DNA of 64,000 nt from Chloroflexota bacterium. Lineage in GTDB: Bacteria; Chloroflexota; Anaerolineae; Promineifilales; Promineifilaceae. The position numbers and the translations under genes are program-made. The notes beneath the pieces are model-generated. The model worked only from the letters and a program-made list of their open reading frames with translations. It was not told where the DNA came from and ran no database searches. This document shows positions 1-64,000 of this stretch, in pieces (within the stretch, counting starts at the first letter, position 1; each line of letters begins with the position of its first letter). The stretch lies in the NCBI GenBank assembly GCA_022616275.1, contig JAKEFB010000033.1:1-64000 (forward strand), read 5' to 3'.

Positions 1-118
1 GGTAAAGCAGTGCGTCAGGGAAGGAAGTGCGAGGGGAAACGGTCGTCCATAATCCATTTAATTTCGTGTCCAGATGTATAGTTTATAATTCACCCATCCC
101 TTAGGAGTAAAAGTAGAA

Positions 119-147
119 TAAAAAAGCCCCTCGTGAAGAGGGGCTTT
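119..147. terminator. Terminator behind the sigma factor gene
   Basis: A perfect 10-bp inverted repeat (AAAGCCCCTC at 123-132, GAGGGGCTTT at 138-147, 5-nt loop) lies just past the sigma-factor stop. Read on the minus strand the stem is followed by a run of six T, the classic intrinsic terminator. On the plus strand it is followed by a T-rich stretch too, so it may stop transcription both ways. Confidence 0.85.
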
Positions 148-152
148 CTTTC

Positions 153-1364
153 TTAATTGAGGTACTGCCGCAAGTGGCCGGCAAAATTGGGATGGCGTAG
201 CTTGCGCAGCGCTTCCTTCTCCAACTGCCGGATGCGCTCGCGGGAAAGGCCAAACATCTCGCCCACTTCTTTGAGCGTGCGCGATTCGCCGTCTTGCAGG
301 CCGTAGCGCAGGCGCAAAATGCGCGCCTCGCGGGGCGTTAGCTGATCCAGGATCTCACCGATTTCTTCGGTCAGCATGTTCTGGGCCACCGTCTCGGCCG
401 GCTGGGGCATCTCGATGTCTTCAATAAAATCACCCAATTCGGCGTCCGACTCGTCACCTACCGGCCGCTCCAAATGAACGGGCTGGCGGCTGGTGCGCAA
501 CATCCAGCGCACGCGGTCGGCCGGCAGGTCCATATTCTCGGCAATTTCCTCGGCCGTCGGCTGGCGGCCAAATTCCTGTTCCAACTCCTGGGCCACCTGG
601 TACAGTTTGCTGATCCGGCCGCCCAGGTGGGCCGGAATGCGGATGGTCCGGCCGTGGTTGGCCAGGGCGCGCGTCACCGCCTGGCGAATCCACCAGGTCG
701 CGTAGGTGCTGAAGCGGTTACCGCGCCGGTAGTCGTATTTCTCCACGGCCTTCATCAAGCCCACGTTCCCTTCCTGAATCAGGTCAAGGAACTGCAGGCC
801 CCGGCCGCGATATTTCTTGGCAATGCTAACCACCAGGCGCGTGTTGGCCCGGATCAAGTGGGCGCGGGCAGCCTCGCCAATTTCCTTGACCCGGTGCATC
901 TCCTGGCTGTCATCCTCGACCATGCTGCCCCTGGCCAGGCGCTTCTCTGCTTCCCGGCCGGCCTCAATTTCCTTGGCCAGTTGCACTTCTTCTTCGGCCG
1001 ACAGCAATTGTTGTTGGCCCATTTCGCGGAAATATAGACCAACCGAGTCGTCAATGGGTACATTGCTTAGATCAAACAACGGCGCAGCGTGCGGCTCTTC
1101 TTCATAAAAAGGGTGGCCGTTCAAACCCTCACCAACCTCATCTTCTTCTTCGTCAGCCGCGTTGAGATCATCTTCACTCTCATAAATCGGTACGCTGGCT
1201 GTCTGAAGCTCTTCCAAAATCATTTCCAGTAAAGGCAAGTTGTTTTCAACTTCTGGAAGCGCCTCTAAGATCTGATCATAGGTGATATATCCTTTTTCGG
1301 TTGCCTCCACCATCAAAGCATTGACGACTTCCATTTCATCGAATGGACCATTCATATCACTCAT
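153..1364 (-). CDS. sigA: RNA polymerase sigma factor, sigma-70 primary type (RpoD/SigA)
   Basis: Sigma-70 family subunit directing RNA polymerase to -35/-10 promoters. The 403-residue protein shows a short region 1.1-like N-terminus (about 10-60), an acidic linker (EEEDE near 72-76), region 1.2 (about 105-136), a full region 2 (about 172-240, with the DLIQEGN and [13 protein letters not shown] motifs), region 3 (about 250-305) and region 4.2 with the helix-turn-helix ending [18 protein letters not shown] (373-390). This fits an RpoD/SigA group 1 factor, shorter than the E. coli protein because the non-conserved region is missing. A group 2 paralogue remains possible, since Chloroflexota often carry several. 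It is monocistronic, with its own promoter and terminator. The consensus-like promoters found elsewhere in the window are what such a factor would read. Confidence 0.93.
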
Positions 1365-1445
1365 AAGTAGCTCGATTCCTCTTCCACTTTTTCTCCGGAA
1401 AGGGGTGCTTGCTCCTTCCGAAGTTTTGGTTCACACCGAACGTGC

Positions 1446-1475
1446 AGTCTAACATAGTTAAGAGACAAAAGTCAA
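1446..1475 (-). promoter_or_regulatory. Promoter of the sigma factor gene
   Basis: On the minus strand a TTGACT -35 box (1475-1470) and a TAGACT -10 box (1451-1446) are separated by 18 bp, about 80 bp upstream of the start codon. No other good pair was seen in this gap. Confidence 0.5.
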
Positions 1476-1622
1476 GGGGTAGCCCTGCTTCAAAATTGCT
1501 TCTTTCACCGCCCCCGCAATAGCCGAAAGAGGCAAAAACTCCCCTGAAGATCGGTCAAAAGTGGAAGCCGTTTTTTCCTATAGTCCACGTATTATACCAG
1601 AAAAACGTTAAGAATTGCATTA

Positions 1623-1657
1623 AAAACTCCGCAGGTTTCTGAAACCTGCGGAGTTTT
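1623..1657. repeat. Perfect 17-bp-arm palindrome
   Basis: The arms start AAAACTCCGC and end GCGGAGTTTT with a 1-nt centre, so the transcript folds on either strand and is followed by T residues on the minus strand. It could end transcripts entering from the tRNA side or be a stand-alone repetitive palindrome. Confidence 0.7.
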
Positions 1658-1665
1658 CCACTGCG

Positions 1666-1694
1666 TTGACCGGCCAGCCAGCAGAGGTTATAAT
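1666..1694 (+). promoter_or_regulatory. tRNA-Leu promoter
   Basis: TTGACC (1666-1671), 17-bp spacer, consensus TATAAT (1689-1694), ending 14 bp before the mature tRNA 5' end. One of the best sigma-70 matches in the window. Confidence 0.75.
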
Positions 1695-1707
1695 AACGGG
1701 CAGAATT

Positions 1708-1789
1708 GCCCTGGTGGCGGAATTGGCATACGCGGTAGGTTGAGGGCCTATGCCCTTTGGGCGTGGAGGTTCGAGTCCTCTCCAGGGCA
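1708..1789 (+). tRNA. tRNA-Leu (anticodon GAG)
   Basis: The 82-nt gene folds as a class II tRNA. The acceptor arm pairs GCCCTGG (1708-1714) with CCAGGGC (1782-1788), with discriminator A at 1789. The anticodon arm is GTAGG / CCTAT with loop TTGAGGG, giving anticodon GAG, which reads CUC/CUU. A long variable arm and a GGTTCGAGTCC T-arm follow, as expected for leucine tRNA. The 3' CCA is not encoded. Confidence 0.96.
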
Positions 1790-1795
1790 CTGTGG

Positions 1796-1826
1796 ACGCC
1801 GGGACTGCTGAGTCCTGGCGTTTTTT
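1796..1826 (+). terminator. Terminator after tRNA-Leu
   Basis: Stem ACGCCGGGACT (1796-1806) / AGTCCTGGCGT (1811-1821) with a 4-nt loop, followed directly by six T. It sits 7 nt after the tRNA and also lies near the end of the convergent epimerase gene. Confidence 0.88.
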
Positions 1827-1843
1827 ATTTGAAGAGGGAAGCT

Positions 1844-2806
1844 TTATTTGCGAGCTGGAGCGCCGGTGAGCCTATGGGCGGCCGAACTAAAACGGTGGTC
1901 CCCGGCCAATGTCAGTCGCAGGCCCTCGGACAGCGTTACCTGGGGCTGGAAGCCCAATAGCTTTTGCGCCTGGGCTACGTTGGCCACTAGCCGCCGTACT
2001 CCCCCTTCCTTTTCCCGGTTGAAAACCCGGTTCACCGGCCGGCCAAGCGTGCGCTCAATCAGTTCGACCAGCTCGTTGACCGTCGTTTCCTGGCCGCTGC
2101 CAATGTTCAGCACCTGCCGGTTGACGTTGCCGGCCGTAGCCGCGCTGATTAACGCTTCCACGACATCAGACACGTAAATAAAGTCTCGGCTTTGCTTGCC
2201 GCCGCCAAAGATAACTACGGACCCGCCGGACAGGGCCGCTTGCAAAAAGCGGGGCACTACTGGGGCGTGCGAGGCAGGCAGGCTCTGGCCGGGGCCATAG
2301 GCGTTGAAAATGCGCAGGGCAACGGTTTCGATGCCCCACAGCGCGCCGATGGTGTGAACGTACAACTCGGCCGCCCGCTTGCTTACGGCGTAGGGCGAGT
2401 CCGGCTGGGGCATAGCCGTTTCCGCCACCGGTTGGTACGCCTGTTGGCCGTAGATAGCCCCGGAAGAGGCCAGCACGACCCGCCGTACCCCGGCATCCCG
2501 CATCGCTTCCATCAGGCTAACCGTGCCGCCCACGTTGACGGTGTTGTAATCCCGGGGATAAAGAATGGACTGGGCCACAGATACCCGGGCTGCCAGATGA
2601 TAGACGCAATCAACTTCCTGGAGCAAGGACCACAACTGGGGAATGTCGCTCACGTCCCCTCGTGTGAAATGAATCGTAGGGGAGAGGGCCTCCCGGTTAC
2701 CGTTACTGAGGTCGTCTAAAACCCGCACCTCGTGCCCGTTGCCGGCCAGACGATTGGCCAACGCGGCTCCCAAAAAACCACCACCACCGGTAATTAGAAC
2801 GCGCAT
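1844..2806 (-). CDS. NAD-dependent epimerase/dehydratase (UDP-glucose 4-epimerase-like)
   Basis: Extended short-chain dehydrogenase/reductase that acts on nucleotide sugars. The N-terminus has the Rossmann signature TGGGGFLG (6-13), an acidic NAD-selecting residue after the second strand (DDLSNG), and the catalytic Tyr139-x3-Lys143 (YAVSK), with SSG upstream supplying the Ser. The 320-residue length is normal for GalE-like enzymes. The start has a GAGGAG ribosome site just upstream. The substrate cannot be read from sequence: a UDP-hexose 4-epimerase or a dTDP-glucose 4,6-dehydratase relative are both possible. It stands alone, converging on tRNA-Leu, and probably serves surface polysaccharide synthesis. 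Confidence 0.88.
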   Translation of the reverse strand: MRVLITGGGGFLGAALANRLAGNGHEVRVLDDLSNGNREALSPTIHFTRGDVSDIPQLWSLLQEVDCVYHLAARVSVAQSILYPRDYNTVNVGGTVSLMEAMRDAGVRRVVLASSGAIYGQQAYQPVAETAMPQPDSPYAVSKRAAELYVHTIGALWGIETVALRIFNAYGPGQSLPASHAPVVPRFLQAALSGGSVVIFGGGKQSRDFIYVSDVVEALISAATAGNVNRQVLNIGSGQETTVNELVELIERTLGRPVNRVFNREKEGGVRRLVANVAQAQKLLGFQPQVTLSEGLRLTLAGDHRFSSAAHRLTGAPARK

Positions 2807-2914
2807 AAACTCCTCGTATCAAGCTGCCAGCTAGCAGCTTTTGGCTATCAGTTAAAATTCCATTGTATCATAAATAAAAGCTGAAAGAATTTGGGAAAGT
2901 CCGACAACTGTTTT

Positions 2915-4186
2915 ATGATGGGTCCCGTGCCTTGGAAATACCTTTTGTACAAGTTACGCTTATCGGTCCTGGGTCTGCTACTCGTCATGGTCGTCGCCCC
3001 GGAATGGCCAGCGTTTCAGGACGAACGCTACCAACTCAATGCTATTGTCCGGCAGCGCCATTTTGACTTTTTGGTTTGGGAACTGGAGGCCCTGGCGGCC
3101 AAGGGGGAAGCGATCCTTACCGCCGGCCACACTTACCTGGACGAAGAGAGCCGCAAGCAACTGGTGCTGGATTACCTGGAATTAACCGGCGAAGTTCGCC
3201 GCCTGGAGAATCAGCTCAACGCCATTTACGCCGATCCGGCTATAGATTATCCGGCCGTCGAAGGACGCTCCCTGGAAACGGAACTTCTGGCCCAACGAGC
3301 GCAACTGGCCACCTGGCAGCCTATCGCCGAAGCGATTGTCCAGGAACAGGTCTCGGCCGTCCTGGTAGACGAAGGCTTTGGCGTCCTGGGCCAGGCCTGG
3401 CCGCCGGTGCAGATGCACATGACGCCGCTGCCGCTCATCCTGATCGTTTCGCCACGCGAAGAAATCAGGCAAATCTACAATATCCCCCTGGAACACGGCC
3501 TGACCCCACCTACCCAGGAAGCGCTCGAAGCAGCCGTCTACGAGGACCTGGACCACTCGGCGCTGGTGGTGCCCATCGGCGGCCTGGGTATTTACCCGTC
3601 CATGATTATTGAGACGAGTAGTATTAACTTCCTGGCCGACGTAACTGCCCACGAATGGACCCATCACTGGCTCACGCTCCACCCCCTGGGCCTTTACTAC
3701 GGTGCGAACGCCGCCATGCGGACGATAAACGAGACAGTCGCCTCTATTGCCGGCGAGGAAGTGGCCTTCCTGGTGATTGAACGGTACTACCCTGAGTTTA
3801 TTCCCCCCGAGGAACCGGCCGCTCCGCCTCCGGCCACAGCCGCTGATCCTCCGGCCTTTGATTTCTACGGCGAAATGGCCAAAACACGCATTCGCACCGA
3901 TGAACTACTGGCTGCCGGCCGGATTGAGGAAGCCGAGGCTTACATGGAAGCCCGCCGCCTCTTGTTCTGGGAAAATGGCTATCGCATTCGCAAGCTCAAC
4001 CAGGCTTACTTCGCTTTCTACGGAGCTTACGCCGACCAGCCAGGAGCCACCGGGGCCGATCCTATCGGCCCAGCCATCCGGCTCGTCCGGGAGCACAGCC
4101 TCTCCCTGCGTGCTTTTCTGGAACATCTGGCCCCGGTCACTTCTTTGGAGGAGCTACAGGCGCTGGCGGAGGAGATTGGAAATTAG
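2915..4186 (+). CDS. Membrane-anchored protein with HExxH zinc-metallopeptidase motif
   Basis: I do not recognise a named family. From the ATG at 2915 a hydrophobic segment (about 12-30) forms a signal anchor. A mostly helical charged region follows, then HEWTH (His246, Glu247, His250), the zincin motif, and a downstream NETVAS helix whose Glu (about 273) could be the third zinc ligand, as in gluzincins. A proline/alanine-rich loop (about 297-315) and helical tail complete about 423 residues. A TTG at 2891 is in frame, but the ATG fits the signal anchor better. The last residues (EEIGN, then stop) are encoded by the heptamer repeat described below. The role is unknown; extracytoplasmic proteolysis is the inference. 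Confidence 0.7.
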   Translation: MMGPVPWKYLLYKLRLSVLGLLLVMVVAPEWPAFQDERYQLNAIVRQRHFDFLVWELEALAAKGEAILTAGHTYLDEESRKQLVLDYLELTGEVRRLENQLNAIYADPAIDYPAVEGRSLETELLAQRAQLATWQPIAEAIVQEQVSAVLVDEGFGVLGQAWPPVQMHMTPLPLILIVSPREEIRQIYNIPLEHGLTPPTQEALEAAVYEDLDHSALVVPIGGLGIYPSMIIETSSINFLADVTAHEWTHHWLTLHPLGLYYGANAAMRTINETVASIAGEEVAFLVIERYYPEFIPPEEPAAPPPATAADPPAFDFYGEMAKTRIRTDELLAAGRIEEAEAYMEARRLLFWENGYRIRKLNQAYFAFYGAYADQPGATGADPIGPAIRLVREHSLSLRAFLEHLAPVTSLEELQALAEEIGN

Positions 4187-4232
4187 AGATTGGAGATTGG
4201 AGATTATGTAAATCTCCAATCTCTAATCTCCC
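4171..4232. repeat. GAGATTR heptamer hairpin between convergent genes
   Basis: The left arm is tandem GAGATTG/GAGATTA-type units (4171-4206) and the right arm (4211-4231) is their reverse complement, with a short loop. The metallopeptidase gene and the convergent TPR gene both end inside it, so it provides both stop codons and could fold as a two-way terminator. It is the first of a family of such elements in this window. Confidence 0.85.
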
Positions 4233-4642
4233 TCTTCCTGCACAATTTCCTGCAACAACGCGGCCGTGCGCCGGGCCACGCTGCGATATTCTTCGTCCTC
4301 AACCGGCAGACTCAGGTATCTCTCCAGGTCGGCCAGCGCGTCGGCGTAGCGGCCAGCCTCCTGGGCGACCATCGCCCGGTTAAGCAGGGCCGGAGCGTAG
4401 TCAGGGTCCTCGGCCAGCAGCGCATTAAAGTCAGACAGCGCTTCTTCCGCCCGGCCCATTTCCCGCCACAGCAAAATGCCCCGGTCCAGTCTGGCCTGGC
4501 GTAGCGCGGGATCCATTTCGTAAGCCTGAGTAAAACGATGGACGGCCGCCCGGTGTTCGCGCTGAAAGCTGGTGCTGTTGCCGAAATTCCGATGCAAACT
4601 TCCCCACATATAATAAACACGGGCCATGATTAGACGAAACAT
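4223..4642 (-). CDS. Small TPR protein
   Basis: This 139-residue protein consists of about three tetratricopeptide repeats (for example AVHRFTQAYEMDPALRQA and ALSDFNALLAEDPDYAPAL), helix-turn-helix units that usually mediate protein contacts. It has no signal peptide or catalytic motif. It ends EEGD with the stop inside the heptamer hairpin. The 27-bp gap to the thioredoxin reductase gene upstream suggests co-transcription with it. The function is unknown. Confidence 0.75.
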   Translation of the reverse strand: MFRLIMARVYYMWGSLHRNFGNSTSFQREHRAAVHRFTQAYEMDPALRQARLDRGILLWREMGRAEEALSDFNALLAEDPDYAPALLNRAMVAQEAGRYADALADLERYLSLPVEDEEYRSVARRTAALLQEIVQEEGD

Positions 4643-4669
4643 GGATACCCTGCGGTCATGGTTAGACCC

Positions 4670-5596
4670 CTACTCCCGCTCGCTCAACCACTTCTCACAC
4701 TGCATGGCGGCGGCGCAGCCCTGGCCTACAGAAGTGGCGATCTGGCGGTAGATAGGGTCCTGGATTTCGCCGGCGGCGAACACACCGGGCACGCTGGTGC
4801 GCATTTTTTCGTCGGTAATCACGTAGCCGTGTTCGTCCATAGCCAACTGCCCCTCCAGAAACTGGCTGTTGGGATAGTGTCCAACGTAAATGAAGACCCC
4901 GTCAGCCGGAAGCTGGACCGTTTGCCCCGTTTTCAGGTTCGAAATCTCCACCGCCGTGACCATGCCGTTGCCGATGACCTCGGTCACCACTGTGTCCCAG
5001 ATAAAGGCAATTTTCTCGTTGTTGTAAGCGCGCTGCTGCAGCGCCGGCCCGGCCCGCAGTTCATCCCGGCGGTGAATGATGGACACGGTGTTGGCAAACT
5101 TGGTCAGGAACAGGCCCTCTTCCACGGCGCTGTCGCCGCCGCCTACGACCAGCACGTTTTTCCCCCGGAAGAAGAAGCCGTCGCAGGTAGCGCAATAGCT
5201 AACGCCCCGGCCGATAAACTCTTCCTCGCCAGGCACGCCCAGCCGCCGGGGAGAAGCGCCGGCCGTGACAATAACGGCGTCAGCCAGGTACTCCTGGTGG
5301 TGAGTCTTTACATAAAACGGTGAGCCACTGTTAAAGTCAACCGCGACCACCTCGTCGTATTCCAGGCGCGCCCCAAAGCGCTCCGCCTGACGCTGCATCA
5401 ACTCGACCAGCTCCGGCCCAGTCAGGCCCGGCTCGGGAAAACCGGGATAATTTTCGACCTCGCTGGTAATCGAAATCTGGCCGCCAAGCTGGTTGCCGAC
5501 GATGACCACGGGGTTGAGTTGGGCCCGGGCCGCATACAGAGCGGCCGTCAAACCGGCCGGCCCTGAGCCGATGATAATGACGCGTTCCTTTTCCAT
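4670..5596 (-). CDS. trxB: Thioredoxin reductase
   Basis: NADPH:thioredoxin disulfide reductase, a cytoplasmic FAD enzyme that keeps thioredoxin reduced. The 308 residues show the FAD-binding [11 protein letters not shown] (10-20), the redox-active CATC (Cys135, Cys138), the NADPH-binding [13 protein letters not shown] and the C-terminal FAD motif GVFAAGEI. Length and order match the low-molecular-weight bacterial TrxB. A TACAAT/TTGTTT promoter lies just upstream. Confidence 0.96.
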
Positions 5597-5619
5597 AATT
5601 TGAAATTGACCTCACCATT

Positions 5620-5648
5620 ATTGTATCGTAGCCCATAAGGGTAAACAA
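5620..5648 (-). promoter_or_regulatory. trxB promoter
   Basis: Minus strand: TTGTTT (5648-5643), 17-bp spacer, TACAAT (5625-5620), 24 bp before the start codon. Confidence 0.5.
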
Positions 5649-5703
5649 TAAGTGAAGCATAAACAATAGCCATTGTGCCGACTGTAAGCAGCCCAACAAA
5701 AAA

Positions 5704-5749
5704 GAGATTAGAGATTGGAGATTTACATAATCTCTAATCTCCAATCTCC
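5704..5749. repeat. GAGATTR heptamer hairpin
   Basis: Left arm of GAGATTA/GAGATTG units (5704-5723), 5-nt centre, inverted right arm (5729-5749). It lies between two genes of the same strand, just past the histidine kinase stop, where it could end that transcript. Confidence 0.85.
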
Positions 5750-5754
5750 CTTCG

Positions 5755-6966
5755 CTACTCCGAAATCGGCAAATAGCAGCAGAAGGTGCTCCCCTTGCCG
5801 ACCTCGCTTTCTACCTCAATCCGGCCGGCGTGCTCCTCCACGATTTTCTGGGCGATGGCCAGGCCCAACCCGCTCCCCTCCGAAAAGCCCTCGCGGTCAG
5901 GGATACGGTAAAAACGCTCGAAGAGCCGCGACAGGTTCTTCGGGTCAATCCCAGGGCCGGTGTCCTGCACGGCGATGGCCACGTGCTCGGCCATCGCCCG
6001 TACCCGGATGATGACCCGGCCGCCTTCCAGGTTATATTTAATGGCGTTGCTGGTCAGATTGAGCAAGACCTGTTTCAGGCGGTTAAAGTCGCCCCGAACC
6101 AGAGGAAGCTTCTGCGGTACTTTCGCCTCCAGGGCCACCCCCCGGGCCGCCGCCTGGGGCTCCTGCAGGCAAACCACGTCGTGGACCAGGGCGGGCAGGT
6201 CCAGCGGCTCCCGGGCGATCCGCATCCGTCCCGATTCCAGGCGGGCCAGGTCCAGGAAATCCTGGGTCATTTTGGACAGGCGGGTGGTCTCGCGCTGGAG
6301 CATTTGCAGCAACTCTTGCCGCCTTTCCTCTGCTGGACCACGGGCTAACAACTCGCTGGCCGCCGTCAAAGCCATCAGCGGCGTCTTCAATTCGTGCATA
6401 ATCTCGGCCACCAGGTCCGATTGCTGGAAGAGACGGGCATTTTCGATGGCCACGGCCGCCTGGGAGGCCAGGGCCTGGAGCACGGCGGTATCCTGCTCGG
6501 TGTAGGCAGCTCCGTTCCGCTTATTAATGGCTTCGAACGCGCCAATCACCTGGTTCTTGGTGACTAAGGGTACGCCCAACATATTGCGAGTCACAAACTC
6601 CGTCGCGCTGTCTAACCGCGTGTAATGGCGGGCATCCTGCTGAACGTCGTCCAGGATCACCGGCCGGCCGTGGCGCACAATCCAACCGGCAATGCTGCCA
6701 TCCAGGGGGACTAGTGTATCTTCGGCCGGGGCGGTGAGCCCGGTAGCAGCCACGAAGTGCAACTGTCCAGTGGCCTTGTCCACCAGCAAAATAGAGGCTG
6801 CCTCCGTGTCGGTTAAGGCTGTCACAGCGTCCAGCACCTGGTTCAGCAACTGCTTCAGGTCCAGGGTGGAACTAAGGATGGCGCTGATCTCAAGTAACCG
6901 CTGCAATTGCAGCGGGCCGATGGTTTCCCATTCATGAACGGAGTGAGTTGTTGCCTGACTGCTCAT
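5755..6966 (-). CDS. GAF-domain sensor histidine kinase
   Basis: Soluble two-component histidine kinase. An N-terminal GAF domain (about 25-180) senses an unknown ligand. The dimerisation/phospho-acceptor helix carries His191 in IMHELKTPL. The catalytic domain has the N box (NLTSNAIKYN), G1 (DTGPGIDP) and G2 (GSGLGLAI) ATP-lid motifs. No transmembrane segment is visible, so it acts in the cytoplasm. No response-regulator gene is directly adjacent; the nearest receiver protein is the CpaE-like fusion starting at 9088, separated by a sirtuin gene. Confidence 0.93.
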   Translation of the reverse strand: MSSQATTHSVHEWETIGPLQLQRLLEISAILSSTLDLKQLLNQVLDAVTALTDTEAASILLVDKATGQLHFVAATGLTAPAEDTLVPLDGSIAGWIVRHGRPVILDDVQQDARHYTRLDSATEFVTRNMLGVPLVTKNQVIGAFEAINKRNGAAYTEQDTAVLQALASQAAVAIENARLFQQSDLVAEIMHELKTPLMALTAASELLARGPAEERRQELLQMLQRETTRLSKMTQDFLDLARLESGRMRIAREPLDLPALVHDVVCLQEPQAAARGVALEAKVPQKLPLVRGDFNRLKQVLLNLTSNAIKYNLEGGRVIIRVRAMAEHVAIAVQDTGPGIDPKNLSRLFERFYRIPDREGFSEGSGLGLAIAQKIVEEHAGRIEVESEVGKGSTFCCYLPISE

Positions 6967-6986
6967 AGGTGGCTATACGGGCCGCG

Positions 6987-7757
6987 TCACGATTGCCTGA
7001 TGAGGAACGGCGCCGCCAGTTGGGGTAAAACCTGGACTACGTCGGCATGAATCACGACCTCGGCCAGGTGGTCTATGTGGGTCGGCTCATAATTGACGAT
7101 AATCAGGTGAGCGCCTGCCTCGGCCGCCAGGAAAGGTAGGTCACCAACCGGGGCTACTTCCAGCGACGAACCGGCCACCAACATAACGTCACAGGCGCGG
7201 CTGTGTTTTTTGGCTTCGTTAAGCACCTGGACAGGGAGCTGTTCCCCAAAAAGAATCACGTTGGGCTTGAGCACGCCGCCACACTGCTCGCAATGAGGCA
7301 CGTGGCCTGTATCTATAAATTCGCTCAGATAAGGCCCGGCCTGGTAAACGTTATAACAACGCAGGCAGGTCACTTCACGTAGATGTCCATGCGCCTCATA
7401 AATATTCCGAGAGCCGGCCCTGGTATGTAGCATGTCTATATTTTGCGTCACTACGGCCCGCAGCGGTCCGTGCCTTTCCAACTGGGCCAGGGCCAGGTGC
7501 GCGGCGTTGGGCTGCGCTTCCAGGGTTAACTTGGCCAGCGGGTGAATCCAATCGTAAAAATCCTGCGGCCGCCGCCGGAAGGCGTAAATGGAAGCTACTT
7601 CAAGCGGGTCTGCCTGGTTCCACAGGCCGGAGTTGGCGCTGCGAAAGTCAGGAATGCCGGAAGGGGTGCTGATACCTGCTCCAGTCAGGGCCACAGCGTG
7701 GCTGGACCGGAGCAGCAGCGCCTGGGCGCGCTTAATTAATTCGTCTACAGAGGCCAC
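6987..7757 (-). CDS. cobB: Sir2-family NAD-dependent protein deacylase
   Basis: Sirtuin that removes acyl groups from lysine using NAD. Visible signatures are GAGIS (27-31), IPDFRS, TQNID (104-108), catalytic His123 in EAHG, the structural zinc cysteines Cys131/Cys134 and Cys156/Cys159, and GSSLEV. At 256 residues it is a normal bacterial class. It lacks the Tyr/Arg pair in an obvious class III context, so deacetylase versus desuccinylase cannot be decided. The start lies 20 bp upstream of the kinase gene in the same direction, so the two may be co-transcribed. Confidence 0.93.
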   Translation of the reverse strand: MASVDELIKRAQALLLRSSHAVALTGAGISTPSGIPDFRSANSGLWNQADPLEVASIYAFRRRPQDFYDWIHPLAKLTLEAQPNAAHLALAQLERHGPLRAVVTQNIDMLHTRAGSRNIYEAHGHLREVTCLRCYNVYQAGPYLSEFIDTGHVPHCEQCGGVLKPNVILFGEQLPVQVLNEAKKHSRACDVMLVAGSSLEVAPVGDLPFLAAEAGAHLIIVNYEPTHIDHLAEVVIHADVVQVLPQLAAPFLIRQS

Positions 7758-7852
7758 AAAACAACCTCTCCCAGAGGCGACAGGCGCTTGAAAACAACGA
7801 ACTCACCGGTGCTACCTCTGAGAAAAAGTGCCTAATGCCTGAACGGCCAGGC

Positions 7853-9088
7853 CTAAAACTCTGAATCTACCAGGTAAGAAACCATTTTGTTGCTAATCTC
7901 TCGGAATATGCCGGCCGCCCAGGACTCCGGCCGCAGGCGGACGAGTGGCATGGCCCGCTGGATGGACTGGGCCATATCTTGCCGGCTCATGAAAATGTTG
8001 GCCAGTAAGGGATGGTCCAGGAAATCTTCCACGGCCGCCTGGGGCAGGCGGTTCTCCGTCTCCGAGAAGATAAGCAGTACGTGCAGCGTCCCGCCGGTTG
8101 CCAGGGAGTATGTCAACGACTTGAGGAACTCCCGGGTTGCGGTCATGGCCACACGCTCCGGTCTGGTACAGACAATGATGTGATCGGCCAGCTGGACCAC
8201 CGGCCGCCACTCGGCCCGCAACCCCCGGCCGATGTCTAAGACCACGTAACGGCTTTCGAGCAAGAGGGCCTGGACCAGGTTAACCGCCTGTTCGCTATTG
8301 AGCATAGGCAGCGCATCGTCCAGATTAGGCCGGGTCAGCAAGAGGCGTAAATGTTTGCTGTCCTCTACCAGGTGATAAGGTAATTGTTGGCTAATTTCCT
8401 TGGCTGAGCAGCGCGTCAGTTCATTCAGGCCGGTGTGAATCTTCTGGTTCAGGTACAGACCAACGTGGCCCTGGTTCATATCCATATCCACCAGGATCGT
8501 CTCTTCGCCTTCGTCGGCCAGCGTCGCCGCCAGGTTAACGGCCACCGTGGTGGTGCCCACGCCGCCCCGCACTCCGGTCACAACAATCAGGCAATTATCG
8601 CCGGCCGGCTTCAAGTGGTAGGGTCCGGTCGGACCCGGAACCCCGGTTTCGATTGATTGGTCATCGGCCTCCAAGGTATCTACGCCGGCCATCCCGGCTA
8701 CTTCCTCGGCTGAATCCCGGCTGCGGACCAGCAGCGTTTTCACACGCCGGGCCAGTTCTGAGGGGTCGGTTGGTTTGGTCAGGTAATCATCAGCTCCGGC
8801 CTGAAACCCGGCCCACTTGTCGTCCACCAGGGCCTTCACTGTGAAGAAAAGGATGGGGGTGTGGTTAAATTCCGGCCTGGCCCGCAGGCGGCGGCACACC
8901 TCCAGGCCGTCCATTTCCGGCATCATCACGTCCAGGACAATCAGGGCCGGCCGGACCGTCTCGGCCAGCGTGAGTCCCTCGACGCCGGAGCGGGCGCTAA
9001 CCACCTGGTAGCCATGCTGCTCCAGGATGAAAGAAACAACCTTTAATGTTTCGCTATGATCGTCAACTACCAGGATTTTATCTGGCAT
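7853..9088 (-). CDS. Receiver domain fused to CpaE/TadZ-like ATPase
   Basis: An N-terminal response-regulator receiver (1-120; phospho-acceptor Asp53 in LDVMMPEMDG, conserved Lys104) is followed by a linker and a MinD/ParA-fold ATPase (about 163-405). The P-loop reads GVRGGVGTTT (171-180), lacking the signature lysines of MinD/ParA, which is usual in CpaE/TadZ proteins that position type IV pilus (Tad) machines. No pilus genes are in the window, so the cargo is unknown. A second protein of the same build lies in the BMC operon (37771-38898). Two tandem dyads sit directly upstream of its start, and no Shine-Dalgarno sequence is obvious. Confidence 0.85.
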   Translation of the reverse strand: MPDKILVVDDHSETLKVVSFILEQHGYQVVSARSGVEGLTLAETVRPALIVLDVMMPEMDGLEVCRRLRARPEFNHTPILFFTVKALVDDKWAGFQAGADDYLTKPTDPSELARRVKTLLVRSRDSAEEVAGMAGVDTLEADDQSIETGVPGPTGPYHLKPAGDNCLIVVTGVRGGVGTTTVAVNLAATLADEGEETILVDMDMNQGHVGLYLNQKIHTGLNELTRCSAKEISQQLPYHLVEDSKHLRLLLTRPNLDDALPMLNSEQAVNLVQALLLESRYVVLDIGRGLRAEWRPVVQLADHIIVCTRPERVAMTATREFLKSLTYSLATGGTLHVLLIFSETENRLPQAAVEDFLDHPLLANIFMSRQDMAQSIQRAMPLVRLRPESWAAGIFREISNKMVSYLVDSEF

Positions 9089-9096
9089 TAGCGGAT

Positions 9097-9132
9097 GTCG
9101 CTTTATACGAGCGGGTCGCTCTATACGAGCGG
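9097..9132. repeat. Tandem 18-bp dyads upstream of receiver-ATPase gene
   Basis: Two adjacent 18-bp copies (9097-9114, 9115-9132) differ at one base. Each contains the dyad CGCTY-TATAC-GAGCG. They end 9 bp from the start codon of the receiver-ATPase gene, and the second copy encodes the end of the next gene upstream. They could be paired operator sites or a recent duplication. Confidence 0.6.
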
Positions 9133-9852
9133 CCAGGGATAATGCCGGCCGGGGCCGGGGTTGGGAAAAACGCTTCGTTTAACGAGCCGAGCCAGGCGTT
9201 GGCCCAACATATCGAGTTCCTGCCGGGTGAGCAATGTATCTAACTCCGCAAAATATGGGTCGTTGCCGACCAGCTTCTTCTGGAAGGCCGCCAGTTCATT
9301 CACCAGATGAGTGGGAATAGGTTGGCCGGCGTAGTCCCATATGACAGTGCGCAATTTGTAATCGGTATGAAAACAGACGCCGTGATCAATAGCCCACAGG
9401 TGGCTATCATCGCCTAATAAGACGTGGCCGCTCTTGCGGTCCGCATTGTTAATGAGTACATCAAATAAGACAATACGCTGCTCTTGTTCGGGAAACTGGC
9501 CTTGAAACGTCAAATAATGCTGCTGCGGATCGTGTTCAACAAAGTATTGTACCGAACCCTGGCCGTGTGGTCCATCCCGTAAAATTGTTGGCGGCACTAA
9601 CTGCCACTCCAACATTTCGCTGACTAAAAAAGCAGCCCGCTCGCGCTTGCACAACGTACCCCGGGCAAAGTCCCACAGTGGCCGTTCGCCCCGGCTCGGC
9701 TTGTAGACAACGCTCATTTCGCTTCCCGGATGGCACACGCGAGCCAAAAAGGTGTAGTTAGAACCCCAGGGAACCATTCCCTCCAGTTCCAGTTGGCCTT
9801 GCTGGAGCAGCTCCAGGATCTCGGCCATTGATTCTGCCCCCGCGTTCATCAT
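9121..9852 (-). CDS. SCO1664-family protein (PI3/PI4-kinase-like)
   Basis: Matches by eye the family modelled as TIGR03843, with distant likeness to phosphatidylinositol 3/4-kinases. Key stretches are the substrate/ATP-loop-like YKPSRGERPLWDF, VLFDVLINNADRKSGHVLL, where N-x-D resembles the kinase catalytic loop, and AIDHGVCFH, resembling the metal-binding DxG-type loop. The 243 residues have no membrane segment. It is the last gene of a tight minus-strand trio with DUF3090 and a histidine phosphatase (gaps of 3 and 2 bp). That gene set is known to travel together in Actinobacteria and Chloroflexi. The substrate is unknown. Confidence 0.82.
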   Translation of the reverse strand: MMNAGAESMAEILELLQQGQLELEGMVPWGSNYTFLARVCHPGSEMSVVYKPSRGERPLWDFARGTLCKRERAAFLVSEMLEWQLVPPTILRDGPHGQGSVQYFVEHDPQQHYLTFQGQFPEQEQRIVLFDVLINNADRKSGHVLLGDDSHLWAIDHGVCFHTDYKLRTVIWDYAGQPIPTHLVNELAAFQKKLVGNDPYFAELDTLLTRQELDMLGQRLARLVKRSVFPNPGPGRHYPWPLV

Positions 9853-9855
9853 GCC

Positions 9856-10374
9856 TCAGGTAACGTGCGTGGCGTGCCCGTTCCGGTTGGGACAAAAATG
9901 GCCACTGGCGTCTATCGGTTGGCCGCAATTACCGCAAATCGGCCGGCCGGCTCGTATCGCTTCGTAGGCGTGTTTAACGAGAGCCTGGGCCTGGACCCGC
10001 GTGGCCCAAAAACTGACCACGTTAGGTTCTTCATCTTCCTCGACCAGCTCATAGGCGACGACTACAATGCGACCGACTTCTTCATTATAACCCAACCCCA
10101 TATTTCCCACGCGGAACAACGGCTCAATAGGCTCGCGCAAGCGCATATCCGTCCAGACGGCGTCACGCTCTTCATCGCTGGGAAACCGGCGTTCGACCTC
10201 TTCTATCAGCGATTCCAGGCTGGCTGCCAGCATGGCGGCCTGTTGCTTTTCAATAACCAACGAGACGAGGTTAGTTCCCCGGCTGCCCTGGAGGTAAAAA
10301 GTGCGTTGTCCAGGCTCGCCAATCGTACCGATGGTCAAATGCGACACCGGGTTCAGCTCAATGTGCCGCGCCAT
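9856..10374 (-). CDS. DUF3090 family protein
   Basis: This 172-residue protein matches DUF3090 (TIGR03847). The start SHLTIGTIGEPGQRTFYLQG and the C-terminal CGNCGQPIDASGHFCP stretch are typical. The latter is a CxxC...C zinc-ribbon-like tail with four or more cysteines. No enzymatic motif is known. It lies in the middle of the conserved trio, 2 bp from the phosphatase gene and 3 bp from the SCO1664-family gene, implying a shared pathway. Confidence 0.85.
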   Translation of the reverse strand: MARHIELNPVSHLTIGTIGEPGQRTFYLQGSRGTNLVSLVIEKQQAAMLAASLESLIEEVERRFPSDEERDAVWTDMRLREPIEPLFRVGNMGLGYNEEVGRIVVVAYELVEEDEEPNVVSFWATRVQAQALVKHAYEAIRAGRPICGNCGQPIDASGHFCPNRNGHATHVT

Positions 10375-10376
10375 CC

Positions 10377-11111
10377 TTATACTTCTTCCTTTTCCCTTAA
10401 GTCATCAGCAGCCGGCTGGCCGTTGGCACTGGCCACCGCGCTCCTGGCCGCCTTTTGCTTCCCGGCCTTTTGCTTCTTGGCCGGCCGCTCCTGGTCAGGT
10501 TCGGGGAAGCGGATCGGGCCATCGTCGTTGAGGCGCAACACGTGTACCCCCCCGGCGGCCGGCAAGGCCAGAACGCTAACCGAAGTCGGGGCAACGTGCA
10601 GGCGCTGGAACATATCCAGGTGAATCCCCAGGTAATGAGCCAGCACCAGTTTAATAACGTCGGCGTGGGAAACGACGGCAATGGCCTCTTTTTCGTGGCG
10701 GCGGCTGAGCCCCTCCAGGGTGGCCACAGCCCGTTGTTGGACTTCCAGGAAAGATTCTCCGTGGGGAAAGCGAAAACGGCTTGGGGTGTGCTGAACCGCG
10801 TACCAGACCTTTTCTTTGGCCAGCGCTTTAAGTTTCTGGCCCTCCCAGTCGCCAAAGCGTACTTCACCCAGGTCTGCCACTTCGACGACTTCTAATTGGT
10901 GCGGCCGGGCCAGAGTGGCGGCCGTTTCCAGGCACCGTTCGAGCGGACTGCTGTAAATGGCTTTCAACGGCAGAGAGGCCAGCCGTTCAGCCAGTTGTTC
11001 AGCCGCTTTTTGACCTTCTTCGTTCAGGTGAACACCCGGCGTCCACCCGGCCAACCGCTTTTTCTTGACCCAGTCGTTTTGCCCATGACGGATGAGCAGG
11101 ACGTACGCCAT
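10377..11111 (-). CDS. Histidine phosphatase / phosphoglycerate-mutase-like protein (MSMEG_4193 type)
   Basis: Histidine phosphatase superfamily enzyme with the phospho-histidine motif LLIRHGQ at the start, an ERCLETA stretch and the second catalytic His in VVSHADVIK. It resembles TIGR03848, the third member of the SCO1664/DUF3090 trio. The last 40 residues are a Lys/Ala/Glu-rich tail. I take the ATG at 11111 (MAYVLLIRHG) as start; an in-frame TTG at 11129 would add six residues. The first 113 nt overlap the end of the upstream mrdA frame, which is unusually long for a same-strand overlap. The substrate is unknown. Confidence 0.85.
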   Translation of the reverse strand: MAYVLLIRHGQNDWVKKKRLAGWTPGVHLNEEGQKAAEQLAERLASLPLKAIYSSPLERCLETAATLARPHQLEVVEVADLGEVRFGDWEGQKLKALAKEKVWYAVQHTPSRFRFPHGESFLEVQQRAVATLEGLSRRHEKEAIAVVSHADVIKLVLAHYLGIHLDMFQRLHVAPTSVSVLALPAAGGVHVLRLNDDGPIRFPEPDQERPAKKQKAGKQKAARSAVASANGQPAADDLREKEEV

Positions 11112-13350
11112 GTAAGGATGATAACACAATCACGCCTAAAGCGTAAACCAAAAAGGAGGGTGCTTGAGATACATCTTCCGGTTGTTCCGGGCCTGGTTCC
11201 TCGGTTGGCTCGCCGGCCGGCGCCTCCTCAACCGGGGCGTAGTCACCCACCTGGAAGTAAGCCGTCATCACCTCGCGCACCACCCGAGCCGCCCATTCGG
11301 ACCCTTCGCCGGCGTTGTACATAAAGGCTACGACGACGATTTCCGGGCTTTCAAAAGGGGCGTAGCCCACGTACCAGGAATGGGTGGGTAGAATCTCACC
11401 TGCCTTGCACCACCTGCGCTCGATGGCAATGTTGTCGCAAAACTCGGACGTTCCCGTTTTGCCGGCCGAAGTAATGCCGTACTCGTCCAGCCAGGTGGTG
11501 TAAGACGTGCCGGTGCCCCCTTCCTGGTTCACCAGGCGCATCCCCTCGGCGACCACATCTAACCACTGACGGTCTACGTTGACCGAATTGAGCACCTCCG
11601 GCTCGAACGGCCGGATGGTGTCGCCGTTTTCGTCGGTGATGTGGTGAATGATCGTCGGCCGGTAGAGGAAGCCGCCGTTAGCCACCACGGCCGCCATTTG
11701 GGCCACCTGCAAGGGAGTGGCCAGCATGAAGCCCTGGCCAATGCCCATGTTATAGTCGTCGCCGGTAGACCAGGGTTCGCCTTGGGTCTGCCGTTTCCAG
11801 GCCTGGGTTGGGTTGTTGCCGTCGGCCTCCAGGGGCAACTCAATCCCTTGCACCCGGCCGAAACCGAACTGGGCGGCGTATTCGTGCATCCGGTCCACGC
11901 CCAGCCCTTCTACCACCTCGCCGTCCTGGTTGAAGCCGCCGCTGATTTTGTAAAAGTAAACGTCACAGGAGTTAGAGATACCGCTAAACATGTTCATGAA
12001 CTCATGGCCCGGCTGATACCAACAGACAAAGGTTTGGGCCCGGCCGGGGTCATTGGGGGCAAAGCGGTTGGGAATAGTGATTTGCCCCGGATCGAACAGG
12101 AAGCGGTTGGGCGAAACAACGCCTTCTTGCAGGGCGGCCGAGGCCGGCACCAGCTTAAAGGTCGAGCCAGGCGGGTATTCGTCGCTGATGGCGTGGTTAA
12201 AGAGAGGCGCGTAATCGTTGCGGGCCAGCCCCAGGTAGTAGTCCACCGGTACTTCCGTGGCGAAGCGGTTGTTGTCAAAGGTGGGGATACTGACCATCGC
12301 CAGGACTTCGCCGGTGTTAGGATTTAGAGCGACGACCACCCCCAGCTCGGTCTCGACCGGCTGGCGGGTGAAGGGATCGAGTGTCTGGCGGCGGATGTCC
12401 ATCCATTTGGTCAATATCTCATGTGTTTTGACCTGCAAGTCCAGGTCCAGCGTCAGCCACAGGTTCTGGCCGGCGGCCGGCTCTTTGGTTGGCCCAATCT
12501 GACGCAATTCCCGGCCGGTCCAATCCTGCTCAATCTGGCGCTCGCCCTTCTGGCCGGCCAGCTCAATCTCCATCGAAGATTCCAGGCCGGCCCAGCCCAC
12601 CCGGTCGTCCCGCTGGTAGCCCAGTTGCAGCCAGTTTTCGTTGGGAATCGGCCCCATGTAGCCGATAATGTGAGCAGTATACTCCCCGCTGGGATAATAG
12701 CGCAGCGGTTCTTCAATCACCTGGACGCCCGGCAAAAAGATACTTTCTTGCTCAATGGTATAAGCCAGGGTAATGGGAATACCTGTTTTGATCGGGGCCG
12801 GCAGATACTGAGCAAAGCTATATTCTTTGTAAATCCCTTCAATGCTGGCCGGGAGCCGGGCGACGATGCCGGTAACGTCCAGGGTTTCGGCCACCGGCGC
12901 GCCGTACAGCTCGGCCAGTCGTGAATAGGTGCTCACCAGGGCCGGGTCGGCCGCGTCCAGCAGATCTTGTTGCTGGATGGTAGTAGTTACCGGCACACCG
13001 GTCAGAAACGACAGGCGCTCGAAAACGGCCTGCCGCTCGGCCGGGTCGGTGGGTAAAAAGGCCGGGGTGATCGTCACGTTGAAACTAGGTACGTTCACCG
13101 CCAGCGGCTGGCCGTTGCGGTCAAAGATAACCCCACGTGGCGAATCAATGAGCAGGCGAGCCACCTGGTTGTCTTCGGCCAGCGTTTGAAACTCCTGACC
13201 CCGTGTCTGCTGCAGCCAGTAAACGCGATAAATCAATAGACCAAGAGCCGCAACCACCAGAAGGCGTAGAAAATAGAGGCGGCCTCGAATACCACTATCC
13301 TCTTCTGGTTGTTCCTGTTCCTCAATCCGTTCCCAACCAACACGTGACAT
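10999..13350 (-). CDS. mrdA: Penicillin-binding protein 2 (elongasome transpeptidase)
   Basis: Class B PBP that cross-links peptidoglycan during cell elongation. A single N-terminal membrane anchor (about 27-45) precedes the PBP dimerisation region and the transpeptidase domain with Ser396-T-F-Lys399 (active-site SxxK), SCD (461-463) and Lys631-TGT. It ends the mreB-mreC-mreD-mrdA operon, the normal cell-shape arrangement. The C-terminus continues through a hydrophobic stretch (SFLVYALGVIVLSSL) and runs about 113 nt into the downstream phosphatase in another frame. Either the native stop has been lost or the tail is real. Confidence 0.93.
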   Translation of the reverse strand: MSRVGWERIEEQEQPEEDSGIRGRLYFLRLLVVAALGLLIYRVYWLQQTRGQEFQTLAEDNQVARLLIDSPRGVIFDRNGQPLAVNVPSFNVTITPAFLPTDPAERQAVFERLSFLTGVPVTTTIQQQDLLDAADPALVSTYSRLAELYGAPVAETLDVTGIVARLPASIEGIYKEYSFAQYLPAPIKTGIPITLAYTIEQESIFLPGVQVIEEPLRYYPSGEYTAHIIGYMGPIPNENWLQLGYQRDDRVGWAGLESSMEIELAGQKGERQIEQDWTGRELRQIGPTKEPAAGQNLWLTLDLDLQVKTHEILTKWMDIRRQTLDPFTRQPVETELGVVVALNPNTGEVLAMVSIPTFDNNRFATEVPVDYYLGLARNDYAPLFNHAISDEYPPGSTFKLVPASAALQEGVVSPNRFLFDPGQITIPNRFAPNDPGRAQTFVCWYQPGHEFMNMFSGISNSCDVYFYKISGGFNQDGEVVEGLGVDRMHEYAAQFGFGRVQGIELPLEADGNNPTQAWKRQTQGEPWSTGDDYNMGIGQGFMLATPLQVAQMAAVVANGGFLYRPTIIHHITDENGDTIRPFEPEVLNSVNVDRQWLDVVAEGMRLVNQEGGTGTSYTTWLDEYGITSAGKTGTSEFCDNIAIERRWCKAGEILPTHSWYVGYAPFESPEIVVVAFMYNAGEGSEWAARVVREVMTAYFQVGDYAPVEEAPAGEPTEEPGPEQPEDVSQAPSFLVYALGVIVLSSLHGVRPAHPSWAKRLGQEKAVGRVDAGCSPERRRSKSG

Positions 13351-13376
13351 CAGTCCTCAGTCCTTATTGCCCATCA

Positions 13377-13970
13377 CTAAATTTCAACCCGCCGTGGATG
13401 GAGCACGCGGTCCAGCGTATGAAAACTCCAGTAAACGGGCAAGGTCAACAGCGCATGGACGGCAACGGCCAGGATGACAAATTCGATAGTTGCCGCGTTG
13501 ATGCCGTAGCCGCTCCGAATATCCGCCAGCAGACCAGGGGCGCGGGCGCTGGCGTCCAGGGTGGCGGTGCTCAAAAAAGGCAGATCCCGGATCAAGAGAG
13601 GCATAATTAGAGTTAACGACAGCAGATAGACAAGCCAGAAGACGAGCGTCGCCACGCCGCCCAGAAGGAGGGGCAGTAAGAAACGGCTCTGGGGAAAATT
13701 GCGCTGGATGAGCACAACCACGACCACGGCAACCATCAGGGACAAGGAGGAAGCGCCTACGGGACCGGCGGAGAAGAGATCGGCAAACAGGCCGGCCAGA
13801 AAAGCCCAAATAACCCCCTCTTCCAGGTTGCGCAGCAGCCCCCAGGTGACGGCCGCCAATAACCCCAACTGTGGCGCTACCCCCAAAATGGGGAAATGGG
13901 GCAAGACGGCCGCTTGCAGGATGGCCAACAGGGCCATTAAAGGAATAGCCAGGTAAATGGCGCTGCTCAC
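13377..13970 (-). CDS. mreD: Rod shape-determining protein MreD
   Basis: Small integral membrane protein of 197 residues with about five hydrophobic segments, of the size and hydrophobicity expected for MreD. Sequence identity in this family is low, so the call rests largely on position between mreC (4-bp overlap) and mrdA (26-bp gap). It links MreB filaments to the peptidoglycan synthesis complex in the membrane. Confidence 0.85.
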   Translation of the reverse strand: MSSAIYLAIPLMALLAILQAAVLPHFPILGVAPQLGLLAAVTWGLLRNLEEGVIWAFLAGLFADLFSAGPVGASSLSLMVAVVVVVLIQRNFPQSRFLLPLLLGGVATLVFWLVYLLSLTLIMPLLIRDLPFLSTATLDASARAPGLLADIRSGYGINAATIEFVILAVAVHALLTLPVYWSFHTLDRVLHPRRVEI

Positions 13971-14848
13971 GGCTCTTCCACTTCCGGCTCGCCGCCGGGG
14001 GGCGTGTCGAAGATGGTGGTGTCTATCACCCGGAAGTTGGTAATGACAAAGACAACTTCCAGTGAGTCGAAATCCACCGCCGGCTGGACAACGACGCTCT
14101 GAAAAAGTTCGGCCTCGCGCCGGTCCACGTCTATCACCCGGCCGATAACAATATCCTGGGGGAACTTACCACCCAGGCCGGAAGTCAAGACCACCTCGCC
14201 GGGTTGAACCTGGGCTTCCAGGCTGATCCAATCCATGGTCATTGAGCCGCCCAGGCCACCGCCACGCACAACGCCGGTTGCCCTGGAGCTACCTAGCCGG
14301 GCCGGTATGCTGCTGATGTTGTCCGTAATCAAGAGCACCTGGGCGGCGTGGGCTGTGGTCCGGTAAACCTGCCCCACCAGGCCGCGGGCGCTCTCCACCG
14401 GCATGCCCACAAAGACGCCATCGTCAGAGCCCTTGTCAATGATGATACTCCGAAAGATGGGGCTGGTATCCCGGCCGATAATCTGGGTTGTCAGTCGAGT
14501 AAACTCCGGTGTTTCCCTGGCCCGGTTCAGCAGATCAAGCAGCAGTTGGTACTCCCCCTCGATTTCGCGCAGCTCCTCAATTTCACGTTGTTGGGCTTCC
14601 ACCTGGGCTTGCAGCCTTTCAATTTCAGCCTGTGCTTCGCGCACGTCCCGGGGGCCGGCCAGGGCGCTGGTCAACACGTCCGTCCGGGCGGCCGTCCAGC
14701 CCATCACCGCCGAAATAGGATCCTCCAGAAAGCTCAGGGCGGTGTCCAGGCTGCCGGTGCTATCTACGATCAACAGCCCCACGGTCACGACGACAAGGAC
14801 GGCAAACGTCACCCAACGTACGCGTTCCGGTGTTTCATTTAAATTCAT
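13967..14848 (-). CDS. mreC: Rod shape-determining protein MreC
   Basis: Bitopic membrane protein: one N-terminal transmembrane segment (about 11-29), a coiled coil (about 68-103, rich in Glu/Gln/Arg) and the extracytoplasmic beta-domain with the GMPVESARGLVGQVYRTT region and the SGLGGKFPQDIVIGRV stretch typical of MreC. It scaffolds PBP2 to MreB. The start ATG lies directly against the mreB stop, so translation is probably coupled. Confidence 0.93.
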   Translation of the reverse strand: MNLNETPERVRWVTFAVLVVVTVGLLIVDSTGSLDTALSFLEDPISAVMGWTAARTDVLTSALAGPRDVREAQAEIERLQAQVEAQQREIEELREIEGEYQLLLDLLNRARETPEFTRLTTQIIGRDTSPIFRSIIIDKGSDDGVFVGMPVESARGLVGQVYRTTAHAAQVLLITDNISSIPARLGSSRATGVVRGGGLGGSMTMDWISLEAQVQPGEVVLTSGLGGKFPQDIVIGRVIDVDRREAELFQSVVVQPAVDFDSLEVVFVITNFRVIDTTIFDTPPGGEPEVEEP

Positions 14849-15910
14849 TTAATGGTGAGTACTGCCCCGGTCCAGACTAACGAGTACCCGGCTGAAAACG
14901 TCCAGGTCTTCCAGGACCCGGCCAGCGCCACGAGCGACACAAGTCATGGCGTCTTCGGCGATCCAGACCCGCATCTTGACCGCGTCTTCAATACGCTCGG
15001 CCAGTCCCTGGATTTGTGCCCCACCGCCGGCCAGGCAAATACCAACCTCCATCAGGTCGGCAACCAGTTCGGGCGGCGTCTCGTCCAGTGCGTCGCGAAC
15101 GGTGTCTACAATGATGTTGACCGATGGCGACATCGCTTCGCGCAGCTCAATGCTGCTGATTTCCACTGACTGGGGCAGGCCGTTAATCAGGTTGCGGCCG
15201 CGGAGCGTCATTGTTCGTTCCTCAGGCAGAGGGAAAGCCGAGCCAATACCAATCTTTACCCGCTCGGCCATCCGTTCGCCAATCAACAAGTTATACTTGT
15301 TGCGGGCGTACTGGATAATGTCCTCGTCCATCTCGTCGCCGGCAACACGAATGGAACGGCTGATGACGATGCCGCCCATGGCAAAAATGGCCACCTCCGT
15401 TGTGCCGCCGCCTATATCTACAACCATGCTGCCCCGTGACTCGATGATCGGCAAACCGGCGCCGATGGCGGCGGCCATCGGCTCCTCGATCAAGTGCGCT
15501 TCCCGCGCCCCGGCCGAAATAGTAGCGTCGTAGACGGCTCGCTTTTCCACTTCCGTGACGCCGCTGGGCACGCCCACCACTACGCGAGGCCGGGGAAAGG
15601 GTACAATCATCTGCTCGTGGGCCTTGTCAATGAAATATTTGAGCATGGCCTCCGTAATTTCAAATTCGGAAATGACGCCATCGCGCAGCGGCCGGATGGC
15701 CACAATGTCCGATGGCGTCCGGCCGACCATTTCCCGGGCTTCCGCGCCAATTGCCAGCGGCCGGCGCGTCCGTTTGTGAATGGCCACCCAGGAAGGCTCG
15801 TTGATGACAATGCCCCGGCCGCGGACGCTGACCAGCGTATTTGCCGTACCCAAATCAATGCCGATATCCAGTGAAAATAAACCCAATAACCAATCAAGTG
15901 GTCTGAACAA
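14849..15910 (-). CDS. mreB: Rod shape-determining protein MreB
   Basis: Bacterial actin that organises sidewall synthesis. The 353 residues show phosphate 1 (IDLGTANTLV), connect 1, phosphate 2 (VVDIGGGTTEVAIF) and the adenosine motif (LAGGGAQI). A short hydrophobic N-terminus (LDWLLGLF) may help membrane binding. The start is TTG, preceded by an AAGGA ribosome site with 6-nt spacing. It is the first gene of the operon, with an extended -10 promoter about 105 bp upstream. Confidence 0.96.
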   Translation of the reverse strand: MFRPLDWLLGLFSLDIGIDLGTANTLVSVRGRGIVINEPSWVAIHKRTRRPLAIGAEAREMVGRTPSDIVAIRPLRDGVISEFEITEAMLKYFIDKAHEQMIVPFPRPRVVVGVPSGVTEVEKRAVYDATISAGAREAHLIEEPMAAAIGAGLPIIESRGSMVVDIGGGTTEVAIFAMGGIVISRSIRVAGDEMDEDIIQYARNKYNLLIGERMAERVKIGIGSAFPLPEERTMTLRGRNLINGLPQSVEISSIELREAMSPSVNIIVDTVRDALDETPPELVADLMEVGICLAGGGAQIQGLAERIEDAVKMRVWIAEDAMTCVARGAGRVLEDLDVFSRVLVSLDRGSTHH

Positions 15911-16014
15911 AGTAGTTCCTTCCCTCTACCGAAAATGAGTTTTGAGTATTGAGCTAGGACCAGAGTGTTGACCGCCAAGTACCTCCTCTAGCGCTAGACT
16001 TCTGCGATCTATTG

Positions 16015-16023
16015 ATTATACCA
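16015..16023 (-). promoter_or_regulatory. Extended -10 promoter of the mre operon
   Basis: Minus strand: TGGTATAAT, a consensus -10 with the TGn extension. No good -35 box is seen at the matching distance, consistent with an extended -10 promoter. It leaves a leader of about 100 nt. Confidence 0.5.
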
Positions 16024-16161
16024 TGCGCCACTATTTTTGCCGCAGGGGGTAATTTTGCGCAATCCACAAAAGTTCGCCACTTTTGAACGACCTTCCTTAA
16101 CACAAAATGAGACCCGAGCCGATTGCTAATGAGACTGCCCCCAGGTACAGGATAATCGTTA

Positions 16162-16189
16162 TTGCCATTGAACTGGATAGCAGTATGAT
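16162..16189 (+). promoter_or_regulatory. Promoter of the 136-aa protein gene
   Basis: TTGCCA (16162-16167), 16-bp spacer, TATGAT (16184-16189), 28 bp before the GTG start. Confidence 0.4.
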
Positions 16190-16217
16190 GTAAGTAAATT
16201 CGGAAAGGACAGGCACT

Positions 16218-16628
16218 GTGGCAAGACAGGCATTATTCAGCGGACTGGTTTATGATGAAGACGGCCGCCCCGTTAGCACCACCTACGTTGGCGCAGAGGC
16301 CCACTACGTGGTAGATGACGACGGCTTTCTACGCCATATCAACTCTGAGCAGGTAGACCGCCAGGTCCTGGACGTCTTTCTAGAGCAGTTGGCGGAGAAT
16401 AAGGACCTGGCCGTTGAACAGGCGCTCAACTTCCTCGGCAGCGACGACCTCTTTACCAAGGCGGCGCTGGACGCCTCCATGCGCAACATCAGCGCCGACC
16501 AGATTATCGAGCAGGGCATTCCCGAACAGGCGCGTGACATGATGGGCATGTTGGGCTTCCGGATCGTCATCAACGTCCACGGCGACCTCGTCCGCCTGGA
16601 TCAGCCAACGGTTCCCTTTGAAGAGTGA
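16218..16628 (+). CDS. Hypothetical protein, 136 aa
   Basis: I do not recognise this family. The N-terminal third looks like a beta-rich module (YDEDGRPVSTTYVGAEAHYV), the middle is helical and acidic (VLDVFLEQLAENKDLAVEQA), and the end returns to strands (GFRIVINVHGDLVRLD). It has no membrane segment, signal peptide or metal motif, so it is probably cytoplasmic. It starts with GTG after a GGAAAGGAC ribosome site and is divergent from the mre operon, with which it may share regulation. It is followed by a heptamer hairpin and the convergent modB. Confidence 0.75.
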   Translation: MARQALFSGLVYDEDGRPVSTTYVGAEAHYVVDDDGFLRHINSEQVDRQVLDVFLEQLAENKDLAVEQALNFLGSDDLFTKAALDASMRNISADQIIEQGIPEQARDMMGMLGFRIVINVHGDLVRLDQPTVPFEE

Positions 16629-16630
16629 AG

Positions 16631-16690
16631 AAGAGATTGGAGCTTGGAGATTAGAGATTGATTATTTCCAATCTCCAATCTCCAATCTCT
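16631..16690. repeat. GAGATTR heptamer hairpin between convergent genes
   Basis: Left arm 16631-16659, right arm 16668-16690, built of GAGATTG/GAGATTA units. The modB stop codon lies at its right edge. It is placed to end both convergent transcripts. Confidence 0.85.
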
Positions 16691-17459
16691 ACCCCCGCTC
16701 CAGGCGGCGCAGCAGGGCCAGGAAAACGGCCGAAACCAGCAGCAGCAACGTCGAAAGGGCCATGGCCACCCCCAGGTTTCGCTCAAAACCAATGTAAATG
16801 GCCAGCGGCATCGTCTGGGTGCGGCCGAGCAAATTCCCGGCAAAGAGGATCGTCGCCCCGAACTCGCCCAAAGCCCGCGTCCAGCACAGCAATACTCCCC
16901 CCAGAATGGCCGGAAAGGTGAGCGGTAGCATGACAAAACGAAACAATTGCCACTGGTTCGCGCCTTCCGTGTAGGCCGCCTCTTCCAGTTGCCGGTCAAT
17001 TGTGGCAAAGCCAATCCGCGCCGCCCGGATGTACAACGGTCCGGCGACAAAAGCCTGGGCAATGACCACTGCTGCCGTCGTAAAAGGCAAGCTCACTCCC
17101 AGTACAGCCAGGGGCGCGCCCAGCAGCCCGCGCCGGCCGAAGGCCAACAGTAGCGCCAGGCCAGCCACCGAAGGCGGCAAGACGATGGGCAGGTCCACGA
17201 GCAGCTCCACCCAACGCCGGCCCCGGAACGACCAGCGGGCCAGCATGTAGGCCAGCGGCGTACCGGCCAACAACACCACGGCCGTACTGATGGTGCTGGT
17301 GACGAGACTCAACCGTAGCGCGGCCAGGGCCATCGGCTCGGCAATGGCCGCCAATGACTGGCTGCTGACTGCCCGCCAGACCAACGCCAGCACAGGCAAC
17401 GTCATCAGGCCCACCAGCAAGCCGCCAGGCAGAATAAAAAGCCATAGGCTTCTCTCCAT
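16689..17459 (-). CDS. modB: Molybdate ABC transporter permease
   Basis: Inner-membrane permease with about five to six transmembrane segments and the EAA loop (EEAAYTEGANQWQLFRFVML) that docks onto the ATPase. Segments such as PSVAGLALLLAFGRRG are typical of ModB. I choose the ATG at 17459 (MERSLWLF); frames upstream to a TTG at 17564 read like non-coding sequence, and an ATG at 17510 is possible. It pairs with modA immediately upstream. No modC ATPase gene is in the window, so the ATPase must be elsewhere. Confidence 0.9.
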   Translation of the reverse strand: MERSLWLFILPGGLLVGLMTLPVLALVWRAVSSQSLAAIAEPMALAALRLSLVTSTISTAVVLLAGTPLAYMLARWSFRGRRWVELLVDLPIVLPPSVAGLALLLAFGRRGLLGAPLAVLGVSLPFTTAAVVIAQAFVAGPLYIRAARIGFATIDRQLEEAAYTEGANQWQLFRFVMLPLTFPAILGGVLLCWTRALGEFGATILFAGNLLGRTQTMPLAIYIGFERNLGVAMALSTLLLLVSAVFLALLRRLERG

Positions 17460-17567
17460 TGGCGACCGGCGATTGGCGCTTAATGAGGGGGAAATCTTGG
17501 GGCTGCTCATTTTCTGTCGCGAATTACCGTAATTCTTTCGTGTTGTTTGGGCAATTCGTGTCAAAAG

Positions 17568-18413
17568 TTAAGGGGAGAGTGGCGTGAAGCCCCATTTGGC
17601 CAATACGGCCTGCCCTTCGGCCGAGAGCACGTAGGCCACAAAAGCCCCGGCCAGTTCGGACTGGGCGGCCGCCAGGGGAGCAATAGGATACGTGGCCGTC
17701 ACGTTGGCTTCGGGTGGAATGGGGATGGTCTGGAGTACAGGCGCCGACACCGCGTCCGAGCCGTAGACAATCCCGGCGTCAGCCTCGCCTAACTGCACCT
17801 TGGCCACCACCTGCCGGACGTTGTCTTCGTTAGAGACGACATTGGCCAGCGTCTGCTCCTGGTAATCGCCGCCAAACTGGGCCTGGAGGTTGGCCAATAC
17901 CTCCTGTGAGTAACGGCCAATGGGTACTTCTTCGGCGGCCAGCACCAGCTTGACCCCCGGCCGGGCCAACTCCTGGAGCGTGGTTATCCCGGCCGGGTTG
18001 TCGGCCGGCAAGATGACCAGGAGCGCGTTACTCACAAAAAACTGCTGGCTGCGGGCGGCCACCAGCCCGGTGGCAATCGCCGCCTCCATTTCCTGGCTGT
18101 TGGCCGAGGCAAAAACGTCCGCCTGGGCTCCTTCTTCCAGTTGGGTGCGTAGCGCCTGCGACCCGGCAAAGTTAAAAGCTACGGTCACGCCGGGGTGGGC
18201 CACTTCAAAGCCCTGGCCCAGCTCGGTAAAAGCATCCGTCAGTGAGGCGGCGGCAAAAACGGTTAGCGTCGCTGGCTTCTCCCCGGCCGGGGCGCTGCAG
18301 GCCACCAGTAGCAGCATATAGGACGCCAAGACGCGAAGACGCAAAGAAAGAAAAATTTTCTTTGCGTGAACTTTGGCCTGCCAAAGTCTACGCCTTGGCG
18401 TCAAACTTCTCAT
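17568..18413 (-). CDS. modA: Molybdate-binding lipoprotein of ABC transporter
   Basis: Periplasmic-type solute-binding protein for molybdate/tungstate. The mature part opens with LTVFAAASLTDAFTELG, the oxyanion-binding start of ModA, and later has DAGIVYGSDAV. The signal sequence ends in a lipobox (LLVAC, Cys39 counting from the ATG at 18413). The Arg/Lys-rich stretch before the hydrophobic core is encoded by an intergenic-type GACGC repeat, so the n-region seems to be built from a repeat. A shorter start at 18317 would lack positive charges. Upstream, the sugar transferase gene ends 1 nt away. Confidence 0.9.
   Translation of the reverse strand: MRSLTPRRRLWQAKVHAKKIFLSLRLRVLASYMLLLVACSAPAGEKPATLTVFAAASLTDAFTELGQGFEVAHPGVTVAFNFAGSQALRTQLEEGAQADVFASANSQEMEAAIATGLVAARSQQFFVSNALLVILPADNPAGITTLQELARPGVKLVLAAEEVPIGRYSQEVLANLQAQFGGDYQEQTLANVVSNEDNVRQVVAKVQLGEADAGIVYGSDAVSAPVLQTIPIPPEANVTATYPIAPLAAAQSELAGAFVAYVLSAEGQAVLAKWGFTPLSP
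18321..18403. repeat. GACGCAAAG-type inverted repeat inside the modA start
   Basis: Units of the GACGC-AAG-ACGC-AAAG kind (18321-18350) and an inverted partner ending CCTTGGCGTC (18391-18402), with an AT-rich inner palindrome AGAAAATTTTCT-like centre. Similar units are widespread intergenic repeats in several bacterial phyla. Here it overlaps the 5' end of modA. Confidence 0.7.
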
Positions 18414-18414
18414 T

Positions 18415-19842
18415 TTAATACGCGCCCCGGCCGAAGAGACTGTAGGGAATCGTTTGCAATATGATCCGCAGGTCCAGGGCCAGCGACCAGTTTTCAATGT
18501 AATAGATGTCCAGCAGGCACTGCTCGTCGAAAGTCAGGTCGGAACGACCGCTCACCTGCCACAGACCGGTAATCCCCCCCCTGACTTCCAACCGCTGCCG
18601 GTGCCAGGGCTGGTACTGGGCCACTTCTTCGGCCAGCGGCGGCCGGGGACCAACCAGGCTCATATCCCCCTTGAAAACGTTGTAAAACTGGGGCAGTTCG
18701 TCCAGGCTCAGCCGGCGAATCACTTTGCCGACCCGCGTCAGGCGTGGGTCATTGCGAATCTTAAAGATCGGCCCGGAAGCCTCATTCATGGCCAGCAACG
18801 ACTCTTTGAGATTTTCAGCGTCCACGATCATCGAGCGGAACTTGACCATCTGAAAAGGCTTGCCGTCTTTACCAATTCGCTCCTGCCAGAAAAAGGCCGG
18901 CCCTGGGGATTCTAATTTGATGGCTACGACCACCAGCGCCGTCACCAACAACCCTGGGACAGCCAGGATCAGCACGACAGCCAGGTCTAGCAGCCGCTTC
19001 AACGCCTGGCTGGACTGGCTCAAACGAATGTCCCGGACACTGAGCATGGGAATGCCGGCCATATTATTAAATTCCACCTGGTTCAAGCTCATTTGGAACA
19101 GGTCCGGCACCACCCGCGCCTGCACTTCGTAGCGCTGGCAGACGCGCACCAGGCGCTCAATGTGGTGGTGCAGGTGGCTAGGCAGGGCAATAAAGACGGT
19201 GTGCAGCCTCGGCTGGCAGCACAAGATTTCTTCCAGTTGGGTCCAGTTGCCCAGGTGTGGAATCCGGCCGGAGCCGATGTTGTTTTCGCTGTCTCCTTCG
19301 TCCAGGTAGCCCACCGCCTGGAATCCCAGGTCCGGCCGGGCCAGCAGGGTGCGAATGACGCTGCGCCCCACTTCGCCGGAGCCTACGATTAACGATCGAT
19401 CGGTACCGATGCCACGCAGGTAAAGCGTGGTCAACGCCGAGCGGCGAGCCAGCCGGGCCAGGCTGACCAGGGCAAAGATAAAGACCAACGCCCAGGCCAG
19501 CAACAGGCGGGAAAAGGCCAGAGGCCGGATGAGAAAGGTCAGGGCCATCATCAAGGCGATGCCGGCCGCCGTGGCGTAGAGCACCCGCGAACTCTCGTCA
19601 ACCCAGAATTCACCCCGTCGCCGCCGCCAGGCCTTGTTCTGCGAGAAAGTGATGATGAGTAAAAAGGTTAGCAAAATTTGCTGAGACAAATAATCCTGGT
19701 AAGGCACAATGAAGGTCGTGGGCAGTAGCCATTGAAACTGATAACGGGCCACGTAGGCCAGGAAAAAGCCCACGTTAAATAACACCAGGTCTGTTAGAAT
19801 GGTGAAGTCGCGAATCGCTTTATTGCCCAGCGGATTGTTCAT
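18415..19842 (-). CDS. Exopolysaccharide polyprenyl glycosylphosphotransferase
   Basis: Initiating enzyme of surface polysaccharide synthesis that transfers a sugar-1-phosphate from a UDP-sugar to undecaprenyl phosphate. About four N-terminal transmembrane helices and a CoA-binding-like domain (about 150-250) precede a fifth hydrophobic segment (about 290-310) and the catalytic PF02397 domain with KFRSM, RLSLDELPQFYNVFKGD and SLVGPRPP. At 475 residues it is WbaP/WcaJ-like. It overlaps the upstream glycosyltransferase gene by 4 bp, forming an operon with it. Confidence 0.94.
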   Translation of the reverse strand: MNNPLGNKAIRDFTILTDLVLFNVGFFLAYVARYQFQWLLPTTFIVPYQDYLSQQILLTFLLIITFSQNKAWRRRRGEFWVDESSRVLYATAAGIALMMALTFLIRPLAFSRLLLAWALVFIFALVSLARLARRSALTTLYLRGIGTDRSLIVGSGEVGRSVIRTLLARPDLGFQAVGYLDEGDSENNIGSGRIPHLGNWTQLEEILCCQPRLHTVFIALPSHLHHHIERLVRVCQRYEVQARVVPDLFQMSLNQVEFNNMAGIPMLSVRDIRLSQSSQALKRLLDLAVVLILAVPGLLVTALVVVAIKLESPGPAFFWQERIGKDGKPFQMVKFRSMIVDAENLKESLLAMNEASGPIFKIRNDPRLTRVGKVIRRLSLDELPQFYNVFKGDMSLVGPRPPLAEEVAQYQPWHRQRLEVRGGITGLWQVSGRSDLTFDEQCLLDIYYIENWSLALDLRIILQTIPYSLFGRGAY

Positions 19843-20993
19843 ATTTCGGCCAAAACGCTTTCGTAAATTGCTGCCATCTGTTGGCCGGACAGCTCCCAGG
19901 AAAATTGTTGCGCCTGGAGCAGCCCGCGTTGGCGCAACGTCGCCGCCAGTTGCGGGTCATCCAGGATTGAAGCCAGGTGGTTGGCCAGCGCGGACGCATC
20001 CTGTGGATGAAACAGCAGAGCCGCTTCGCCGGTAACTTCTGGTACGGCCGAGGTCTCGGCGGCAATCACCGGTGTGCCGCAGGCCATGGCCTGGACCACC
20101 GGCATGCCAAATCCCTCGTAGAGTGAGGGAAAGACCAGAAGTGAGGCCGCATTATACCAGAGCGGCAACTCCTCGTCAGATACGTAGCCGGCAAAGCGTA
20201 CCTGCTCCCCCAGGCCCAGGGCCTGAACGCGGGCAAAGATTTCCTCAAAAAACCAACCCTTGCCGCCAACCAGTACCAGGCCAATCTCCGGCCGCTTGAG
20301 CCGGGCCAGGGCTTCCAATAGAGCAGGGATATTTTTCCGGGGCTGCAAGGTTCCTACATGCAGAATGAAGCGCTCCGGCAGTTCCTGACGCTGGCGGAAC
20401 GCGATCACCTCCTCGGCCGGCCGGAGAGAGAAAGCAGCGTCTACGCCGGGCCTGACCACGTCAATCCTTTCTCGAGGAATGTCAAACAGGCGGTGGACGT
20501 CCTGCCGGCCAGATTCGGCAATAGTTACTACCCGCCGCGCCTGGCGGCAGGAACGGCGGGTCTGGCTGGTCAGGTACAGGCGTTGCCACGCCGGAAAATT
20601 TTCCGGGTAATAAATGAAGCTTAAATCGTAGACGGTGACCATTGTCGGGCAGTGGCTGGCCAGCGGCGTCACGAAGGCCAGACTGTGTAGCAGGTCCAGG
20701 TGGCGCTGCCGGGCGGCCAGCGGCCAGGCCAACTGCTCCCACAAAATGCGGACGAGCCGTCGCTCTGTGGGCCAGGTTGTCGGGACGACGGCCGTTGCCG
20801 GGCCTGGCCGCAGCTCGGCCGTGTCGTTGGTGAAAATGGTGTAGCCCAGCCTGGCTTTGGAGGAGGGCAGGTGGTTCAACAGTTGGGCAATGTAATGGTG
20901 AATGCCGGCCCGCCGGTAGCCGGCCTGGCCGGACAACAAGTGGGCATTGATGCCCACCTGCCATGCCTCGCCTATTCTCCTATCCCTAAACAT
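19839..20993 (-). CDS. Glycosyltransferase family 4 protein
   Basis: GT-B fold retaining glycosyltransferase. The C-terminal half carries HVGTLQPRKN, LVGGKGW, FAGYVSDEELPLWYNAA and the FPSLYEGFGMPVVQAMACG donor-binding motif with the E-x7-E pattern. The acceptor half starts VGINAHLLSG. The 384 residues have no membrane segment. It is the first gene of the polysaccharide pair; donor and acceptor are unknown. Confidence 0.93.
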   Translation of the reverse strand: MFRDRRIGEAWQVGINAHLLSGQAGYRRAGIHHYIAQLLNHLPSSKARLGYTIFTNDTAELRPGPATAVVPTTWPTERRLVRILWEQLAWPLAARQRHLDLLHSLAFVTPLASHCPTMVTVYDLSFIYYPENFPAWQRLYLTSQTRRSCRQARRVVTIAESGRQDVHRLFDIPRERIDVVRPGVDAAFSLRPAEEVIAFRQRQELPERFILHVGTLQPRKNIPALLEALARLKRPEIGLVLVGGKGWFFEEIFARVQALGLGEQVRFAGYVSDEELPLWYNAASLLVFPSLYEGFGMPVVQAMACGTPVIAAETSAVPEVTGEAALLFHPQDASALANHLASILDDPQLAATLRQRGLLQAQQFSWELSGQQMAAIYESVLAEI

Positions 20994-21060
20994 GGCGGCA
21001 AATTATAGCCTATCTCAAAGGCATTGAGGAAAACGGGGCTTGACCAAAGCGCGCATCTGC

Positions 21061-21089
21061 TTGACGGCCTATTTTCCTTATGGTAGACT
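21061..21089 (+). promoter_or_regulatory. Promoter of the LysM lipoprotein gene
   Basis: TTGACG (21061-21066), 17-bp spacer, TAGACT with TG extension (TGGTAGACT, ending 21089). An AGGAGG ribosome site follows at 21115-21120. Confidence 0.65.
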
Positions 21090-21125
21090 GCGTACGTTAT
21101 GTTTAGCAAACATTAGGAGGGTTCC

Positions 21126-21794
21126 ATGATCGCTACCAAACACCCGCGCCGCTGGCTCCTGGTCTCGCTGCTGGTCGTGTCTCTACTCCTCGCCGCCTGT
21201 GAAAGACAGTTGCGGGACGACGAAACGACCGGACAACCAACGCCCACCGGAGCAGTTCTCACTCCCACCGGGCAGATTTTTGTCCCCACACCTGTGACGA
21301 CGCCGCTTCCAACCACAGGCGCGCCGGTCGTGCCGACCGTCCCGCAAACGCCAGGCGCCGGCGCACAGCCCACAGCGTTGCCTCCAGCGCCGACCACAGT
21401 TCCTCCGCTTGTGACGGCCACCACGGCTGCCCCGGTGACAGGCGGCCAGGTAACCTACGTGGTCCAGGCAGGTGATACCCTGTATCGAATTGCCCAGCGT
21501 TATAACGTCACGGTGAGCGCCATCGCCGCGGCCAATAACATCACCAACGTCAATCAACTGGATGTGGGCCAGACTCTCATCATCCCGGTGGGTGGTGGTG
21601 GCGTCGTCATTACGCCAGTTCCTGGCCAGGCCGGCGAACAGATTCACGTCGTCCAGGCCGGTGAAAATCTGTTCCGCATTGGCCTGCGCTACGGTTGTAC
21701 GGTGACAGAATTGTCAACCTATAACGGCATTACCAATCCTCACCTGATTTACGTCGGCCAGCAGATCCGCATCCCGGCCACCTGCGCTGGCTAA
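21126..21794 (+). CDS. LysM-domain lipoprotein
   Basis: Exported lipoprotein (signal to lipobox LLAAC, Cys25) with a Pro/Thr-rich linker (about 35-105) and two LysM domains (110-154, 173-217), the second with paired cysteines. LysM binds glycan chains of peptidoglycan, so it is likely a wall-attached surface protein. No hydrolase domain is present in its 222 residues. It is monocistronic with a strong promoter and ribosome site. Confidence 0.93.
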   Translation: MIATKHPRRWLLVSLLVVSLLLAACERQLRDDETTGQPTPTGAVLTPTGQIFVPTPVTTPLPTTGAPVVPTVPQTPGAGAQPTALPPAPTTVPPLVTATTAAPVTGGQVTYVVQAGDTLYRIAQRYNVTVSAIAAANNITNVNQLDVGQTLIIPVGGGGVVITPVPGQAGEQIHVVQAGENLFRIGLRYGCTVTELSTYNGITNPHLIYVGQQIRIPATCAG

Positions 21795-21795
21795 A

Positions 21796-21895
21796 GAGAG
21801 GGGGACAAGGTGACAAGGTGACAGGGTGACAAGGAGAAAGGGAGAGGGGGAGATTCACCCCCTCACCTTGTCACCCCCTCACCCTCTCATCTTCA
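21796..21895. repeat. GGTGACAA octamer hairpin
   Basis: Left arm of GGTGACAA-like units followed by GAGAAAGGGAGAGGGGG, and right arm CCCCCTCACCTTGTCACCCC and onward as its inverse. It separates the LysM gene from the Nudix gene and probably terminates the former. Confidence 0.8.
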
Positions 21896-21909
21896 AAAAA
21901 GAGGTAGAC

Positions 21910-22443
21910 ATTAAGCTCCTCAACTCGCGGGTCGTCTGGCAGGGCAAGTCCTGGCGTTTGCGGGTGGACACGGTTGCCTTGCCGGACGGCGTTATTGAAA
22001 GAGGTGTTGTCGAGCACCCCGGGTCCGTCGTCCTCGTCCCGCTATTGGAGGAACAGATCTTGATGTTGCGCCAGTACCGGCCGGCGCTGGAGCAAACCAT
22101 CCTGGAATTGCCGGCCGGGACGCGGGGCTGGGACGAAGCGTGGCTGGTGTGCGCCCAACGGGAGCTACAAGAGGAGACCGGCTACCGGGCCGGCGACTTT
22201 CTTCCCCTTGGCGACGTCTGGCCAGCCCCTGGCATGACCGATGAACTCATGGCCTTTTACCTGGCCCGTGATTTATCCCCCGCTCCCCTGCCGGCCGACG
22301 CCGACGAAATCATCGAACTCCAACCCATGCCCCTGCCAGAGCTGGTCACCATGGCCCTTGACGGCCGGCTGCAAGACGCCAAAAGCGTGGTCGGCATTTT
22401 GCGCACGGCTGCCCATTTGGGGATAAAGACGAACATCTTTTAG
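21910..22443 (+). CDS. Nudix hydrolase, ADP-ribose pyrophosphatase-like
   Basis: Hydrolyses a nucleoside diphosphate linked to another group. The Nudix box is complete (G-x5-E-x7-REL-x-EE-x-G, from GTRGWDE to EETGY). The N-terminal strand (LLNSRVVWQGKSWRLRVD) fits ADP-ribose pyrophosphatases. No ATG or good GTG lies at the expected start. An ATT at 21910 follows a GAGG ribosome site by 6 nt and gives the family's usual N-terminus. The nearest in-frame GTG (21826) lies inside the repeat, and another at 21964 would cut the first strand. It is convergent with the Lon-type protease, with overlapping stop codons. Confidence 0.85.
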   Translation: MKLLNSRVVWQGKSWRLRVDTVALPDGVIERGVVEHPGSVVLVPLLEEQILMLRQYRPALEQTILELPAGTRGWDEAWLVCAQRELQEETGYRAGDFLPLGDVWPAPGMTDELMAFYLARDLSPAPLPADADEIIELQPMPLPELVTMALDGRLQDAKSVVGILRTAAHLGIKTNIF

Positions 22444-22460
22444 TGTTCGTCTTTATCCCC
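22419..22460. terminator. Two-way hairpin formed by the ends of two coding sequences
   Basis: Perfect 17-bp arms (22419-22435 and 22444-22460, starting GGGGATAAAGACG and ending CGTCTTTATCCCC) flank the overlapping stop codons of the Nudix and protease genes. Each arm encodes the last residues of one protein. Confidence 0.75.
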
Positions 22461-24842
22461 AAACGCCTTCAACTCCTGGGCCAGTTGGAGCAGGCGGTTT
22501 TGCACGGTGTGGTGGATCGTCCCTTCCGGGTAATGGCCTGTCTCGTCCCGCTCTCCGGCCGTCGTCCCGGTCAGCAGCTCCAGTCCTTCGTCAACGGTGC
22601 GAATGGCCCAGATGTGGAACTGGCCGGCCGCCACCGCCTCGACAATCTCTTCCCGGAGCATCAGGTGGCGGATGTTAGTGGCTGGGATGATCACCCCCTG
22701 CTTGCCGTTTAGCCCCTGGGCCTTGCAGGCGGCGAAGAATCCTTCCACCTTCTCCGTCACCCCGCCAATTGGCTGAATTTCACCGCGCTGGTTCACCGAG
22801 CCGGTCACGGCAATGCCTTGTTGGATAGGCAATTCGCTCAGGCCGGACAACAGGGCAAACAACTCGGCGGCCGAAGCGCTGTCGCCGTCAATGTCGCCGT
22901 AATTTTGTTCAAAGGTCAGGCTGGCTGATAGGGAAAGCGGCTGTTTCTGGGCGTAAATTCCACCCAGGTAGCCGGTCAACGTCAAGACCCCCTTGTTGTG
23001 CAGCGGTCCGGCCATTTCCACTTCCCGCTCAATGTGGACCACGCCGCTTTCACCCATATAGGTGCGGGCCGTAATCCGGTTCGGATGGCCGAAAGAGTAA
23101 TCTCCCATATCCAGCACTGACAGGCCGTTAACCTGGCCCACTACCGCGCCCTGGGTGTCAATAAAGACCGTGCCGTCGCTGATCTGTTCCTGGAATCGCT
23201 CTTCCAACAAATTGGCCCGGTAGATGGATTCGTCCAGCGCCCGTTGTACGTCCTGGGCTGCGACCACGTCCCGGCCGGCCTTTGTAGCCCAATAGCTGGC
23301 CTCACGGATCAGATCGGTCACCAGGCCAAAGCGGGTGCTGAGCTTGTTCTGGTCGCCGGATAGCCGCGAGCCATATTCGACCACCTTTTCTACCGCCGGC
23401 CGGTCAAAGTGGCGCAGGCCCTCTTCCCGGCAGCGGTGGGCGATGAAGGAGGCGTATTCGTATTCGTTGGCGTCGTCGCGCTGCATGACGGTGTCAAAAT
23501 CCGCCTTCACCTTAAATAATTCGCTGAACTCTTCGTCCTGTTCGTGCAGGGCGTAGTACAGGTTGGGGCTGCCCATCAGAATAACCTTGACCTTCAGCGG
23601 GATAGGCTCTGGGTCCAGCGATTTGACGGCCATCTCCCGTTCCTCCAGGATGTCGGCCGGCTGGATGGTGATCAGTTCGGTTTCAATGGCCCGCTTGAGC
23701 GCTTCCCAGGCCAGGGAGTAATGGAGGAAGTCACGGGCGTTTACGACCAGGTAGCCCCCGTTGGCCCGGTGCAGGCTGCCGGCCATGATGTTGCTAAAGT
23801 GAGTGAAGAGGACGCCGTGGCGCATTTCGTGCTCAATGCGGCCGATCAGGTTGTGGTAGGTAGGGGTATTCTCCACCACTACCGGCGTGCCTCTCGTCTT
23901 GCTGTTGTCCACGAGCAGATTAACGGCGTAGCGGCTCAGGTCCGGTTCCTCGCCGCCTTCTTCACCTGGCTGGAAATCGTGCAGGTGGTTGATGGCGTCC
24001 TGCTCTACCTCGTTCAGGTAGACCAGCACCTCCTCGTACTGGGCGTAGACCTGGCGCAGTTCTTCAAAATGGTGGGCAATGGCCGCCGCCGCCACTTGCT
24101 GGTCCAGTTGTTTCAACTGCTGGCGGGCCTGGTCGCCCAGTTGCCGCACCTGCCGCAGCGCTGCCTCCAACCGGTCGTTCAGGGCCTGTTGCTGCTTATC
24201 TAGCTGCTGGCGCTGCTCGACGGAAAGCTGGTCAAAGGTGGCCTGGTCCATCACTTTGTCGCCGGACAGGGGCACGACGGCCAGCCCAGAGGGAGTCTCG
24301 ACGACCGTAAATCCCTGGCGGGCCGCTTCCTGTTTAAGCTGCCCTAACAACTGTTGTTGGGTGGCCCCGAAACTTTGCCCCAGTTGCTCGGCTGCTTCCC
24401 GGTAGGCGTCGGTATCAAAGGCCTTGGGCAGATCCTCCCGCAGGCAGTTGACCAGCTCGGCGATGTCTTCCTGGAACGTCAGCCCGTGGCCGGGCGGCAG
24501 GTGGATGGCCCGCGGCCGGTGGGGGACGGCAAAGTTGTGGACGTAGACCCAGTCGTCCGGCACGGGTTGGTCGTCGGCCCGTTCCTCCAGGAAGCGGCGA
24601 ATGGCCGTGGTCCGGCCGGTGCCCGTTTCCCCCAGGACGTAAATGTTGTACCCCTGGCTGCGAATGCCAATGCCAAACTCAATGGCCCGGGTGCCGCGCG
24701 GCTGGCCGACAATTGAGCCGGCCGTTTCGATCTCGGCCGTCGTTTCAAAGGTAAAATGGTTGTGCTGGCAAACGCGGCGCAACCGGTCCGCCGGGAGTGG
24801 TTGAAGCCGTGTTGGTAACATCCTGTTCTCCTGCTCGTGCAT
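22440..24842 (-). CDS. Lon-family ATP-dependent protease (LonB/YcbZ-like)
   Basis: The 800-residue protein has an N-terminal region with GETGTGRTTAIRRFLEE (Walker A-like, Gly-Thr-Gly-Arg-Thr-Thr, so the usual Lys is Arg), a long coiled-coil insertion (about 130-280, Gln/Arg-rich), a lid AAA part (GSPNLYYALHEQDEEF) and a C-terminal Lon protease domain with catalytic Ser655 in GDSAS and Lys698 in TEKVEGFF. It belongs to the AAA_32 / Lon_C group rather than classic Lon. It degrades unknown cytosolic substrates. Its end overlaps the convergent Nudix gene. Confidence 0.9.
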   Translation of the reverse strand: MHEQENRMLPTRLQPLPADRLRRVCQHNHFTFETTAEIETAGSIVGQPRGTRAIEFGIGIRSQGYNIYVLGETGTGRTTAIRRFLEERADDQPVPDDWVYVHNFAVPHRPRAIHLPPGHGLTFQEDIAELVNCLREDLPKAFDTDAYREAAEQLGQSFGATQQQLLGQLKQEAARQGFTVVETPSGLAVVPLSGDKVMDQATFDQLSVEQRQQLDKQQQALNDRLEAALRQVRQLGDQARQQLKQLDQQVAAAAIAHHFEELRQVYAQYEEVLVYLNEVEQDAINHLHDFQPGEEGGEEPDLSRYAVNLLVDNSKTRGTPVVVENTPTYHNLIGRIEHEMRHGVLFTHFSNIMAGSLHRANGGYLVVNARDFLHYSLAWEALKRAIETELITIQPADILEEREMAVKSLDPEPIPLKVKVILMGSPNLYYALHEQDEEFSELFKVKADFDTVMQRDDANEYEYASFIAHRCREEGLRHFDRPAVEKVVEYGSRLSGDQNKLSTRFGLVTDLIREASYWATKAGRDVVAAQDVQRALDESIYRANLLEERFQEQISDGTVFIDTQGAVVGQVNGLSVLDMGDYSFGHPNRITARTYMGESGVVHIEREVEMAGPLHNKGVLTLTGYLGGIYAQKQPLSLSASLTFEQNYGDIDGDSASAAELFALLSGLSELPIQQGIAVTGSVNQRGEIQPIGGVTEKVEGFFAACKAQGLNGKQGVIIPATNIRHLMLREEIVEAVAAGQFHIWAIRTVDEGLELLTGTTAGERDETGHYPEGTIHHTVQNRLLQLAQELKAFGDKDEH

Positions 24843-24884
24843 GGGATGGCTGGAATGTTACTCTGTGCCTGCCAGGACGGCAAT

Positions 24885-24914
24885 GAATTTTGGATTTTAG
24901 ATTTTAGATTTGGA
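24885..24914. repeat. GATTTTA heptamer run
   Basis: Three head-to-tail GGATTTTA/GATTTTA/GATTTGG units just upstream of the protease start. No inverted arm is visible here, unlike most members of the family. Confidence 0.7.
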
Positions 24915-25047
24915 CTCTATTCGACGATGGGCAACAGCGGTATACTTTTGTATATGGAGGCGAGCTTGCTTCAAGCTCTAACTCAGTCCCTGATTCAGGC
25001 TTTGCCCTGAACACGTCCTGATACCTCATTACTTTTTAGGAGGCGAC

Positions 25048-25761
25048 ATGTTTGACTTTCACGATCAGGTGGTGATGATCACCGGGGCAGCCGGCAACCT
25101 GGGTAGCGCGACCGCTCACGCTTTTCAGGCGGCCGGGGCCAGGCTGGTCCTGGTAGACAAAGACGAGGAGCGCCTGCAGCATGTTTTTCCCGAGTTGGCC
25201 GAATCGGGCGAGCACATCTTCGTTGGGCTGGATCTGGCCGACGCTGGCGCCATTGAAGGGATGGTGTACGAGGTCGCCAACCATTACGGCCGGATTGACG
25301 TACTGGTCAACATTGCCGGTGGTTACCGGGCTGGCTCGCCCCTGCACGAAACCCCCCTGGAGACCTGGGACTTTAACATGAGCCTCAATGCCCGCTCCAT
25401 CTTCTTCACCGGCCGGGCCGTCATTCCCCATATGTTGCGCCAGGGCTCCGGCAAAATTGTCAGCGTGGCCGCCCGGGCCGCCCTGGCCGGCGGGGCCAAC
25501 ATGTCCGTTTACACCGCCTCCAAAGCGGCCGTCATTCGCCTGACGGAAAGCATGGCCGCCGAGTTGAAAGATAAGGGTATTAACGTCAACTGCATCTTGC
25601 CCGGCACCATTGACACCCCCCAGAACCGCAAGGCCACCCCCACCGCCGATTTTAGCCGTTGGGTCGCCCCGGAGGCCCTGGCCGACGTCATCCTCTTCCT
25701 AGCCTCTCCGCACGCCCGTGCCGTCCACGGCGCGGCCATACCCGTCTATGGCCTTAGCTAA
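25048..25761 (+). CDS. SDR-family oxidoreductase
   Basis: Classical short-chain dehydrogenase/reductase: cofactor loop TGAAGNLGSA near the N-terminus, Asp at the end of strand 2 (VDKDEERL, suggesting NAD), NIAGG, and catalytic Tyr-x3-Lys in YTASK with the upstream Ser replaced by an AARAAL context. The 237 residues suit a tetrameric enzyme. An AGGAGG ribosome site precedes the ATG; a TATACT box at 24941 could start a leader of about 100 nt containing a GAGCTTG/CAAGCTC hairpin. The substrate is unknown. Confidence 0.9.
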   Translation: MFDFHDQVVMITGAAGNLGSATAHAFQAAGARLVLVDKDEERLQHVFPELAESGEHIFVGLDLADAGAIEGMVYEVANHYGRIDVLVNIAGGYRAGSPLHETPLETWDFNMSLNARSIFFTGRAVIPHMLRQGSGKIVSVAARAALAGGANMSVYTASKAAVIRLTESMAAELKDKGINVNCILPGTIDTPQNRKATPTADFSRWVAPEALADVILFLASPHARAVHGAAIPVYGLS

Positions 25762-25831
25762 TGTCAGGTGTCAAGTGCCAAGTGTCAAGTGCCAAGTAAG
25801 AAACGGCACCTGGCACATGACACGTGGCACG
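25761..25831. repeat. AAGTGYCA octamer hairpin between convergent genes
   Basis: Left arm of repeated CAAGTGYC units (25761-25798), inverted right arm GGCACCTGGCACATGACACG and onward (25806-25831). Placed between the SDR and PRC-barrel genes as a likely two-way terminator. Confidence 0.8.
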
Positions 25832-25836
25832 GAACC

Positions 25837-26580
25837 CTACATCCAATAACCACGCCGGCCGTAATAGTCATGCAACTTTTTCTCATAGGCGCGATTTACT
25901 TCGGCCGAGGGGTCGTATTCGGGGCTGTTTTTGATCGTCTCGCGTTTCAGGTCTACTACCACCTCCGACTCGCTCCAGCGAATCGCTTTCACCCAGCTTG
26001 GCGAGACCAACACTTTCCGGCCGGGTAGCCAGTTACTGGTGTCCACAACCATGTAGCGAATAAACCAGTTGTCGTCCTCGGCCAGGAAATCTTCGACGTG
26101 GCCGATTTCCCCGTCCGTTGCCTGGATGTGATAACCGCTCACCTCGGCCACACTCTGCAGGTGCGGGTCCCCCTCTTGCCTTTTCGGCTCTTCTTGCACC
26201 AGTGGGGCAGCCGGATAAGCGCCGAGGGCGCTGGGGGCAATTGGGCTGCCATAACCGGCCCAATAGGGCAGCCAGCCATAGTAGGTGTGTAGTTCCATCT
26301 CGTACTGGCGAGAGACCGGTTTCGCCAGGTCGGCCGCCGGGCTCTTTTCAACCTGTTCCCTGGTCAAGGCCACCGGGAGTACCCGTTCGGCCCAACCCGG
26401 TTCGCCCAGGGCAGTGGGAGAGAGAAGGACACGGCGGCCGAAAAGCCAGCCGCCAGTATTGACGACCAGGTAGCGGACAGTCCAATATTGGTCGTCGAAG
26501 TAAAAGTCGTCTACCTGGCCAATTTCGTCGTCCGTGGCCAGGACCTTGTAACCGCGTAACTCGTCAAGACCTCGTAACAT
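25837..26580 (-). CDS. Protein with two PRC-barrel domains
   Basis: Two copies of a PRC-barrel module (about 1-75 and 115-195 from the ATG at 26580) share the pattern GY.V.A.D.EIG.V.DF, W.VRY.VV.T..WL.GR.VL.SP. A Pro/Tyr-rich linker joins them. PRC barrels occur in ribosome maturation (RimM) and photosynthetic reaction centre H subunits, and stand-alone ones have unknown roles. The start is chosen at 26580 because AAAGGAG lies 8 nt upstream; a start at 26610 would add ten residues without a ribosome site. Confidence 0.88.
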   Translation of the reverse strand: MLRGLDELRGYKVLATDDEIGQVDDFYFDDQYWTVRYLVVNTGGWLFGRRVLLSPTALGEPGWAERVLPVALTREQVEKSPAADLAKPVSRQYEMELHTYYGWLPYWAGYGSPIAPSALGAYPAAPLVQEEPKRQEGDPHLQSVAEVSGYHIQATDGEIGHVEDFLAEDDNWFIRYMVVDTSNWLPGRKVLVSPSWVKAIRWSESEVVVDLKRETIKNSPEYDPSAEVNRAYEKKLHDYYGRRGYWM

Positions 26581-26715
26581 CACGTGATACTCCTTTTGCT
26601 GCCAGAGCACCTCGCCTTTACCTTATGCTTTCCCTGATTACCATACCTGATACGCCCGTACTGATTTCAGTAGTACTACGGCACTATCTCCTTTAGGAGA
26701 GGTACATCGTGGTTT

Positions 26716-26745
26716 TTGGACGTACGGCCGGGTTCAAGATATAGT
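26716..26745 (+). promoter_or_regulatory. Promoter of the 255-aa membrane protein gene
   Basis: TTGGAC (26716-26721), 18-bp spacer, TATAGT (26740-26745). A perfect palindrome TCTCCTTTAGGAGA lies just upstream (26687-26700) in the divergent region and could be an operator. Confidence 0.45.
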
Positions 26746-26780
26746 CTGGAGCAACAAAACGGCGTCAGGAGACGTTGTTG

Positions 26781-27545
26781 ATGGATGACTTACGCAAGCC
26801 TCTCTTTTTAGTCGCGCTGGTTCTGATTGTCTTAGTCGTGCTCTTGGAATTAGGTTCTTTAGGCGTGCTTGGCGGAAAGAACGCCGATGCTCTGGCTGTT
26901 GAAGACCTCCTTCCGGCCGGCGAGACAGAGGAACTGTTTAGAAGCCTTGAGCCGGACGAGCAAGAAGAACTGGCTGCCCGGGATAAACCGCCGGGGATGG
27001 GCATCCCTTACCTGGTCTTCCTGGACGGAACAGTGCTGTTTACCGTGGCCCTGGTAGGCGCCGGCCTGCTGCTCCCGGAGACAATTCAAGCCAAAACCCA
27101 GGGAATTGTTACCCTTCTCTTTTCTGCCTTGCTCATTGTGACCGCCCTGGCCTTTATCTTCGTCGCCGTGGCGGCCGTCAGCCTGATGGTCTCGCTACTG
27201 GTGGCCGCCCCGTTTGGTACCCTCATCTACCTGGCCATCTATGGCTTCTTCAATCGCGGCGGGGCCAACGTCGCCCTGACCTTGCTGATGATGCTCAAGC
27301 TCGGCTTCGTCGCCTGCCTGGTCCTGGCCCAACAGCGCTTTCTTCAGAACAAAGGGCTAGTTTTGCTCATCCTGACCTCGTTACTGGGCAACGTGATCGT
27401 TAGTTTCCTCCACGGCTTTGTCCCTGGCTTTTTGGTCAGTATTACCGACGCCATTGCCGCCATCGTCGTCGCCGCCCTGGCTATCCTGTGGGCGATCTTT
27501 TTACTCATTGGCTCCCTGGTATCGGTCTTCAAGGCTGTAAGCTAA
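26781..27545 (+). CDS. Multi-pass membrane protein of unknown function
   Basis: I do not recognise the family. From the ATG at 26781 (AGGAGA ribosome site 8 nt upstream) one N-terminal transmembrane helix is followed by a charged, probably extracytoplasmic stretch (about 38-75, EELFRSLEPDEQEEL) and about five to six further helices in the rest. No transporter or enzyme motif is evident. It is divergent from the PRC-barrel gene and may share its control region. Confidence 0.8.
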   Translation: MDDLRKPLFLVALVLIVLVVLLELGSLGVLGGKNADALAVEDLLPAGETEELFRSLEPDEQEELAARDKPPGMGIPYLVFLDGTVLFTVALVGAGLLLPETIQAKTQGIVTLLFSALLIVTALAFIFVAVAAVSLMVSLLVAAPFGTLIYLAIYGFFNRGGANVALTLLMMLKLGFVACLVLAQQRFLQNKGLVLLILTSLLGNVIVSFLHGFVPGFLVSITDAIAAIVVAALAILWAIFLLIGSLVSVFKAVS

Positions 27546-27583
27546 CCCGAACCTGGCTGGTTCGTAGTAGCGCTTTAGCCGTT

Positions 27584-28069
27584 TCACCGCTCCAGGGCAA
27601 CCTGGCAGGCGGCCGCTGTACCACTATCAGCGCAACTGATTTGCGCCGCTCCTCCCTCCTCAGGAAACTGCAGGTCTAGCTCCGGCCGGCTGCCCTGTAG
27701 AAACTGCTCGGCCGCGATGCCGTTTTCCCCGTTTTGAACCAGCAAAATCCTGACAGACCGCCCCTGCCTGAGCTGGAGGGAGAGGGTGCGAATATTGGCC
27801 GAAGAGTCGCCAATAATTAACGTGCAGGCGTTCCCGGATGGCAACAGAAAGAGTGCCTGTTCAAATTGCTGGCGGCAGACGGCCGGCGTGTCCGGGTCAA
27901 GGTCTTCCGCTTCGACCCCCTGGCCCTTGCCTAGCAAATTGCCCAAATTCTCGACCAACGCGTTCAAATCAGTCGCTGATTCATCGTCCTGGGCCAGGCC
28001 CAGGCCAGTCCCAACGCAAAAGAAGACGACAATCAGGACGACCAGAGCCACCAGCAGCTTGGGGTTCAT
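27584..28069 (-). CDS. Exported hypothetical protein, 161 aa
   Basis: The N-terminus (LLVALVVLIVVFFCVGTGLGLAQ) is a signal peptide or anchor ending in a likely AQD cleavage site. The mature part is acidic and carries four cysteines (around VCRQQF, ACTL, ISCADS, AACQV) that may pair as disulfides outside the cytoplasm. No known domain is seen. It lies 14 bp after the 301-residue membrane protein gene on the same strand, so the two are probably one transcript. Confidence 0.75.
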   Translation of the reverse strand: MNPKLLVALVVLIVVFFCVGTGLGLAQDDESATDLNALVENLGNLLGKGQGVEAEDLDPDTPAVCRQQFEQALFLLPSGNACTLIIGDSSANIRTLSLQLRQGRSVRILLVQNGENGIAAEQFLQGSRPELDLQFPEEGGAAQISCADSGTAAACQVALER

Positions 28070-28083
28070 CTTTCTTACCGGCT

Positions 28084-28989
28084 CTACCGGACCTCAAACT
28101 CGACGCTGGCCTCGTCAAGCACTTCATCTGAGTCCAGCGCCTTATATTCGACGGTGATCCGGTAACGGCCGGGGGCAAAGCCGGTTGAATTCAGGCCCTC
28201 AGTAAAGGAGATGGCCTGCCCTGGGGCCACTTCTTCGTCCACCGGGATAATGGAGCCGCCAATAGCAAACCGGTCCCCGTCCCTGGCTGCGCCGGCCAGG
28301 GCGGGTATGTCCGTGTCAGCCTCTAACCGTTCAATCCACTGCTGGCGAATACCGATGAGAAAGAAGGGTTGGGAAAAATCATTGTTCAACGGCACAATCA
28401 ACGTATCCCTGGTCTGGTTAACCAGGCTATAGGTAAAGACGACTTTTTCACCGGCGATATAAGTTGCTTTGTCTGTCTGCAGATCTTCAAGGCCGATGGC
28501 CTCGAAAATCCCCTCCAGGTCGGTGATTTCGCCACCACCACCTCGCAGCAACAGAGAAATTCCGGCCACGCCGGCCACGCAGACGACCAGGCCGGCCAGG
28601 ATCAGCAGCAGGATCCACCACGGGAAAGGTTTTTTCGTGGGTGTGGGCGTTGCCACGTCAAAGGCCACCGTCGGCCCTTCGGCAAACTCCTCGTCGGGAT
28701 TGGCGATGCCAACCATGTCCAGCCGGAAGAGATAGCGGCCGGCCGGCGCGTCGGGCGGCACAGCAATATTCACCGTATATTGCTGCGTGCCGTTGACGGC
28801 AAAGCTCCGTTGCGCCTCGTCGGCCAGCGTGAACCAGTTGAGTGGAGTACCAGCCTGGGGGACAATTCTGGCCCGGCCGTCCAGCGCCCGGCCGCTGGTG
28901 TTGGAAACTGTAAACGAGACTTCCCCTTGCTTCTTGCCGTCCAGCTTGACGTTGCTGGTGGCGACTGTAACCGCAAAAACGTTGACCAT
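28084..28989 (-). CDS. Membrane protein with two Ig-like beta domains
   Basis: The N-terminal domain (about 1-110) looks like a cytoplasm-facing or exported Ig-like module (VTVATSNVKLDGKKQGEVSFTVSNTSGR). A TPTPTKKPFPWW linker leads into one transmembrane helix (about 124-148). The C-terminal domain (about 165-300) resembles intracellular proteinase inhibitor/BsuPI-type beta domains (GEKVVFTYSLVNQT, GRYRITVEYKA). The N-terminus lacks a signal peptide, so topology is open. The function is unknown. Confidence 0.72.
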   Translation of the reverse strand: MVNVFAVTVATSNVKLDGKKQGEVSFTVSNTSGRALDGRARIVPQAGTPLNWFTLADEAQRSFAVNGTQQYTVNIAVPPDAPAGRYLFRLDMVGIANPDEEFAEGPTVAFDVATPTPTKKPFPWWILLLILAGLVVCVAGVAGISLLLRGGGGEITDLEGIFEAIGLEDLQTDKATYIAGEKVVFTYSLVNQTRDTLIVPLNNDFSQPFFLIGIRQQWIERLEADTDIPALAGAARDGDRFAIGGSIIPVDEEVAPGQAISFTEGLNSTGFAPGRYRITVEYKALDSDEVLDEASVEFEVR

Positions 28990-29184
28990 TCTACCCTCTT
29001 ATCGTCGTTCTCTTTTGGGTGTCGTTCCAGTTTGTAAGTTGATAGTGGTAGATTGAACTGGCTGATTAGTATACATCCTGTCCAACAAAAACGCCGCAAA
29101 TTACCGCGCCCGGCGAGTGTTAGGCCCGGTACTAATCGGGCATGACTCAAAAAATAATGTCGGTTAAAATGTAACCCTAAAACT

Positions 29185-29236
29185 GCCAGACACTTTGCGG
29201 CTGCCAGGCATCGCTCAAAGTTGTCAAGTGCCTGGC
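29185..29236. repeat. Imperfect hairpin upstream of desaturase
   Basis: GCCAGACACTT (29185-29195) pairs with AAGTGCCTGGC (29226-29236) with one mismatch. It lies 35 bp upstream of the desaturase start and could be a leader structure or repetitive palindrome. The rest of the 28990-29271 gap shows no gene. Confidence 0.5.
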
Positions 29237-29271
29237 GCTTCTCACATAAGACACAAACAAGGAGATGTAGA

Positions 29272-30294
29272 TTGAATACGACGAATACCCTCGCCAGACC
29301 AGGCAAACCGGCCTGGACCTCTATCGTAGCCAAATACCAGACCCCGGATCAGTGGAAAAGTAACAGACAGCTTGCCAACAGCTTCTTACCCTTCATATTC
29401 CTCTGGTATTTGACCTATCGCAGCCTCGCCTATAGTTACTGGTTGGCGCTGGTCCTGGCCTTACTCAGCGCCGGCTTTCTGATGCGCATTTTCATCATCC
29501 AGCACGATTGTGGCCACGGCTCCTTCTTCAAGACCCGGAGGGCCAACGATACCGTCGGCTTTATCTGTGGAATTTTTACCCTGACCCCGTACTTTCAGTG
29601 GCGCCGCCGCCACGCCATTCACCATGCCACTTCCAGTAACCTGGACGAGCGCGGCGTCGGCGACGTGCCCACGATGACCGTCGAGGAGTATCTCCAGGCT
29701 CCTTATTGGCGACGGATAGCCTACCGCCTGTTCCGGCATCCGTTGATTTTGTTTACATTGGTGCCGGCGGCCGTCTTTTTTGTCATCAACCGTTTCCCAG
29801 CGCCCGGATCCCCTAAACGAGAGCGCGCCAGTGTTTATTGGACGGATCTGGCGCTGGCGACCGTGTTGCTGGCCGCCCACCTGACGATTGGCCTCAAAGC
29901 TTTTTTCCTGGTAGCCGTGCCTATCATGTGGCTGGCCGCAAGCGTTGGCACCTGGCTGTTCTTTGTGCAGCACCAGTTTGAGGATACTTACTGGGACGAA
30001 GCCAGGCATTGGGATTTCACGCTCGCCGGGCTGCAAGGCAGTTCTTACTACAAGCTGCCCAGGCTGTTGCAATGGTTTACCGGCAACATCGGCTTTCACC
30101 ACATCCACCACCTCAGTCCCCGGATTCCTAACTACTCGCTGCAGAAATGCCACGAAGAGAACCCACTCTTCCAGCAGGTGGTCGTTTTAACCCTGGCGGC
30201 GAGCCTGAAGACGATGACTTTAAGTTTATGGGATGAGAAACAACGTAAGCTCGTCCGCTTTCGTGATCTCAAGCCCATTCGGGCCGTGCGTTAA
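29272..30294 (+). CDS. Membrane fatty acid desaturase
   Basis: Di-iron membrane desaturase that introduces a double bond into acyl chains, probably tuning membrane fluidity. The three histidine boxes are HDCGH, HAIHH and HHIHH, with paired hydrophobic spans between them. I choose a TTG start at 29272 because AAGGAG lies 7 nt upstream. A longer frame from 29221 runs through the leader hairpin and looks non-coding. It resembles the delta-12/omega-3 type acyl-lipid desaturases; regiospecificity cannot be read. Confidence 0.92.
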   Translation: MNTTNTLARPGKPAWTSIVAKYQTPDQWKSNRQLANSFLPFIFLWYLTYRSLAYSYWLALVLALLSAGFLMRIFIIQHDCGHGSFFKTRRANDTVGFICGIFTLTPYFQWRRRHAIHHATSSNLDERGVGDVPTMTVEEYLQAPYWRRIAYRLFRHPLILFTLVPAAVFFVINRFPAPGSPKRERASVYWTDLALATVLLAAHLTIGLKAFFLVAVPIMWLAASVGTWLFFVQHQFEDTYWDEARHWDFTLAGLQGSSYYKLPRLLQWFTGNIGFHHIHHLSPRIPNYSLQKCHEENPLFQQVVVLTLAASLKTMTLSLWDEKQRKLVRFRDLKPIRAVR

Positions 30295-30311
30295 CAACCG
30301 GAGAAAATGGT

Positions 30312-30812
30312 ATGGCTTCGCGATTTGCTCAACTCCAGGGCGCCGTCGAGCGCTATTCACAGTTGTGGCTGGCCTACCAGGAAGAGTGCCTGCGCTTAGG
30401 CGCTAATTTAAGAACAGAGCTGGCCAGCTTTCTTGAATGCCCCTCCGAAAACATCTCCTGGCTCGGCTTTGCCGAAAATGAAGTGCCGGCCGCCTCGGCC
30501 GTCAAATATGATCCCGATTGGCAAATCTGGCTTGACGACGTTGCCTTCTGGCATTTCCGATTTGGTATCGAGCTGGGTGACAAACTGCTGCAGTTTAACT
30601 TTTCCGTCAAGCGGCCGGAGATATCCGATAGGATGTTCCTGGTGAAACTGAGGGATAAGGAAGTCGAAGTCCGCAATGGTGATTTTAGCAAACTGTTCGA
30701 GGAGTTGTACCACCAGATGACCGAATTCCTGGTAACCGATTTCGAGAACTTCATCCACCGGAGGACCAGGCAGAGGGGGTTTAAGGTAACCGACAAAAAT
30801 CCCTCCAGTTAG
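30312..30812 (+). CDS. Hypothetical protein, 166 aa
   Basis: I do not recognise it. The N-terminal half begins with an amphipathic helix (QLQGAVERYSQLWLAYQEEC), the middle is strand-rich with aromatic residues (IWLDDVAFWHFRFGIEL), and the C-terminus is helical and basic. It has no signal peptide and is probably soluble. It starts 17 bp after the desaturase gene, so it is likely its operon partner, and is followed by hairpins that end the transcript. Confidence 0.75.
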   Translation: MASRFAQLQGAVERYSQLWLAYQEECLRLGANLRTELASFLECPSENISWLGFAENEVPAASAVKYDPDWQIWLDDVAFWHFRFGIELGDKLLQFNFSVKRPEISDRMFLVKLRDKEVEVRNGDFSKLFEELYHQMTEFLVTDFENFIHRRTRQRGFKVTDKNPSS

Positions 30813-30828
30813 TTGCTGCACCTGAAGT

Positions 30829-30873
30829 TTTTCTGAAACAGAAAACCCCCTAATGCTGCTCAACTAGGGGGTT
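30829..30873. terminator. Paired hairpins between convergent hypothetical gene and tRNA-Lys
   Basis: A TTTTCTG/CAGAAAA hairpin (30829-30845) abuts AACCCCCTA (30844-30852) / TAGGGGGTT (30865-30873). Read on the minus strand the second stem runs into TTTTC, fitting a tRNA-Lys terminator. Confidence 0.7.
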
Positions 30874-30883
30874 CCGCTTGTAG

Positions 30884-30956
30884 TGGGCCATACACGACTC
30901 GAACGTGTGACCAAGTGATTAAAAGTCACCTGCTCTGCCAACTGAGCTAATGGCCC
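30884..30956 (-). tRNA. tRNA-Lys (anticodon TTT)
   Basis: The 73-nt cloverleaf has acceptor GGGCCAT paired with ATGGCCC, D-arm GCTCAGTTGGCAGAGC, anticodon loop CTTTTAA (anticodon TTT) and T-arm CACACGTTCGAGTCGTGT. Discriminator A; the 3' CCA is not encoded. Confidence 0.97.
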
Positions 30957-30969
30957 AAGATTAGACGCC

Positions 30970-30998
30970 ATTATAGCCCCGAAAACGATAGGCGTAAA
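30970..30998 (-). promoter_or_regulatory. tRNA-Lys promoter
   Basis: Minus strand: TTTACG (30998-30993), 17-bp spacer, consensus TATAAT (30975-30970), 13 bp before the tRNA. Confidence 0.65.
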
Positions 30999-31070
30999 GT
31001 AGGGGCGAGGCAGCCGAGGCAGCCAGGCAGCCGGGACAATTACCGGGCTGGAGAATCAGTTCGTTGTCGG

Positions 31071-31100
31071 TTGCCTTGCCCCTACCTTCTAGACTATAAT
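31071..31100 (+). promoter_or_regulatory. Promoter upstream of lepB and the BMC genes
   Basis: TTGCCT (31071-31076), 18-bp spacer, consensus TATAAT (31095-31100), 22 bp before the lepB ATG. No other good promoter was seen before the first BMC gene, which follows lepB by only 18 bp, so this may drive the BMC operon too. A short AGGCAGCC tandem lies upstream (31005-31034). Confidence 0.6.
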
Positions 31101-31122
31101 TCGCCCGACGATTGGGAGTACT

Positions 31123-31737
31123 ATGGAGACAGATATCAAGGATTTGGAACAACCTCAGCCACGACCGGCGCCTGACTGGAGCGAGACTGAGCTTGTGCCC
31201 GAACAGCGGCAACCGGCCGAACTCTTCGCCCGCGAAATCATCGAGACGCTGCTGTTAACGTTATTCATCTTTTGGATTGTCAACTCAGCTACCGGCCGCT
31301 TCCGCATCGAAGGCCAGAGTATGCTGCCGACGCTTGAAGAGGGGGAGTATATTATCATTAACAAGCTTAGTTACGCCTTTGACGAGCCGCAGCGCGGCGA
31401 TATTATTGTTCTTCGCTTTCCCAACGACCGCAGCCGTGACTTTATCAAGCGCGTCATTGGCCTGCCCGGCGACGTGATCGAAGTCAGCGACAAAGAGGTC
31501 AGGGTCAATGGCGTTGTGCTGAACGAACCGTACATTCGAGCAGCGCCCACTTACGACGGCCGTTGGACTGTGCCAGAGGGACATTATTTTGTCATGGGTG
31601 ACAACCGCAATAATTCCAGTGATTCGCATAATTGGTCTTTCCTGCCGCGTGACGACATTGTAGGCAAAGCCTGGATCATTTACTGGAGCCCCGAACACTG
31701 GGGCCTGGTGCCGCACCACCAACACAACCTGGGCTGA
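31123..31737 (+). CDS. lepB: Signal peptidase I
   Basis: Membrane serine protease that removes signal peptides from secreted proteins. A single transmembrane helix (about 40-55) precedes the catalytic Ser66 (GQSMLPTL), the general-base Lys109 (IKRVIGLPGD), and the conserved GDNRNNSSDS box. At 204 residues it is the short Gram-positive type. It lies directly in front of the BMC operon on the same strand, a link that may be transcriptional only, since BMC proteins are cytosolic. Confidence 0.95.
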   Translation: METDIKDLEQPQPRPAPDWSETELVPEQRQPAELFAREIIETLLLTLFIFWIVNSATGRFRIEGQSMLPTLEEGEYIIINKLSYAFDEPQRGDIIVLRFPNDRSRDFIKRVIGLPGDVIEVSDKEVRVNGVVLNEPYIRAAPTYDGRWTVPEGHYFVMGDNRNNSSDSHNWSFLPRDDIVGKAWIIYWSPEHWGLVPHHQHNLG

Positions 31738-31755
31738 TCCTACGCCGGGCTGGCT

Positions 31756-32502
31756 ATGAGCTATCAACAGGATGAGATTGCTGCGCTGGTGCGCCGGGTG
31801 GTGACCCGCACGTTGGGCCAGGCAGCCGCCCGGTCCGTGCTGGATGAAGAAGCCGTGCGCCAGATACCGGTTGGCTCGGTGCAGCCGGTCTCGCCCGGAA
31901 CCATCATCACACCCCTGGCCCGGCAGGTTGCCCTGGAACGGCGCGTGAAGCTGGTCGAAGACGACCCCTCCCAGGCAGGGCCGGCCGCCGGCCCTGCCCC
32001 AGGCGAGACAGCCGCCGGCCAGCGCCTGGTCGCCCTGGGCGCCGATCATGGCGGCTACCAGTTAAAAGAGCAATTAAAAGCGGCCGTCGCCGAAGCCGGT
32101 TATGGCGTCGTTGACTGCGGCACACACAGCGCCGAGGCGGTGGACTACCCCGATTTTGCCTACGCCGTGGCCCGCCTGGTGGCCGATGGCCGCGCCTGGC
32201 GGGGCATTATCGTAGACGGAGCCGGCATCGGCAGTTGTATGGCCGCCAACAAAGTCCCAGGCGTGCGAGCGGCCATGTGTTACGACCAGGCCACGGCCGT
32301 GAACAGCCGTGAACACAACAATGCCAACGTCCTGACGCTGGGCGCGGGCCTCATTGGCCCCCACCTGGCCCGGCAAATTGTCCAGACCTGGCTGGCCACC
32401 GAATTTGGCGGCGGCCGGCATGCCCGTCGCGTCGCCAAAATTGACGCGATTGGCGAGCGATTTATGAGACGAGATGGCCAGATACGACCAGGCAACGATT
32501 GA
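31756..32502 (+). CDS. BMC-associated RpiB/LacAB-family sugar-phosphate isomerase
   Basis: The C-terminal 160 residues are an RpiB fold ([33 protein letters not shown]). The first 22 residues form an amphipathic helix ([16 protein letters not shown]) of the BMC encapsulation-peptide kind, followed by a small module with [17 protein letters not shown] (about 51-67) and a Pro/Ala linker. At the place of the E. coli RpiB catalytic Cys (GILIC-G) this protein has Asp154, and a Cys appears seven residues on (Cys161), at or beside the spot used by Glu in the mycobacterial enzyme. Its reaction is therefore uncertain: ribose-5-phosphate/ribulose-5-phosphate or a related sugar phosphate. It overlaps deoC by 29 bp. 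Confidence 0.9.
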
Positions 32503-33340
32503 GCGCATTATCGAGGAAGTGACCCGCGAGGTCCTGCTGCGCCTGAACCGGCCGGAACCGACCCCGGCCGGCTGCAATTGCACGGACGGCTCCTGCGCCC
32601 AACACTGCGCCGACAAGGTCGAAAAAGTCGTCCAGGCCGGCGCAGCCCGCCTCTCGGCCACCCTGGGGACCCGGCCGCATAATGACAGCGTGGCCCGCCT
32701 GATAGACCACACCTTGCTCAAGCCGGACGCCAGCCAGGACCAGATTGCCCAACTGTGCTATGAAGCCCGTACTCACCACTTTGCCTCGGTCTGCGTCAAC
32801 CCGGCCCACGTCAAGCTGTGCGCCCAGTTGCTCAAAGGCTCTGACGTGGCCGTTTGCACCGTCGTCGGCTTTCCCCTGGGGGCAACCCCGGCCACCGTCA
32901 AAGCCTACGAAACGCAGCAGGCCATTCGCGACGGGGCCAGCGAAATTGACATGGTCATCAACATTGGCGCTCTCAAGTCCAAGGAGTATAAAACCGTTTA
33001 CGAGGATATTGCCGCCGTCGTCCGGGCAGCGGATGCCGGCAACGCCCTGGTCAAGGTCATCATCGAGGCGGCGCTGCTGAACGACGAGGAAAAAGTCATT
33101 GCCTGCCAACTGGCCAAGGCGGCTGGGGCGGAATTTGTTAAGACTTCTACCGGCTTCGGGCCGGGCGGGGCGACTGCGGCCGACGTGGCTCTGATGCGCC
33201 GGGTGGTTGGCCCGGCGATGGGCGTCAAGGCCGCCGGTGGCGTCCGCAACTACGCAGACGCCCAGGCCCTGATCGCCGCCGGGGCAACCCGCCTTGGCGC
33301 CAGCGCCGGCGTCCGCATCGTCAAAGAGGCCAATCAATGA
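32474..33340 (+). CDS. deoC: Deoxyribose-phosphate aldolase with BMC targeting extension
   Basis: Class I aldolase that cleaves 2-deoxyribose-5-phosphate to glyceraldehyde-3-phosphate and acetaldehyde. The core (about 70-288) carries the Schiff-base Lys223 (FVKTSTGF), Lys252 (VKAAGG) and Asp159 (EIDMVINIG). Residues 5-24 are an amphipathic helix ([17 protein letters not shown]), a probable encapsulation peptide. The linker has four cysteines in twelve residues (Cys34, 36, 41, 45), an unexplained possible metal site. It starts inside the preceding gene. As the signature enzyme of the compartment it produces the volatile, toxic acetaldehyde. Confidence 0.95.
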
Positions 33341-33362
33341 AGTACCAAAGGAGCAATTAATT

Positions 33363-34004
33363 GTGACCGTAGAGCTTCGCAGTTACGTCTTTCTGGACAG
33401 TTTGCAACCGCAGCACGCCGCCTTCCTGGGCACAGTGGCCCGGGGCTTCCTGCCTCTGCCGGGCGACGCCTCGCTCTGGATTGAGATTTCGCCCGGTATT
33501 GAAATCAACCGGATTACCGATATTGCCCTCAAGGCCACGGCCGTCCGGCCGGGCATGCAGATTGTGGAGCGGCTCTACGGCCTGTTGGAGGTCCACTCCG
33601 AGAGCCAGGCTGAGGTCCGGGCGGCCGGGGCGGCCATCTTGCGCGCCCTGGAAGTCCAGGAAGAAGACCGGCTCAAGCCGCGCGTCGTCTCCAGCCAGAT
33701 CATTCGCAACATTGATGCTCACCAGGTCCAATTGATAAACCGGATGCGCCACGGCCATATGATCCTGGCCGGCCAGACGATGTACGTTATGGAAGTCCAG
33801 CCGGCCGCCTACGCTGCCCTGGCCGCCAACGAAGCCGAAAAGGCCGCCGACCTGAATATCCTGGAAGTCATTGCCTTCGGCAGCTTCGGCCGTGTCTACC
33901 TGGGCGGCGAAGAACGGGACATCATGGCCGGCTACCAGGCCGCGGTAGACGCCGTCGAAAGCGTCGCCGGCCGCGAAGTGGGAGGACCAAAGAGTAACGA
34001 GTAA
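33363..34004 (+). CDS. BMC-T shell protein, CsoS1D-like tandem-domain trimer
   Basis: Two fused BMC folds in about 213 residues form a trimeric pseudohexameric shell tile. The sequence pattern ([20 protein letters not shown] and [17 protein letters not shown]) resembles the circularly permuted CsoS1D/BMC-T-double family, whose trimers stack face to face and have a gated central pore. The gating residues cannot be assigned safely. Start chosen as GTG at 33363, nine nt after AGGAG. A longer frame from 33294 overlaps deoC and has no ribosome site. It would pass larger metabolites such as sugar phosphates or CoA. Confidence 0.9.
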
Positions 34005-34068
34005 TGAGGACTGAGGACTGAGGACTGAGTGAAGAATCTACTACACTCAGCCCTCAGTCCTCATCACT
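34003..34068. repeat. GGACTGA heptamer hairpin inside the BMC operon
   Basis: Left arm of four GGACTGA-type units (34003-34031), right arm CTCAGCCCTCAGTCCTCATCAC (inverse, 34047-34068) around a central palindromic part. It separates BMC-T from BMC-H and abuts the strong BMC-H ribosome site. Confidence 0.85.
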
Positions 34069-34083
34069 ATTAAGGAGGAATTT

Positions 34084-34371
34084 ATGACGGAAGCATTGGG
34101 AATGATTGAGTGCCGCAGTTTTGCGGCGATGGTCGAGGCCTCGGATGCGATGGTCAAGGCCGCCCGCGTTGAGCTGGTAGGCTACGAAAAGACCGGCGGC
34201 GGTTTCGTCACGGCCATTGTCCGGGGGGACGTGGCCGCCGTCAAGGCCGCCGTCGAAGCCGGCATGCGCGGCGCCGAAAAGGTGGGCGAAGTGGTTTCTG
34301 TCCATGTCATCCCGCGCCCGCACGCCAACGTAGACCAGGCCCTGCCTCTCGGCCGGCAAAGCAGCGAATAA
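34084..34371 (+). CDS. BMC-H hexameric shell protein
   Basis: A single 95-residue BMC domain (PF00936), the building block of the shell facets: [27 protein letters not shown] opening, pore-loop KTGGGF and the [15 protein letters not shown] helix. The pore residues Gly-Gly-Gly-Phe suggest a small neutral channel. It is the only BMC-H gene in the locus and has the best ribosome site of the operon (AAGGAGG, 6 nt before ATG), fitting its role as the most abundant shell part. Repeat hairpins bracket it on both sides. Confidence 0.97.
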
Positions 34372-34372
34372 A

Positions 34373-34447
34373 TTTGGATTTTAGATTGCCGGTTTTGGAT
34401 TTGCGTTCAATCCAAAATCTAAAATCTAAAATCTAAAATCCGAAATC
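34373..34447. repeat. GATTTTA heptamer hairpin inside the BMC operon
   Basis: Left arm TTGGATTTTAGATT with spacer and TTTTGGATTTG (34373-34402), right arm of ATCTAAA/ATCCAAA units (34410-34447). It ends 3 nt before the BMC-P start, so the ribosome site of that gene is replaced by repeat sequence. Confidence 0.85.
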
Positions 34448-34450
34448 GCC

Positions 34451-34774
34451 ATGTTTTTGGGTAAAGTTGTTGGCACGCTGGTTGCTTCCCGCAAAGAAGC
34501 CTCACTGGAAGGGCTGAAGTTCCTCGTCGTCCGCCGCCTGACCATTGACAACGAAGAGACCCCCGGCTACGTGGTCGCGGCCGACGCCGTTGGCGCAGGT
34601 TTGGGTGAGGTCGTTATGGTGGCCACCGGCAGCTCGGCCCGCCAGACCCGGCTCACCGACAAGCGCCCCGCCGACGCCGTGATTATGGCTATCGTGGACA
34701 CGTGGGAAGTCAACGGCGAGGAGAAATACCGGAAGGAATCCCTGCCCGAAGAGTCCTTCCCTGACGAGAGATGA
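34451..34774 (+). CDS. BMC-P pentameric vertex protein (EutN/CcmL), copy 1
   Basis: EutN/CcmL-family protein that caps the shell vertices as a pentamer. The opening [30 protein letters not shown] and the closing [13 protein letters not shown] are family hallmarks. At 107 residues it is longer than the other two copies because of a charged C-terminal tail ([17 protein letters not shown]). No Shine-Dalgarno is visible as the repeat lies immediately upstream. It overlaps the nucleotidyltransferase gene by 4 bp (ATGA), implying coupled translation. Confidence 0.95.
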
Positions 34775-35667
34775 CACCGGCTACCAAACTGAAGCGAAAA
34801 GAGTTAGAACTCTTTGTCGAACGGGTCCTGTCCCACGAGTCAACAGTCGAGGGCGTGGTCGGTATTGGCAGTATAGCTACCGGCCGGATGCGCCCCGATT
34901 CGGACATAGACGCCGTCGTCTTCCTGGACCCGTTGGACTGGTACGTTGTCCCGGCCGAATTTATCTGGCGGCCGTCGGACAGCACTTTTCACAGCATTTT
35001 TACCGGCGACCCCGAGGTGCGAAGTGAAGGCATCCAGCTCAACTGTATTCGCCTGGGGCTGCGGCAATGGGCCAACCGTCTCTTTGATTGGCCGGAGCCA
35101 CGCCGGGCCGAGTTGAGCGCCGGCTGGATCGTATTCGACCGTAAAGGCGTGATTGCCCCCATGATCGCCGAGCGGACGGCCTACTCGGAAATACTGCGCC
35201 AGGAGCGGCTGGACGAGGCCATTACCTGGCTGGACCAACACCTGGGTGGCGACAGGCCGGCCGTGCGCTGGGATACGTTGGGGCCGGCCGTGGCTCATGA
35301 TCGGTTGGAGGCGGCCTACCATTACCTGGTCCAGGCCCTCTTTGCCTATAACCGCCACTGGCTGCCCTGGCGCAACCGGCAAATGGACAGCCTGCTGCAA
35401 CTGCCCTGGCTGCCGGAAAACTTTGCCGCGCGCATGCTGCTGGCCGCTAATGCGCCCTCGGTGGATCAGAAAGGCTACCTGGCCCGCGCCGAAGAGCTGC
35501 GCAGCCTTTTTAACGACTTGCTGGAACGGTTAACCGCCGGCGGCGACTATTCGGCCGCCCCTATTGACCAGGCCTTCATCCGCGGCCACAGCGAACCGGG
35601 CTACGCCTGGAATATGGACGACTGGAACACCGAAAAGCTGCGCCGCTTCCTGGAGGATCATCTTTAA
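34771..35667 (+). CDS. Nucleotidyltransferase-fold protein in the BMC operon
   Basis: DNA-polymerase-beta superfamily nucleotidyltransferase. The N-terminal domain shows the GS-x10-SDID catalytic pattern ([19 protein letters not shown], Asp49/Asp51 approximately), which binds two metals for NMP transfer. A helical C-terminal domain (about 150-298) with an [17 protein letters not shown] stretch may bind the acceptor. No antibiotic-resistance or CCA-adding signature stands out. It is unusual in a BMC operon yet tightly coupled to a vertex protein gene (4-bp overlap). It lacks an encapsulation-type N-terminus, so it probably acts outside the shell. Confidence 0.82.
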
Positions 35668-35668
35668 G

Positions 35669-35691
35669 AGGTAATTGGGTAATTGGGTAAC
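35669..35691 (+). repeat. TAATTGGG octamer pair before the aldehyde dehydrogenase gene
   Basis: Two GTAATTGG repeats lie between an AAGAGG ribosome site and the ATG at 35693, placing the site about 22 nt from the ATG. An in-frame TTG at 35675 would have normal spacing. Confidence 0.6.
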
Positions 35692-35692
35692 T

Positions 35693-37162
35693 ATGTTAGA
35701 CGACACCCAAATACAAGCCATCATTGACCGGGTGATGCGGGAAGTGGGCCAGAATGCCCCACCCCCACCGCCCCCCGAGCCGGCGCGGCGTAAAAGCAAC
35801 CCAGGTTACGGCGCGCCGGAGCCGGAAACGCCTGGCCAGCACGGCGTCTTTGCCACCCTGGACGAAGCCGTGGCCGCGGCCGAGGCTGCCTTCCGCCGTC
35901 TGGATGCCCTGCCTCTGACCATTCGCAAAGACATGGTCGCCCACATGCGCCAGGCTGCCCGGGAATACGCTACCGTTCTGGCCGAAATGGCCCACAGCGA
36001 AACGGGCATGGGCCGGGTAGAGGACAAGACCTTAAAAAATATCCTCAACGCCGATAAGACCCAGGGACCGGAGGCGCTAGAAACGGAAGCCTGGAGCGGC
36101 GACCACGGCCTGACCATCACCGAGTACGCTCCCTACGGCGTTATTGGCGCGTTGACGCCCAGTACCAACCCCACCAGCACTGTCATTTGCAATGCCATTG
36201 CCATGGTCTCGGCCGGGAACGCCGTCGTTTTTAACGCCCACCCCAGCGCCAAGGGTTGCGCCAACACTGTTGTCCAGATTTTAAATCAGGCTATTCAGAA
36301 GGCGGGCGGCCCACCCAATCTGCTCGCCTGTGTCGCTGACCCGACCCTGGAATCGGCTACCGCTCTGATGCATCACGCCGGCATTCGCCTGCTGGTCGTC
36401 ACTGGCGGCATTGGCGTCGTCCGGGCGGCCATGCAGAGCGGCAAGCGCGCCGTTTGCGCCGGGCCGGGCAACCCGCCGGTGGTGGTGGACGAAACGGCCG
36501 ACGTTGAGCAAGCCGGCCGGGACGTCGTCGTCGGCGGCTCTTTTGACAACAACATCGTCTGCACCACCGAAAAAGAGACTTTTGCCGTAGACGCCATCTG
36601 CGACCAGCTCATCGAAGTCATGACCCGCCACGGAGCGGTGAAAATCAACAGTTGGCAGTTTGAGCGGCTGTGGAAGATCGTGACCGTCAAGAGCCGGGGG
36701 CCGGGTAAGCCGGCCGACATGAACAAAGAGTTTATCGGCAAAAATGCCGGCGTCTTGCTCCGCGAGATTGGCATTTCGGCCGGGCCGGAAGCGCGCCAGA
36801 TTGTTGTCGAGGTAGACCGCGACCACCCGGTGGTCTGGTCCGAGCAGATGATGCCTATTATGCCTGTGGTCCGGGTCCGCAGCGCCGACGAGGGCATTGA
36901 CCTGGCTGTGGCCGCCGAGCATGGCTTTCGCCACACGGCGGTTATGCACTCCAAAAATCTGGACAATCTTAGCCGGATGGCCCGGGTCATAAATTGCAGT
37001 ATCTTTGTCAAGAACGGTCCCAACCTGGCCGGTTTAGGGTATGGCGGTGAAGGCTACTGTTCTTTCACCATTGCCAGCCCGACCGGCGAGGGGCTGACCG
37101 GGCCGCGCAGCTTCAGCCGGTTGCGGCGCTGCGCCCTGATTGACGCTTTCCGCATTGTTTAA
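35693..37162 (+). CDS. CoA-acylating aldehyde dehydrogenase (PduP/EutE-like)
   Basis: Oxidises acetaldehyde with NAD and CoA to acetyl-CoA. The 489-residue protein opens with an amphipathic helix (DDTQIQAIIDRVMREVG), the BMC encapsulation peptide, then a poly-proline linker and the ALDH fold. The catalytic Cys290 lies in NNIVCTTEKE, as in PduP/EutE, and SYGV-type cofactor loop motifs (YAPYGVIGALTPSTNP) match acylating enzymes. Start is ATG at 35693; a TTG at 35675 is the alternative. It is the second core enzyme of the compartment, consuming the aldolase product. Confidence 0.95.
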   Translation: MLDDTQIQAIIDRVMREVGQNAPPPPPPEPARRKSNPGYGAPEPETPGQHGVFATLDEAVAAAEAAFRRLDALPLTIRKDMVAHMRQAAREYATVLAEMAHSETGMGRVEDKTLKNILNADKTQGPEALETEAWSGDHGLTITEYAPYGVIGALTPSTNPTSTVICNAIAMVSAGNAVVFNAHPSAKGCANTVVQILNQAIQKAGGPPNLLACVADPTLESATALMHHAGIRLLVVTGGIGVVRAAMQSGKRAVCAGPGNPPVVVDETADVEQAGRDVVVGGSFDNNIVCTTEKETFAVDAICDQLIEVMTRHGAVKINSWQFERLWKIVTVKSRGPGKPADMNKEFIGKNAGVLLREIGISAGPEARQIVVEVDRDHPVVWSEQMMPIMPVVRVRSADEGIDLAVAAEHGFRHTAVMHSKNLDNLSRMARVINCSIFVKNGPNLAGLGYGGEGYCSFTIASPTGEGLTGPRSFSRLRRCALIDAFRIV

Positions 37163-37224
37163 GGGGTTGTCAGGCGCAGGACGCGCAAGATGGAACGCGG
37201 CGTCCTATTTCTTGAGGAGACAGG

Positions 37225-37752
37225 ATGGCTTATAGTCGCTTGATAAATATGGATATTTTTACCGACGCCTACCGGGTCACCGGCCGGGCCGAGGTGGGGG
37301 CTGGTGGCATTCATGCCGAGCTGGGCAATCCCAACACCGATTTCCTTGAGTTGCACGAAGCCTATATCTCCCGTATCCACCAGCCAGGCGAAATTATTTC
37401 CAGTTATAAGCAAGGTTCTTTCCGCAAGGAAAACATTAACTTTATCGTTTTACAGGACAGGCGCGATGGCATTCCCGTGGGCAGCAGCCACGGCCGTTCC
37501 GTTTTCACCCGGGGGCGCTCGGCCGGCATCTTTCTGACCGTGCCCTCGTTTGAGATCCACGGTGAGGTCATGCACGAAGGCAAGATGACCCCTGGCGCTA
37601 TCCTGGTCCAGTCTATTGGCCGGTTCCAGCCCATTTTTGCGGCCAAGGCCCTGGCTTCGCTGTATCCTGACATTTCTTATAGCGGTGATTTGATCCTGGT
37701 CCACAAAGACCGGATCGGTATTTTCTGTCTCAGCAGCGGCGGAGAATTGTAA
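37225..37752 (+). CDS. Unknown BMC-operon protein, two-lobed, 175 aa
   Basis: I do not recognise a family. By eye it has two similar beta-rich lobes: FTDAYRVTGRAEVG...FLELHEAYISRI in the first half and VPSFEIHGEVMHEG...FQPIFAAKALAS in the second, each a strand pair followed by an F-L/I-x-L/A-helix-like segment. No signal peptide, membrane segment or catalytic motif is visible. A GAGGAG ribosome site precedes the ATG. It lies between the aldehyde dehydrogenase and the receiver-ATPase (18 bp gap), so it may be the adaptor or partner of that ATPase. A remote DUF6812-like fold is a guess. Confidence 0.78.
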   Translation: MAYSRLINMDIFTDAYRVTGRAEVGAGGIHAELGNPNTDFLELHEAYISRIHQPGEIISSYKQGSFRKENINFIVLQDRRDGIPVGSSHGRSVFTRGRSAGIFLTVPSFEIHGEVMHEGKMTPGAILVQSIGRFQPIFAAKALASLYPDISYSGDLILVHKDRIGIFCLSSGGEL

Positions 37753-37770
37753 CAAAGGGAGAGTACGCGA

Positions 37771-38898
37771 GTGGCCAATATTTTCGTGATTGACGACGAC
37801 GATCAGCTTCTGCGCATGGTCGGCCTTATGCTGGAACGAGGCGGCCATACGCCAACGTTGATCAGTAATCCCGCCAAAGGGATGGAGCGAATCAAAGAAG
37901 AAAAGCCGGATTTGCTGGTCCTGGACGTGATGATGCCCGGGATGAGTGGGCACGACGTCTGCCGACAAATCCGGGCCGACAAAGAGCTAGGCAACCTACC
38001 CATTCTGATCCTGACGGCCCGCTCTCAGGAAGTAGACCGGGTGGCTGCCCTCAAGAGCGGGGCCAATGATTACCTGAGCAAGCCGGTCACCTCCCAGGAA
38101 TTAATCGAGCGGGTGGACGACCTTCTGGCGCACGGCAAATCCGGCAAGGGCGCGCCGCAAGAGGGCACTATCGTCTGCCTGATGAGCATGCGCGGCGGCG
38201 TCGGCCGGACAACGCTGGCCGTTAACCTGGCCGCCGCCCTGCGCCGCATCAGCCAGGCCGAGGTCTGCCTGGTGGACTTATCCCCTTCGGGCGGCCAGGC
38301 GGTCATGCACCTCCGGCTGCAGGCCAGGAACAACTGGGCCAACCTGCTGTCGCCTGACGGCCTGGACTGGGAAGAGCTGAAGAAAAATCTCACCATTCAC
38401 CAGTCCGGGTTGCGGCTGCTGGCAGCACCCAACCTGCCCCAATCTTCTCTGACGCCCCCGGCCGACGTGACCACCGAGTTCCTGAAGCTGCTGCGGGAGA
38501 ACATGGCTGCGGTGGTCATTGATTTACCGCCGATGTTGAGCCCGGCAGTGCGCGCCGCCCTGGCCGCCTCGGACATGGTCCTGCACGTGGTCACGCCGGA
38601 GGTTATTTCGGTCCAAATGGCCGTCCAGGCCAACCGGGCCTTGACGACGACCGGTATCAACTTGAAGCAGCGCTCCCACATTCTGAACCAGGTCTGGGCT
38701 GAAGCCCAATTGCCCCAGGCGGCCGTCGAGCGCGGCCTGGGCGCGCGTCTGGCTTTCCAGATTAGTTACGACGCCAACCAGCCCCGCGCTCTGGCCCAGG
38801 GTGTGCCCCTTACCTTGACCTCGGCCCAGTCGCCGCTGCCGGTCGTCATGCGGCGCATGGCCGAGGCCATCTGGCAGCGTGTTGCCCAGAGCACCTGA
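37771..38898 (+). CDS. Receiver domain fused to CpaE/TadZ/ParA-like ATPase in the BMC operon
   Basis: Residues 1-120 are a response-regulator receiver (acidic DDD 8-10, phospho-acceptor Asp52 in LDVMMPGMSG, Lys104). After a short linker a MinD/ParA-fold ATPase follows (about 133-370), with the P-loop SMRGGVGRTT (139-148), in which both signature lysines are arginine, then LVDLSPSGG (switch-like) and VVIDLPPML. It begins with GTG after AAAGGGAG. CpaE/TadZ relatives position polar organelles; McdA, a ParA relative, positions carboxysomes. A role in placing or partitioning these BMCs under phospho-control is the leading inference. Transcription control is less likely because no DNA-binding domain is seen. 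Confidence 0.88.
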   Translation: MANIFVIDDDDQLLRMVGLMLERGGHTPTLISNPAKGMERIKEEKPDLLVLDVMMPGMSGHDVCRQIRADKELGNLPILILTARSQEVDRVAALKSGANDYLSKPVTSQELIERVDDLLAHGKSGKGAPQEGTIVCLMSMRGGVGRTTLAVNLAAALRRISQAEVCLVDLSPSGGQAVMHLRLQARNNWANLLSPDGLDWEELKKNLTIHQSGLRLLAAPNLPQSSLTPPADVTTEFLKLLRENMAAVVIDLPPMLSPAVRAALAASDMVLHVVTPEVISVQMAVQANRALTTTGINLKQRSHILNQVWAEAQLPQAAVERGLGARLAFQISYDANQPRALAQGVPLTLTSAQSPLPVVMRRMAEAIWQRVAQST

Positions 38899-38915
38899 AC
38901 GATCACCCTGCCCAT

Positions 38916-39503
38916 ATGGCCTATCCTGCGCTTGCCCTGCTCGAATTTAACAGCATCGCCGCCGGCATTCAGGCTGGCGACGCCATGGTCAAGCGCGCCC
39001 CGATTGAGCAAATTCAGGCCGGAACCGTCCAGCCAGGCCATTACCTGGTCCTGGTCACCGGGGACGTGGCCTCGGTCGAGGAGGCGGTCGCCATTGGCCG
39101 GGAAGTGGGCCAGGCGACGTTACTGGACGTGGTCTTCCTGCCGGACGTCCATCCTGGGGTAGTTTCCGGCCTGGCTGGCGGCCGCGAACCGGCCGAAGCG
39201 GACGCCCTGGGTGTGGTCGAAACGCAGAGCGTGGCCGCCGCCATCCGGGCCGCCGACGCCGGCCTGAAAGGGGCTGAAGTCACCCTATGGCAGTTGCGTC
39301 TGGCCGACGGGCTGGGCGGCAAGGGGCTGGCTCTCTTTGCCGGCCTGGTAGCCAACGTCGAGGCGGCCGTGGAAATTGGCGTCGGCCGGGTCGGCGAGCA
39401 ACTGGTGCGGCAGGTAATCATTCCCCAGTTGCACGCCGAGATGCGCCAGAACGTCGCCCACAGCACCCGCTTCGGCGACCATTTTGACTGGCGCCCGGCA
39501 TAA
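38916..39503 (+). CDS. BMC-T shell protein, single-ring type
   Basis: Two non-permuted BMC domains in tandem (about 1-88 and 95-185), each with the ALLEFNSIAAGIQAGDAMVKRAPI and LGVVETQSVAAAIRAADAGLKGAEV opening. It should form a trimeric pseudohexamer, like the BMC-T1 of Haliangium. Central-pore residues cannot be set with confidence. Seventeen bp after the receiver-ATPase gene and without a clear ribosome site, so coupled translation is likely. Confidence 0.92.
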   Translation: MAYPALALLEFNSIAAGIQAGDAMVKRAPIEQIQAGTVQPGHYLVLVTGDVASVEEAVAIGREVGQATLLDVVFLPDVHPGVVSGLAGGREPAEADALGVVETQSVAAAIRAADAGLKGAEVTLWQLRLADGLGGKGLALFAGLVANVEAAVEIGVGRVGEQLVRQVIIPQLHAEMRQNVAHSTRFGDHFDWRPA

Positions 39504-39504
39504 G

Positions 39505-39586
39505 GTCAGAGATTAGAGATTGGAGATTGGAGATTAGAGTTAGAGTGGTCAAGCGACTCGCAAACTTGCAAACTCGCAGACTCGCC
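39505..39586. repeat. Two adjacent tandem-repeat runs inside the BMC operon
   Basis: GAGATTR units (39508-39546) are followed by an unrelated ACTCGCAA octamer run (39555-39586). Neither has a perfect inverted arm here. They fill the gap between BMC-T and the second BMC-P. Confidence 0.75.
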
Positions 39587-39607
39587 ACTCAGTCCTCAGC
39601 ACTTCTT

Positions 39608-39883
39608 ATGCAACTCGCACGCGTCATTGGTACGGTCGTCGCCACCCAAAAATACGAGGGCCTGGAAGGAATCAAATTCCTCGTCGTCCAGCCCTTAACC
39701 CGGCAGCAGCAGCCGCTGGGCGAGCCGGTGATAGCGGCCGACGGCACGGCCCAGGCCGGGCCGGGCGAGCTGGTCTTCATCGTCGGCAGCCGCGAGGCGG
39801 CCCAGGCCATGCCCATCAAATTTGTCCCGGTGGACCACGCCATCGTCGGCATTGTGGACGACGTCCACCAGGTGGAGGAATAA
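39608..39883 (+). CDS. BMC-P vertex protein (EutN/CcmL), copy 2
   Basis: A 91-residue EutN/CcmL protein (MQLARVIGTVVATQKYEGLEGIKFLVV opening, HAIVGIVDDVHQV closing). Start is the ATG at 39608; a longer frame upstream runs through the repeats. No strong Shine-Dalgarno is seen. The stop codon overlaps the start of copy 3 by one base. Confidence 0.94.
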   Translation: MQLARVIGTVVATQKYEGLEGIKFLVVQPLTRQQQPLGEPVIAADGTAQAGPGELVFIVGSREAAQAMPIKFVPVDHAIVGIVDDVHQVEE

Positions 39884-40152
39884 TGTACATCGGCCGGGTC
39901 GTCGGCACGGTCGTGGCCACGATCAAAGACGAAGCCTTTCGCGGCCACAAGCTGCTTCTGGTAGACCGGCTGAGGCTGGACGGCACGGCCAGCGAGGAGT
40001 ACGACATTGCTATAGACGTAGTCCAGGCCGGCGTCGGCGACCGGGTGCTGGTCATTGACGAGGGCAACGGGGCCCGGCAAATCCTCAAGCGCGACCCGGC
40101 CCCGGTCCGGGCCGTCATCGTCGGCATTGTGGACGACGTGGAAATTGCTTGA
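39883..40152 (+). CDS. BMC-P vertex protein (EutN/CcmL), copy 3
   Basis: An 89-residue EutN/CcmL protein (MYIGRVVGTVVATIKDEAF, RAVIVGIVDDVEIA). Translationally coupled to copy 2 (TAATG). Three different vertex proteins in one locus is more than the single pentamer of simple BMCs, and may give different vertices or hetero-pentamers. The tRNA-Glu promoter overlaps its last codons. Confidence 0.95.
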   Translation: MYIGRVVGTVVATIKDEAFRGHKLLLVDRLRLDGTASEEYDIAIDVVQAGVGDRVLVIDEGNGARQILKRDPAPVRAVIVGIVDDVEIA

Positions 40153-40178
40153 CCAACCGGCCGGGGGTATGGTAGAAT
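40149..40178 (+). promoter_or_regulatory. tRNA-Glu promoter overlapping the last BMC gene
   Basis: TTGACC (40149-40154) begins within the last codons of the vertex-protein gene; 18-bp spacer, then TAGAAT with TG extension (TGGTAGAAT, ending 40178), 32 bp before the tRNA. Confidence 0.65.
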
Positions 40179-40210
40179 GCGACCTGTTGTCTCCAAGACA
40201 CTTTGTCTCC

Positions 40211-40283
40211 GCCTCCATCGTCTAGGGGACCAGGACGTAGCCCTTTCAAGGCTAAGACCGGGGTTCGAATCCCCGTGGAGGCA
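40211..40283 (+). tRNA. tRNA-Glu (anticodon TTC)
   Basis: 73-nt cloverleaf: acceptor GCCTCCA / TGGAGGC, D-arm with GTCTAGGGGACCAGGAC, anticodon loop CTTTCAA (anticodon TTC), T-arm CGGGGTTCGAATCCCCG, discriminator A. The 3' CCA is not encoded. Confidence 0.97.
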
Positions 40284-40287
40284 CAGG

Positions 40288-40315
40288 GCCACACCGCTGG
40301 CTGGTGTGGCTTTTT
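40288..40315 (+). terminator. Terminator after tRNA-Glu
   Basis: GCCACACC (40288-40295) / GGTGTGGC (40303-40310) followed by five T. It also closes any read-through from the BMC operon. Confidence 0.88.
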
Positions 40316-40325
40316 GCTTTGCAAT

Positions 40326-40393
40326 CGTTGATGGTTGATAGTTGATGGTTGGTAGAACGCTGCTATCAACTGCCAACTATTAACCATCAACTG
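40326..40393. repeat. TTGATGG heptamer hairpin
   Basis: Left arm of TTGATGG/TTGATAG units (40326-40355), inverted right arm of CTATCAA/CCATCAA units (40362-40391). Lies just before the LLM oxidoreductase start. Confidence 0.85.
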
Positions 40394-40412
40394 CTCCTAC
40401 AGGAGTGACGTT

Positions 40413-41447
40413 ATGCGTCTAGGAATCATGTTAGGCTACGCCGCCGGCCGCATTGAGCTGCCGGTGGAGTTGGTGCAGGAAGCGGACCGGCTGGGGGTGT
40501 ACGCGGTCTGGGCGGCCGAGGCCTATGGCTCGGACGCGGTGACACCAGTGGCCTGGCTCGGCCCGCTGACCCGCAACATCAAGCTGGGCACGGCCATCAT
40601 GCAGATGCCCGGCCGGACGCCGGCCAACGCCGCCATGACGGCTATGACGCTCCACCAGTTGTCTGGTGGTCGTTTCCTGATGGGACTGGGCCTCTCCGGC
40701 CCCCAGGTGGTGGAGGGCTGGCACGGCGCCAGCTACGCCCGGCCGCTGACCCGCACCCGCGAATACGTGGACATCATCCGCCGCGTTTTCCAGCGCCGCG
40801 AGCCGCTGACCTATGACGGCCAGGTCTACCAGCTCCCCTACGACGGGCCGGACGCCACCGGGCTGGGCAAGCCGCTCAAAAGCACCCTGGGGGCCACGCC
40901 GGACATTCCCATTTACCTGGCGGCCATCGGCCCGAAAAACGTGGAGCTGGCCGCCGAAATTGCCGATGGCTGGCTGCCCATCTTCTTCTCGCCCCAGCAG
41001 TACGAGGCCAGCTACAAAGCCCATGTCGAGGCCGGCCTGGCCCGGGCCGGTAAGAGCCTGGCTAACTTTGACATTGCTCCCAGCGTCTCGGTGGTTATGG
41101 ACGACAACCTGGAGGTCTGCTACAACATGCTCCGGCCGCTGCTGGCCCTCTACATCGGCGGCATGGGCGCCAAAGGCCGCAACTTCTACAACGACCTGGC
41201 CGCCCGCTACGGTTACGAAGCGGCCGCTGCCGAGATCCAGGACCTCTACCTCTCCGGCCGGAAAGGCGAAGCGATGATGGCTGTTCCGGCCGGGCTGATT
41301 GACGACGTCGCCCTGGTTGGTCCCCGCGAACGCATCAAGGAGCGTCTGTCCCTCTGGCTGGGCGGCCCGGTGACGACGCTGAATCTGATGATCCACAACG
41401 TCGAAACGCTACGGACCGTGATCGAGCTGGTAGGCGAACTGGGGTAA
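40413..41447 (+). CDS. LLM-class (probably F420-dependent) oxidoreductase
   Basis: Luciferase-like TIM-barrel flavin/deazaflavin enzyme of 344 residues. The stretches [39 protein letters not shown] and [13 protein letters not shown] match the F420-dependent branch related to Rv3520c. The substrate is not predictable; coenzyme F420 is known in several Chloroflexota. An AGGAG ribosome site precedes the ATG at 40413 by 7 nt. Confidence 0.9.
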
Positions 41448-41475
41448 GGGATTTTGGATTTTGGATTTTAGATTG
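41448..41475. repeat. GATTTTGG/GATTTTA tandem run
   Basis: Three direct units without an inverted arm, between the oxidoreductase and elp3 genes. A TACAAT box with TG extension (41489-41494) follows and may be the elp3 promoter. Confidence 0.6.
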
Positions 41476-41503
41476 AGGGGTGGCGTGTTACAATGGGGGT
41501 GAG

Positions 41504-43156
41504 ATGATGGAAGCAATTCCTATAGACGACGTCCGGCTGGCGCGCTGGCGGGCCAATCACCGGCCGGTCGCTATTGCCGGCCGAGAGCGTGAACTGGTTG
41601 GGCTCATTGAAGAGTTGCTGGCCCACCGGCCGCTAAAAGGGGCCATTTACAACCGGATCATGCACCAATACGTCCGGGGCGGCCTGCCCTGGCTGTCCAA
41701 AAGCCAGCTCGTCCAGGCCTACCAGGAGTTGTGCCACCAGGGCTGGCTGGCCTTCGACCCCGACACCGTCACCGCCCTGCAAATGAAGCCTACCCGCAGC
41801 CAGGCCGGCGTGACCGTCGTCACCGTCCTGACCAAGCCCTACCCCTGCCCCGGCAAGTGCATCTTTTGCCCGACCGACGTCCGTATGCCCAAGAGCTACC
41901 TGCACGACGAGCCGGGGGCGATGCGGGCCGAACGCCACGCCTTTGACCCCTACGCCCAGACCCTGGCCCGCATCCAGGCTTTGGAAAGCATCGGCCACCC
42001 GGCCGACAAGATTGAGCTACTCATCCTGGGCGGCACCTGGTCCAGCTACCGCCGCGACTACCAGGAATGGTTCGTCAAGCGTTGCCTGGACGCCCTCAAC
42101 GGTGTCGAGGCCGGCTCGCTGGCCGAGGCCCAGGCCATCAACGCCGTCGGGACGCGGCGCAACGTCGGCCTGGTCGTCGAGACCCGGCCGGATCACGTGG
42201 ACGCCGAAGAGTTGCGCTGGTTCCGCACCCTGGGCGTGACCAAGGTCCAGATCGGCCTCCAGAGCCTGGACGACCGCATCCTGGCCCTGAACCGGCGTGG
42301 CGAAACGGTCCAGGACGGCCGCGACGCCATCCGCCTGCTGCGCCTGGCCGGCTTTAAGATTCACGCCCACTGGATGCCCAACCTGCTGGGGGCCACCCCG
42401 GACAGCGACGTGGCCGACTTTGGCCGGTTGTGGCGCGACCCCGCCTTCCGGCCGGACGAGTTGAAAATCTACCCCTGTATGCTCCTGGAAAACGCCGAGT
42501 TGTACGGTTACTGGCAGCGCGGCGAATACCGGCCCTACACCGAGGAGGAAGTTATCGAGGTCCTGGTCGCCTGCAAAGCCCAGGTGCCGGCCTATGTCCG
42601 CATTAACCGCGTCATTCGCGACATCCCCACCACTAACGTCGTGGAAGGGTTCAAGAAGGCCAACCTGCGCCAGGTGGCCCAGCAACGCCTGCGGGAGCGC
42701 GGCCTGCAGTGTCGCTGTATCCGGTGCCGGGAGGTGCGCCGCCAGCCGGTGAACCCGGCCAACCTCTGCCTGCTGGCCGAGACGTACGAGACCGACGCCA
42801 CTACCGAGCATTTCCTGAGCTTCGAGACCGCGCCGGACCACGACCAGGGCCGCCTGGCCGGCTTTTTGCGCCTGTCGCTGCCCCACCCGGACGCAGCTTT
42901 ACCCATTCCTGAATTGGCCGGCCAGGCCATGATCCGCGAGGTCCACGTCTACGGCCCGGCCGTGCCCATCGGCGAGGAGAGTGACGGCGAGGTCCAGCAC
43001 AGCGGCCTGGGCTCGCGGCTGGTGCAGGAGGCCAGGTGCATTGCCCGCGCCGCCGGTTACGAACGCATTGCCGTCATTAGCGCCATTGGCACCAGGGAAT
43101 ATTACGCCCGGCACGGTTTTCAAGTGGACGGGCTGTACATGACGGCCGAGGTATAG
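41504..43156 (+). CDS. elp3: tRNA-modifying radical SAM/acetyltransferase Elp3
   Basis: Elongator-type tRNA cm5U34 synthase. The radical SAM domain carries Cys-x3-Cys-x2-Cys (CPGKCIFC) and the surrounding GVTVVTVLTKPYPCPGK motif; the C-terminal GNAT domain ends HSGLGSRLVQEARCIARAAGYERIAVIS (acetyl-CoA loop GLGSRL). It resembles the bacterial Elp3 studied from Dehalococcoides. The start is set at ATG 41504 behind GGGGGTGAG; a GTG at 41480 is possible. It makes the wobble-uridine modification from acetyl-CoA. Confidence 0.95.
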   Translation: MMEAIPIDDVRLARWRANHRPVAIAGRERELVGLIEELLAHRPLKGAIYNRIMHQYVRGGLPWLSKSQLVQAYQELCHQGWLAFDPDTVTALQMKPTRSQAGVTVVTVLTKPYPCPGKCIFCPTDVRMPKSYLHDEPGAMRAERHAFDPYAQTLARIQALESIGHPADKIELLILGGTWSSYRRDYQEWFVKRCLDALNGVEAGSLAEAQAINAVGTRRNVGLVVETRPDHVDAEELRWFRTLGVTKVQIGLQSLDDRILALNRRGETVQDGRDAIRLLRLAGFKIHAHWMPNLLGATPDSDVADFGRLWRDPAFRPDELKIYPCMLLENAELYGYWQRGEYRPYTEEEVIEVLVACKAQVPAYVRINRVIRDIPTTNVVEGFKKANLRQVAQQRLRERGLQCRCIRCREVRRQPVNPANLCLLAETYETDATTEHFLSFETAPDHDQGRLAGFLRLSLPHPDAALPIPELAGQAMIREVHVYGPAVPIGEESDGEVQHSGLGSRLVQEARCIARAAGYERIAVISAIGTREYYARHGFQVDGLYMTAEV

Positions 43157-43158
43157 AG

Positions 43159-44430
43159 ATGACTGTTTTGTCGCCCGGCCGGGCGCTGGACCAGGCCCGG
43201 ACCATGACCACCAACGGCGAATATCTGGCGGCGTCCCAGGTTTACGAAGAGCTGCTGGCCCAATCTGAGGCAACGGCGGCCGATCCGGCGGCTCGGGACA
43301 TACGGCTGGAGGCCCTGGCCGAGAGCGGCCGGGTGCTCCACCTGCTGGGCCGGTCCCAGGAAGCAATGGCCCGTTATAAGCAATATTACATGGAAGCGGG
43401 CTCCAGCGGGCACGCTGTCCGCGCCCTGAACCTGATCGGCGAGGAGCACAATCACCTGGGAAACTACGAGGAGGCGCTGGAAGCCTACCGGGAAGCGTTA
43501 CAACTGGCCGAGGCGCTCAACTACACCCCCGGCCGGGCGGCCGCGCTGGGGGGGATGGGCAGCATCCTGCAAGACCTGGGCCGCATGGAAGAGGCGCTAA
43601 TTACTCTGAACAAGGCCCTCTCTCTGGCCAGGCAGTTAAACGACCTGCGCGAGCAAATCCAAAGCCTGCTCCGCATTTCCTTCTCGCGCTATTACCTGGG
43701 CGAGGTTGACAAAGCCATTGCGGCCTTGAAGGATGCGCTGGAGGTGGCCCGGCAGTTTAGCCTCCCGGATCGCTACGTGGTGATCATTAACAACCTGGGC
43801 GAATGCCACCAGGTACTCTTCGACGTGGACCGGGCGCTGGCCTATCACCGCGAGGGCCTGGCTCTGGCCGAAAGTTTAAGCATCCGCTACATTCAGGCCG
43901 ACCTCTGCCGCAATCTGGGGATTGATTTACTCCGCGCCGGGCAGGTCCAGCCGGGGATTGAGTCCCTGTACCGGGCGCTGGCTATTGGCGAAGAAACAGA
44001 AAATTTAAACGTCCGCTTGCAAACGCTGTATGCCCTGGCCCTGGCCGAGATCGAGCACGGCGATGCCGCCAGGGGGCTACAACACACCCAGGCGCTGCAG
44101 AAATTGGCCAGGGAAAATAATGCTCGTGGCTACCAGGCCGACGCCCTGTACGCTTTAGGTTTTTACCACGAACGGCAGAGAGACGTAGTGACGGCCGAGC
44201 AGTGGTGGCAGCAGGCCATTTTCCTGGCCCACGAGACGAACCGCCGCCAACTGTTATGGCGGCTGCACGCCGGCCTGGCCCGAATTTCAGCCAACCCGGC
44301 CCTGATCCAGGTTCACCGCCGCATTGCCGCCGAGGTCATCCAGCAGATTGCCTACCCCATCGAAGACGAAACGCTGCGGCAGATATTCTTGCGCGCCCCC
44401 ACCGTGAAAGTGATCCTGGAAAATGTCTGA
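43159..44430 (+). CDS. Tetratricopeptide-repeat protein
   Basis: About 423 residues of near-continuous TPR repeats (for example YEEALEAYREALQLAEALNYTPGRAAALGGMGSILQDLG), like the sensor region of MalT-type regulators but with no DNA-binding or ATPase part. It starts 2 nt after elp3, so translation is coupled, and overlaps the Nudix gene by 8 bp. No function can be assigned. Confidence 0.88.
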   Translation: MTVLSPGRALDQARTMTTNGEYLAASQVYEELLAQSEATAADPAARDIRLEALAESGRVLHLLGRSQEAMARYKQYYMEAGSSGHAVRALNLIGEEHNHLGNYEEALEAYREALQLAEALNYTPGRAAALGGMGSILQDLGRMEEALITLNKALSLARQLNDLREQIQSLLRISFSRYYLGEVDKAIAALKDALEVARQFSLPDRYVVIINNLGECHQVLFDVDRALAYHREGLALAESLSIRYIQADLCRNLGIDLLRAGQVQPGIESLYRALAIGEETENLNVRLQTLYALALAEIEHGDAARGLQHTQALQKLARENNARGYQADALYALGFYHERQRDVVTAEQWWQQAIFLAHETNRRQLLWRLHAGLARISANPALIQVHRRIAAEVIQQIAYPIEDETLRQIFLRAPTVKVILENV

Positions 44431-45013
44431 CCTGGCCCGGCCGGAGACCCCGAATGTCCAGCCCTGGCCCAAGATAGAAAGCCGGCCGTTAGGCAGCTAC
44501 CGCGTTTTTACGCTGCGCCAGGACACCAGCCGCTCACCGCGCACCGGCCGGGAGCACCACTTCTACGTCCTGGACTCAACCGACTGGATTAACGTCATTC
44601 CCCTGACGCCGGAGGGCCAGATCGTCCTCATCCGCCAGTACCGCCACGGTACGGAAGAAGTCACGCTGGAAATCCCCGGCGGCATGGTGGATCTGGAAGA
44701 CGGCTCTCCGGCCGTCTCCGCCGCCCGCGAGCTATTGGAAGAGACCGGCTACGCCGCCGAAGAGATGGTTCCCCTGGGCTCCGTCTCCCCCAACCCGGCC
44801 ATCCTCAGCAACCGCTGCCACACCTTCCTGGCCCGCCAGGCCCGGCCGGTGGCCACCCCCCTCATGGACGGCGCCGAAGATATCCAGTTTGAACTGGTCG
44901 AGCAATCGGCCATTCCCCACCTCATCACCTCCGGCCAGATCACTCACGCCCTCGTCATCGCCGCCTTTTACTTCTACGAGCAGCATCAAAAGAGATTAGA
45001 GATTGGAGATTAG
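44423..45013 (+). CDS. Nudix hydrolase, ADP-ribose/nucleotide-sugar type
   Basis: Carries a Nudix box of the GG.VD...SP.vSAARELLEETGY form. The Glu expected eight residues before RELL is Gly and a Glu lies two residues further out, a variant seen in some ADP-sugar pyrophosphatases. Upstream LRQYRHGTEEVTLEIPGG supports the ADPRase branch. The last residues, LEIGD and stop, are encoded by the heptamer repeat. Co-transcribed with elp3 and the TPR gene. Confidence 0.9.
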   Translation: MSDLARPETPNVQPWPKIESRPLGSYRVFTLRQDTSRSPRTGREHHFYVLDSTDWINVIPLTPEGQIVLIRQYRHGTEEVTLEIPGGMVDLEDGSPAVSAARELLEETGYAAEEMVPLGSVSPNPAILSNRCHTFLARQARPVATPLMDGAEDIQFELVEQSAIPHLITSGQITHALVIAAFYFYEQHQKRLEIGD

Positions 45014-45060
45014 AGATTGGCAACCGAGGGTTGCGCACAATCTCTAATCTCCAATCTCCC
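44991..45060. repeat. GAGATTR heptamer hairpin with GCAACC stem cap, copy A
   Basis: GAGATTA/GAGATTG arms (44991-45019 and 45038-45060) enclose an inner hairpin GCAACC-GAG-GGTTGC. The ends of two convergent genes lie in it. A near-identical inverted copy lies at 46321-46388, so the glycosidase gene in between is bracketed. Confidence 0.88.
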
Positions 45061-46315
45061 CTCCCTTCTCCATCTCCTTCAACGCATCAAACGCCGGCCG
45101 CGGCGTCCCATCCGGTAGCGTAATCGCCCACCACCACTGCTCGTGCTCTTCCGGCGTCCAGTCGTAATCGGCAATGTAGACCGTGACTATCAGGCCAATC
45201 CACGGCCGCCAATTATCGGCCGCGTAGCGGTAAGCCCGCACCAGGTAGTCGGCCTGCTCTGCCTCGCTGACGGCGTGCCAGGCGTACGACGAGCCCGGCC
45301 GTGTGTCCGTCGTCCAGCCCATTTCCAGGATAGCAACCTGCTTCCCTCCGTCGCCGTTGTCCACCATCACCTGGCGCATATCCTCCACGTGGCGGAAGAC
45401 GAACCACCGGCCGCCGCCGTAGTCCGGGTTGCTGGTGCCCTCTTCCGGGGACGTTTCCGGCGGGGCTTTGTAGCCGGGCGCGTTCAGCCCCAGCACGTCA
45501 AAGTAGGCCGCTGCCCCGGCGTCGTACATCCCTTGCAGGAATTCCGGGTCGGGAATGGCATCGGGCAGCCCCGTCCCCGTGGGGGCCAGCCCGGCCGAAA
45601 TGACGATCGCCTCCGGGTCGGCCGCCTTAATCGCCTGGTAGCAGACCTTGAGCAGCTCTGTGTACTCGGCCGGGTCGGGTGGCCGGTCGCCCCATTCCCG
45701 GTTCAGGTTCGGCTCGTTCCACACCTGGTAAGCGCCAATCCGCCCCCGGTATCGCCCGGCCAGCACGCCGCAAAAATCGGCAAAATCTTGCAAATTGTCG
45801 GGCGGCCGGTTTTCCCGCAATTCGTCGTTGGGCTGCGTCCAGAACGGCTGGCGGTCAATTCGCACCAGTAGCTTCAACCCCGCTTTCTCCACCGCCTCGA
45901 CAATGAGGTCCGGCCGCCACCAGTCATACTTGCCCTTCTCCAGCGTTTCAATATCCCGCCAGGCAAAAGCCTGCTTCACCCAGCCAAATTCCATCTCTTG
46001 CACCAACCCCAGGTCTCGCTCGGCAATTTCCGGCCGCCACCACAGAAACGCCTGTACCCCGTATTCCGGCGAGGCGAAGAGTCGGCTGGCGGTCTCTGAG
46101 GTGGTTGCCGTCGGCGAGGGTAGGGGTGTCGCCCGGCGTGTAGGCGTGGTTGCCGGAGAAACCGGGGACGCGGTGGCGGTCGCAGTGGCCGCCGCAGTAG
46201 GGGTCGCAGGTGTGGGGGTGACCACGAGTGCGGTGGAGGTGGACCGGCCGTAGCAGTTAGCCAGCAGCAAGAGTAGTAGGAAGAGACTCAGGCGAAAGGC
46301 AGCCGGCCGGCGCAT
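45044..46315 (-). CDS. Glycosidase-like lipoprotein, copy 1
   Basis: Exported lipoprotein (LLLLLANC lipobox) with a Thr/Ala/Pro-rich linker and a TIM-barrel glycoside hydrolase domain of the cellulase-like superfamily (GH5/GH39 clan-like). The acid/base Glu lies in YQVWNEPNLNREWG and the nucleophile Glu in VAILEMGWTTD. The substrate is unknown; a polysaccharide of the cell's own sheath or biofilm is an option. The last residues GGEIGD are encoded by the repeat. It is the first of three tandem paralogues on this strand. Confidence 0.85.
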   Translation of the reverse strand: MRRPAAFRLSLFLLLLLLANCYGRSTSTALVVTPTPATPTAAATATATASPVSPATTPTRRATPLPSPTATTSETASRLFASPEYGVQAFLWWRPEIAERDLGLVQEMEFGWVKQAFAWRDIETLEKGKYDWWRPDLIVEAVEKAGLKLLVRIDRQPFWTQPNDELRENRPPDNLQDFADFCGVLAGRYRGRIGAYQVWNEPNLNREWGDRPPDPAEYTELLKVCYQAIKAADPEAIVISAGLAPTGTGLPDAIPDPEFLQGMYDAGAAAYFDVLGLNAPGYKAPPETSPEEGTSNPDYGGGRWFVFRHVEDMRQVMVDNGDGGKQVAILEMGWTTDTRPGSSYAWHAVSEAEQADYLVRAYRYAADNWRPWIGLIVTVYIADYDWTPEEHEQWWWAITLPDGTPRPAFDALKEMEKGGEIGD

Positions 46316-46320
46316 AGGAG

Positions 46321-46388
46321 GAGATTGGAGATTAGAGATTAGAGATTATGCGCAACCTTTGGTTGCCAATCTCCAATCTCCAATCTCT
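46321..46388. repeat. GAGATTR heptamer hairpin with GCAACC cap, copy B (inverted)
   Basis: GAGATTA/GAGATTG arms around GCAACC-TTT-GGTTGC. Reverse-complemented it matches copy A closely, including GCGCAYAATCTC after the inner stem. Confidence 0.88.
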
Positions 46389-46394
46389 TTTTTA

Positions 46395-47687
46395 TCATTG
46401 CGGTTTTGGCATCTCAGCCAGGGCGGCAAAGGCCGGCCGGGGAATACCGTTGGTATCTACGATGCTGTAAGGCACCGGGTCGTCCGTGGGGCCGTTGCTC
46501 TTGTTGCCGAAGTCAAAGTTGAAGAGAAAGGCCAGCCACACGCGGCCGGAATCGTGCATTTGCTGGAAGGCCTGGACGATAAACGTGGCCTGCTCTTCCA
46601 GGGTATTATCCTGGACAAAGCCAAAGCCCTCGGGGAAGGCGCCGTACCCTTCGCTGCTGCCCCAGCCAAATTCGGTCACGCACAACTTCTTATTGGGGTC
46701 CGCCGCCTGCACCTTCTGGGCATACGTATCTATCGTCGTCTTAAAGCTCCAACTATGGTGGAGGTTGTCAAACGGGCCTCGGAAAGTGGCCGTGGCCGCG
46801 TTGGGGTCGGCGCTGGTCTGGTCAAACGGAACGTTGGGGCCGATGTTATAGCCGTTGTGGTGTACACCCACGCAGTCAGCGTACTTCAACAGGCCGGCCG
46901 CCAAGGCCTCGTCCAGGTAAACAAAGTCGTCGTAGGAGGTCACTCCATCGTGTACTCCGGTCGGCGCCAGCGCCCCGCTAATGACGACAATGTTTGGGTC
47001 TACGGCTTTAATGGCCGCGTGAGCCCGCGAGAGAAAGTCCACGTAATTGGCTGCGCTCAATCCCTGAGGCGTCGCCCACTCGCGATCCAGGTTTTGCTCG
47101 TTCCAGACCTCGATGCCGTGGATCTGGCCCGGGTAACGCCGCAGCAGTTCGGTCAGAAAGTTGGCGTAGAGGCTGTAATCGTCCGGCGGGCCGTTTTCGC
47201 CGCCGGCCGCCCGGGTCCAAGCCGGCGCGCCAACCACACTAAACATCAGCCGCAGGCCAAAGTCGTTGGCCTCGTCCACCACGTCGTCGTAAAAGAACCA
47301 CTGATAGGCAGCCGGATCAGGCTCGACCAGTGGCCATTCCAATTGCACTTTGACCCAATTCATGTGCAGTTGGTTGGCAATCACGTCCATTGCCACTTCC
47401 GCGTCGCCTACCGTAGCGTGGGACTGGATGCCGTAGCCGAAGGCATTGGTTGGCCAGGGGGTAATGGGGCCGGGTGTCGGTTCCGCTGCCCCGGGCGGGG
47501 GCGGGGCGGGCGTGGGGCCTCCCTCAACCACCACCGGCGGGGGCAGCAGTGTCGGAGTCGCCCCTGAACCGGGGAACGTGGCCTGGAGGGCCGGCGTGGC
47601 CGGCGTTGCTGCGCCCGGCGCTGGCCCCCCGCAAGCCACCAGGGCCATAACCAGAGCCAGCCAGAGGATAAGGGTTGTCTTTTTCAT
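46395..47687 (-). CDS. Glycosidase-like lipoprotein, copy 2
   Basis: Paralogue of the preceding protein: a lipobox MALVAC, a Pro/Ala-rich linker and the TIM barrel with GIEVWNEQNLDREWA (general acid Glu) and KLCVTEFGWGSSEG (nucleophile Glu). 430 residues. Its gene ends just before copy B of the capped hairpin. Similar order of strands (VIVISGALAPTG, ECVGVHHNGYN-like) to the other two shows tandem duplication. Confidence 0.86.
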   Translation of the reverse strand: MKKTTLILWLALVMALVACGGPAPGAATPATPALQATFPGSGATPTLLPPPVVVEGGPTPAPPPPGAAEPTPGPITPWPTNAFGYGIQSHATVGDAEVAMDVIANQLHMNWVKVQLEWPLVEPDPAAYQWFFYDDVVDEANDFGLRLMFSVVGAPAWTRAAGGENGPPDDYSLYANFLTELLRRYPGQIHGIEVWNEQNLDREWATPQGLSAANYVDFLSRAHAAIKAVDPNIVVISGALAPTGVHDGVTSYDDFVYLDEALAAGLLKYADCVGVHHNGYNIGPNVPFDQTSADPNAATATFRGPFDNLHHSWSFKTTIDTYAQKVQAADPNKKLCVTEFGWGSSEGYGAFPEGFGFVQDNTLEEQATFIVQAFQQMHDSGRVWLAFLFNFDFGNKSNGPTDDPVPYSIVDTNGIPRPAFAALAEMPKPQ

Positions 47688-47712
47688 ACTTCCTTTACCT
47701 TGTTATAGAAAC

Positions 47713-47778
47713 AACCTCCCGGAGGCTGGTGGTTGCGTCGGGCGGCCCGACGACCACCACTTGAGCCTCCGGGAGGTT
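47713..47778. terminator. Long composite hairpin after the 1057-aa protein gene
   Basis: AACCTCCCGGAGGC (47713-47726) pairs with GCCTCCGGGAGGTT (47765-47778); inside, TGGTGGT/ACCACCA and CGTCGGGC/GCCCGACG continue the stem. It lies between the two glycosidase genes. No long T-run follows, so it may be a processing or stabilising hairpin. Confidence 0.7.
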
Positions 47779-47791
47779 GGAAAGAAGTGAA

Positions 47792-50700
47792 TTAACCGCC
47801 CATCACCTGCCTCAACAGGTCACAGGCCGGGCAGCTACCGTTCGGCCGCAGCATGGCGTAGCCGGCCTGCGGATCGCCGTTTGGATCGAAATAGGTGAAG
47901 TCCACGTTGAAGACGATCAGCAGGCGGACCTTGCCGCTGTTGGACGCCAGGCTGACAGCTTCGGCCAGCCATTGGGCGTGTTGCTGGACGGTAGTGTTAG
48001 CCGCCCAGGAGAAGCGCGGCGGTACACCGCCAAAGTCCTCGCCGGACAGATAACCCAGTTCAGTGAAGCATACCTGCCGGGCCCCGCCAAAGCTGTTGTA
48101 ATACATATTCAGAGTCGGAAAGAAGTACCAGCTATAGTGGGCGCTGCCGCTTGGGTGGCCGGAGGTGGCGCTGGGCGAGGTAGCGCCGGCGTTGTGGTGA
48201 ACGCCAATGCAGTCCATGTAACTGGCCCCGCCGGCCGCAGCCATGCCGGCCATGTAGCGGTTGTCGGCCCAGGCGTTGGTGCCGTTGTCGAAACCGGTGG
48301 GGGCCGGCGCCCCGCTGATAACCATGACGTTGGAATTGGCCGCCTTGATAGCGTTGTAAGCCGGAGCCAGCATGTTGTTGACATAAGAAGCCGGGTCAAT
48401 CTGGCCGGCCGGCCACTCAAAGTCAATGTTCATTTCGTTCCAGACCTCAATGGCGTTGGGGCCGAGAGCGGCCACGCCACCCAGGAACTGGACGTAGGCG
48501 TTGAAGTCAATGCTGCCGGGGTAAGTGCTCGCGCCGGGGATGCTCAACAGCACCTTGAAACCATTGGCCTGGGCCTGCTGGATGCGGCCGGCCACCGCGC
48601 TGGGCGAATCACCCGGCCCCCACTTATGCTGAAACTTCACCCACCTCATGCCTGACATAGACATGAGCGTGGGATTAGCCAGGGTATGGGTCTGGCCGCC
48701 CAGCTCAAAGTTGCCGCCGCCGGCCGGGGGGATAATGGGTGGCGGCGCGCCCCCACTGCCGCCGCCACCACCACCGCCACCACCGGCCGTGGTCGGTGGC
48801 GGCACGTCAACCACCGCCAGGGCGCCAACGTCCACGGAACTATTGACCGTCAGCAATGTAGCGAAGACCCAGCCTTGCTTGCCGTCTGACTTTTCAATCT
48901 GGAGCCAGCTCCTGTCTTCATTACGGCCGATGAGGGAAACTCGCTCACCCGTTTGCAGGCTGGCCACAGTGCCGTAGCTCAGGCCAGGGCCGCTGCGAAC
49001 GTTGGCCGCCGTGTTGGCCGCCGCGTCGGCGTCACCCGGGTCTACCGGCGAGGGTTGCTGCACGGCGCCCGCGCCGCCTACCGACGCCACGGTCGTGGGC
49101 GTGGCCGCGGCCGCGGTTGGTTCCGGCGTCGGGGTCGGCGTCGGGGTGGGCGGGGCCAGCACGTTCAGCGCCAGCGAGCCGAGGCTGGCCACGTTATTGC
49201 CCTGAGCGAAGTCGGCGCGGATGGTATAGACCCCCGGCTCTTCGACCGCCTGCCAGGCGTAGCTCAACGAATCGCCAGTGTTGGTCGCAATGACACCGCC
49301 TGACTCATCTTCCACGGCCCAGACGATGGCGGCGCTGGCCGGCTGCGGCCCTTCGGCCGTGCCCAGGTAACTTTCAATCGCTGCCGCATATCCCTCGCCG
49401 GTTGTCACCTGGCCCAGGCCGCGGATGGCGATGCCCCGCAAGTGGTAGCGGCCGGCAAAACGCACCCGATGGCTGAGCACAGCCTCGCTGCCCAACCAGA
49501 CGTTGTGCGGCTGGTCGGCCTGTTCGTAGCTGTATTTGTAGGTCAGGCTGGCGGCGTCCCACTCCAGCGCGCTGGCGGAACCGGAGAGCACCACCTCGAT
49601 GTCCGTGCCTGGCTCGATCTCGCTGCTGCCCTTAACCAGACTGACCTGACCAAAGTTAGCCAGGGCCTGTTCGTTGGACAATTCGCGGTACGTCTCGCCT
49701 ACCTGGTCAACGGCGCTGATGCTCACTAATAAGGAGAGCTTATAGCGGTCTACCTGGCGGGTGGCCCAGCCAATAAGTTGTTCCGCCTGGTCACTGTCGT
49801 CGTAAACGGTCGGGCTGGCGGGCATTTGGCTATAGACCGCGTCGGCTGCCTGGCCGATAGCGGTCCAGTCCTGGCCGGCCGTATCCCATTGGTCGCCATC
49901 TGTAAGCGGCGTTTCCAACGTGACTACCAGGAGTGATCCCTGGCCGTGCAAGGCCTGGGCCAGGTTATTGACGAAAGCGGTGAAGGCGTCGCGCTGTTCG
50001 GCCGGCGGCCCCTGGTAATCCAGGTTCAAACCAGCGTAGCCACCCGACTGCACCCGCTCTAGAAGCGTTTGGATGTGCTGCTCCTGGATGGCGGCGTCAT
50101 TTAACACCTGGAGCAGCGAAGCCGTGTCTACCACCACGCCGGTGTTCGTCACTCGCAGTAGCTGGCGGTAGCCCCCGGAGGGAACGGTGACTGCTTCGCC
50201 AGCCAGAGAGCCGCCCTGGCCCAAGGTGATTGTGCCGGCGGTGACTTCGGTTATCAGCGGCAGCACCGCCGTTGGCAGGCTCTGCGTCGGCAACACCTCT
50301 GCCCCTACCTCGGCCTGCACCGGGACGGCCGTCTGCATCAGGGCGTAGGCCTGGGGAAGCGGGCCTTCAACCGAGGTAAGCTGGCCGCCGTCGTCGTTGA
50401 CCGTACTGGCGATAAAGCGCCATTGCTGGCCATTCCAGCCGTAAAGGTCGAGCGTCTGATATGGTTGGGCCGCGCTGGGAATGGAGAAAGTGGCGCTGCC
50501 CTGGGGCACGCTGCCTTCATACTCGACGGCGTAGACGTTGCCGGCCAGCGCCAGGTGGGCCGGAATGGCCGCGGCGGCGGCCGCCCACTCCTCGCCAGCG
50601 CTCTGGCTCAAAAAGCTGTCGCGGGCCAGGCGGCTGACGCTGGCCTTGTCGGCCGCGTTGCTCAGGGCCAGAGACATTTCGCCGGCGATGGCAAGCTGGC

Positions 50701-50965
50701 CTTCGTCTGGCCGCTCAATAACAAGCGCATTCTCTGTTCCCTCACTGCCGGAACTGAAGACGAGAAAGCCACCAATGGCCAGGAGGATGACGACCACCAC
50801 CACGCCGGCAATGATCAGCCTGATTGGGGCGCCGGTGCGGCCGGCGGGCGGGGGCGGTTCGTCACCACCAATCGTCGCTTCGGTATTGCTGGTAACGGCC
50901 GGCTCTTCTTCAGGGGTCTGGCTAAGAGCTGCCCGTGCTTCCCTCAAAACACGATCTTCATCCAT
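47792..50965 (-). CDS. Large membrane-anchored multidomain glycosidase-like protein
   Basis: A cytoplasmic N-terminus (1-46) precedes one transmembrane helix (about 48-70) and an extracytoplasmic part. Around 250-480 lies a GH18-like (YaaH-type) domain whose signature reads GLNLDYQG (312-319), with Gln318 where the catalytic Glu is normally found, so it is probably inactive. An Ig-like region, an SH3b domain (about 650-712, AANVRSGPGLSYGTV), and a Gly/Pro linker follow. The C-terminal TIM barrel (about 755-1057) has AIEVWNEMNIDFEWP and VCFTELGYLSGED, like copies 1 and 2. It likely binds cell wall through SH3b and hydrolyses or modifies surface glycan. Confidence 0.85.
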   Translation of the reverse strand: MDEDRVLREARAALSQTPEEEPAVTSNTEATIGGDEPPPPAGRTGAPIRLIIAGVVVVVILLAIGGFLVFSSGSEGTENALVIERPDEGQLAIAGEMSLALSNAADKASVSRLARDSFLSQSAGEEWAAAAAAIPAHLALAGNVYAVEYEGSVPQGSATFSIPSAAQPYQTLDLYGWNGQQWRFIASTVNDDGGQLTSVEGPLPQAYALMQTAVPVQAEVGAEVLPTQSLPTAVLPLITEVTAGTITLGQGGSLAGEAVTVPSGGYRQLLRVTNTGVVVDTASLLQVLNDAAIQEQHIQTLLERVQSGGYAGLNLDYQGPPAEQRDAFTAFVNNLAQALHGQGSLLVVTLETPLTDGDQWDTAGQDWTAIGQAADAVYSQMPASPTVYDDSDQAEQLIGWATRQVDRYKLSLLVSISAVDQVGETYRELSNEQALANFGQVSLVKGSSEIEPGTDIEVVLSGSASALEWDAASLTYKYSYEQADQPHNVWLGSEAVLSHRVRFAGRYHLRGIAIRGLGQVTTGEGYAAAIESYLGTAEGPQPASAAIVWAVEDESGGVIATNTGDSLSYAWQAVEEPGVYTIRADFAQGNNVASLGSLALNVLAPPTPTPTPTPEPTAAAATPTTVASVGGAGAVQQPSPVDPGDADAAANTAANVRSGPGLSYGTVASLQTGERVSLIGRNEDRSWLQIEKSDGKQGWVFATLLTVNSSVDVGALAVVDVPPPTTAGGGGGGGGGSGGAPPPIIPPAGGGNFELGGQTHTLANPTLMSMSGMRWVKFQHKWGPGDSPSAVAGRIQQAQANGFKVLLSIPGASTYPGSIDFNAYVQFLGGVAALGPNAIEVWNEMNIDFEWPAGQIDPASYVNNMLAPAYNAIKAANSNVMVISGAPAPTGFDNGTNAWADNRYMAGMAAAGGASYMDCIGVHHNAGATSPSATSGHPSGSAHYSWYFFPTLNMYYNSFGGARQVCFTELGYLSGEDFGGVPPRFSWAANTTVQQHAQWLAEAVSLASNSGKVRLLIVFNVDFTYFDPNGDPQAGYAMLRPNGSCPACDLLRQVMGG

Positions 50966-51164
50966 CGTCTGTTACCTCCTCCGAGAAGACTGGATTGTGT
51001 TGATTCCCTAACAACGAAATGGCGGCTAACTTAGCCGCCGCCATCACGATGCTAGACTAGAACTATCAACGGAACGCGATTCTAGCACAAGGAGTATCCA
51101 GTGCCAAACTTGATACAACAGTTATGTAAAGCGTAGGGTAATCAGTGGGTAGTCGTTTGGAGAT

Positions 51165-51193
51165 TTGGAAAGCATTCCGGCCGCTGTTATACT
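51165..51193 (+). promoter_or_regulatory. Promoter of the SCP2-domain gene
   Basis: TTGGAA (51165-51170), 17-bp spacer, TATACT with TG extension (TGTTATACT, ending 51193), followed by AAAGGAG and the ATG at 51241. The rest of the 50966-51240 gap shows no gene. Confidence 0.6.
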
Positions 51194-51240
51194 CCCTGAG
51201 CAGAAATCAAAGTTGCCACCTGACACAAAAGGAGTAATCA

Positions 51241-51558
51241 ATGGCCTCTGTAGCTGAATTATTTGAACGCATGCCCGAAGCTTTTAAAGCCGACAAAGCC
51301 GGTGATATGAACGCCACGGTCCAATTTGACCTTTCCGGCGAGGGCGGCGGCCAGTGGTACGTGGTTGTGGCCAACGGCGACGCCACCGTCGAGCAAGGCA
51401 CGGCCGCCAACGCCACCGCCACCATTCGCATGGCCGCCTCCGACTACCACGACATGGTCACCGGCAAGCTCAACCCTATGACCGCTTTCATCCAGCAAAA
51501 AGTCAAAGTCGAAGGCGATCTGAACACGGTCATGAAGTTTCAGACGTTGTTCAGTTAG
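51241..51558 (+). CDS. SCP2 sterol-binding-like domain protein
   Basis: A 105-residue SCP2 (sterol carrier protein 2)-like protein, with the VQFDLSGEGGGQWYVVVANG strand pair and KLNPMTAFIQQKVKVEGDL segment typical of the family. SCP2 folds form a hydrophobic cavity for lipids or acyl-CoA; the bacterial ligand is unknown. AAAGGAG ribosome site 7 nt before the ATG. Confidence 0.92.
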   Translation: MASVAELFERMPEAFKADKAGDMNATVQFDLSGEGGGQWYVVVANGDATVEQGTAANATATIRMAASDYHDMVTGKLNPMTAFIQQKVKVEGDLNTVMKFQTLFS

Positions 51559-51560
51559 CC

Positions 51561-51589
51561 GGAGATTAGAGATTAGAGATTGGAGATTA
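51561..51589. repeat. GAGATTR heptamer run
   Basis: Four GAGATTA/GAGATTG units without an inverted arm, directly after the SCP2 gene and before a separate terminator. Confidence 0.75.
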
Positions 51590-51600
51590 CCTCTAAAGTG

Positions 51601-51634
51601 AGGCCCGCTTTGCGTTAGCAAAGCGGGCCTTTTA
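51601..51634 (+). terminator. Terminator of SCP2 gene
   Basis: AGGCCCGCTTTGC (51601-51613) / GCAAAGCGGGCCT (51618-51630), 4-nt loop, then TTTT. A perfect 13-bp stem. Confidence 0.93.
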
Positions 51635-51690
51635 ATGCCACAAACAGACTCAGTGGAAACCAGGAGCAACTCAAGCCCACCACCCCGACA

Positions 51691-52095
51691 TCATTCAATC
51701 ACCGCGATTGGCTCGATCTCAATCAAAAACCCCTCGTTGGCCAGCGACTGGACACCGATCCAGGTCGTGGTTGGCGGCGTTTCCCCAGGGAAAAACGCCT
51801 GCAGCGCCTCGCGGACCACGCTGCTTTCATCCAGTTTGTTGGCGACGATGTAGATACGCATGGAGACGATGTCGGCCAGCGTCCCCCCGGCCGCTTTGAT
51901 GGCCTTCTCCACGTTCCGAAACGCCTGCCACGTCTGGGCTCGAAAATCATGCCCCCCAACCAACTCCTGCCCCTCATCCCAGGCCACCTGCCCGGACATA
52001 AAAACCAACCTTCCCCCCTGAGCAATCACGAGCTGTGAAAAGCCATACTGGCGGCTGGGAAACAATTCGCTTGGATTCAGATACTCTTTTGGCAT
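51691..52095 (-). CDS. RidA-family protein
   Basis: YjgF/RidA/UK114 family, which hydrolyses reactive enamine/imine intermediates. The sequence has GGRLVFMSGQVAWDEGQELVGG and the conserved C-terminal FLIEIEPIAVIE. Start is placed at MPKEYLNPSELFPS (52095), the family's usual beginning; an ATG at 52131 is also in frame, with a GGGGGAGG site immediately before it. The Arg that binds the substrate carboxylate is expected in SMRIYIV (near 106 in the longer form). It lies directly after, and partly overlaps, the amidohydrolase-CYTH gene. Confidence 0.9.
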   Translation of the reverse strand: MPKEYLNPSELFPSRQYGFSQLVIAQGGRLVFMSGQVAWDEGQELVGGHDFRAQTWQAFRNVEKAIKAAGGTLADIVSMRIYIVANKLDESSVVREALQAFFPGETPPTTTWIGVQSLANEGFLIEIEPIAVIE

Positions 52096-52120
52096 GACAT
52101 ACCCCACAGTAGAAAACGTT

Positions 52121-54115
52121 TCATTGGGCATCCTCCCCCAAAGCTAATTCTAGATATTCTTTAGCCACGGCCGTCGCCGGGTCCACCCCAAACAGCGTTA
52201 GCAATTCGGTAATTAACGCCGCCTTCCGCTCGGCGTCGCTGCGAGACCAGGTCCGCGACTTGATTTCCAGGAAATAGCCAGGCAGGGCCGGCTTCGTCAC
52301 CCGATCCAGGTTAATGGCGAAGTCTGTTTCCCGGTAGAGAATACGCCAGCGGCGGCGGTCCTTGTGGACTTCCACCTCCGTGGCCGGGGCGAAATATTCC
52401 CGGTAAAAGCGCAGGCTCTGCGCCGCCGGGGCCAGGTAGCGGGAGCGAGACAACATCACGGCGTTGGGGTAGACCTGTTCGTGGACCTTGCCCAGCAGCG
52501 TCAGCCGCGAGCGGGCCTGGTAGACCTTGCCCTCGTCGTCCACGTATTCGTCCTCCCGGAAGCGCAGCCGGGCTGCGTCCGGGTCGTCGCCCTCAAAGAC
52601 GAAGTAACTATCGTACTGCTTGTAGTGCGAACGTTTGAGAATCTCCACCTGCTTGCCGGCCAGGACGGCCAGCACCTGGCTGTCGTCGGCCAGGGGAACC
52701 TTCACCTGGACCTCAAAGCTCTCCTGGCGCTGTACGCCGGCCAGGATGACCAGCTTGTTGTAGGGGCTCGACTCCCGCCGGGTGACAAAGGCATCAATCT
52801 CGGCCGCCAACCGGGCCGCTTCTTCTTTTGACCTGGCCACGTCCACCGTCAACAAATTCTGGTCGCGCATCAGCCACCGGCCGTGGCACAGCACGTGAAC
52901 GACGTCCGTGCTCTTGGCCGCGTACACCAGCCGGGAATAAACGGCGTCGGCGTTATTTTCAAACGGCGGCCAGTTGTGGACCTCACTCATGTTGACCACC
53001 GCCAGGTCGGCCCGCTTGCCCGGCTCCAGGCTGCCGGTCACGCCAGCCATGTGCAGCGCCCGCGCCCCGCGAATCGTCGCCACTTCCAGCGCCTGCCGGG
53101 CCGGCAGCACCGTCGGGTCGTTGCTGACCGTCTTGGCCAGCAACGCCGCCAGCCGCATCTCCTCAAACATGTCCAGGTCGTTGTTGCTGGCCGGGCCGTC
53201 GGTGCCCACGCCGACGTTCAACCCCATGGCCAGCATCTCGCCCACCCGGGCCAGGCCGCTGGCCAGCTTCAAATTGCTCGACGGGCAATGGGCAATACCG
53301 ACGCCGGCTTTTTTGAGGTCGTACATCTCCCCCCGGTCCAGATGGACGCAGTGGGCGGCCAGCAGCCTGGTCTGCAAGATGCCGTGCTTGGCGTTCCAGG
53401 GCACGGCCGGCATATTATGTTGCTCCCGGCAATTCTTCACTTCCAGGGCTGTTTCGGCAATGTGGGTGTGAATGGGCACGTCAAAGGCCCGGGCCAGGTC
53501 GGCGCAGGCCCGCAGCAATTCCGGGGTGGCCGTGTACCAGGCGTGGGGGGCCACGGCCGGCTGGATGAGCGGGTGGCCATTCCACTTCTCGATGAAGCGG
53601 CGGCACAAAATCAACGCGTCTTCGTAGGTGGCTGCGTCCGGCGCGGGGAAGACCAGCACCGTCTGGCCCAGCAAGGCCCGCATCCCGATCTCGGCCGTCG
53701 TCTCGGCAATCGTCTCCTCAAAATAATACATGTCGGCGAAGGTAGTCACGCCGGAACGGATCATCTCGGCGCAGGCCAGTTGGGTGCCCAGCCGGACAAA
53801 TTCCGGGGTGACAAACTCCCGTTCCAGCGGCATCAGGTAGCCCAGCCAGACATCCAGTCGCAAATCATCGTTCAGGCCGCGCAGCAGCGTCATGGGGACG
53901 TGGGTGTGAGCGTTCACCAGGCCGGGAATGATCGCCTGGCCGGCGCAATCTACCGTCTCGGCCGCCTCATAGCGGCCGGCCAGCTCCCCGGCCGGCCCCA
54001 CGGCCACAATACTCTCCCCCCGCACAGCGACTGCCCCAACCGGGTACACCTCGTAACCGGCGTTCATCGTCACCACCGTTCCCCCGGCCAACAGCAAGTC
54101 CACTTTTTCGGCCAT
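52121..54115 (-). CDS. Amidohydrolase (MTA/SAH deaminase-like) fused to a CYTH domain
   Basis: Residues 1 to about 440 form a metal-dependent amidohydrolase: NAHTHVPM (His70, His72), later His residues in HIAET and GIAHCPSSN, and VGTDGPASNNDLDMFEEM, all matching 5'-methylthioadenosine/S-adenosylhomocysteine deaminases. From about 465 a CYTH (triphosphate tunnel metalloenzyme) domain follows: FEVQVKV, ...ARLRFREDEYV, SRLTLLGK, and FLEIKSRTWSRSD, with acidic/basic pairs that line the tunnel. The combination is unusual; it may link nucleoside deamination with a triphosphate or nucleotide signal. 664 residues, no frameshift seen. Confidence 0.85.
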   Translation of the reverse strand: MAEKVDLLLAGGTVVTMNAGYEVYPVGAVAVRGESIVAVGPAGELAGRYEAAETVDCAGQAIIPGLVNAHTHVPMTLLRGLNDDLRLDVWLGYLMPLEREFVTPEFVRLGTQLACAEMIRSGVTTFADMYYFEETIAETTAEIGMRALLGQTVLVFPAPDAATYEDALILCRRFIEKWNGHPLIQPAVAPHAWYTATPELLRACADLARAFDVPIHTHIAETALEVKNCREQHNMPAVPWNAKHGILQTRLLAAHCVHLDRGEMYDLKKAGVGIAHCPSSNLKLASGLARVGEMLAMGLNVGVGTDGPASNNDLDMFEEMRLAALLAKTVSNDPTVLPARQALEVATIRGARALHMAGVTGSLEPGKRADLAVVNMSEVHNWPPFENNADAVYSRLVYAAKSTDVVHVLCHGRWLMRDQNLLTVDVARSKEEAARLAAEIDAFVTRRESSPYNKLVILAGVQRQESFEVQVKVPLADDSQVLAVLAGKQVEILKRSHYKQYDSYFVFEGDDPDAARLRFREDEYVDDEGKVYQARSRLTLLGKVHEQVYPNAVMLSRSRYLAPAAQSLRFYREYFAPATEVEVHKDRRRWRILYRETDFAINLDRVTKPALPGYFLEIKSRTWSRSDAERKAALITELLTLFGVDPATAVAKEYLELALGEDAQ

Positions 54116-54133
54116 TCCACCTTCTCCCGGTGC

Positions 54134-54164
54134 GGTGACTGTCGCTTCTCAAGTGACAGTCACC
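54134..54164. repeat. Perfect 10-bp hairpin in the leader of the amidohydrolase gene
   Basis: GGTGACTGTC (54134-54143) / GACAGTCACC (54155-54164) with an 11-nt loop. It sits about 20 bp upstream of the minus-strand start and could affect translation or transcription. Confidence 0.6.
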
Positions 54165-54314
54165 TGATGATATTCCAGGCATTATACCGGTTTCGGTTGC
54201 CGGCCGTAAATGCTATAATCCGAGATCCATTAATGGCCAGCGACTCTGTTCTTACCAATTTATGTTACAATAGCAAAGTGACAACGATTACCCTGGAAAA
54301 CCTGGGAGCAACTA

Positions 54315-54527
54315 ATGATGGGTGGTGATGAACCGTCTTTGATTCTTAGCCAAAAGCGACTAGTTTGGCGAGTGCCCATTTTGCTAACGACCCCAAAACG
54401 TAGCCTCTTGGGAGTAGTCGGCCATCTAGACGTTGACGCTCGTACCGGGCAGCTATTGATCCCCTCAGGCTTTACTGAACAAATTCAACGCCGTGCCCAA
54501 ACAGTCATTAGCGGTTCCCCATTATAA
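54315..54527 (+). CDS. Small hypothetical protein, 70 aa
   Basis: A possible small protein with the pattern RLVWRVPILLTTPKRSLLGVVGHLDVDARTGQL, which looks like a compact beta structure; similar short proteins occur in Chloroflexota and Cyanobacteria, to my recollection. A TACAAT box with TG extension (54266-54271) and GGGAGC before the ATG pair support expression. It lies 18 bp before the nucleoside phosphorylase gene and may be co-transcribed. Not certain to be real. Confidence 0.5.
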   Translation: MMGGDEPSLILSQKRLVWRVPILLTTPKRSLLGVVGHLDVDARTGQLLIPSGFTEQIQRRAQTVISGSPL

Positions 54528-54545
54528 GTAACAAGAGGTTCAATC

Positions 54546-55850
54546 ATGGCTATCATCAACCTGATTGAGCAAAAGCGGGATGGCGGCGAGCTGACTACGG
54601 AGCAAATCGAGTGGTTTGTCCGCGCCTACACGGCCGGCGACGTGCCCGACTACCAGGCCGCGGCCCTGATGATGGCCATTTACCTGCGCGGCATGAACCG
54701 GCGAGAAATCGTGGACCTGACGCTGGCCATGGCCCGCTCCGGCGAGCAGCTTGACCTGCACGAAGTCGCCCCCTTCATCGTAGACAAACATTCTTCCGGC
54801 GGCGTGGGCGACAAGACCACCCTGGTCGTCCAGCCCATGGTCGCCGCCTGTGGGGTGCCCGTCGGCAAGATGAGCGGCCGCGGCCTCGGCTCCAGCGGCG
54901 GCACGCTGGATAAGATGGAATCCTTCCCGGGCTGGTCGCCCGACCTGACGCTGGAGCAATTTAAGCGCCAACTGGCTGACATTGGCCTGGTGCTGGCCGG
55001 CCAGACGGGCGACCTGGCCCCGGCCGACGGCAAACTCTACGCCTTGCGCGACGTGACCGGCACGGTGGCCAGCACACCGCTCATTGCCGCCTCGATCATG
55101 TCCAAAAAGCTGGCCAGTGGGGCCGACGCCATTGTTCTGGACGTCAAGATGGGGCAGGGGGCGTTTATGCCCACCGTCGAGATGGCTCGCGAGCTGGCCC
55201 GGATTATGGTGGACATCGGCCAGGACGCCGGCCGCCAGACAGTGGCCCTCATCACCGACATGAACCAGCCCCTCGGCCACGCCGTCGGCAACGCCCTGGA
55301 GGTGAAAGAGGCCCTGGACACGTTGACCGGTGGCGGCCCGGCCGATTTCTGGGGCCACTGCCTGGACGTGGCCGGCTATATGCTCCTGCTGGCCGGTAAG
55401 GCCGGAACGGTGGAGGAAGCCAAGGCCCTGGCCACGGCCGCACGGGACGACGGCCGGGCGCTGGACAAATTCCGCGCCCTGGTCCACGCCCAGGGCGGCG
55501 ACCCCTCCACCGTGGACCACCCAGAGCGGCTGCCCCAGGCCCGGCTGGTGGAGCCCGTCCACGCCGGGCGAGACGGCTTCCTGGCCGGCATTAATGCCCG
55601 GGCCATCGGCTGGAGCTGTGTCCGCCTGGGGGCCGGCCGGCAAGTGAAGGAAGATACCATTGACTACGGCGTCGGCATGATCATCCCGGTCAAGGTGGGC
55701 GATCACCTGGCGGCCGGCGACTTGTTGGGGACGATTCACGCCAACGACCCGGCCAGGCTGGCCCAGGCTCGCCGGGAATTTCTCGAGGCCCTCACCTGGT
55801 CGGACGAGCCGGTCGCGCCCTTGCCCCACCTGTATGAGATTGTAGAATAA
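54546..55850 (+). CDS. deoA: Pyrimidine-nucleoside (thymidine) phosphorylase
   Basis: Phosphorolyses (deoxy)thymidine and uridine to free base and (deoxy)ribose-1-phosphate. The signatures are VDKHSSGGVGDKTTLV, the anion/base site with KMSGRGLGSSGGTLDKMESFPG, and the C-terminal IDYGVGMIIPVKVG. Length (434) and motif order match the pyrimidine-nucleoside phosphorylase family. Its product feeds deoxyribose-5-phosphate through a phosphopentomutase (not in the window) to the deoC of the BMC operon 14 kb away. AAGAGG precedes the ATG. Confidence 0.95.
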   Translation: MAIINLIEQKRDGGELTTEQIEWFVRAYTAGDVPDYQAAALMMAIYLRGMNRREIVDLTLAMARSGEQLDLHEVAPFIVDKHSSGGVGDKTTLVVQPMVAACGVPVGKMSGRGLGSSGGTLDKMESFPGWSPDLTLEQFKRQLADIGLVLAGQTGDLAPADGKLYALRDVTGTVASTPLIAASIMSKKLASGADAIVLDVKMGQGAFMPTVEMARELARIMVDIGQDAGRQTVALITDMNQPLGHAVGNALEVKEALDTLTGGGPADFWGHCLDVAGYMLLLAGKAGTVEEAKALATAARDDGRALDKFRALVHAQGGDPSTVDHPERLPQARLVEPVHAGRDGFLAGINARAIGWSCVRLGAGRQVKEDTIDYGVGMIIPVKVGDHLAAGDLLGTIHANDPARLAQARREFLEALTWSDEPVAPLPHLYEIVE

Positions 55851-55853
55851 AGC

Positions 55854-55927
55854 GGGACGCAGATTTTCGCAGATAAACGCTGATTTGTTGGCCTCATATC
55901 TGCGCCAATTTATGTGCATCAGCGTCC
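55854..55927. repeat. Large imperfect inverted repeat of GACGCAGAT/CGCTGAT type
   Basis: GGGACGCAGATTTTCGCAG-type units (55854-55889) face their inverted form (55896-55927, ending CAGCGTCC). This resembles a widespread repeat class and lies just before a Nudix gene. Confidence 0.7.
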
Positions 55928-55952
55928 TAATTTTTGACGTGGAGGGTAAAAG

Positions 55953-56591
55953 GTGACAGTTGCCCGCCAGATTGCTCTCTGGGCCGACATGCTACGCGAT
56001 ATGTCGGCCATGGGGCTGCGTTTCAGCGACAACGTGTACGACCAGGACAATTACCGGCGACTCCAGGATATCGCCCTGGAAATGTTTGCGCTGGCCACCG
56101 GCGAGTCGCCGGAACAACTGGAGCCACTGCGGGCCACTCTGCTCAACCGGCCAACCCCCTTTTCTGTGGGCGACGCCGCCATTATTGACGACGCCGGCCG
56201 CATCTTACTTATCCGGCGGGCCGACAACGGCCGGTGGGCCATGCCTGGGGGCGCGATGGCCGTTGGCGAGACGCCGGCCGAAGGGGTGGCGCGCGAGGCC
56301 CTGGAGGAAACAGGTATACACTGCCGGCCGGTGGCCCTGGTTGGTCTCTTCGATTCCCGGCGGCGCGGCTCTCCCACACCCTACCACCTCTACCACAACG
56401 TTTTTTTGTGCCGGCCTTTAGACGGCGGCCGGCCGGCGCAGGCCCCATCCCACGCCCTTGAAGTCCTGGAGACGGCTTGGTTCACCGCTGACGCCCTGCC
56501 GGCCGACCTCGACCCCAGCCACGCCAGCTCCATCCAGGAAGCGTTCCGCGTCTGGCGCGGCGACAGCCGGGCCTTCTTTGATAGCCCATGA
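55953..56591 (+). CDS. Nudix hydrolase with N-terminal helical domain
   Basis: The N-terminal part (about 1-65) is a helical Nudix_N-type module found in YjhB-like proteins; the Nudix box G-x5-E-x7-REALEETG follows in GGAMAVGETPAEGVAREALEETG. The start is GTG at 55953 after GGAGG. It overlaps the patatin gene by 4 bp, so it is coupled to it. The substrate is unknown. Confidence 0.9.
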   Translation: MTVARQIALWADMLRDMSAMGLRFSDNVYDQDNYRRLQDIALEMFALATGESPEQLEPLRATLLNRPTPFSVGDAAIIDDAGRILLIRRADNGRWAMPGGAMAVGETPAEGVAREALEETGIHCRPVALVGLFDSRRRGSPTPYHLYHNVFLCRPLDGGRPAQAPSHALEVLETAWFTADALPADLDPSHASSIQEAFRVWRGDSRAFFDSP

Positions 56592-57436
56592 AACTAGGTC
56601 TGGCGTTTGGTGGCGGCGGGGCGCGGGGCGCGGCCCACATCGGCGTGCTCATGGAACTGGAGCGGCTGGGGCTGTGGCCGGATATTGTCACCGGGGCCAG
56701 CATTGGCGGTTTTGTGGCTGCGTTGGTGGCGGCCGGCCTGCGGCCGCCCGACCTGGTCCACGCCTTTCAAAACCTCCGCGCCGCCCGCATCTACGCCCTG
56801 CCCGGCCGGAGACCGGCCCTGGTCAGCAACCGCCGCCTGGAAGCGTTGCTGGTCAACAAAATCGGCCGGCCAACCTTTGCCGGGCTGTCCATTCCCCTGG
56901 CTGTAACCACGGTAGACCTGGTGGCCCGCCAGGAAGTAGTTCTAGAGGAAGGCGACGTAGTCTCGGCCGTCCTGGCTACCACTGCCTTCCCCGTCGTGCT
57001 GCCGCCGGTCGAGCGTGAAGGCCGCACCCTGATTGACGGCGGCGTGCTCAACAACACGCCCTTTGACGTGGCCCGCCGCCTGGGCGCCGATTACGTGCTG
57101 GCCATAGACCTGTCCAACAGCGCCCCCTTTGGCACGCCCGTCGTCCTGCCGCCCGGCAGCACCTTCCTGGCTTACCTGCTCAGCCTCACCCAGCGCCAGC
57201 CGCTGTACCAGGCTTTGTCCACCGTCGCCGACATCCTGACTGCCCAGAACGTTCAGGCCCACCTGGCCCTCACCCCGCCAGAGTTGTTCCTGCAACCGGC
57301 CATAGGTACAGTGGGCTATTTTGACTTCCACCGGATGGAAGAGGGCATTGCCGCCGGCCGCGCCGCCGCTCAGGCTGTCGAAGCCACGTTGGTTGAACTG
57401 GCCAGGAGGAGAGACGAGGAGAGGGAGACAAGGTGA
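56588..57436 (+). CDS. Patatin-like phospholipase
   Basis: Catalytic-dyad acyl hydrolase: oxyanion GGGGARG near the start, nucleophile Ser in GASIGG and Asp in DGG (LIDGGVLNN). It resembles RssA/YchK. Lipid substrate unknown; it is cytoplasmic. Its C-terminus (RRDEERETR) is encoded by the repeat that follows. Confidence 0.93.
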   Translation: MKLGLAFGGGGARGAAHIGVLMELERLGLWPDIVTGASIGGFVAALVAAGLRPPDLVHAFQNLRAARIYALPGRRPALVSNRRLEALLVNKIGRPTFAGLSIPLAVTTVDLVARQEVVLEEGDVVSAVLATTAFPVVLPPVEREGRTLIDGGVLNNTPFDVARRLGADYVLAIDLSNSAPFGTPVVLPPGSTFLAYLLSLTQRQPLYQALSTVADILTAQNVQAHLALTPPELFLQPAIGTVGYFDFHRMEEGIAAGRAAAQAVEATLVELARRRDEERETR

Positions 57437-57480
57437 TAGGCTAACCGAAGCGGTTAGCTCGGTGACAAGGAGACAAGGAG
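57411..57480. repeat. GAGACAAGG run with CTAACCG hairpin
   Basis: Purine-rich AGGAGAGACG / GAGACAAGG units flank a perfect stem GCTAACCG (57440-57447) / CGGTTAGC (57451-57458) with 3-nt loop. The stop of the patatin gene lies in it. Confidence 0.75.
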
Positions 57481-57482
57481 AG

Positions 57483-58223
57483 ATGGAAATACTGGGTATA
57501 GACGTAGGTGGCTCCGGCATTAAAGGGGCGCTGGTTAATGTGGAGACGGGCCAGTTGGCCGGCGGGCGGCGGCGCCTGAAGACGCCGCAACCGGCGACGC
57601 CAAAAGGCGTCATTGCCACTGTTGGCAAGCTGGTCCGGAAATTTGACTACCAGGGGCCGCTGGGCGTAGGCTTTCCGGCCATCGTTCTGGATGGGGTGGT
57701 CATGTCGGCGGCCAACGTTTCTCCCAAATGGGTTGGTTACCCCGGTGCGACGGCGATGGCCGAAGCCACCGGCTGCCCTGTCACTCTGCTCAACGATGCC
57801 GACGTGGCCGGGCTGGCCGAGGCCCGTTTTGGCGCCGGCCGGGATCAGAAAGGCGTCATCGTGGTCCTGACCATTGGCACGGGTATCGGCAGCGCCCTTT
57901 TCGTAGACGGCCGGCTGGTGCCGAATACAGAGCTAGGCCACCTTTATCTGCCTGGCCACCGCGAGGACGCCGAAGAGTACGCCTCCGACCGTATCCGTAC
58001 GGAGAAAAAACTGAAATGGCCGGAGTGGGCCGGCCGGCTGGACAAATACCTGCGCCACATCGAGTTCCTCTTTTCACCCAATCTCTTCATTCTCGGCGGC
58101 GGCGTCAGTAGGAAGCACGAGAAATTTATTCCCCTTTTGACGGTGCGCGCCCCCGTCGTGCCGGCCGCCTTGCGCAACGAGGCTGGTATTGTAGGGGCGG
58201 CCCTGGCTGCTGCACCACTTTGA
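57483..58223 (+). CDS. ppgK: ROK-type glucokinase (polyphosphate glucokinase-like)
   Basis: Phosphorylates glucose; polyphosphate or ATP donor. Residues include [12 protein letters not shown] (phosphate loop), [17 protein letters not shown] (catalytic Asp) and [11 protein letters not shown]. The pattern [20 protein letters not shown] resembles PPGK of Actinobacteria. 246 residues. The ATG follows directly on the repeat; an upstream in-frame extension runs through patatin sequence and is not used. Confidence 0.9.
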
Positions 58224-58235
58224 ACCACTCCAAAC

Positions 58236-58259
58236 TCTGCTATACTTTTCTCTAGCAGA
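58236..58259 (+). promoter_or_regulatory. Dyad overlapping a -10 box upstream of the AlbA_2 protein gene
   Basis: TCTGCTA (58236-58242) / TAGCAGA (58253-58259) flanks and overlaps TATACT (58241-58246). With a -35-like TTGAAC (58220-58225, 15-bp spacer) it looks like a promoter with an operator on top; the following gene encodes a putative regulator, so autoregulation is possible. Confidence 0.45.
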
Positions 58260-58266
58260 TAGAGAT

Positions 58267-59637
58267 ATGGCCGTGCAGTTGCCACTCAAAAACCAGAAAC
58301 CTGGGCCGCGCCTGGCCTTTTTGTCTGAAGCCGAGCCGGAAGCCCTGGCTGAATGCCTGGTAGCCTTTGCCAACGGAGACGGCGGGCTGATCGTCCTTGG
58401 CCTGGACGAGAATGGCCGGCCCAGCGAAACCATTTGGGAGGAGGAGGCCGAGGGCGCGCTGCGCGCCGCTGCTGCCCTTTGCCGGCCGCCGGTCACCAGC
58501 CGCTGGCAGCCGGTGGAAACCGCCCAGGGCAAAACCTTTGTCGGCGTCCAGGTCAACCGCAGTCCGGAACTGCACAGTTTGGAAGACGGCCGGGTGTTCA
58601 TTCGCAGTGGTTCCGAGAACCGGCTTCTGAGCGGTGGCGAAATTGGCCAGCTTGCCGCCAGCAAGACGGCGGCCGACTTCGAGGCCGACCACATAGCCGG
58701 GGCTACCGCCGACGATTTTGATCAGAACGTCCTGGCCGAGTACCTGGCCAAACGGGAGGCCAGGGGCGCGTCTCCCGTCAGCTCCCTGCCTGCTCTCCTG
58801 TTTGAAATTGGCGCCATAGACGCCGAGGGCCGGCCGACGGTGGCCGGCATTCTTCTCTTCGGCAAAAATCCCCGGGCTTTCCTGCCGCAAAGCGGCGTGG
58901 TCTTTGTCAAGTTTCCCGGCCCCGAACCGCGTAGCGAGTCGGGTGAAGCGGGCTATGGCCGGCGCGAGGAGGTGAACGGCCCCCTGGCCCGCGTCATCGA
59001 GCGCACCTGGAACATCATCTGGGAAGAAATGCACCGAGGAGCTGTCGTCAACAGCCTGCAGCGCGAAGAGCTAACCGAGTACCCCCCCTTTGCCGTACGC
59101 GAAGCCCTGGTCAACGCCGTGGCCCACCGCGATTACCGCCTGCGCGGCCGGCGAATTGAAGTCCGTATGTACAGCGACCGTATGGAGGTCATCAGCCCTG
59201 GCGACCTGCCTGGCTACATTACTGTAGATAATATTGTCGAGGAACATTTCTCCCGCAATCCGCGCCTGGTCAATGGCCTGTTTCAATGGGGATACATTGA
59301 AGAGTTGGGACTGGGCATTGACCGGATGATTGAAGAAATGGTCCAGTCTGGCCACCCGCCGCCGCAATTCAAGGCTACTCCTTACTCCTTTACGGTGCTC
59401 CTGGCTAACGCTCGCGAGCGCGCTTCGGTCCCCCGCTGGACGCGGAGTATGAACGAACGGCAGGCCCGGGCCCTGACTTACGTGCGGGAGAACGGTAGTA
59501 TTACCAACCGGGAATACCAGCGTCTCTGCCCCGACGTCTCGGCCGAAACACTGCGCCTGGACCTGGCCGACCTGGTCGAACGGAGTATTTTATTGAAAAT
59601 TGGCTCGAAGAAGGGCACTTACTATATATTGAAATAA
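58267..59637 (+). CDS. AlbA_2 / HATPase_c_4 domain regulator
   Basis: An N-terminal AlbA_2 (Schlafen-AlbA-like) domain (about 1-125, [20 protein letters not shown]) is followed by a RecG-associated HATPase_c_4 domain (about 240-380, [18 protein letters not shown] and [25 protein letters not shown]) and a C-terminal winged helix-turn-helix (about 390-455, [10 protein letters not shown]). Proteins of this build are putative ATP-binding transcription regulators. It has its own promoter-like dyad and a terminator. Confidence 0.9.
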
Positions 59638-59653
59638 GGACACATTTATCCCA

Positions 59654-59686
59654 AAAATATCCCAAATTAAACTTGGGATATTTTTT
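59654..59686 (+). terminator. Terminator of the AlbA_2 protein gene
   Basis: AAAATATCCCAA (59654-59665) / TTGGGATATTTT (59673-59684), loop 7 nt, continuing in T. It lies 17 bp after the stop codon. Confidence 0.88.
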
Positions 59687-59702
59687 GGAAACGATTCTTT
59701 TC

Positions 59703-61862
59703 ATGACCCTCACCCAGCAGTTTATTTTGGTCTCTCTCTTGCCGGCCACTTTTCTCTTCCTGGCCCTTTATTCCTGGCGGGCGCGGCTGGGCCGGCCGGC
59801 GCTCCGAAGTCGCTGGCTCCTGGCGCTGTTAACGGCCGCCGTCTGGGCCAGCAGTATCCTCAGTTACTACGGCGGCGCCACCATGCCGGCCGCCGTAGCC
59901 TATACCTGGCGCGTCGTCGGCATTTACGCCTTGAGTCTCTTGCCCGTGTGGTTGCTCGCCGCCACCTTTGTCCAATTGGTCATGGCCCCGGCACGGAACC
60001 GTCTGGCCGTCGGGCTGGCGGCTCTCTTATGGCTGGTGGCCCTCGTCTTAGATCCGGCCTGGGGCTTATATCGTCTGCCGGATTTTGTCGTTGCCGGCCA
60101 GACCGTACGCCATTTCGACCTGTGGGGAGCGGTGTGGATTACCAGTTGGTTATTGCCGGCCGTGGTTGCCTGGCTGGTGACTCAACAGGCAGCCAGCACG
60201 GCGCCCGGCTCGCTTTATCGCAACCAGGCCAACTACTGGCTGCTGGCCATTAGTCTATTGATTTTAGGGAGTAGCCTGGGCCTGACCCGCGAACTGCCTT
60301 TCCAACAGACCGGGGCGTTGATAGCTATCCTGGGTGGCCTGGTGGGCGTTATCAGCCTTGTCCGCAGCCAGTTGCCCGATTTGCAACTGGTTATGCGCCG
60401 CTTGATGAGCCGTTTCCTGGCGGCGCTACTCGTCTTTGGCCTGGCCTGGCTTTCCCTGTGGTATATGATTGAAAGTGCCCGCAGCCCGGCCGACCGGCTG
60501 GGCGTTGCCTTCCCGGCCGCTCTGTTTACGCTCTTCTTCATAACCATTTATTACCTGGCCGACCGCCTGTTGCAGCGCCTGGCTATGCTCGGCCCGGCCC
60601 GCCGGGCGGCCGTCCACCTGGATCAGAATATGCTCACCGGCGGCCTGTGGGACCCAGTTGAGTTTGCCCAACTGGCCCTCAGACTTACCCAGTCACGCAT
60701 CGCCGTGGACGACGCCTGGCTGATGGTGGTGGAAGAGGGGCCGGCCGGCAAGCTATTGTTGCGGCCGGTGGCCAGCCTGGACGAGAACCAGCCGGAGCCG
60801 GTGGTCCTGGCCGCCAACAGCCCCTTCATGATGCACCTGCGCCGCAATACCAACCCGCTAATCCAGTTTGACATTGATACCCTGGGCGTGTTCGACAGCC
60901 TGCCGGCCGGCGAACGGGAAACCATTAGCCGCTGGCAGCGGGCCGTCTTTGTGCCCCTTCACGCTGGCGAACGCCTGTTGGGCGTGATGGGCCTGGCCGC
61001 CAAATACTCCGGCGAACCATACGAGCGTTACGACCTGTTGTGGTTGCAAGAGCTGGCCAGCCAGCTTGGCGCAGCCCTGGTCCAGGCCGGCAACCTGAGC
61101 CAATTGCGCCGTATTAACGACTATGTCTTCCAACAAAACCAGACCCTGCTGCGTGAAAAGCGCTATTTGCACGAACTGACCACCTTTTACGCTGATTTCC
61201 TGGGCCTGCTCTCGCCAGATTTGCGCCGCCCCTTTGCCACCATTGAGCGTGAGCTGGAGCTTTTGCAGCAGCAGCTCACCGACAGCAACGGCCACCGCTC
61301 CCTGGATGAACTGCACCAACATTTCTCCACCCTCAAAGCGCTGGTCAACAACTTGATTGCCGCGGCCGGGCGCGTCCAGAAAAATGGCGAGTTTCAATTT
61401 GAGCCGGTGCATATGGACGAGGTAGCTCGCGCCGCCGTCCGCAACCTGGGCGCAATGGCCGAGGCCCGGCGCGTCAAAGTCGAGTTGGCGGTGGTTGGCT
61501 CGCTCCGGCCGGTCTATGGCGACCAGCAGCGGTTGGTGGAAGCCGTCCAGCATTTGCTGCACAATGCCATCAAATTTAATAAGATCGGCGGCCAGGTGCG
61601 CCTTGAATGCGCCCTGGAGAACAACGAATTGTCACTGCACGTCATTGACAACGGGGTTGGCATGCCGGCCGAGCGCCTGGAGAACGTCTTAAAGGGCTTC
61701 ACCGGGGTGGAAAACCTGGGCGGCGGCGTCAAGGGGTCGGGTATGGGCATTCCCTTGAGCCGCTTTATCGTTCATGCCCACGGCGGCCGGCTGGAGGCCA
61801 CCAGCAAGCACGGTTCCGGCAGCACCTACTCCATCTACCTCCCGGTCGCCCTGGGAGAGTAA
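59703..61862 (+). CDS. Membrane histidine-kinase-like protein without the acceptor histidine
   Basis: About seven N-terminal transmembrane helices (1-250), a GAF-like domain (about 300-450) and a histidine kinase C-terminus (about 480-719). The dimerisation helix aligns SPDLRRPFATI where HisKA proteins have SHDLRTPL, so the phospho-acceptor His is Pro. The ATPase keeps HLLHNAIKFN (N box), DNGVGMP (G1) and GSGMGIP (G2). It may bind ATP and act as a sensor partner, phosphatase or pseudokinase. Start taken as ATG at 59703; an earlier frame begins in the terminator. Confidence 0.85.
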   Translation: MTLTQQFILVSLLPATFLFLALYSWRARLGRPALRSRWLLALLTAAVWASSILSYYGGATMPAAVAYTWRVVGIYALSLLPVWLLAATFVQLVMAPARNRLAVGLAALLWLVALVLDPAWGLYRLPDFVVAGQTVRHFDLWGAVWITSWLLPAVVAWLVTQQAASTAPGSLYRNQANYWLLAISLLILGSSLGLTRELPFQQTGALIAILGGLVGVISLVRSQLPDLQLVMRRLMSRFLAALLVFGLAWLSLWYMIESARSPADRLGVAFPAALFTLFFITIYYLADRLLQRLAMLGPARRAAVHLDQNMLTGGLWDPVEFAQLALRLTQSRIAVDDAWLMVVEEGPAGKLLLRPVASLDENQPEPVVLAANSPFMMHLRRNTNPLIQFDIDTLGVFDSLPAGERETISRWQRAVFVPLHAGERLLGVMGLAAKYSGEPYERYDLLWLQELASQLGAALVQAGNLSQLRRINDYVFQQNQTLLREKRYLHELTTFYADFLGLLSPDLRRPFATIERELELLQQQLTDSNGHRSLDELHQHFSTLKALVNNLIAAAGRVQKNGEFQFEPVHMDEVARAAVRNLGAMAEARRVKVELAVVGSLRPVYGDQQRLVEAVQHLLHNAIKFNKIGGQVRLECALENNELSLHVIDNGVGMPAERLENVLKGFTGVENLGGGVKGSGMGIPLSRFIVHAHGGRLEATSKHGSGSTYSIYLPVALGE

Positions 61863-61865
61863 TGG

Positions 61866-61934
61866 ATGGGTGATGAGTTATGGGTTACGAGTGACCTTTC
61901 TGCTCATTACTTATCACTCATTACTCATCACTTT
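61866..61934. repeat. ATGAGTT heptamer hairpin
   Basis: Left arm of ATGAGTT/ATGGGTT/ACGAGTG units (61866-61894), right arm of TCATTACT/CATCACT units (61905-61934). It separates the kinase-like gene from the VWA gene. Confidence 0.85.
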
Positions 61935-61940
61935 TAGGCT

Positions 61941-64000
61941 ATGAATTTCACTGCGCCACTGGCGTTGCTACTCTTACTTTTTATTCCTTACTTCGTCTGG
62001 TTGGGCCGGCCGCGGGCGGGCGCGGCACGCTGGCGTGAATGGACCAGCCTGGGCCTGCGGCTGCTCATTATCTTCGTGTTGGTTCTCAGCCTGGCCGGCG
62101 CCCAGGTCGTGCGGGCCGCCGACGACCTGGCCGTCGTCTTCCTGGTGGATGCCTCTGATTCCATCGGGCCGGAGCAGGCCGAACAGGCCGAAGCCTTTGT
62201 TCGCCAGTCTATTGAGAGCCTGGGGCCGGCCGACCAGGCGGCCGTCATCGTCTTTGGCTCCAATGCTCTGGTCGAGCGGCCGATGAGCGGCCTAGCCGAG
62301 CTGGCTCCCGTAACCTCCGTGCCCCAAACGTTGCACACCGACATTGCCGAAGCGATTCGCCTGGGGCTGGCCCTCTTCCCGGCCGGAAGCGCCCGGCGCC
62401 TGGTGTTGTTGAGCGACGGGGTAGCCACCCTGGGCGACACCCAGGAAGCGGCCCGCCTGGCCGCCGTGACCGGCGTGCAAATTGACGTGGTCCCCCTCAC
62501 CCGGCCGGCCGGAGAAGTGGAGGTGCTGCTCACCAATGTGGACGCCCCGACCCGGGTGGGCGAGGGGGAGGCCTTCACCATCGAAATTACAGCCGAGAGC
62601 ACCACCAGTATGCCGGCCGGCCTGCGTATCCTGGCCGGCCCCAACGTCGTTTACGAAGGCGCCGTGCAGTTGCGGCCGGGTGTCAACAACTTCTCTGTGC
62701 GGCTGCGGGCCACAGCCCAGGAGTTTGCCCGCTACGTAGTCCAGATGGCCCCGCTCCAGGATACCTACTACCAGAACAACCAGTTGGCCGCCTTCACCGA
62801 AATTGTCGGCCCGCCCCGCGTTCTCATTGTCGCCCACGACGGCACGATGGACGACGAGGGCAACCCTCTGCCCGACGAATCACCCCAGTTGCAACTGGCC
62901 CTGGAGGCCACCGGCCTGCTGGTGGACCGGGTGACGCCGGCCGAATTGCCGGCCGGCCTGGCCGAGCTAAGCAACTACAGCAGCATCATCCTGGTCAACG
63001 TCAACGCTAAAAACCTCTCACCGCGCACCATGGCCGGCCTGCAAAGCTACGTCCGTGATCTGGGCGGCGGGCTGGTCGCTGTGGGTGGGCCGCAAAGCTA
63101 CGGCATGGGTGGCTATTTCCGTACGCCGCTAGAGGAAACGTTGCCGGTAGACATGCAGATCAAGGACCAGGAGCGCTTCCCTTCGGTCAGTATCGTCATC
63201 GTCATTGACCGGTCAGGCAGCATGGCCGCCCAGGAAGGGGGCGTGACCAAGATTCAACTGGCGGCCGAAGGCGCGGTGCGGGTGGTCCAATTGTTGAACG
63301 ACTTCGATGAAATTACCGTCATTCCGGTAGATACCCAGCCGTCTAACCCCATTGGCCCGGCCTCGGCCGCCGATCGGGACAATGTCATCAGCCAGATACG
63401 GCAGATTGGTGCCGGCGGGGGCGGCATTTACGTGCGCACCGGCATGGAGGCAGCCGCCGACGCCCTGGCCGAAAGTGCCAACCAGGTCAAACACGTCATC
63501 CTCCTGGCCGACGGGGCCGACTCGGAAGAAAAAGAAGGGGTCCCAGAGCTGATTGAGGCCCTGGTGGCCGAAGGTGTTACGATTTCTGTCGTTAGCATTG
63601 GCAACGGGCAGGACGTGACCTGGCTGCAGCAGATGGCTGAGTTGGGCGGCGGCCGCTTCCACTTTACTGACCAGGCGGCCAACCTGCCCCAGATTTTTAC
63701 CCAGGAGACCACTGCTATCCAGCGCAGCTACCTGGTGGAGGAGCGTTTCTTCCCCGACCTGGCCAATAACAGCCCGATCCTTTCCGGCATTCAGGCCGTG
63801 CCCCCCCTATACGGCTACGTCGGCACCAGTTCCAAGGAAACGGCCCAGGTCGTCCTGGAAACCCACCTGGGCGACCCCCTGTTGGCAACCTGGCAATATG
63901 GCCTGGGCCGGGCTGTGGCCTGGACCTCTGACGCCACCGGCCGCTGGGGCGTAGATTGGGTGCGCTGGGATGGCTTCCCGACCTTCTGGTCTAACCTGGT
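61941..64000 (+). CDS. Membrane protein with two VWA domains (partial, runs off the window)
   Basis: The frame from ATG 61941 stays open to the window end (686 complete codons). Two transmembrane segments (about 4-20 and 35-57) precede a first VWA domain (about 67-190; MIDAS-like VDASDS), a beta region, a GATase1-like middle (about 290-395, VAVGGPQSYGMGG) and a second VWA domain (about 418-570; perfect MIDAS DRSGSM) with HVILLADGADSEE. It resembles the BatA/'aerotolerance' and GATase1-like VWA membrane proteins of Chloroflexi; VWA domains bind ligands through a metal. The C-terminus is cut. Confidence 0.9.
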   Translation, partial: MNFTAPLALLLLLFIPYFVWLGRPRAGAARWREWTSLGLRLLIIFVLVLSLAGAQVVRAADDLAVVFLVDASDSIGPEQAEQAEAFVRQSIESLGPADQAAVIVFGSNALVERPMSGLAELAPVTSVPQTLHTDIAEAIRLGLALFPAGSARRLVLLSDGVATLGDTQEAARLAAVTGVQIDVVPLTRPAGEVEVLLTNVDAPTRVGEGEAFTIEITAESTTSMPAGLRILAGPNVVYEGAVQLRPGVNNFSVRLRATAQEFARYVVQMAPLQDTYYQNNQLAAFTEIVGPPRVLIVAHDGTMDDEGNPLPDESPQLQLALEATGLLVDRVTPAELPAGLAELSNYSSIILVNVNAKNLSPRTMAGLQSYVRDLGGGLVAVGGPQSYGMGGYFRTPLEETLPVDMQIKDQERFPSVSIVIVIDRSGSMAAQEGGVTKIQLAAEGAVRVVQLLNDFDEITVIPVDTQPSNPIGPASAADRDNVISQIRQIGAGGGGIYVRTGMEAAADALAESANQVKHVILLADGADSEEKEGVPELIEALVAEGVTISVVSIGNGQDVTWLQQMAELGGGRFHFTDQAANLPQIFTQETTAIQRSYLVEERFFPDLANNSPILSGIQAVPPLYGYVGTSSKETAQVVLETHLGDPLLATWQYGLGRAVAWTSDATGRWGVDWVRWDGFPTFWSNL

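Follow-up and report, generated by a model that had tools for sequence, protein, structure and literature searches.

The window considered here, the whole stretch of 64,000 nucleotides analysed from a Chloroflexota bacterium of the class Anaerolineae (contig JAKEFB010000033.1, assembly GCA_022616275.1), carries on its plus strand, from position 31,756 to 40,152, genes for a BMC-H protein, two BMC-T proteins of different build, three BMC-P proteins, a deoxyribose-phosphate aldolase (DeoC), a CoA-acylating aldehyde dehydrogenase and an RpiB-like protein (Table 1). The genes named for this run in the initial annotation were all recovered, with family E-values so low that chance matches are excluded. 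Profile and PDB matches show that each of the three shell protein types is encoded at the locus. A terminator-like hairpin follows the last gene; the region holds seven such sites against a mean of 10.5 in shuffled sequences, that is, no excess.

Table 1. Features of the locus and its surroundings, with the matches on which each was named.
Feature	Position	Strand	Evidence
Signal peptidase I (neighbour)	31123-31737	+	PF10502 2.2e-50
RpiB-like protein (RpiB/LacAB)	31756-32502	+	PF02502 6.1e-54
Deoxyribose-phosphate aldolase DeoC	32474-33340	+	TIGR00126 equivalog, 279 bits vs cut-off 117
BMC-T, double-ring (CcmP-like)	33363-34004	+	phmmer to CcmP 3e-96; NF053796
BMC-H	34084-34371	+	PF00936 1.4e-30
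BMC-P vertex protein 1	34451-34774	+	PF03319 3.3e-28
Nucleotidyltransferase-domain protein	34771-35667	+	PF01909 1.2e-5
CoA-acylating aldehyde dehydrogenase	35675-37162	+	PF00171; NF011927 640 vs 403 bits
175-aa protein	37225-37752	+	no family match
Receiver domain fused to MinD/ParA-like ATPase	37771-38898	+	PF00072, PF13614
BMC-T, single-layer, tandem BMC domains	38916-39503	+	PF00936 in two stretches, 6.2e-36
BMC-P vertex protein 2	39608-39883	+	PF03319 5.1e-27, from residue 28 of ORF opening at 39527
BMC-P vertex protein 3	39883-40152	+	PF03319 4.4e-26
Terminator-like hairpin, 12 pairs	40285-40313	+	3' of last gene; consensus match only
Pyrimidine nucleoside phosphorylase	54546-55850	+	PF07831 1.0e-18

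The two BMC-T genes encode distinct shell components. The double-ring protein, whose GTG start is preceded by a ribosome-binding-like AAAGGAG, had no match in Pfam; it scored 382 bits with the NCBIfam CcmP equivalog, above the cut-off of 340, and was identical to the CcmP of PDB 5lsr at 152 of 211 residues (72%). Its gene neighbours, unlike those of the beta-carboxysome CcmP, are the enzymes described below and include no carboxysome enzyme. The nearest solved folds of the single-layer protein are PduT-like (3nwg, 2.1e-34); a role as electron conduit was rejected because the protein contains no cysteine.

Protein organelles of the sugar-phosphate-utilisation (SPU) class are recognised in bacteria but, to our knowledge, unstudied. 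By its sequence the locus falls within the published definition of SPU loci (Axen 2014; Sutter 2021), a pfam01791 aldolase and a pfam02502 isomerase within a BMC locus (PMC8217296): both were found (PF01791 at 1.5e-15), together with an acylating, BMC-type aldehyde dehydrogenase and a BMC-H/BMC-T/BMC-P shell, so that the class assigned earlier is supported. The locus shares with SPU loci the DeoC-type aldolase, the RpiB-type protein, the aldehyde dehydrogenase, BMC-H, the BMC-T double ring and BMC-P, and the survey names Chloroflexi among the hosts (PMC8217296). It differs in that no PduL was found and no PduS lies in the locus, and in the receiver/ParA and nucleotidyltransferase genes that intervene; in the account of Axen 2014, PduL occurred in all the first SPU loci except those of Marinimicrobia. 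The survey names subtype SPU6 for Anaerolineae, whereas it reports CcmP-like BMC-T rings for SPU2 and SPU3 (PMC8217296); the ring found here may thus hint at SPU2/SPU3 (or HO, MIC3) and not at SPU6. In the comparison of gene order with related loci that had been proposed, DeoC, the double-ring BMC-T, BMC-H, BMC-P and the dehydrogenase follow one another as in the window in 25 of 60 loci of the class, and all nine genes do so in 12, the 60 including some loci broken by contig ends or belonging to other BMC types.

DeoC is a strong equivalog of DERA and was the only match of its kind found in the genome. In alignment to 6d33 it keeps FVKTSTGF, which includes the context of the DERA Schiff-base lysine, FVKTSTG. 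The dehydrogenase, whose likely start is ATG 35693, has 5jfl as its nearest solved structure. Both enzymes and the RpiB-like protein begin with a targeting-type helix (in DeoC at about 32504-32551), and the N-terminal parts of DeoC and RpiB fall outside the region matching solved free relatives, the best solved DERA matches beginning at DeoC residue 68-74. The helical moment was reached by 0.15% of shuffled sequences for the dehydrogenase, 9% for DeoC and 26% for RpiB; as proof of a targeting peptide it is good for the first and weak for the other two, so that for these the case rests on the helix reappearing in related proteins of both families. Through such helices the shell would enclose all three enzymes.

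The initial annotation had called the operon complete, which is true of the shell and not of the enzyme core. Searches of the genome (98.25% complete, 5.5% contaminated) gave no phosphotransacylase, either as PF06130 (PduL) or as PF01515 (Pta/Ptb), families detected in 2 and 10, respectively, of 14 control genomes. No alcohol dehydrogenase is encoded among the genes of the 31-41 kb region; four Fe-ADH matches lie elsewhere in the genome, and the two readable near their start revealed no targeting helix on visual inspection. As the phosphotransacylase searches came out negative, it is proposed that CoA would probably be recovered by another route, or that acetyl-CoA would leave the shell. On the supply side, the pyrimidine nucleoside phosphorylase gene, which accounts for the genome's single PYNP_C match, is located in the same window 14 kb downstream of the locus, and its product is a possible supplier of deoxyribose-1-phosphate. 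DNA-sugar catabolism has been proposed for the SPU class (PMC8217296; PMC4207490). The earlier proposal that the compartment encloses acetaldehyde made from deoxyribose-5-phosphate is supported by the strong DERA equivalog, by its being the sole DeoC match and by this sole PYNP_C match.

The label of RpiB-like isomerase requires a caveat. The protein consists of its N-terminal helix, a second conserved segment of about 45 residues and the RpiB domain. In alignment to 3he8, Asp154 (bases 32215-32217) replaces the catalytic cysteine (Cys66 in E. coli), and Ala156, two residues further on, replaces the relay threonine; the roles of these residues are known from studies of the family (PMC4783025; PMC3755991; PMC3212906). 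Aspartate occupied the catalytic site in all 35 RpiB proteins read from SPU loci of the class (34/34 aligned, with ORFs below 60% of the query length left out and loci without an RpiB ORF adding nothing, plus L158/L240). Among 48 distinct RpiB proteins of the class from other places, 47 had cysteine, one glycine and none aspartate; 38 of these had been fetched as the domain alone and 37 came from genomes without a BMC-P match. The contrast is drawn from these class-wide sets only, since a further RpiB scan, of which the best 80 of 587 were retained, favours Asp-type sequences by construction. Rows L128, L140, L147, L148, L157, L255 and L259, to which the residue pattern gave no reading, were read as cysteine by alignment or by eye. 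Counts of distinct genes exclude L126, L127 and L128, which repeat the window, L139 and L140; the proteins of L160, L162, L163 and L170 are those of L041, L080, L043 and L084.

Among 72 Asp-type cases examined across phyla, 70 had shell genes in the locus or a BMC-P gene in the genome. Shell genes were present in the fetched DNA of 51 of 78 Asp-type loci and absent from that of 27. Where no shell gene was near, BMC-P was encoded elsewhere in 19 of 21 genomes with an Asp-type protein (a count that leaves out L165, L166, L189, L193, L201 and L208) and in neither of two genomes with a Cys-type protein; the two Asp-type genomes with no BMC-P at all were L188 and L223. Since some enzymes of the shell-less loci L167, L199 and L204 also keep targeting-type helices by eye, an isomerase-aldolase pair working without a compartment, an idea raised by the 27 loci, was mostly dropped on these counts. 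A quick tree gathered the Asp-type sequences into a single group (SH-aLRT 87; one change). The residues equivalent to Asp8, His9, Tyr, His99, Asn100, Arg133 and Arg137 are kept in the window and in 114 of 114 Asp-type rows, a few of which duplicate one another; the window protein thus has the ring-opening His and Asn, the Asp-His pair and the Arg pair. The relay threonine is alanine in 110 of the 114 rows, and Ser160 and Asn183 are particular to the group. Column 198, which we read as Arg113 of trypanosomatid RpiB, a third phosphate ligand, is Gly in 75 and Arg in 17 of 113 Asp-type sequences; phosphate binding would therefore not be fully kept.

These observations suggest, with a probability of roughly 70%, that the locus encodes an SPU-class metabolosome for 2-deoxyribose 5-phosphate whose RpiB-like partner is no standard ribose-5-phosphate isomerase. 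The latter is inferred because both residues of the C1/C2 proton shuttle are lost while most residues for sugar-phosphate binding and ring opening are kept. Deoxyribose 5-phosphate has no O2 atom, and our favoured guess, itself rather unlikely, is that the RpiB-like protein opens the ring of this sugar and so feeds DeoC. The need for such a helper is weakened by the fact that the free sugar opens unaided to some degree. In nine of 80 loci, and in several phyla, RpiB and DeoC are fused in one frame; elsewhere, as in the window, the genes are adjacent, a feature that, with the helix and the two replacements, sets these proteins apart from other RpiB/LacAB isomerases. The fusion was rejected as a novelty, as Axen 2014 (PMC4207490) had already reported it for Marinimicrobia.

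The most serious alternative, less probable yet far from negligible, is that the RpiB-like protein is a working isomerase of ribose 5-phosphate or another aldose phosphate with aspartate as its base, and that phosphates of ribose and of deoxyribose both enter the compartment. An aspartate base is conceivable because the RpiB of M. tuberculosis isomerises with Glu75 (PMC4783025); the window protein exceeds the cut-off of TIGR01120, ribose 5-phosphate isomerase B (152.5 against 138.65 bits), and Axen 2014 took the SPU protein as an isomerase, noting the broad specificity of RpiB proteins (PMC4207490). However, base and relay threonine have changed together; in LacB, activity falls about 20-fold with T67A and is abolished by C65A (PMC3755991), as it is by C69S in the RpiB of L. 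donovani. The replacement, moreover, tracks the BMC genes, and the two other PF02502 genes of the genome both keep cysteine at the catalytic position.

It is improbable that the locus is an HO-type (Haliangium) or other metabolosome that acquired SPU-like enzymes by convergence. The BMC of Haliangium ochraceum shares the BMC-P triplet and a related double-ring BMC-T (5v74, phmmer 2e-75), nucleic acid sugar catabolism has been proposed for it, and the survey, which records CcmP-like rings for HO, ties the dehydrogenases of that type to SPU5/SPU7 (PMC8217296). In the window, by contrast, DeoC and RpiB with targeting-type helices lie inside the main locus, as in the SPU definition, and the double-ring protein is nearer to CcmP than to HO proteins.

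Slightly less probable still is a compartment-positioning system, like McdA/McdB of carboxysomes, made of the receiver/ParA fusion and the 175-aa protein. These two genes and that of the nucleotidyltransferase, on which the initial annotation was silent, interrupt the run. ParA-type ATPases do position carboxysomes, and the window, like the related BMC loci L038-L041, L044, L060, L080, L092 and L093, has the pair within the gene run. The 175-aa protein, which had no match in Pfam, NCBIfam or PDB, was nevertheless not commoner in BMC genomes (24 of 109, against 57 of 189 others; Fisher p 0.14), and the fusion has the P-loop RGGVGRTT, in which the usual lysines are missing. Signal peptidase I, found 5' of the SPU genes in many loci, keeps its place in BMC-less relatives, where it occurs with the nucleotidyltransferase, the 175-aa protein and the fusion in L106 and L107; the nucleotidyltransferase neighbourhood without BMC genes also occurs in L105. 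The positioning reading was therefore dropped, and the three genes, being present in relatives without BMC, are probably neighbours and not BMC parts. Least probable of all is a reversed aldolase that joins acetaldehyde from elsewhere to glyceraldehyde 3-phosphate, for acetaldehyde disposal or deoxyribose phosphate synthesis: the DERA reaction is reversible and no further source of aldehyde was recognised among the enzymes of the locus, but the acetaldehyde would also be claimed by the acylating dehydrogenase that shares the shell, and a nucleoside phosphorylase lies nearby.

Assignment of an isomerase to SPU organelles rests on family membership, and in view of the aspartate signature this role is not to be taken for granted. 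The accepted picture of the organelle needs a bench test. The signature may double as a marker for SPU-type loci, and annotation as ribose-5-phosphate isomerase, or of the shell gene as beta-carboxysome CcmP, may mislead. In the literature searched, no mention was found of the Asp-for-Cys replacement in SPU RpiB or of a four-cysteine motif in SPU DeoC.

This motif lies in the window at 32573-32608, between the targeting helix and the catalytic core of DeoC. An iron-sulfur motif there is a lead only; the N-terminal piece of the window DeoC gave no Fer4 match, and a composite scheme, in which a repurposed, non-isomerising RpiB opens the deoxyribose 5-phosphate ring for a sometimes fused DeoC while a metal or redox centre in the DeoC linker ties activity or loading to redox state, appears quite doubtful. 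Fer4 matches occurred in five of six related DeoC proteins scanned, all below cut-off. The Cys-pattern counts cover 41 DeoC (which can include the BMC-less L105), 31 RpiB and 14 aldehyde dehydrogenase extensions of at least 40 residues, and from the DeoC set 12 of 112 rows (window included) were dropped where the core motif was not found. Some four-cysteine pattern was present in 51 of 94 distinct DeoC proteins, and the exact [4Fe-4S] ferredoxin-type CxxCxxCxxxCP in three.

The locus is a real sugar-phosphate-utilisation (SPU) locus that encodes each of the three types of bacterial microcompartment (BMC) shell protein, and an ordinary member of its class; its value lies in what comparison reveals about the SPU class, and the naming of the isomerase is directly testable. 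The class was named for loci with deoxyribose-phosphate aldolase (DeoC), an RpiB-like protein and an aldehyde dehydrogenase (Axen 2014, PMC4207490). The later survey describes seven subtypes and more than 280 loci across 26 phyla; pfam01791 and pfam02502 are common to all of them, and catabolism of DNA degradation products is the proposed role (Sutter 2021, PMC8217296). The assignment of the initial annotation to this class agrees with the definition as worded in these two surveys, and all the genes that it named were identified by Pfam, NCBIfam and PDB sequence searches. The run comprises an RpiB/LacAB protein, DeoC, a double-ring BMC-T, BMC-H, BMC-P, an acylating aldehyde dehydrogenase, a tandem BMC-T and two more BMC-P. 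Three other genes lie within it, encoding a nucleotidyltransferase, a 175-aa protein that matches no known family and a fusion of a receiver domain with a ParA-like ATPase. The first BMC-T is without a Pfam match, yet it is identical to carboxysomal CcmP at 152 of 211 positions; the name CcmP would mislead here, because the adjoining genes are SPU genes. Elsewhere in the genome there are no matches to PF00936 beyond the BMC-H and tandem BMC-T of this locus, or to PF03319 beyond its three BMC-P, models that would miss any additional CcmP-like ring.

Features of the SPU locus, its surroundings and one related locus
Feature	Positions	Strand	Remark
SPU gene run	31756-40152	plus	
RpiB N-terminus with ~45-aa segment	31756-32022	plus	conserved, TPLAR..A..R.I.L, between targeting helix and RpiB domain
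Four-Cys motif in DeoC linker	32573-32608	plus	between targeting helix and catalytic core
First (double-ring) BMC-T	33363-34004	plus	NCBIfam label beta-carboxysome CcmP (382 against a cut-off of 340 bits)
175-aa protein and receiver/ParA protein	37225-38898		
PYNP_C (pyrimidine nucleoside phosphorylase domain) gene	54546-55850		only PYNP_C match in the genome
DeoC of related locus L105	10059-10823 (in L105)		between signal peptidase and nucleotidyltransferase

A BMC-P gene is present in 109 of 298 sampled genomes of the class Anaerolineae. Among 60 loci fetched around such genes, DeoC, double-ring BMC-T, BMC-H, BMC-P and dehydrogenase follow the order of the window in 25, RpiB adjoins DeoC in 32, and all nine genes keep the order in 12. 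The locus therefore belongs to a known and common class, and its closest named relatives are Chloroflexota, including an Ardenticatenaceae isolate. Levilinea saccharolytica KIBI-1 (L176) is a strain that carries a locus of this kind. As to subtype, it looks like SPU2 or SPU3, since CcmP-like double rings are assigned to HO (the Haliangium type), MIC3, SPU2 and SPU3 in the survey, in contrast to SPU6, the subtype named there for Anaerolineae (Sutter 2021, PMC8217296).

In the RpiB-like protein, alignment with Clostridium thermocellum RpiB (3he8) places Asp154 at the catalytic Cys and Ala156 at the Thr two residues on. Asp occupies this position in 34 of 34 aligned RpiB from SPU loci (the window and 33 class ORFs) and in one further class RpiB whose SPU context was recognised later (loci L158 and L240). 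The 48 distinct class RpiB from other places have Cys in 47 cases, Gly in one and Asp in none; they combine two sets (29 and 19), 38 having been fetched as the domain alone. The genomes of 37 gave no BMC-P match; the other 11 belong to BMC genomes, on different contigs from the observed BMC-P matches, and include the two paralogues of the window's genome. The second of these PF02502 paralogues (L140, contig C91) is divergent, with the active site CWTGTG and a very long tree branch. A class RpiB with Gly at the catalytic position (L256, IGGTGIGMS) is from a genome without BMC-P.

A scan of the genome collection started from the SPU alignment, with patterns that favour Asp-type sequences, gave 78 Asp and 2 Cys among the best 80 of 587 loci. 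Within these best 80, shell genes occur in the fetched DNA of 51 of the 78 Asp-type loci and DeoC in 66, and RpiB and DeoC share one reading frame in 9 of the 80. Such a fusion had earlier been noted in Marinimicrobia (Axen 2014, PMC4207490). For Asp-type genomes without a nearby shell gene, BMC-P was found elsewhere in 19 of 21 tested (of 27); for the corresponding Cys-type genomes the count was 0 of 2. A quick tree built from 146 rows places the Asp rows together, set off by a single branch (SH-aLRT 87). Deeper Asp-type RpiB from Bacteroidota, Ignavibacteriota and another bacterium (L187, L224 and L237; motifs VDGTGVASC, IDAVGVASA and VDTTGIASA) are possible intermediates. A search of the open-licence literature found no report of the Asp replacement in SPU RpiB.

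In the RpiB family the Cys is the base taking the C2 proton and the Thr a relay between O2 and O1; mutation of the Cys abolishes activity, and T67A in LacB lowers it about 20-fold (PMC4783025, PMC3755991). All 114 Asp rows keep the ring-opening His, the adjacent Asn, the Asp-His pair, the Tyr and two phosphate Arg, and in 110 of them the relay Thr is Ala. Seven alignment columns, including 154, 156, 160 and 183, divide the groups sharply, and the third phosphate ligand (the Arg113 equivalent by our alignment) is mostly missing from the Asp group. 2-Deoxyribose 5-phosphate, the substrate of DeoC, has no O2 and cannot be isomerised by the C1/C2 route. The residue pattern fits a protein that still takes and opens a furanose phosphate without C1/C2 chemistry, and the RpiB-like protein may thus be a helper in ring opening or binding. 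It is at least as likely that the protein isomerises some sugar phosphate with Asp as its base. Judged from the alignments, the signature isomerase of the SPU class is probably misnamed.

Some RpiB carry the targeting helix alone and others only the ~45-aa segment, for which a Pfam search gave no match and which may resemble the EutT N-terminus.

The DeoC extensions have a feature of their own: at least four Cys lie between helix and core in 32 of 41 from the class, and at least two in 0 of 31 RpiB and 0 of 14 dehydrogenase extensions. The DeoC linker is ferredoxin-like in some lineages; in others it contains two Cys or lacks them. The exact CxxCxxCxxxCP, the pattern of 4Fe-4S ferredoxins, occurs in only 3 of 94 distinct DeoC, and Pfam Fer4 matches to the related DeoC scanned all fall below the cut-off. 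A metal or disulfide site can be guessed at from these cysteines, and the open-licence literature yielded no report of a Cys motif in SPU DeoC.

Neither PduL nor Pta/Ptb phosphotransacylases were found in the genome (98.25% complete, 5.5% contaminated); of 14 control genomes, 2 gave matches to the first family and 10 to the second. There is no alcohol dehydrogenase within the locus, and a search for the iron type gave four matches elsewhere in the genome. The window DeoC is the sole match to its own sequence in the genome. Together with the PYNP_C gene, this agrees with pyrimidine deoxynucleosides as the source of the deoxyribose, though the 14 kb between that gene and the locus is not operon linkage.

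The 175-aa and receiver/ParA proteins occur as a pair, side by side in 15 of 20 examined neighbourhood loci with or without BMC; the P-loop of the window fusion, RGGVGRTT, is without the usual lysines. The pair resembles a positioning module for the compartment, but it does not pass a test for association with BMC: 81 of 298 class genomes have the 175-aa protein, namely 24 of the 109 BMC genomes and 57 of the other 189 (Fisher p 0.14). Two relatives from the window's family that gave no BMC-P match (L106 and L107) have signal peptidase, nucleotidyltransferase, 175-aa protein and receiver/ParA in that order. The neighbour genes stand together without BMC in relatives, and thus the BMC genes are interleaved among them in the window. 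In L105, also of this family and without a BMC-P match, a DeoC that lacks the targeting helix by eye stands at the corresponding place between signal peptidase and nucleotidyltransferase, as would be expected before gain of the compartment or after its loss.
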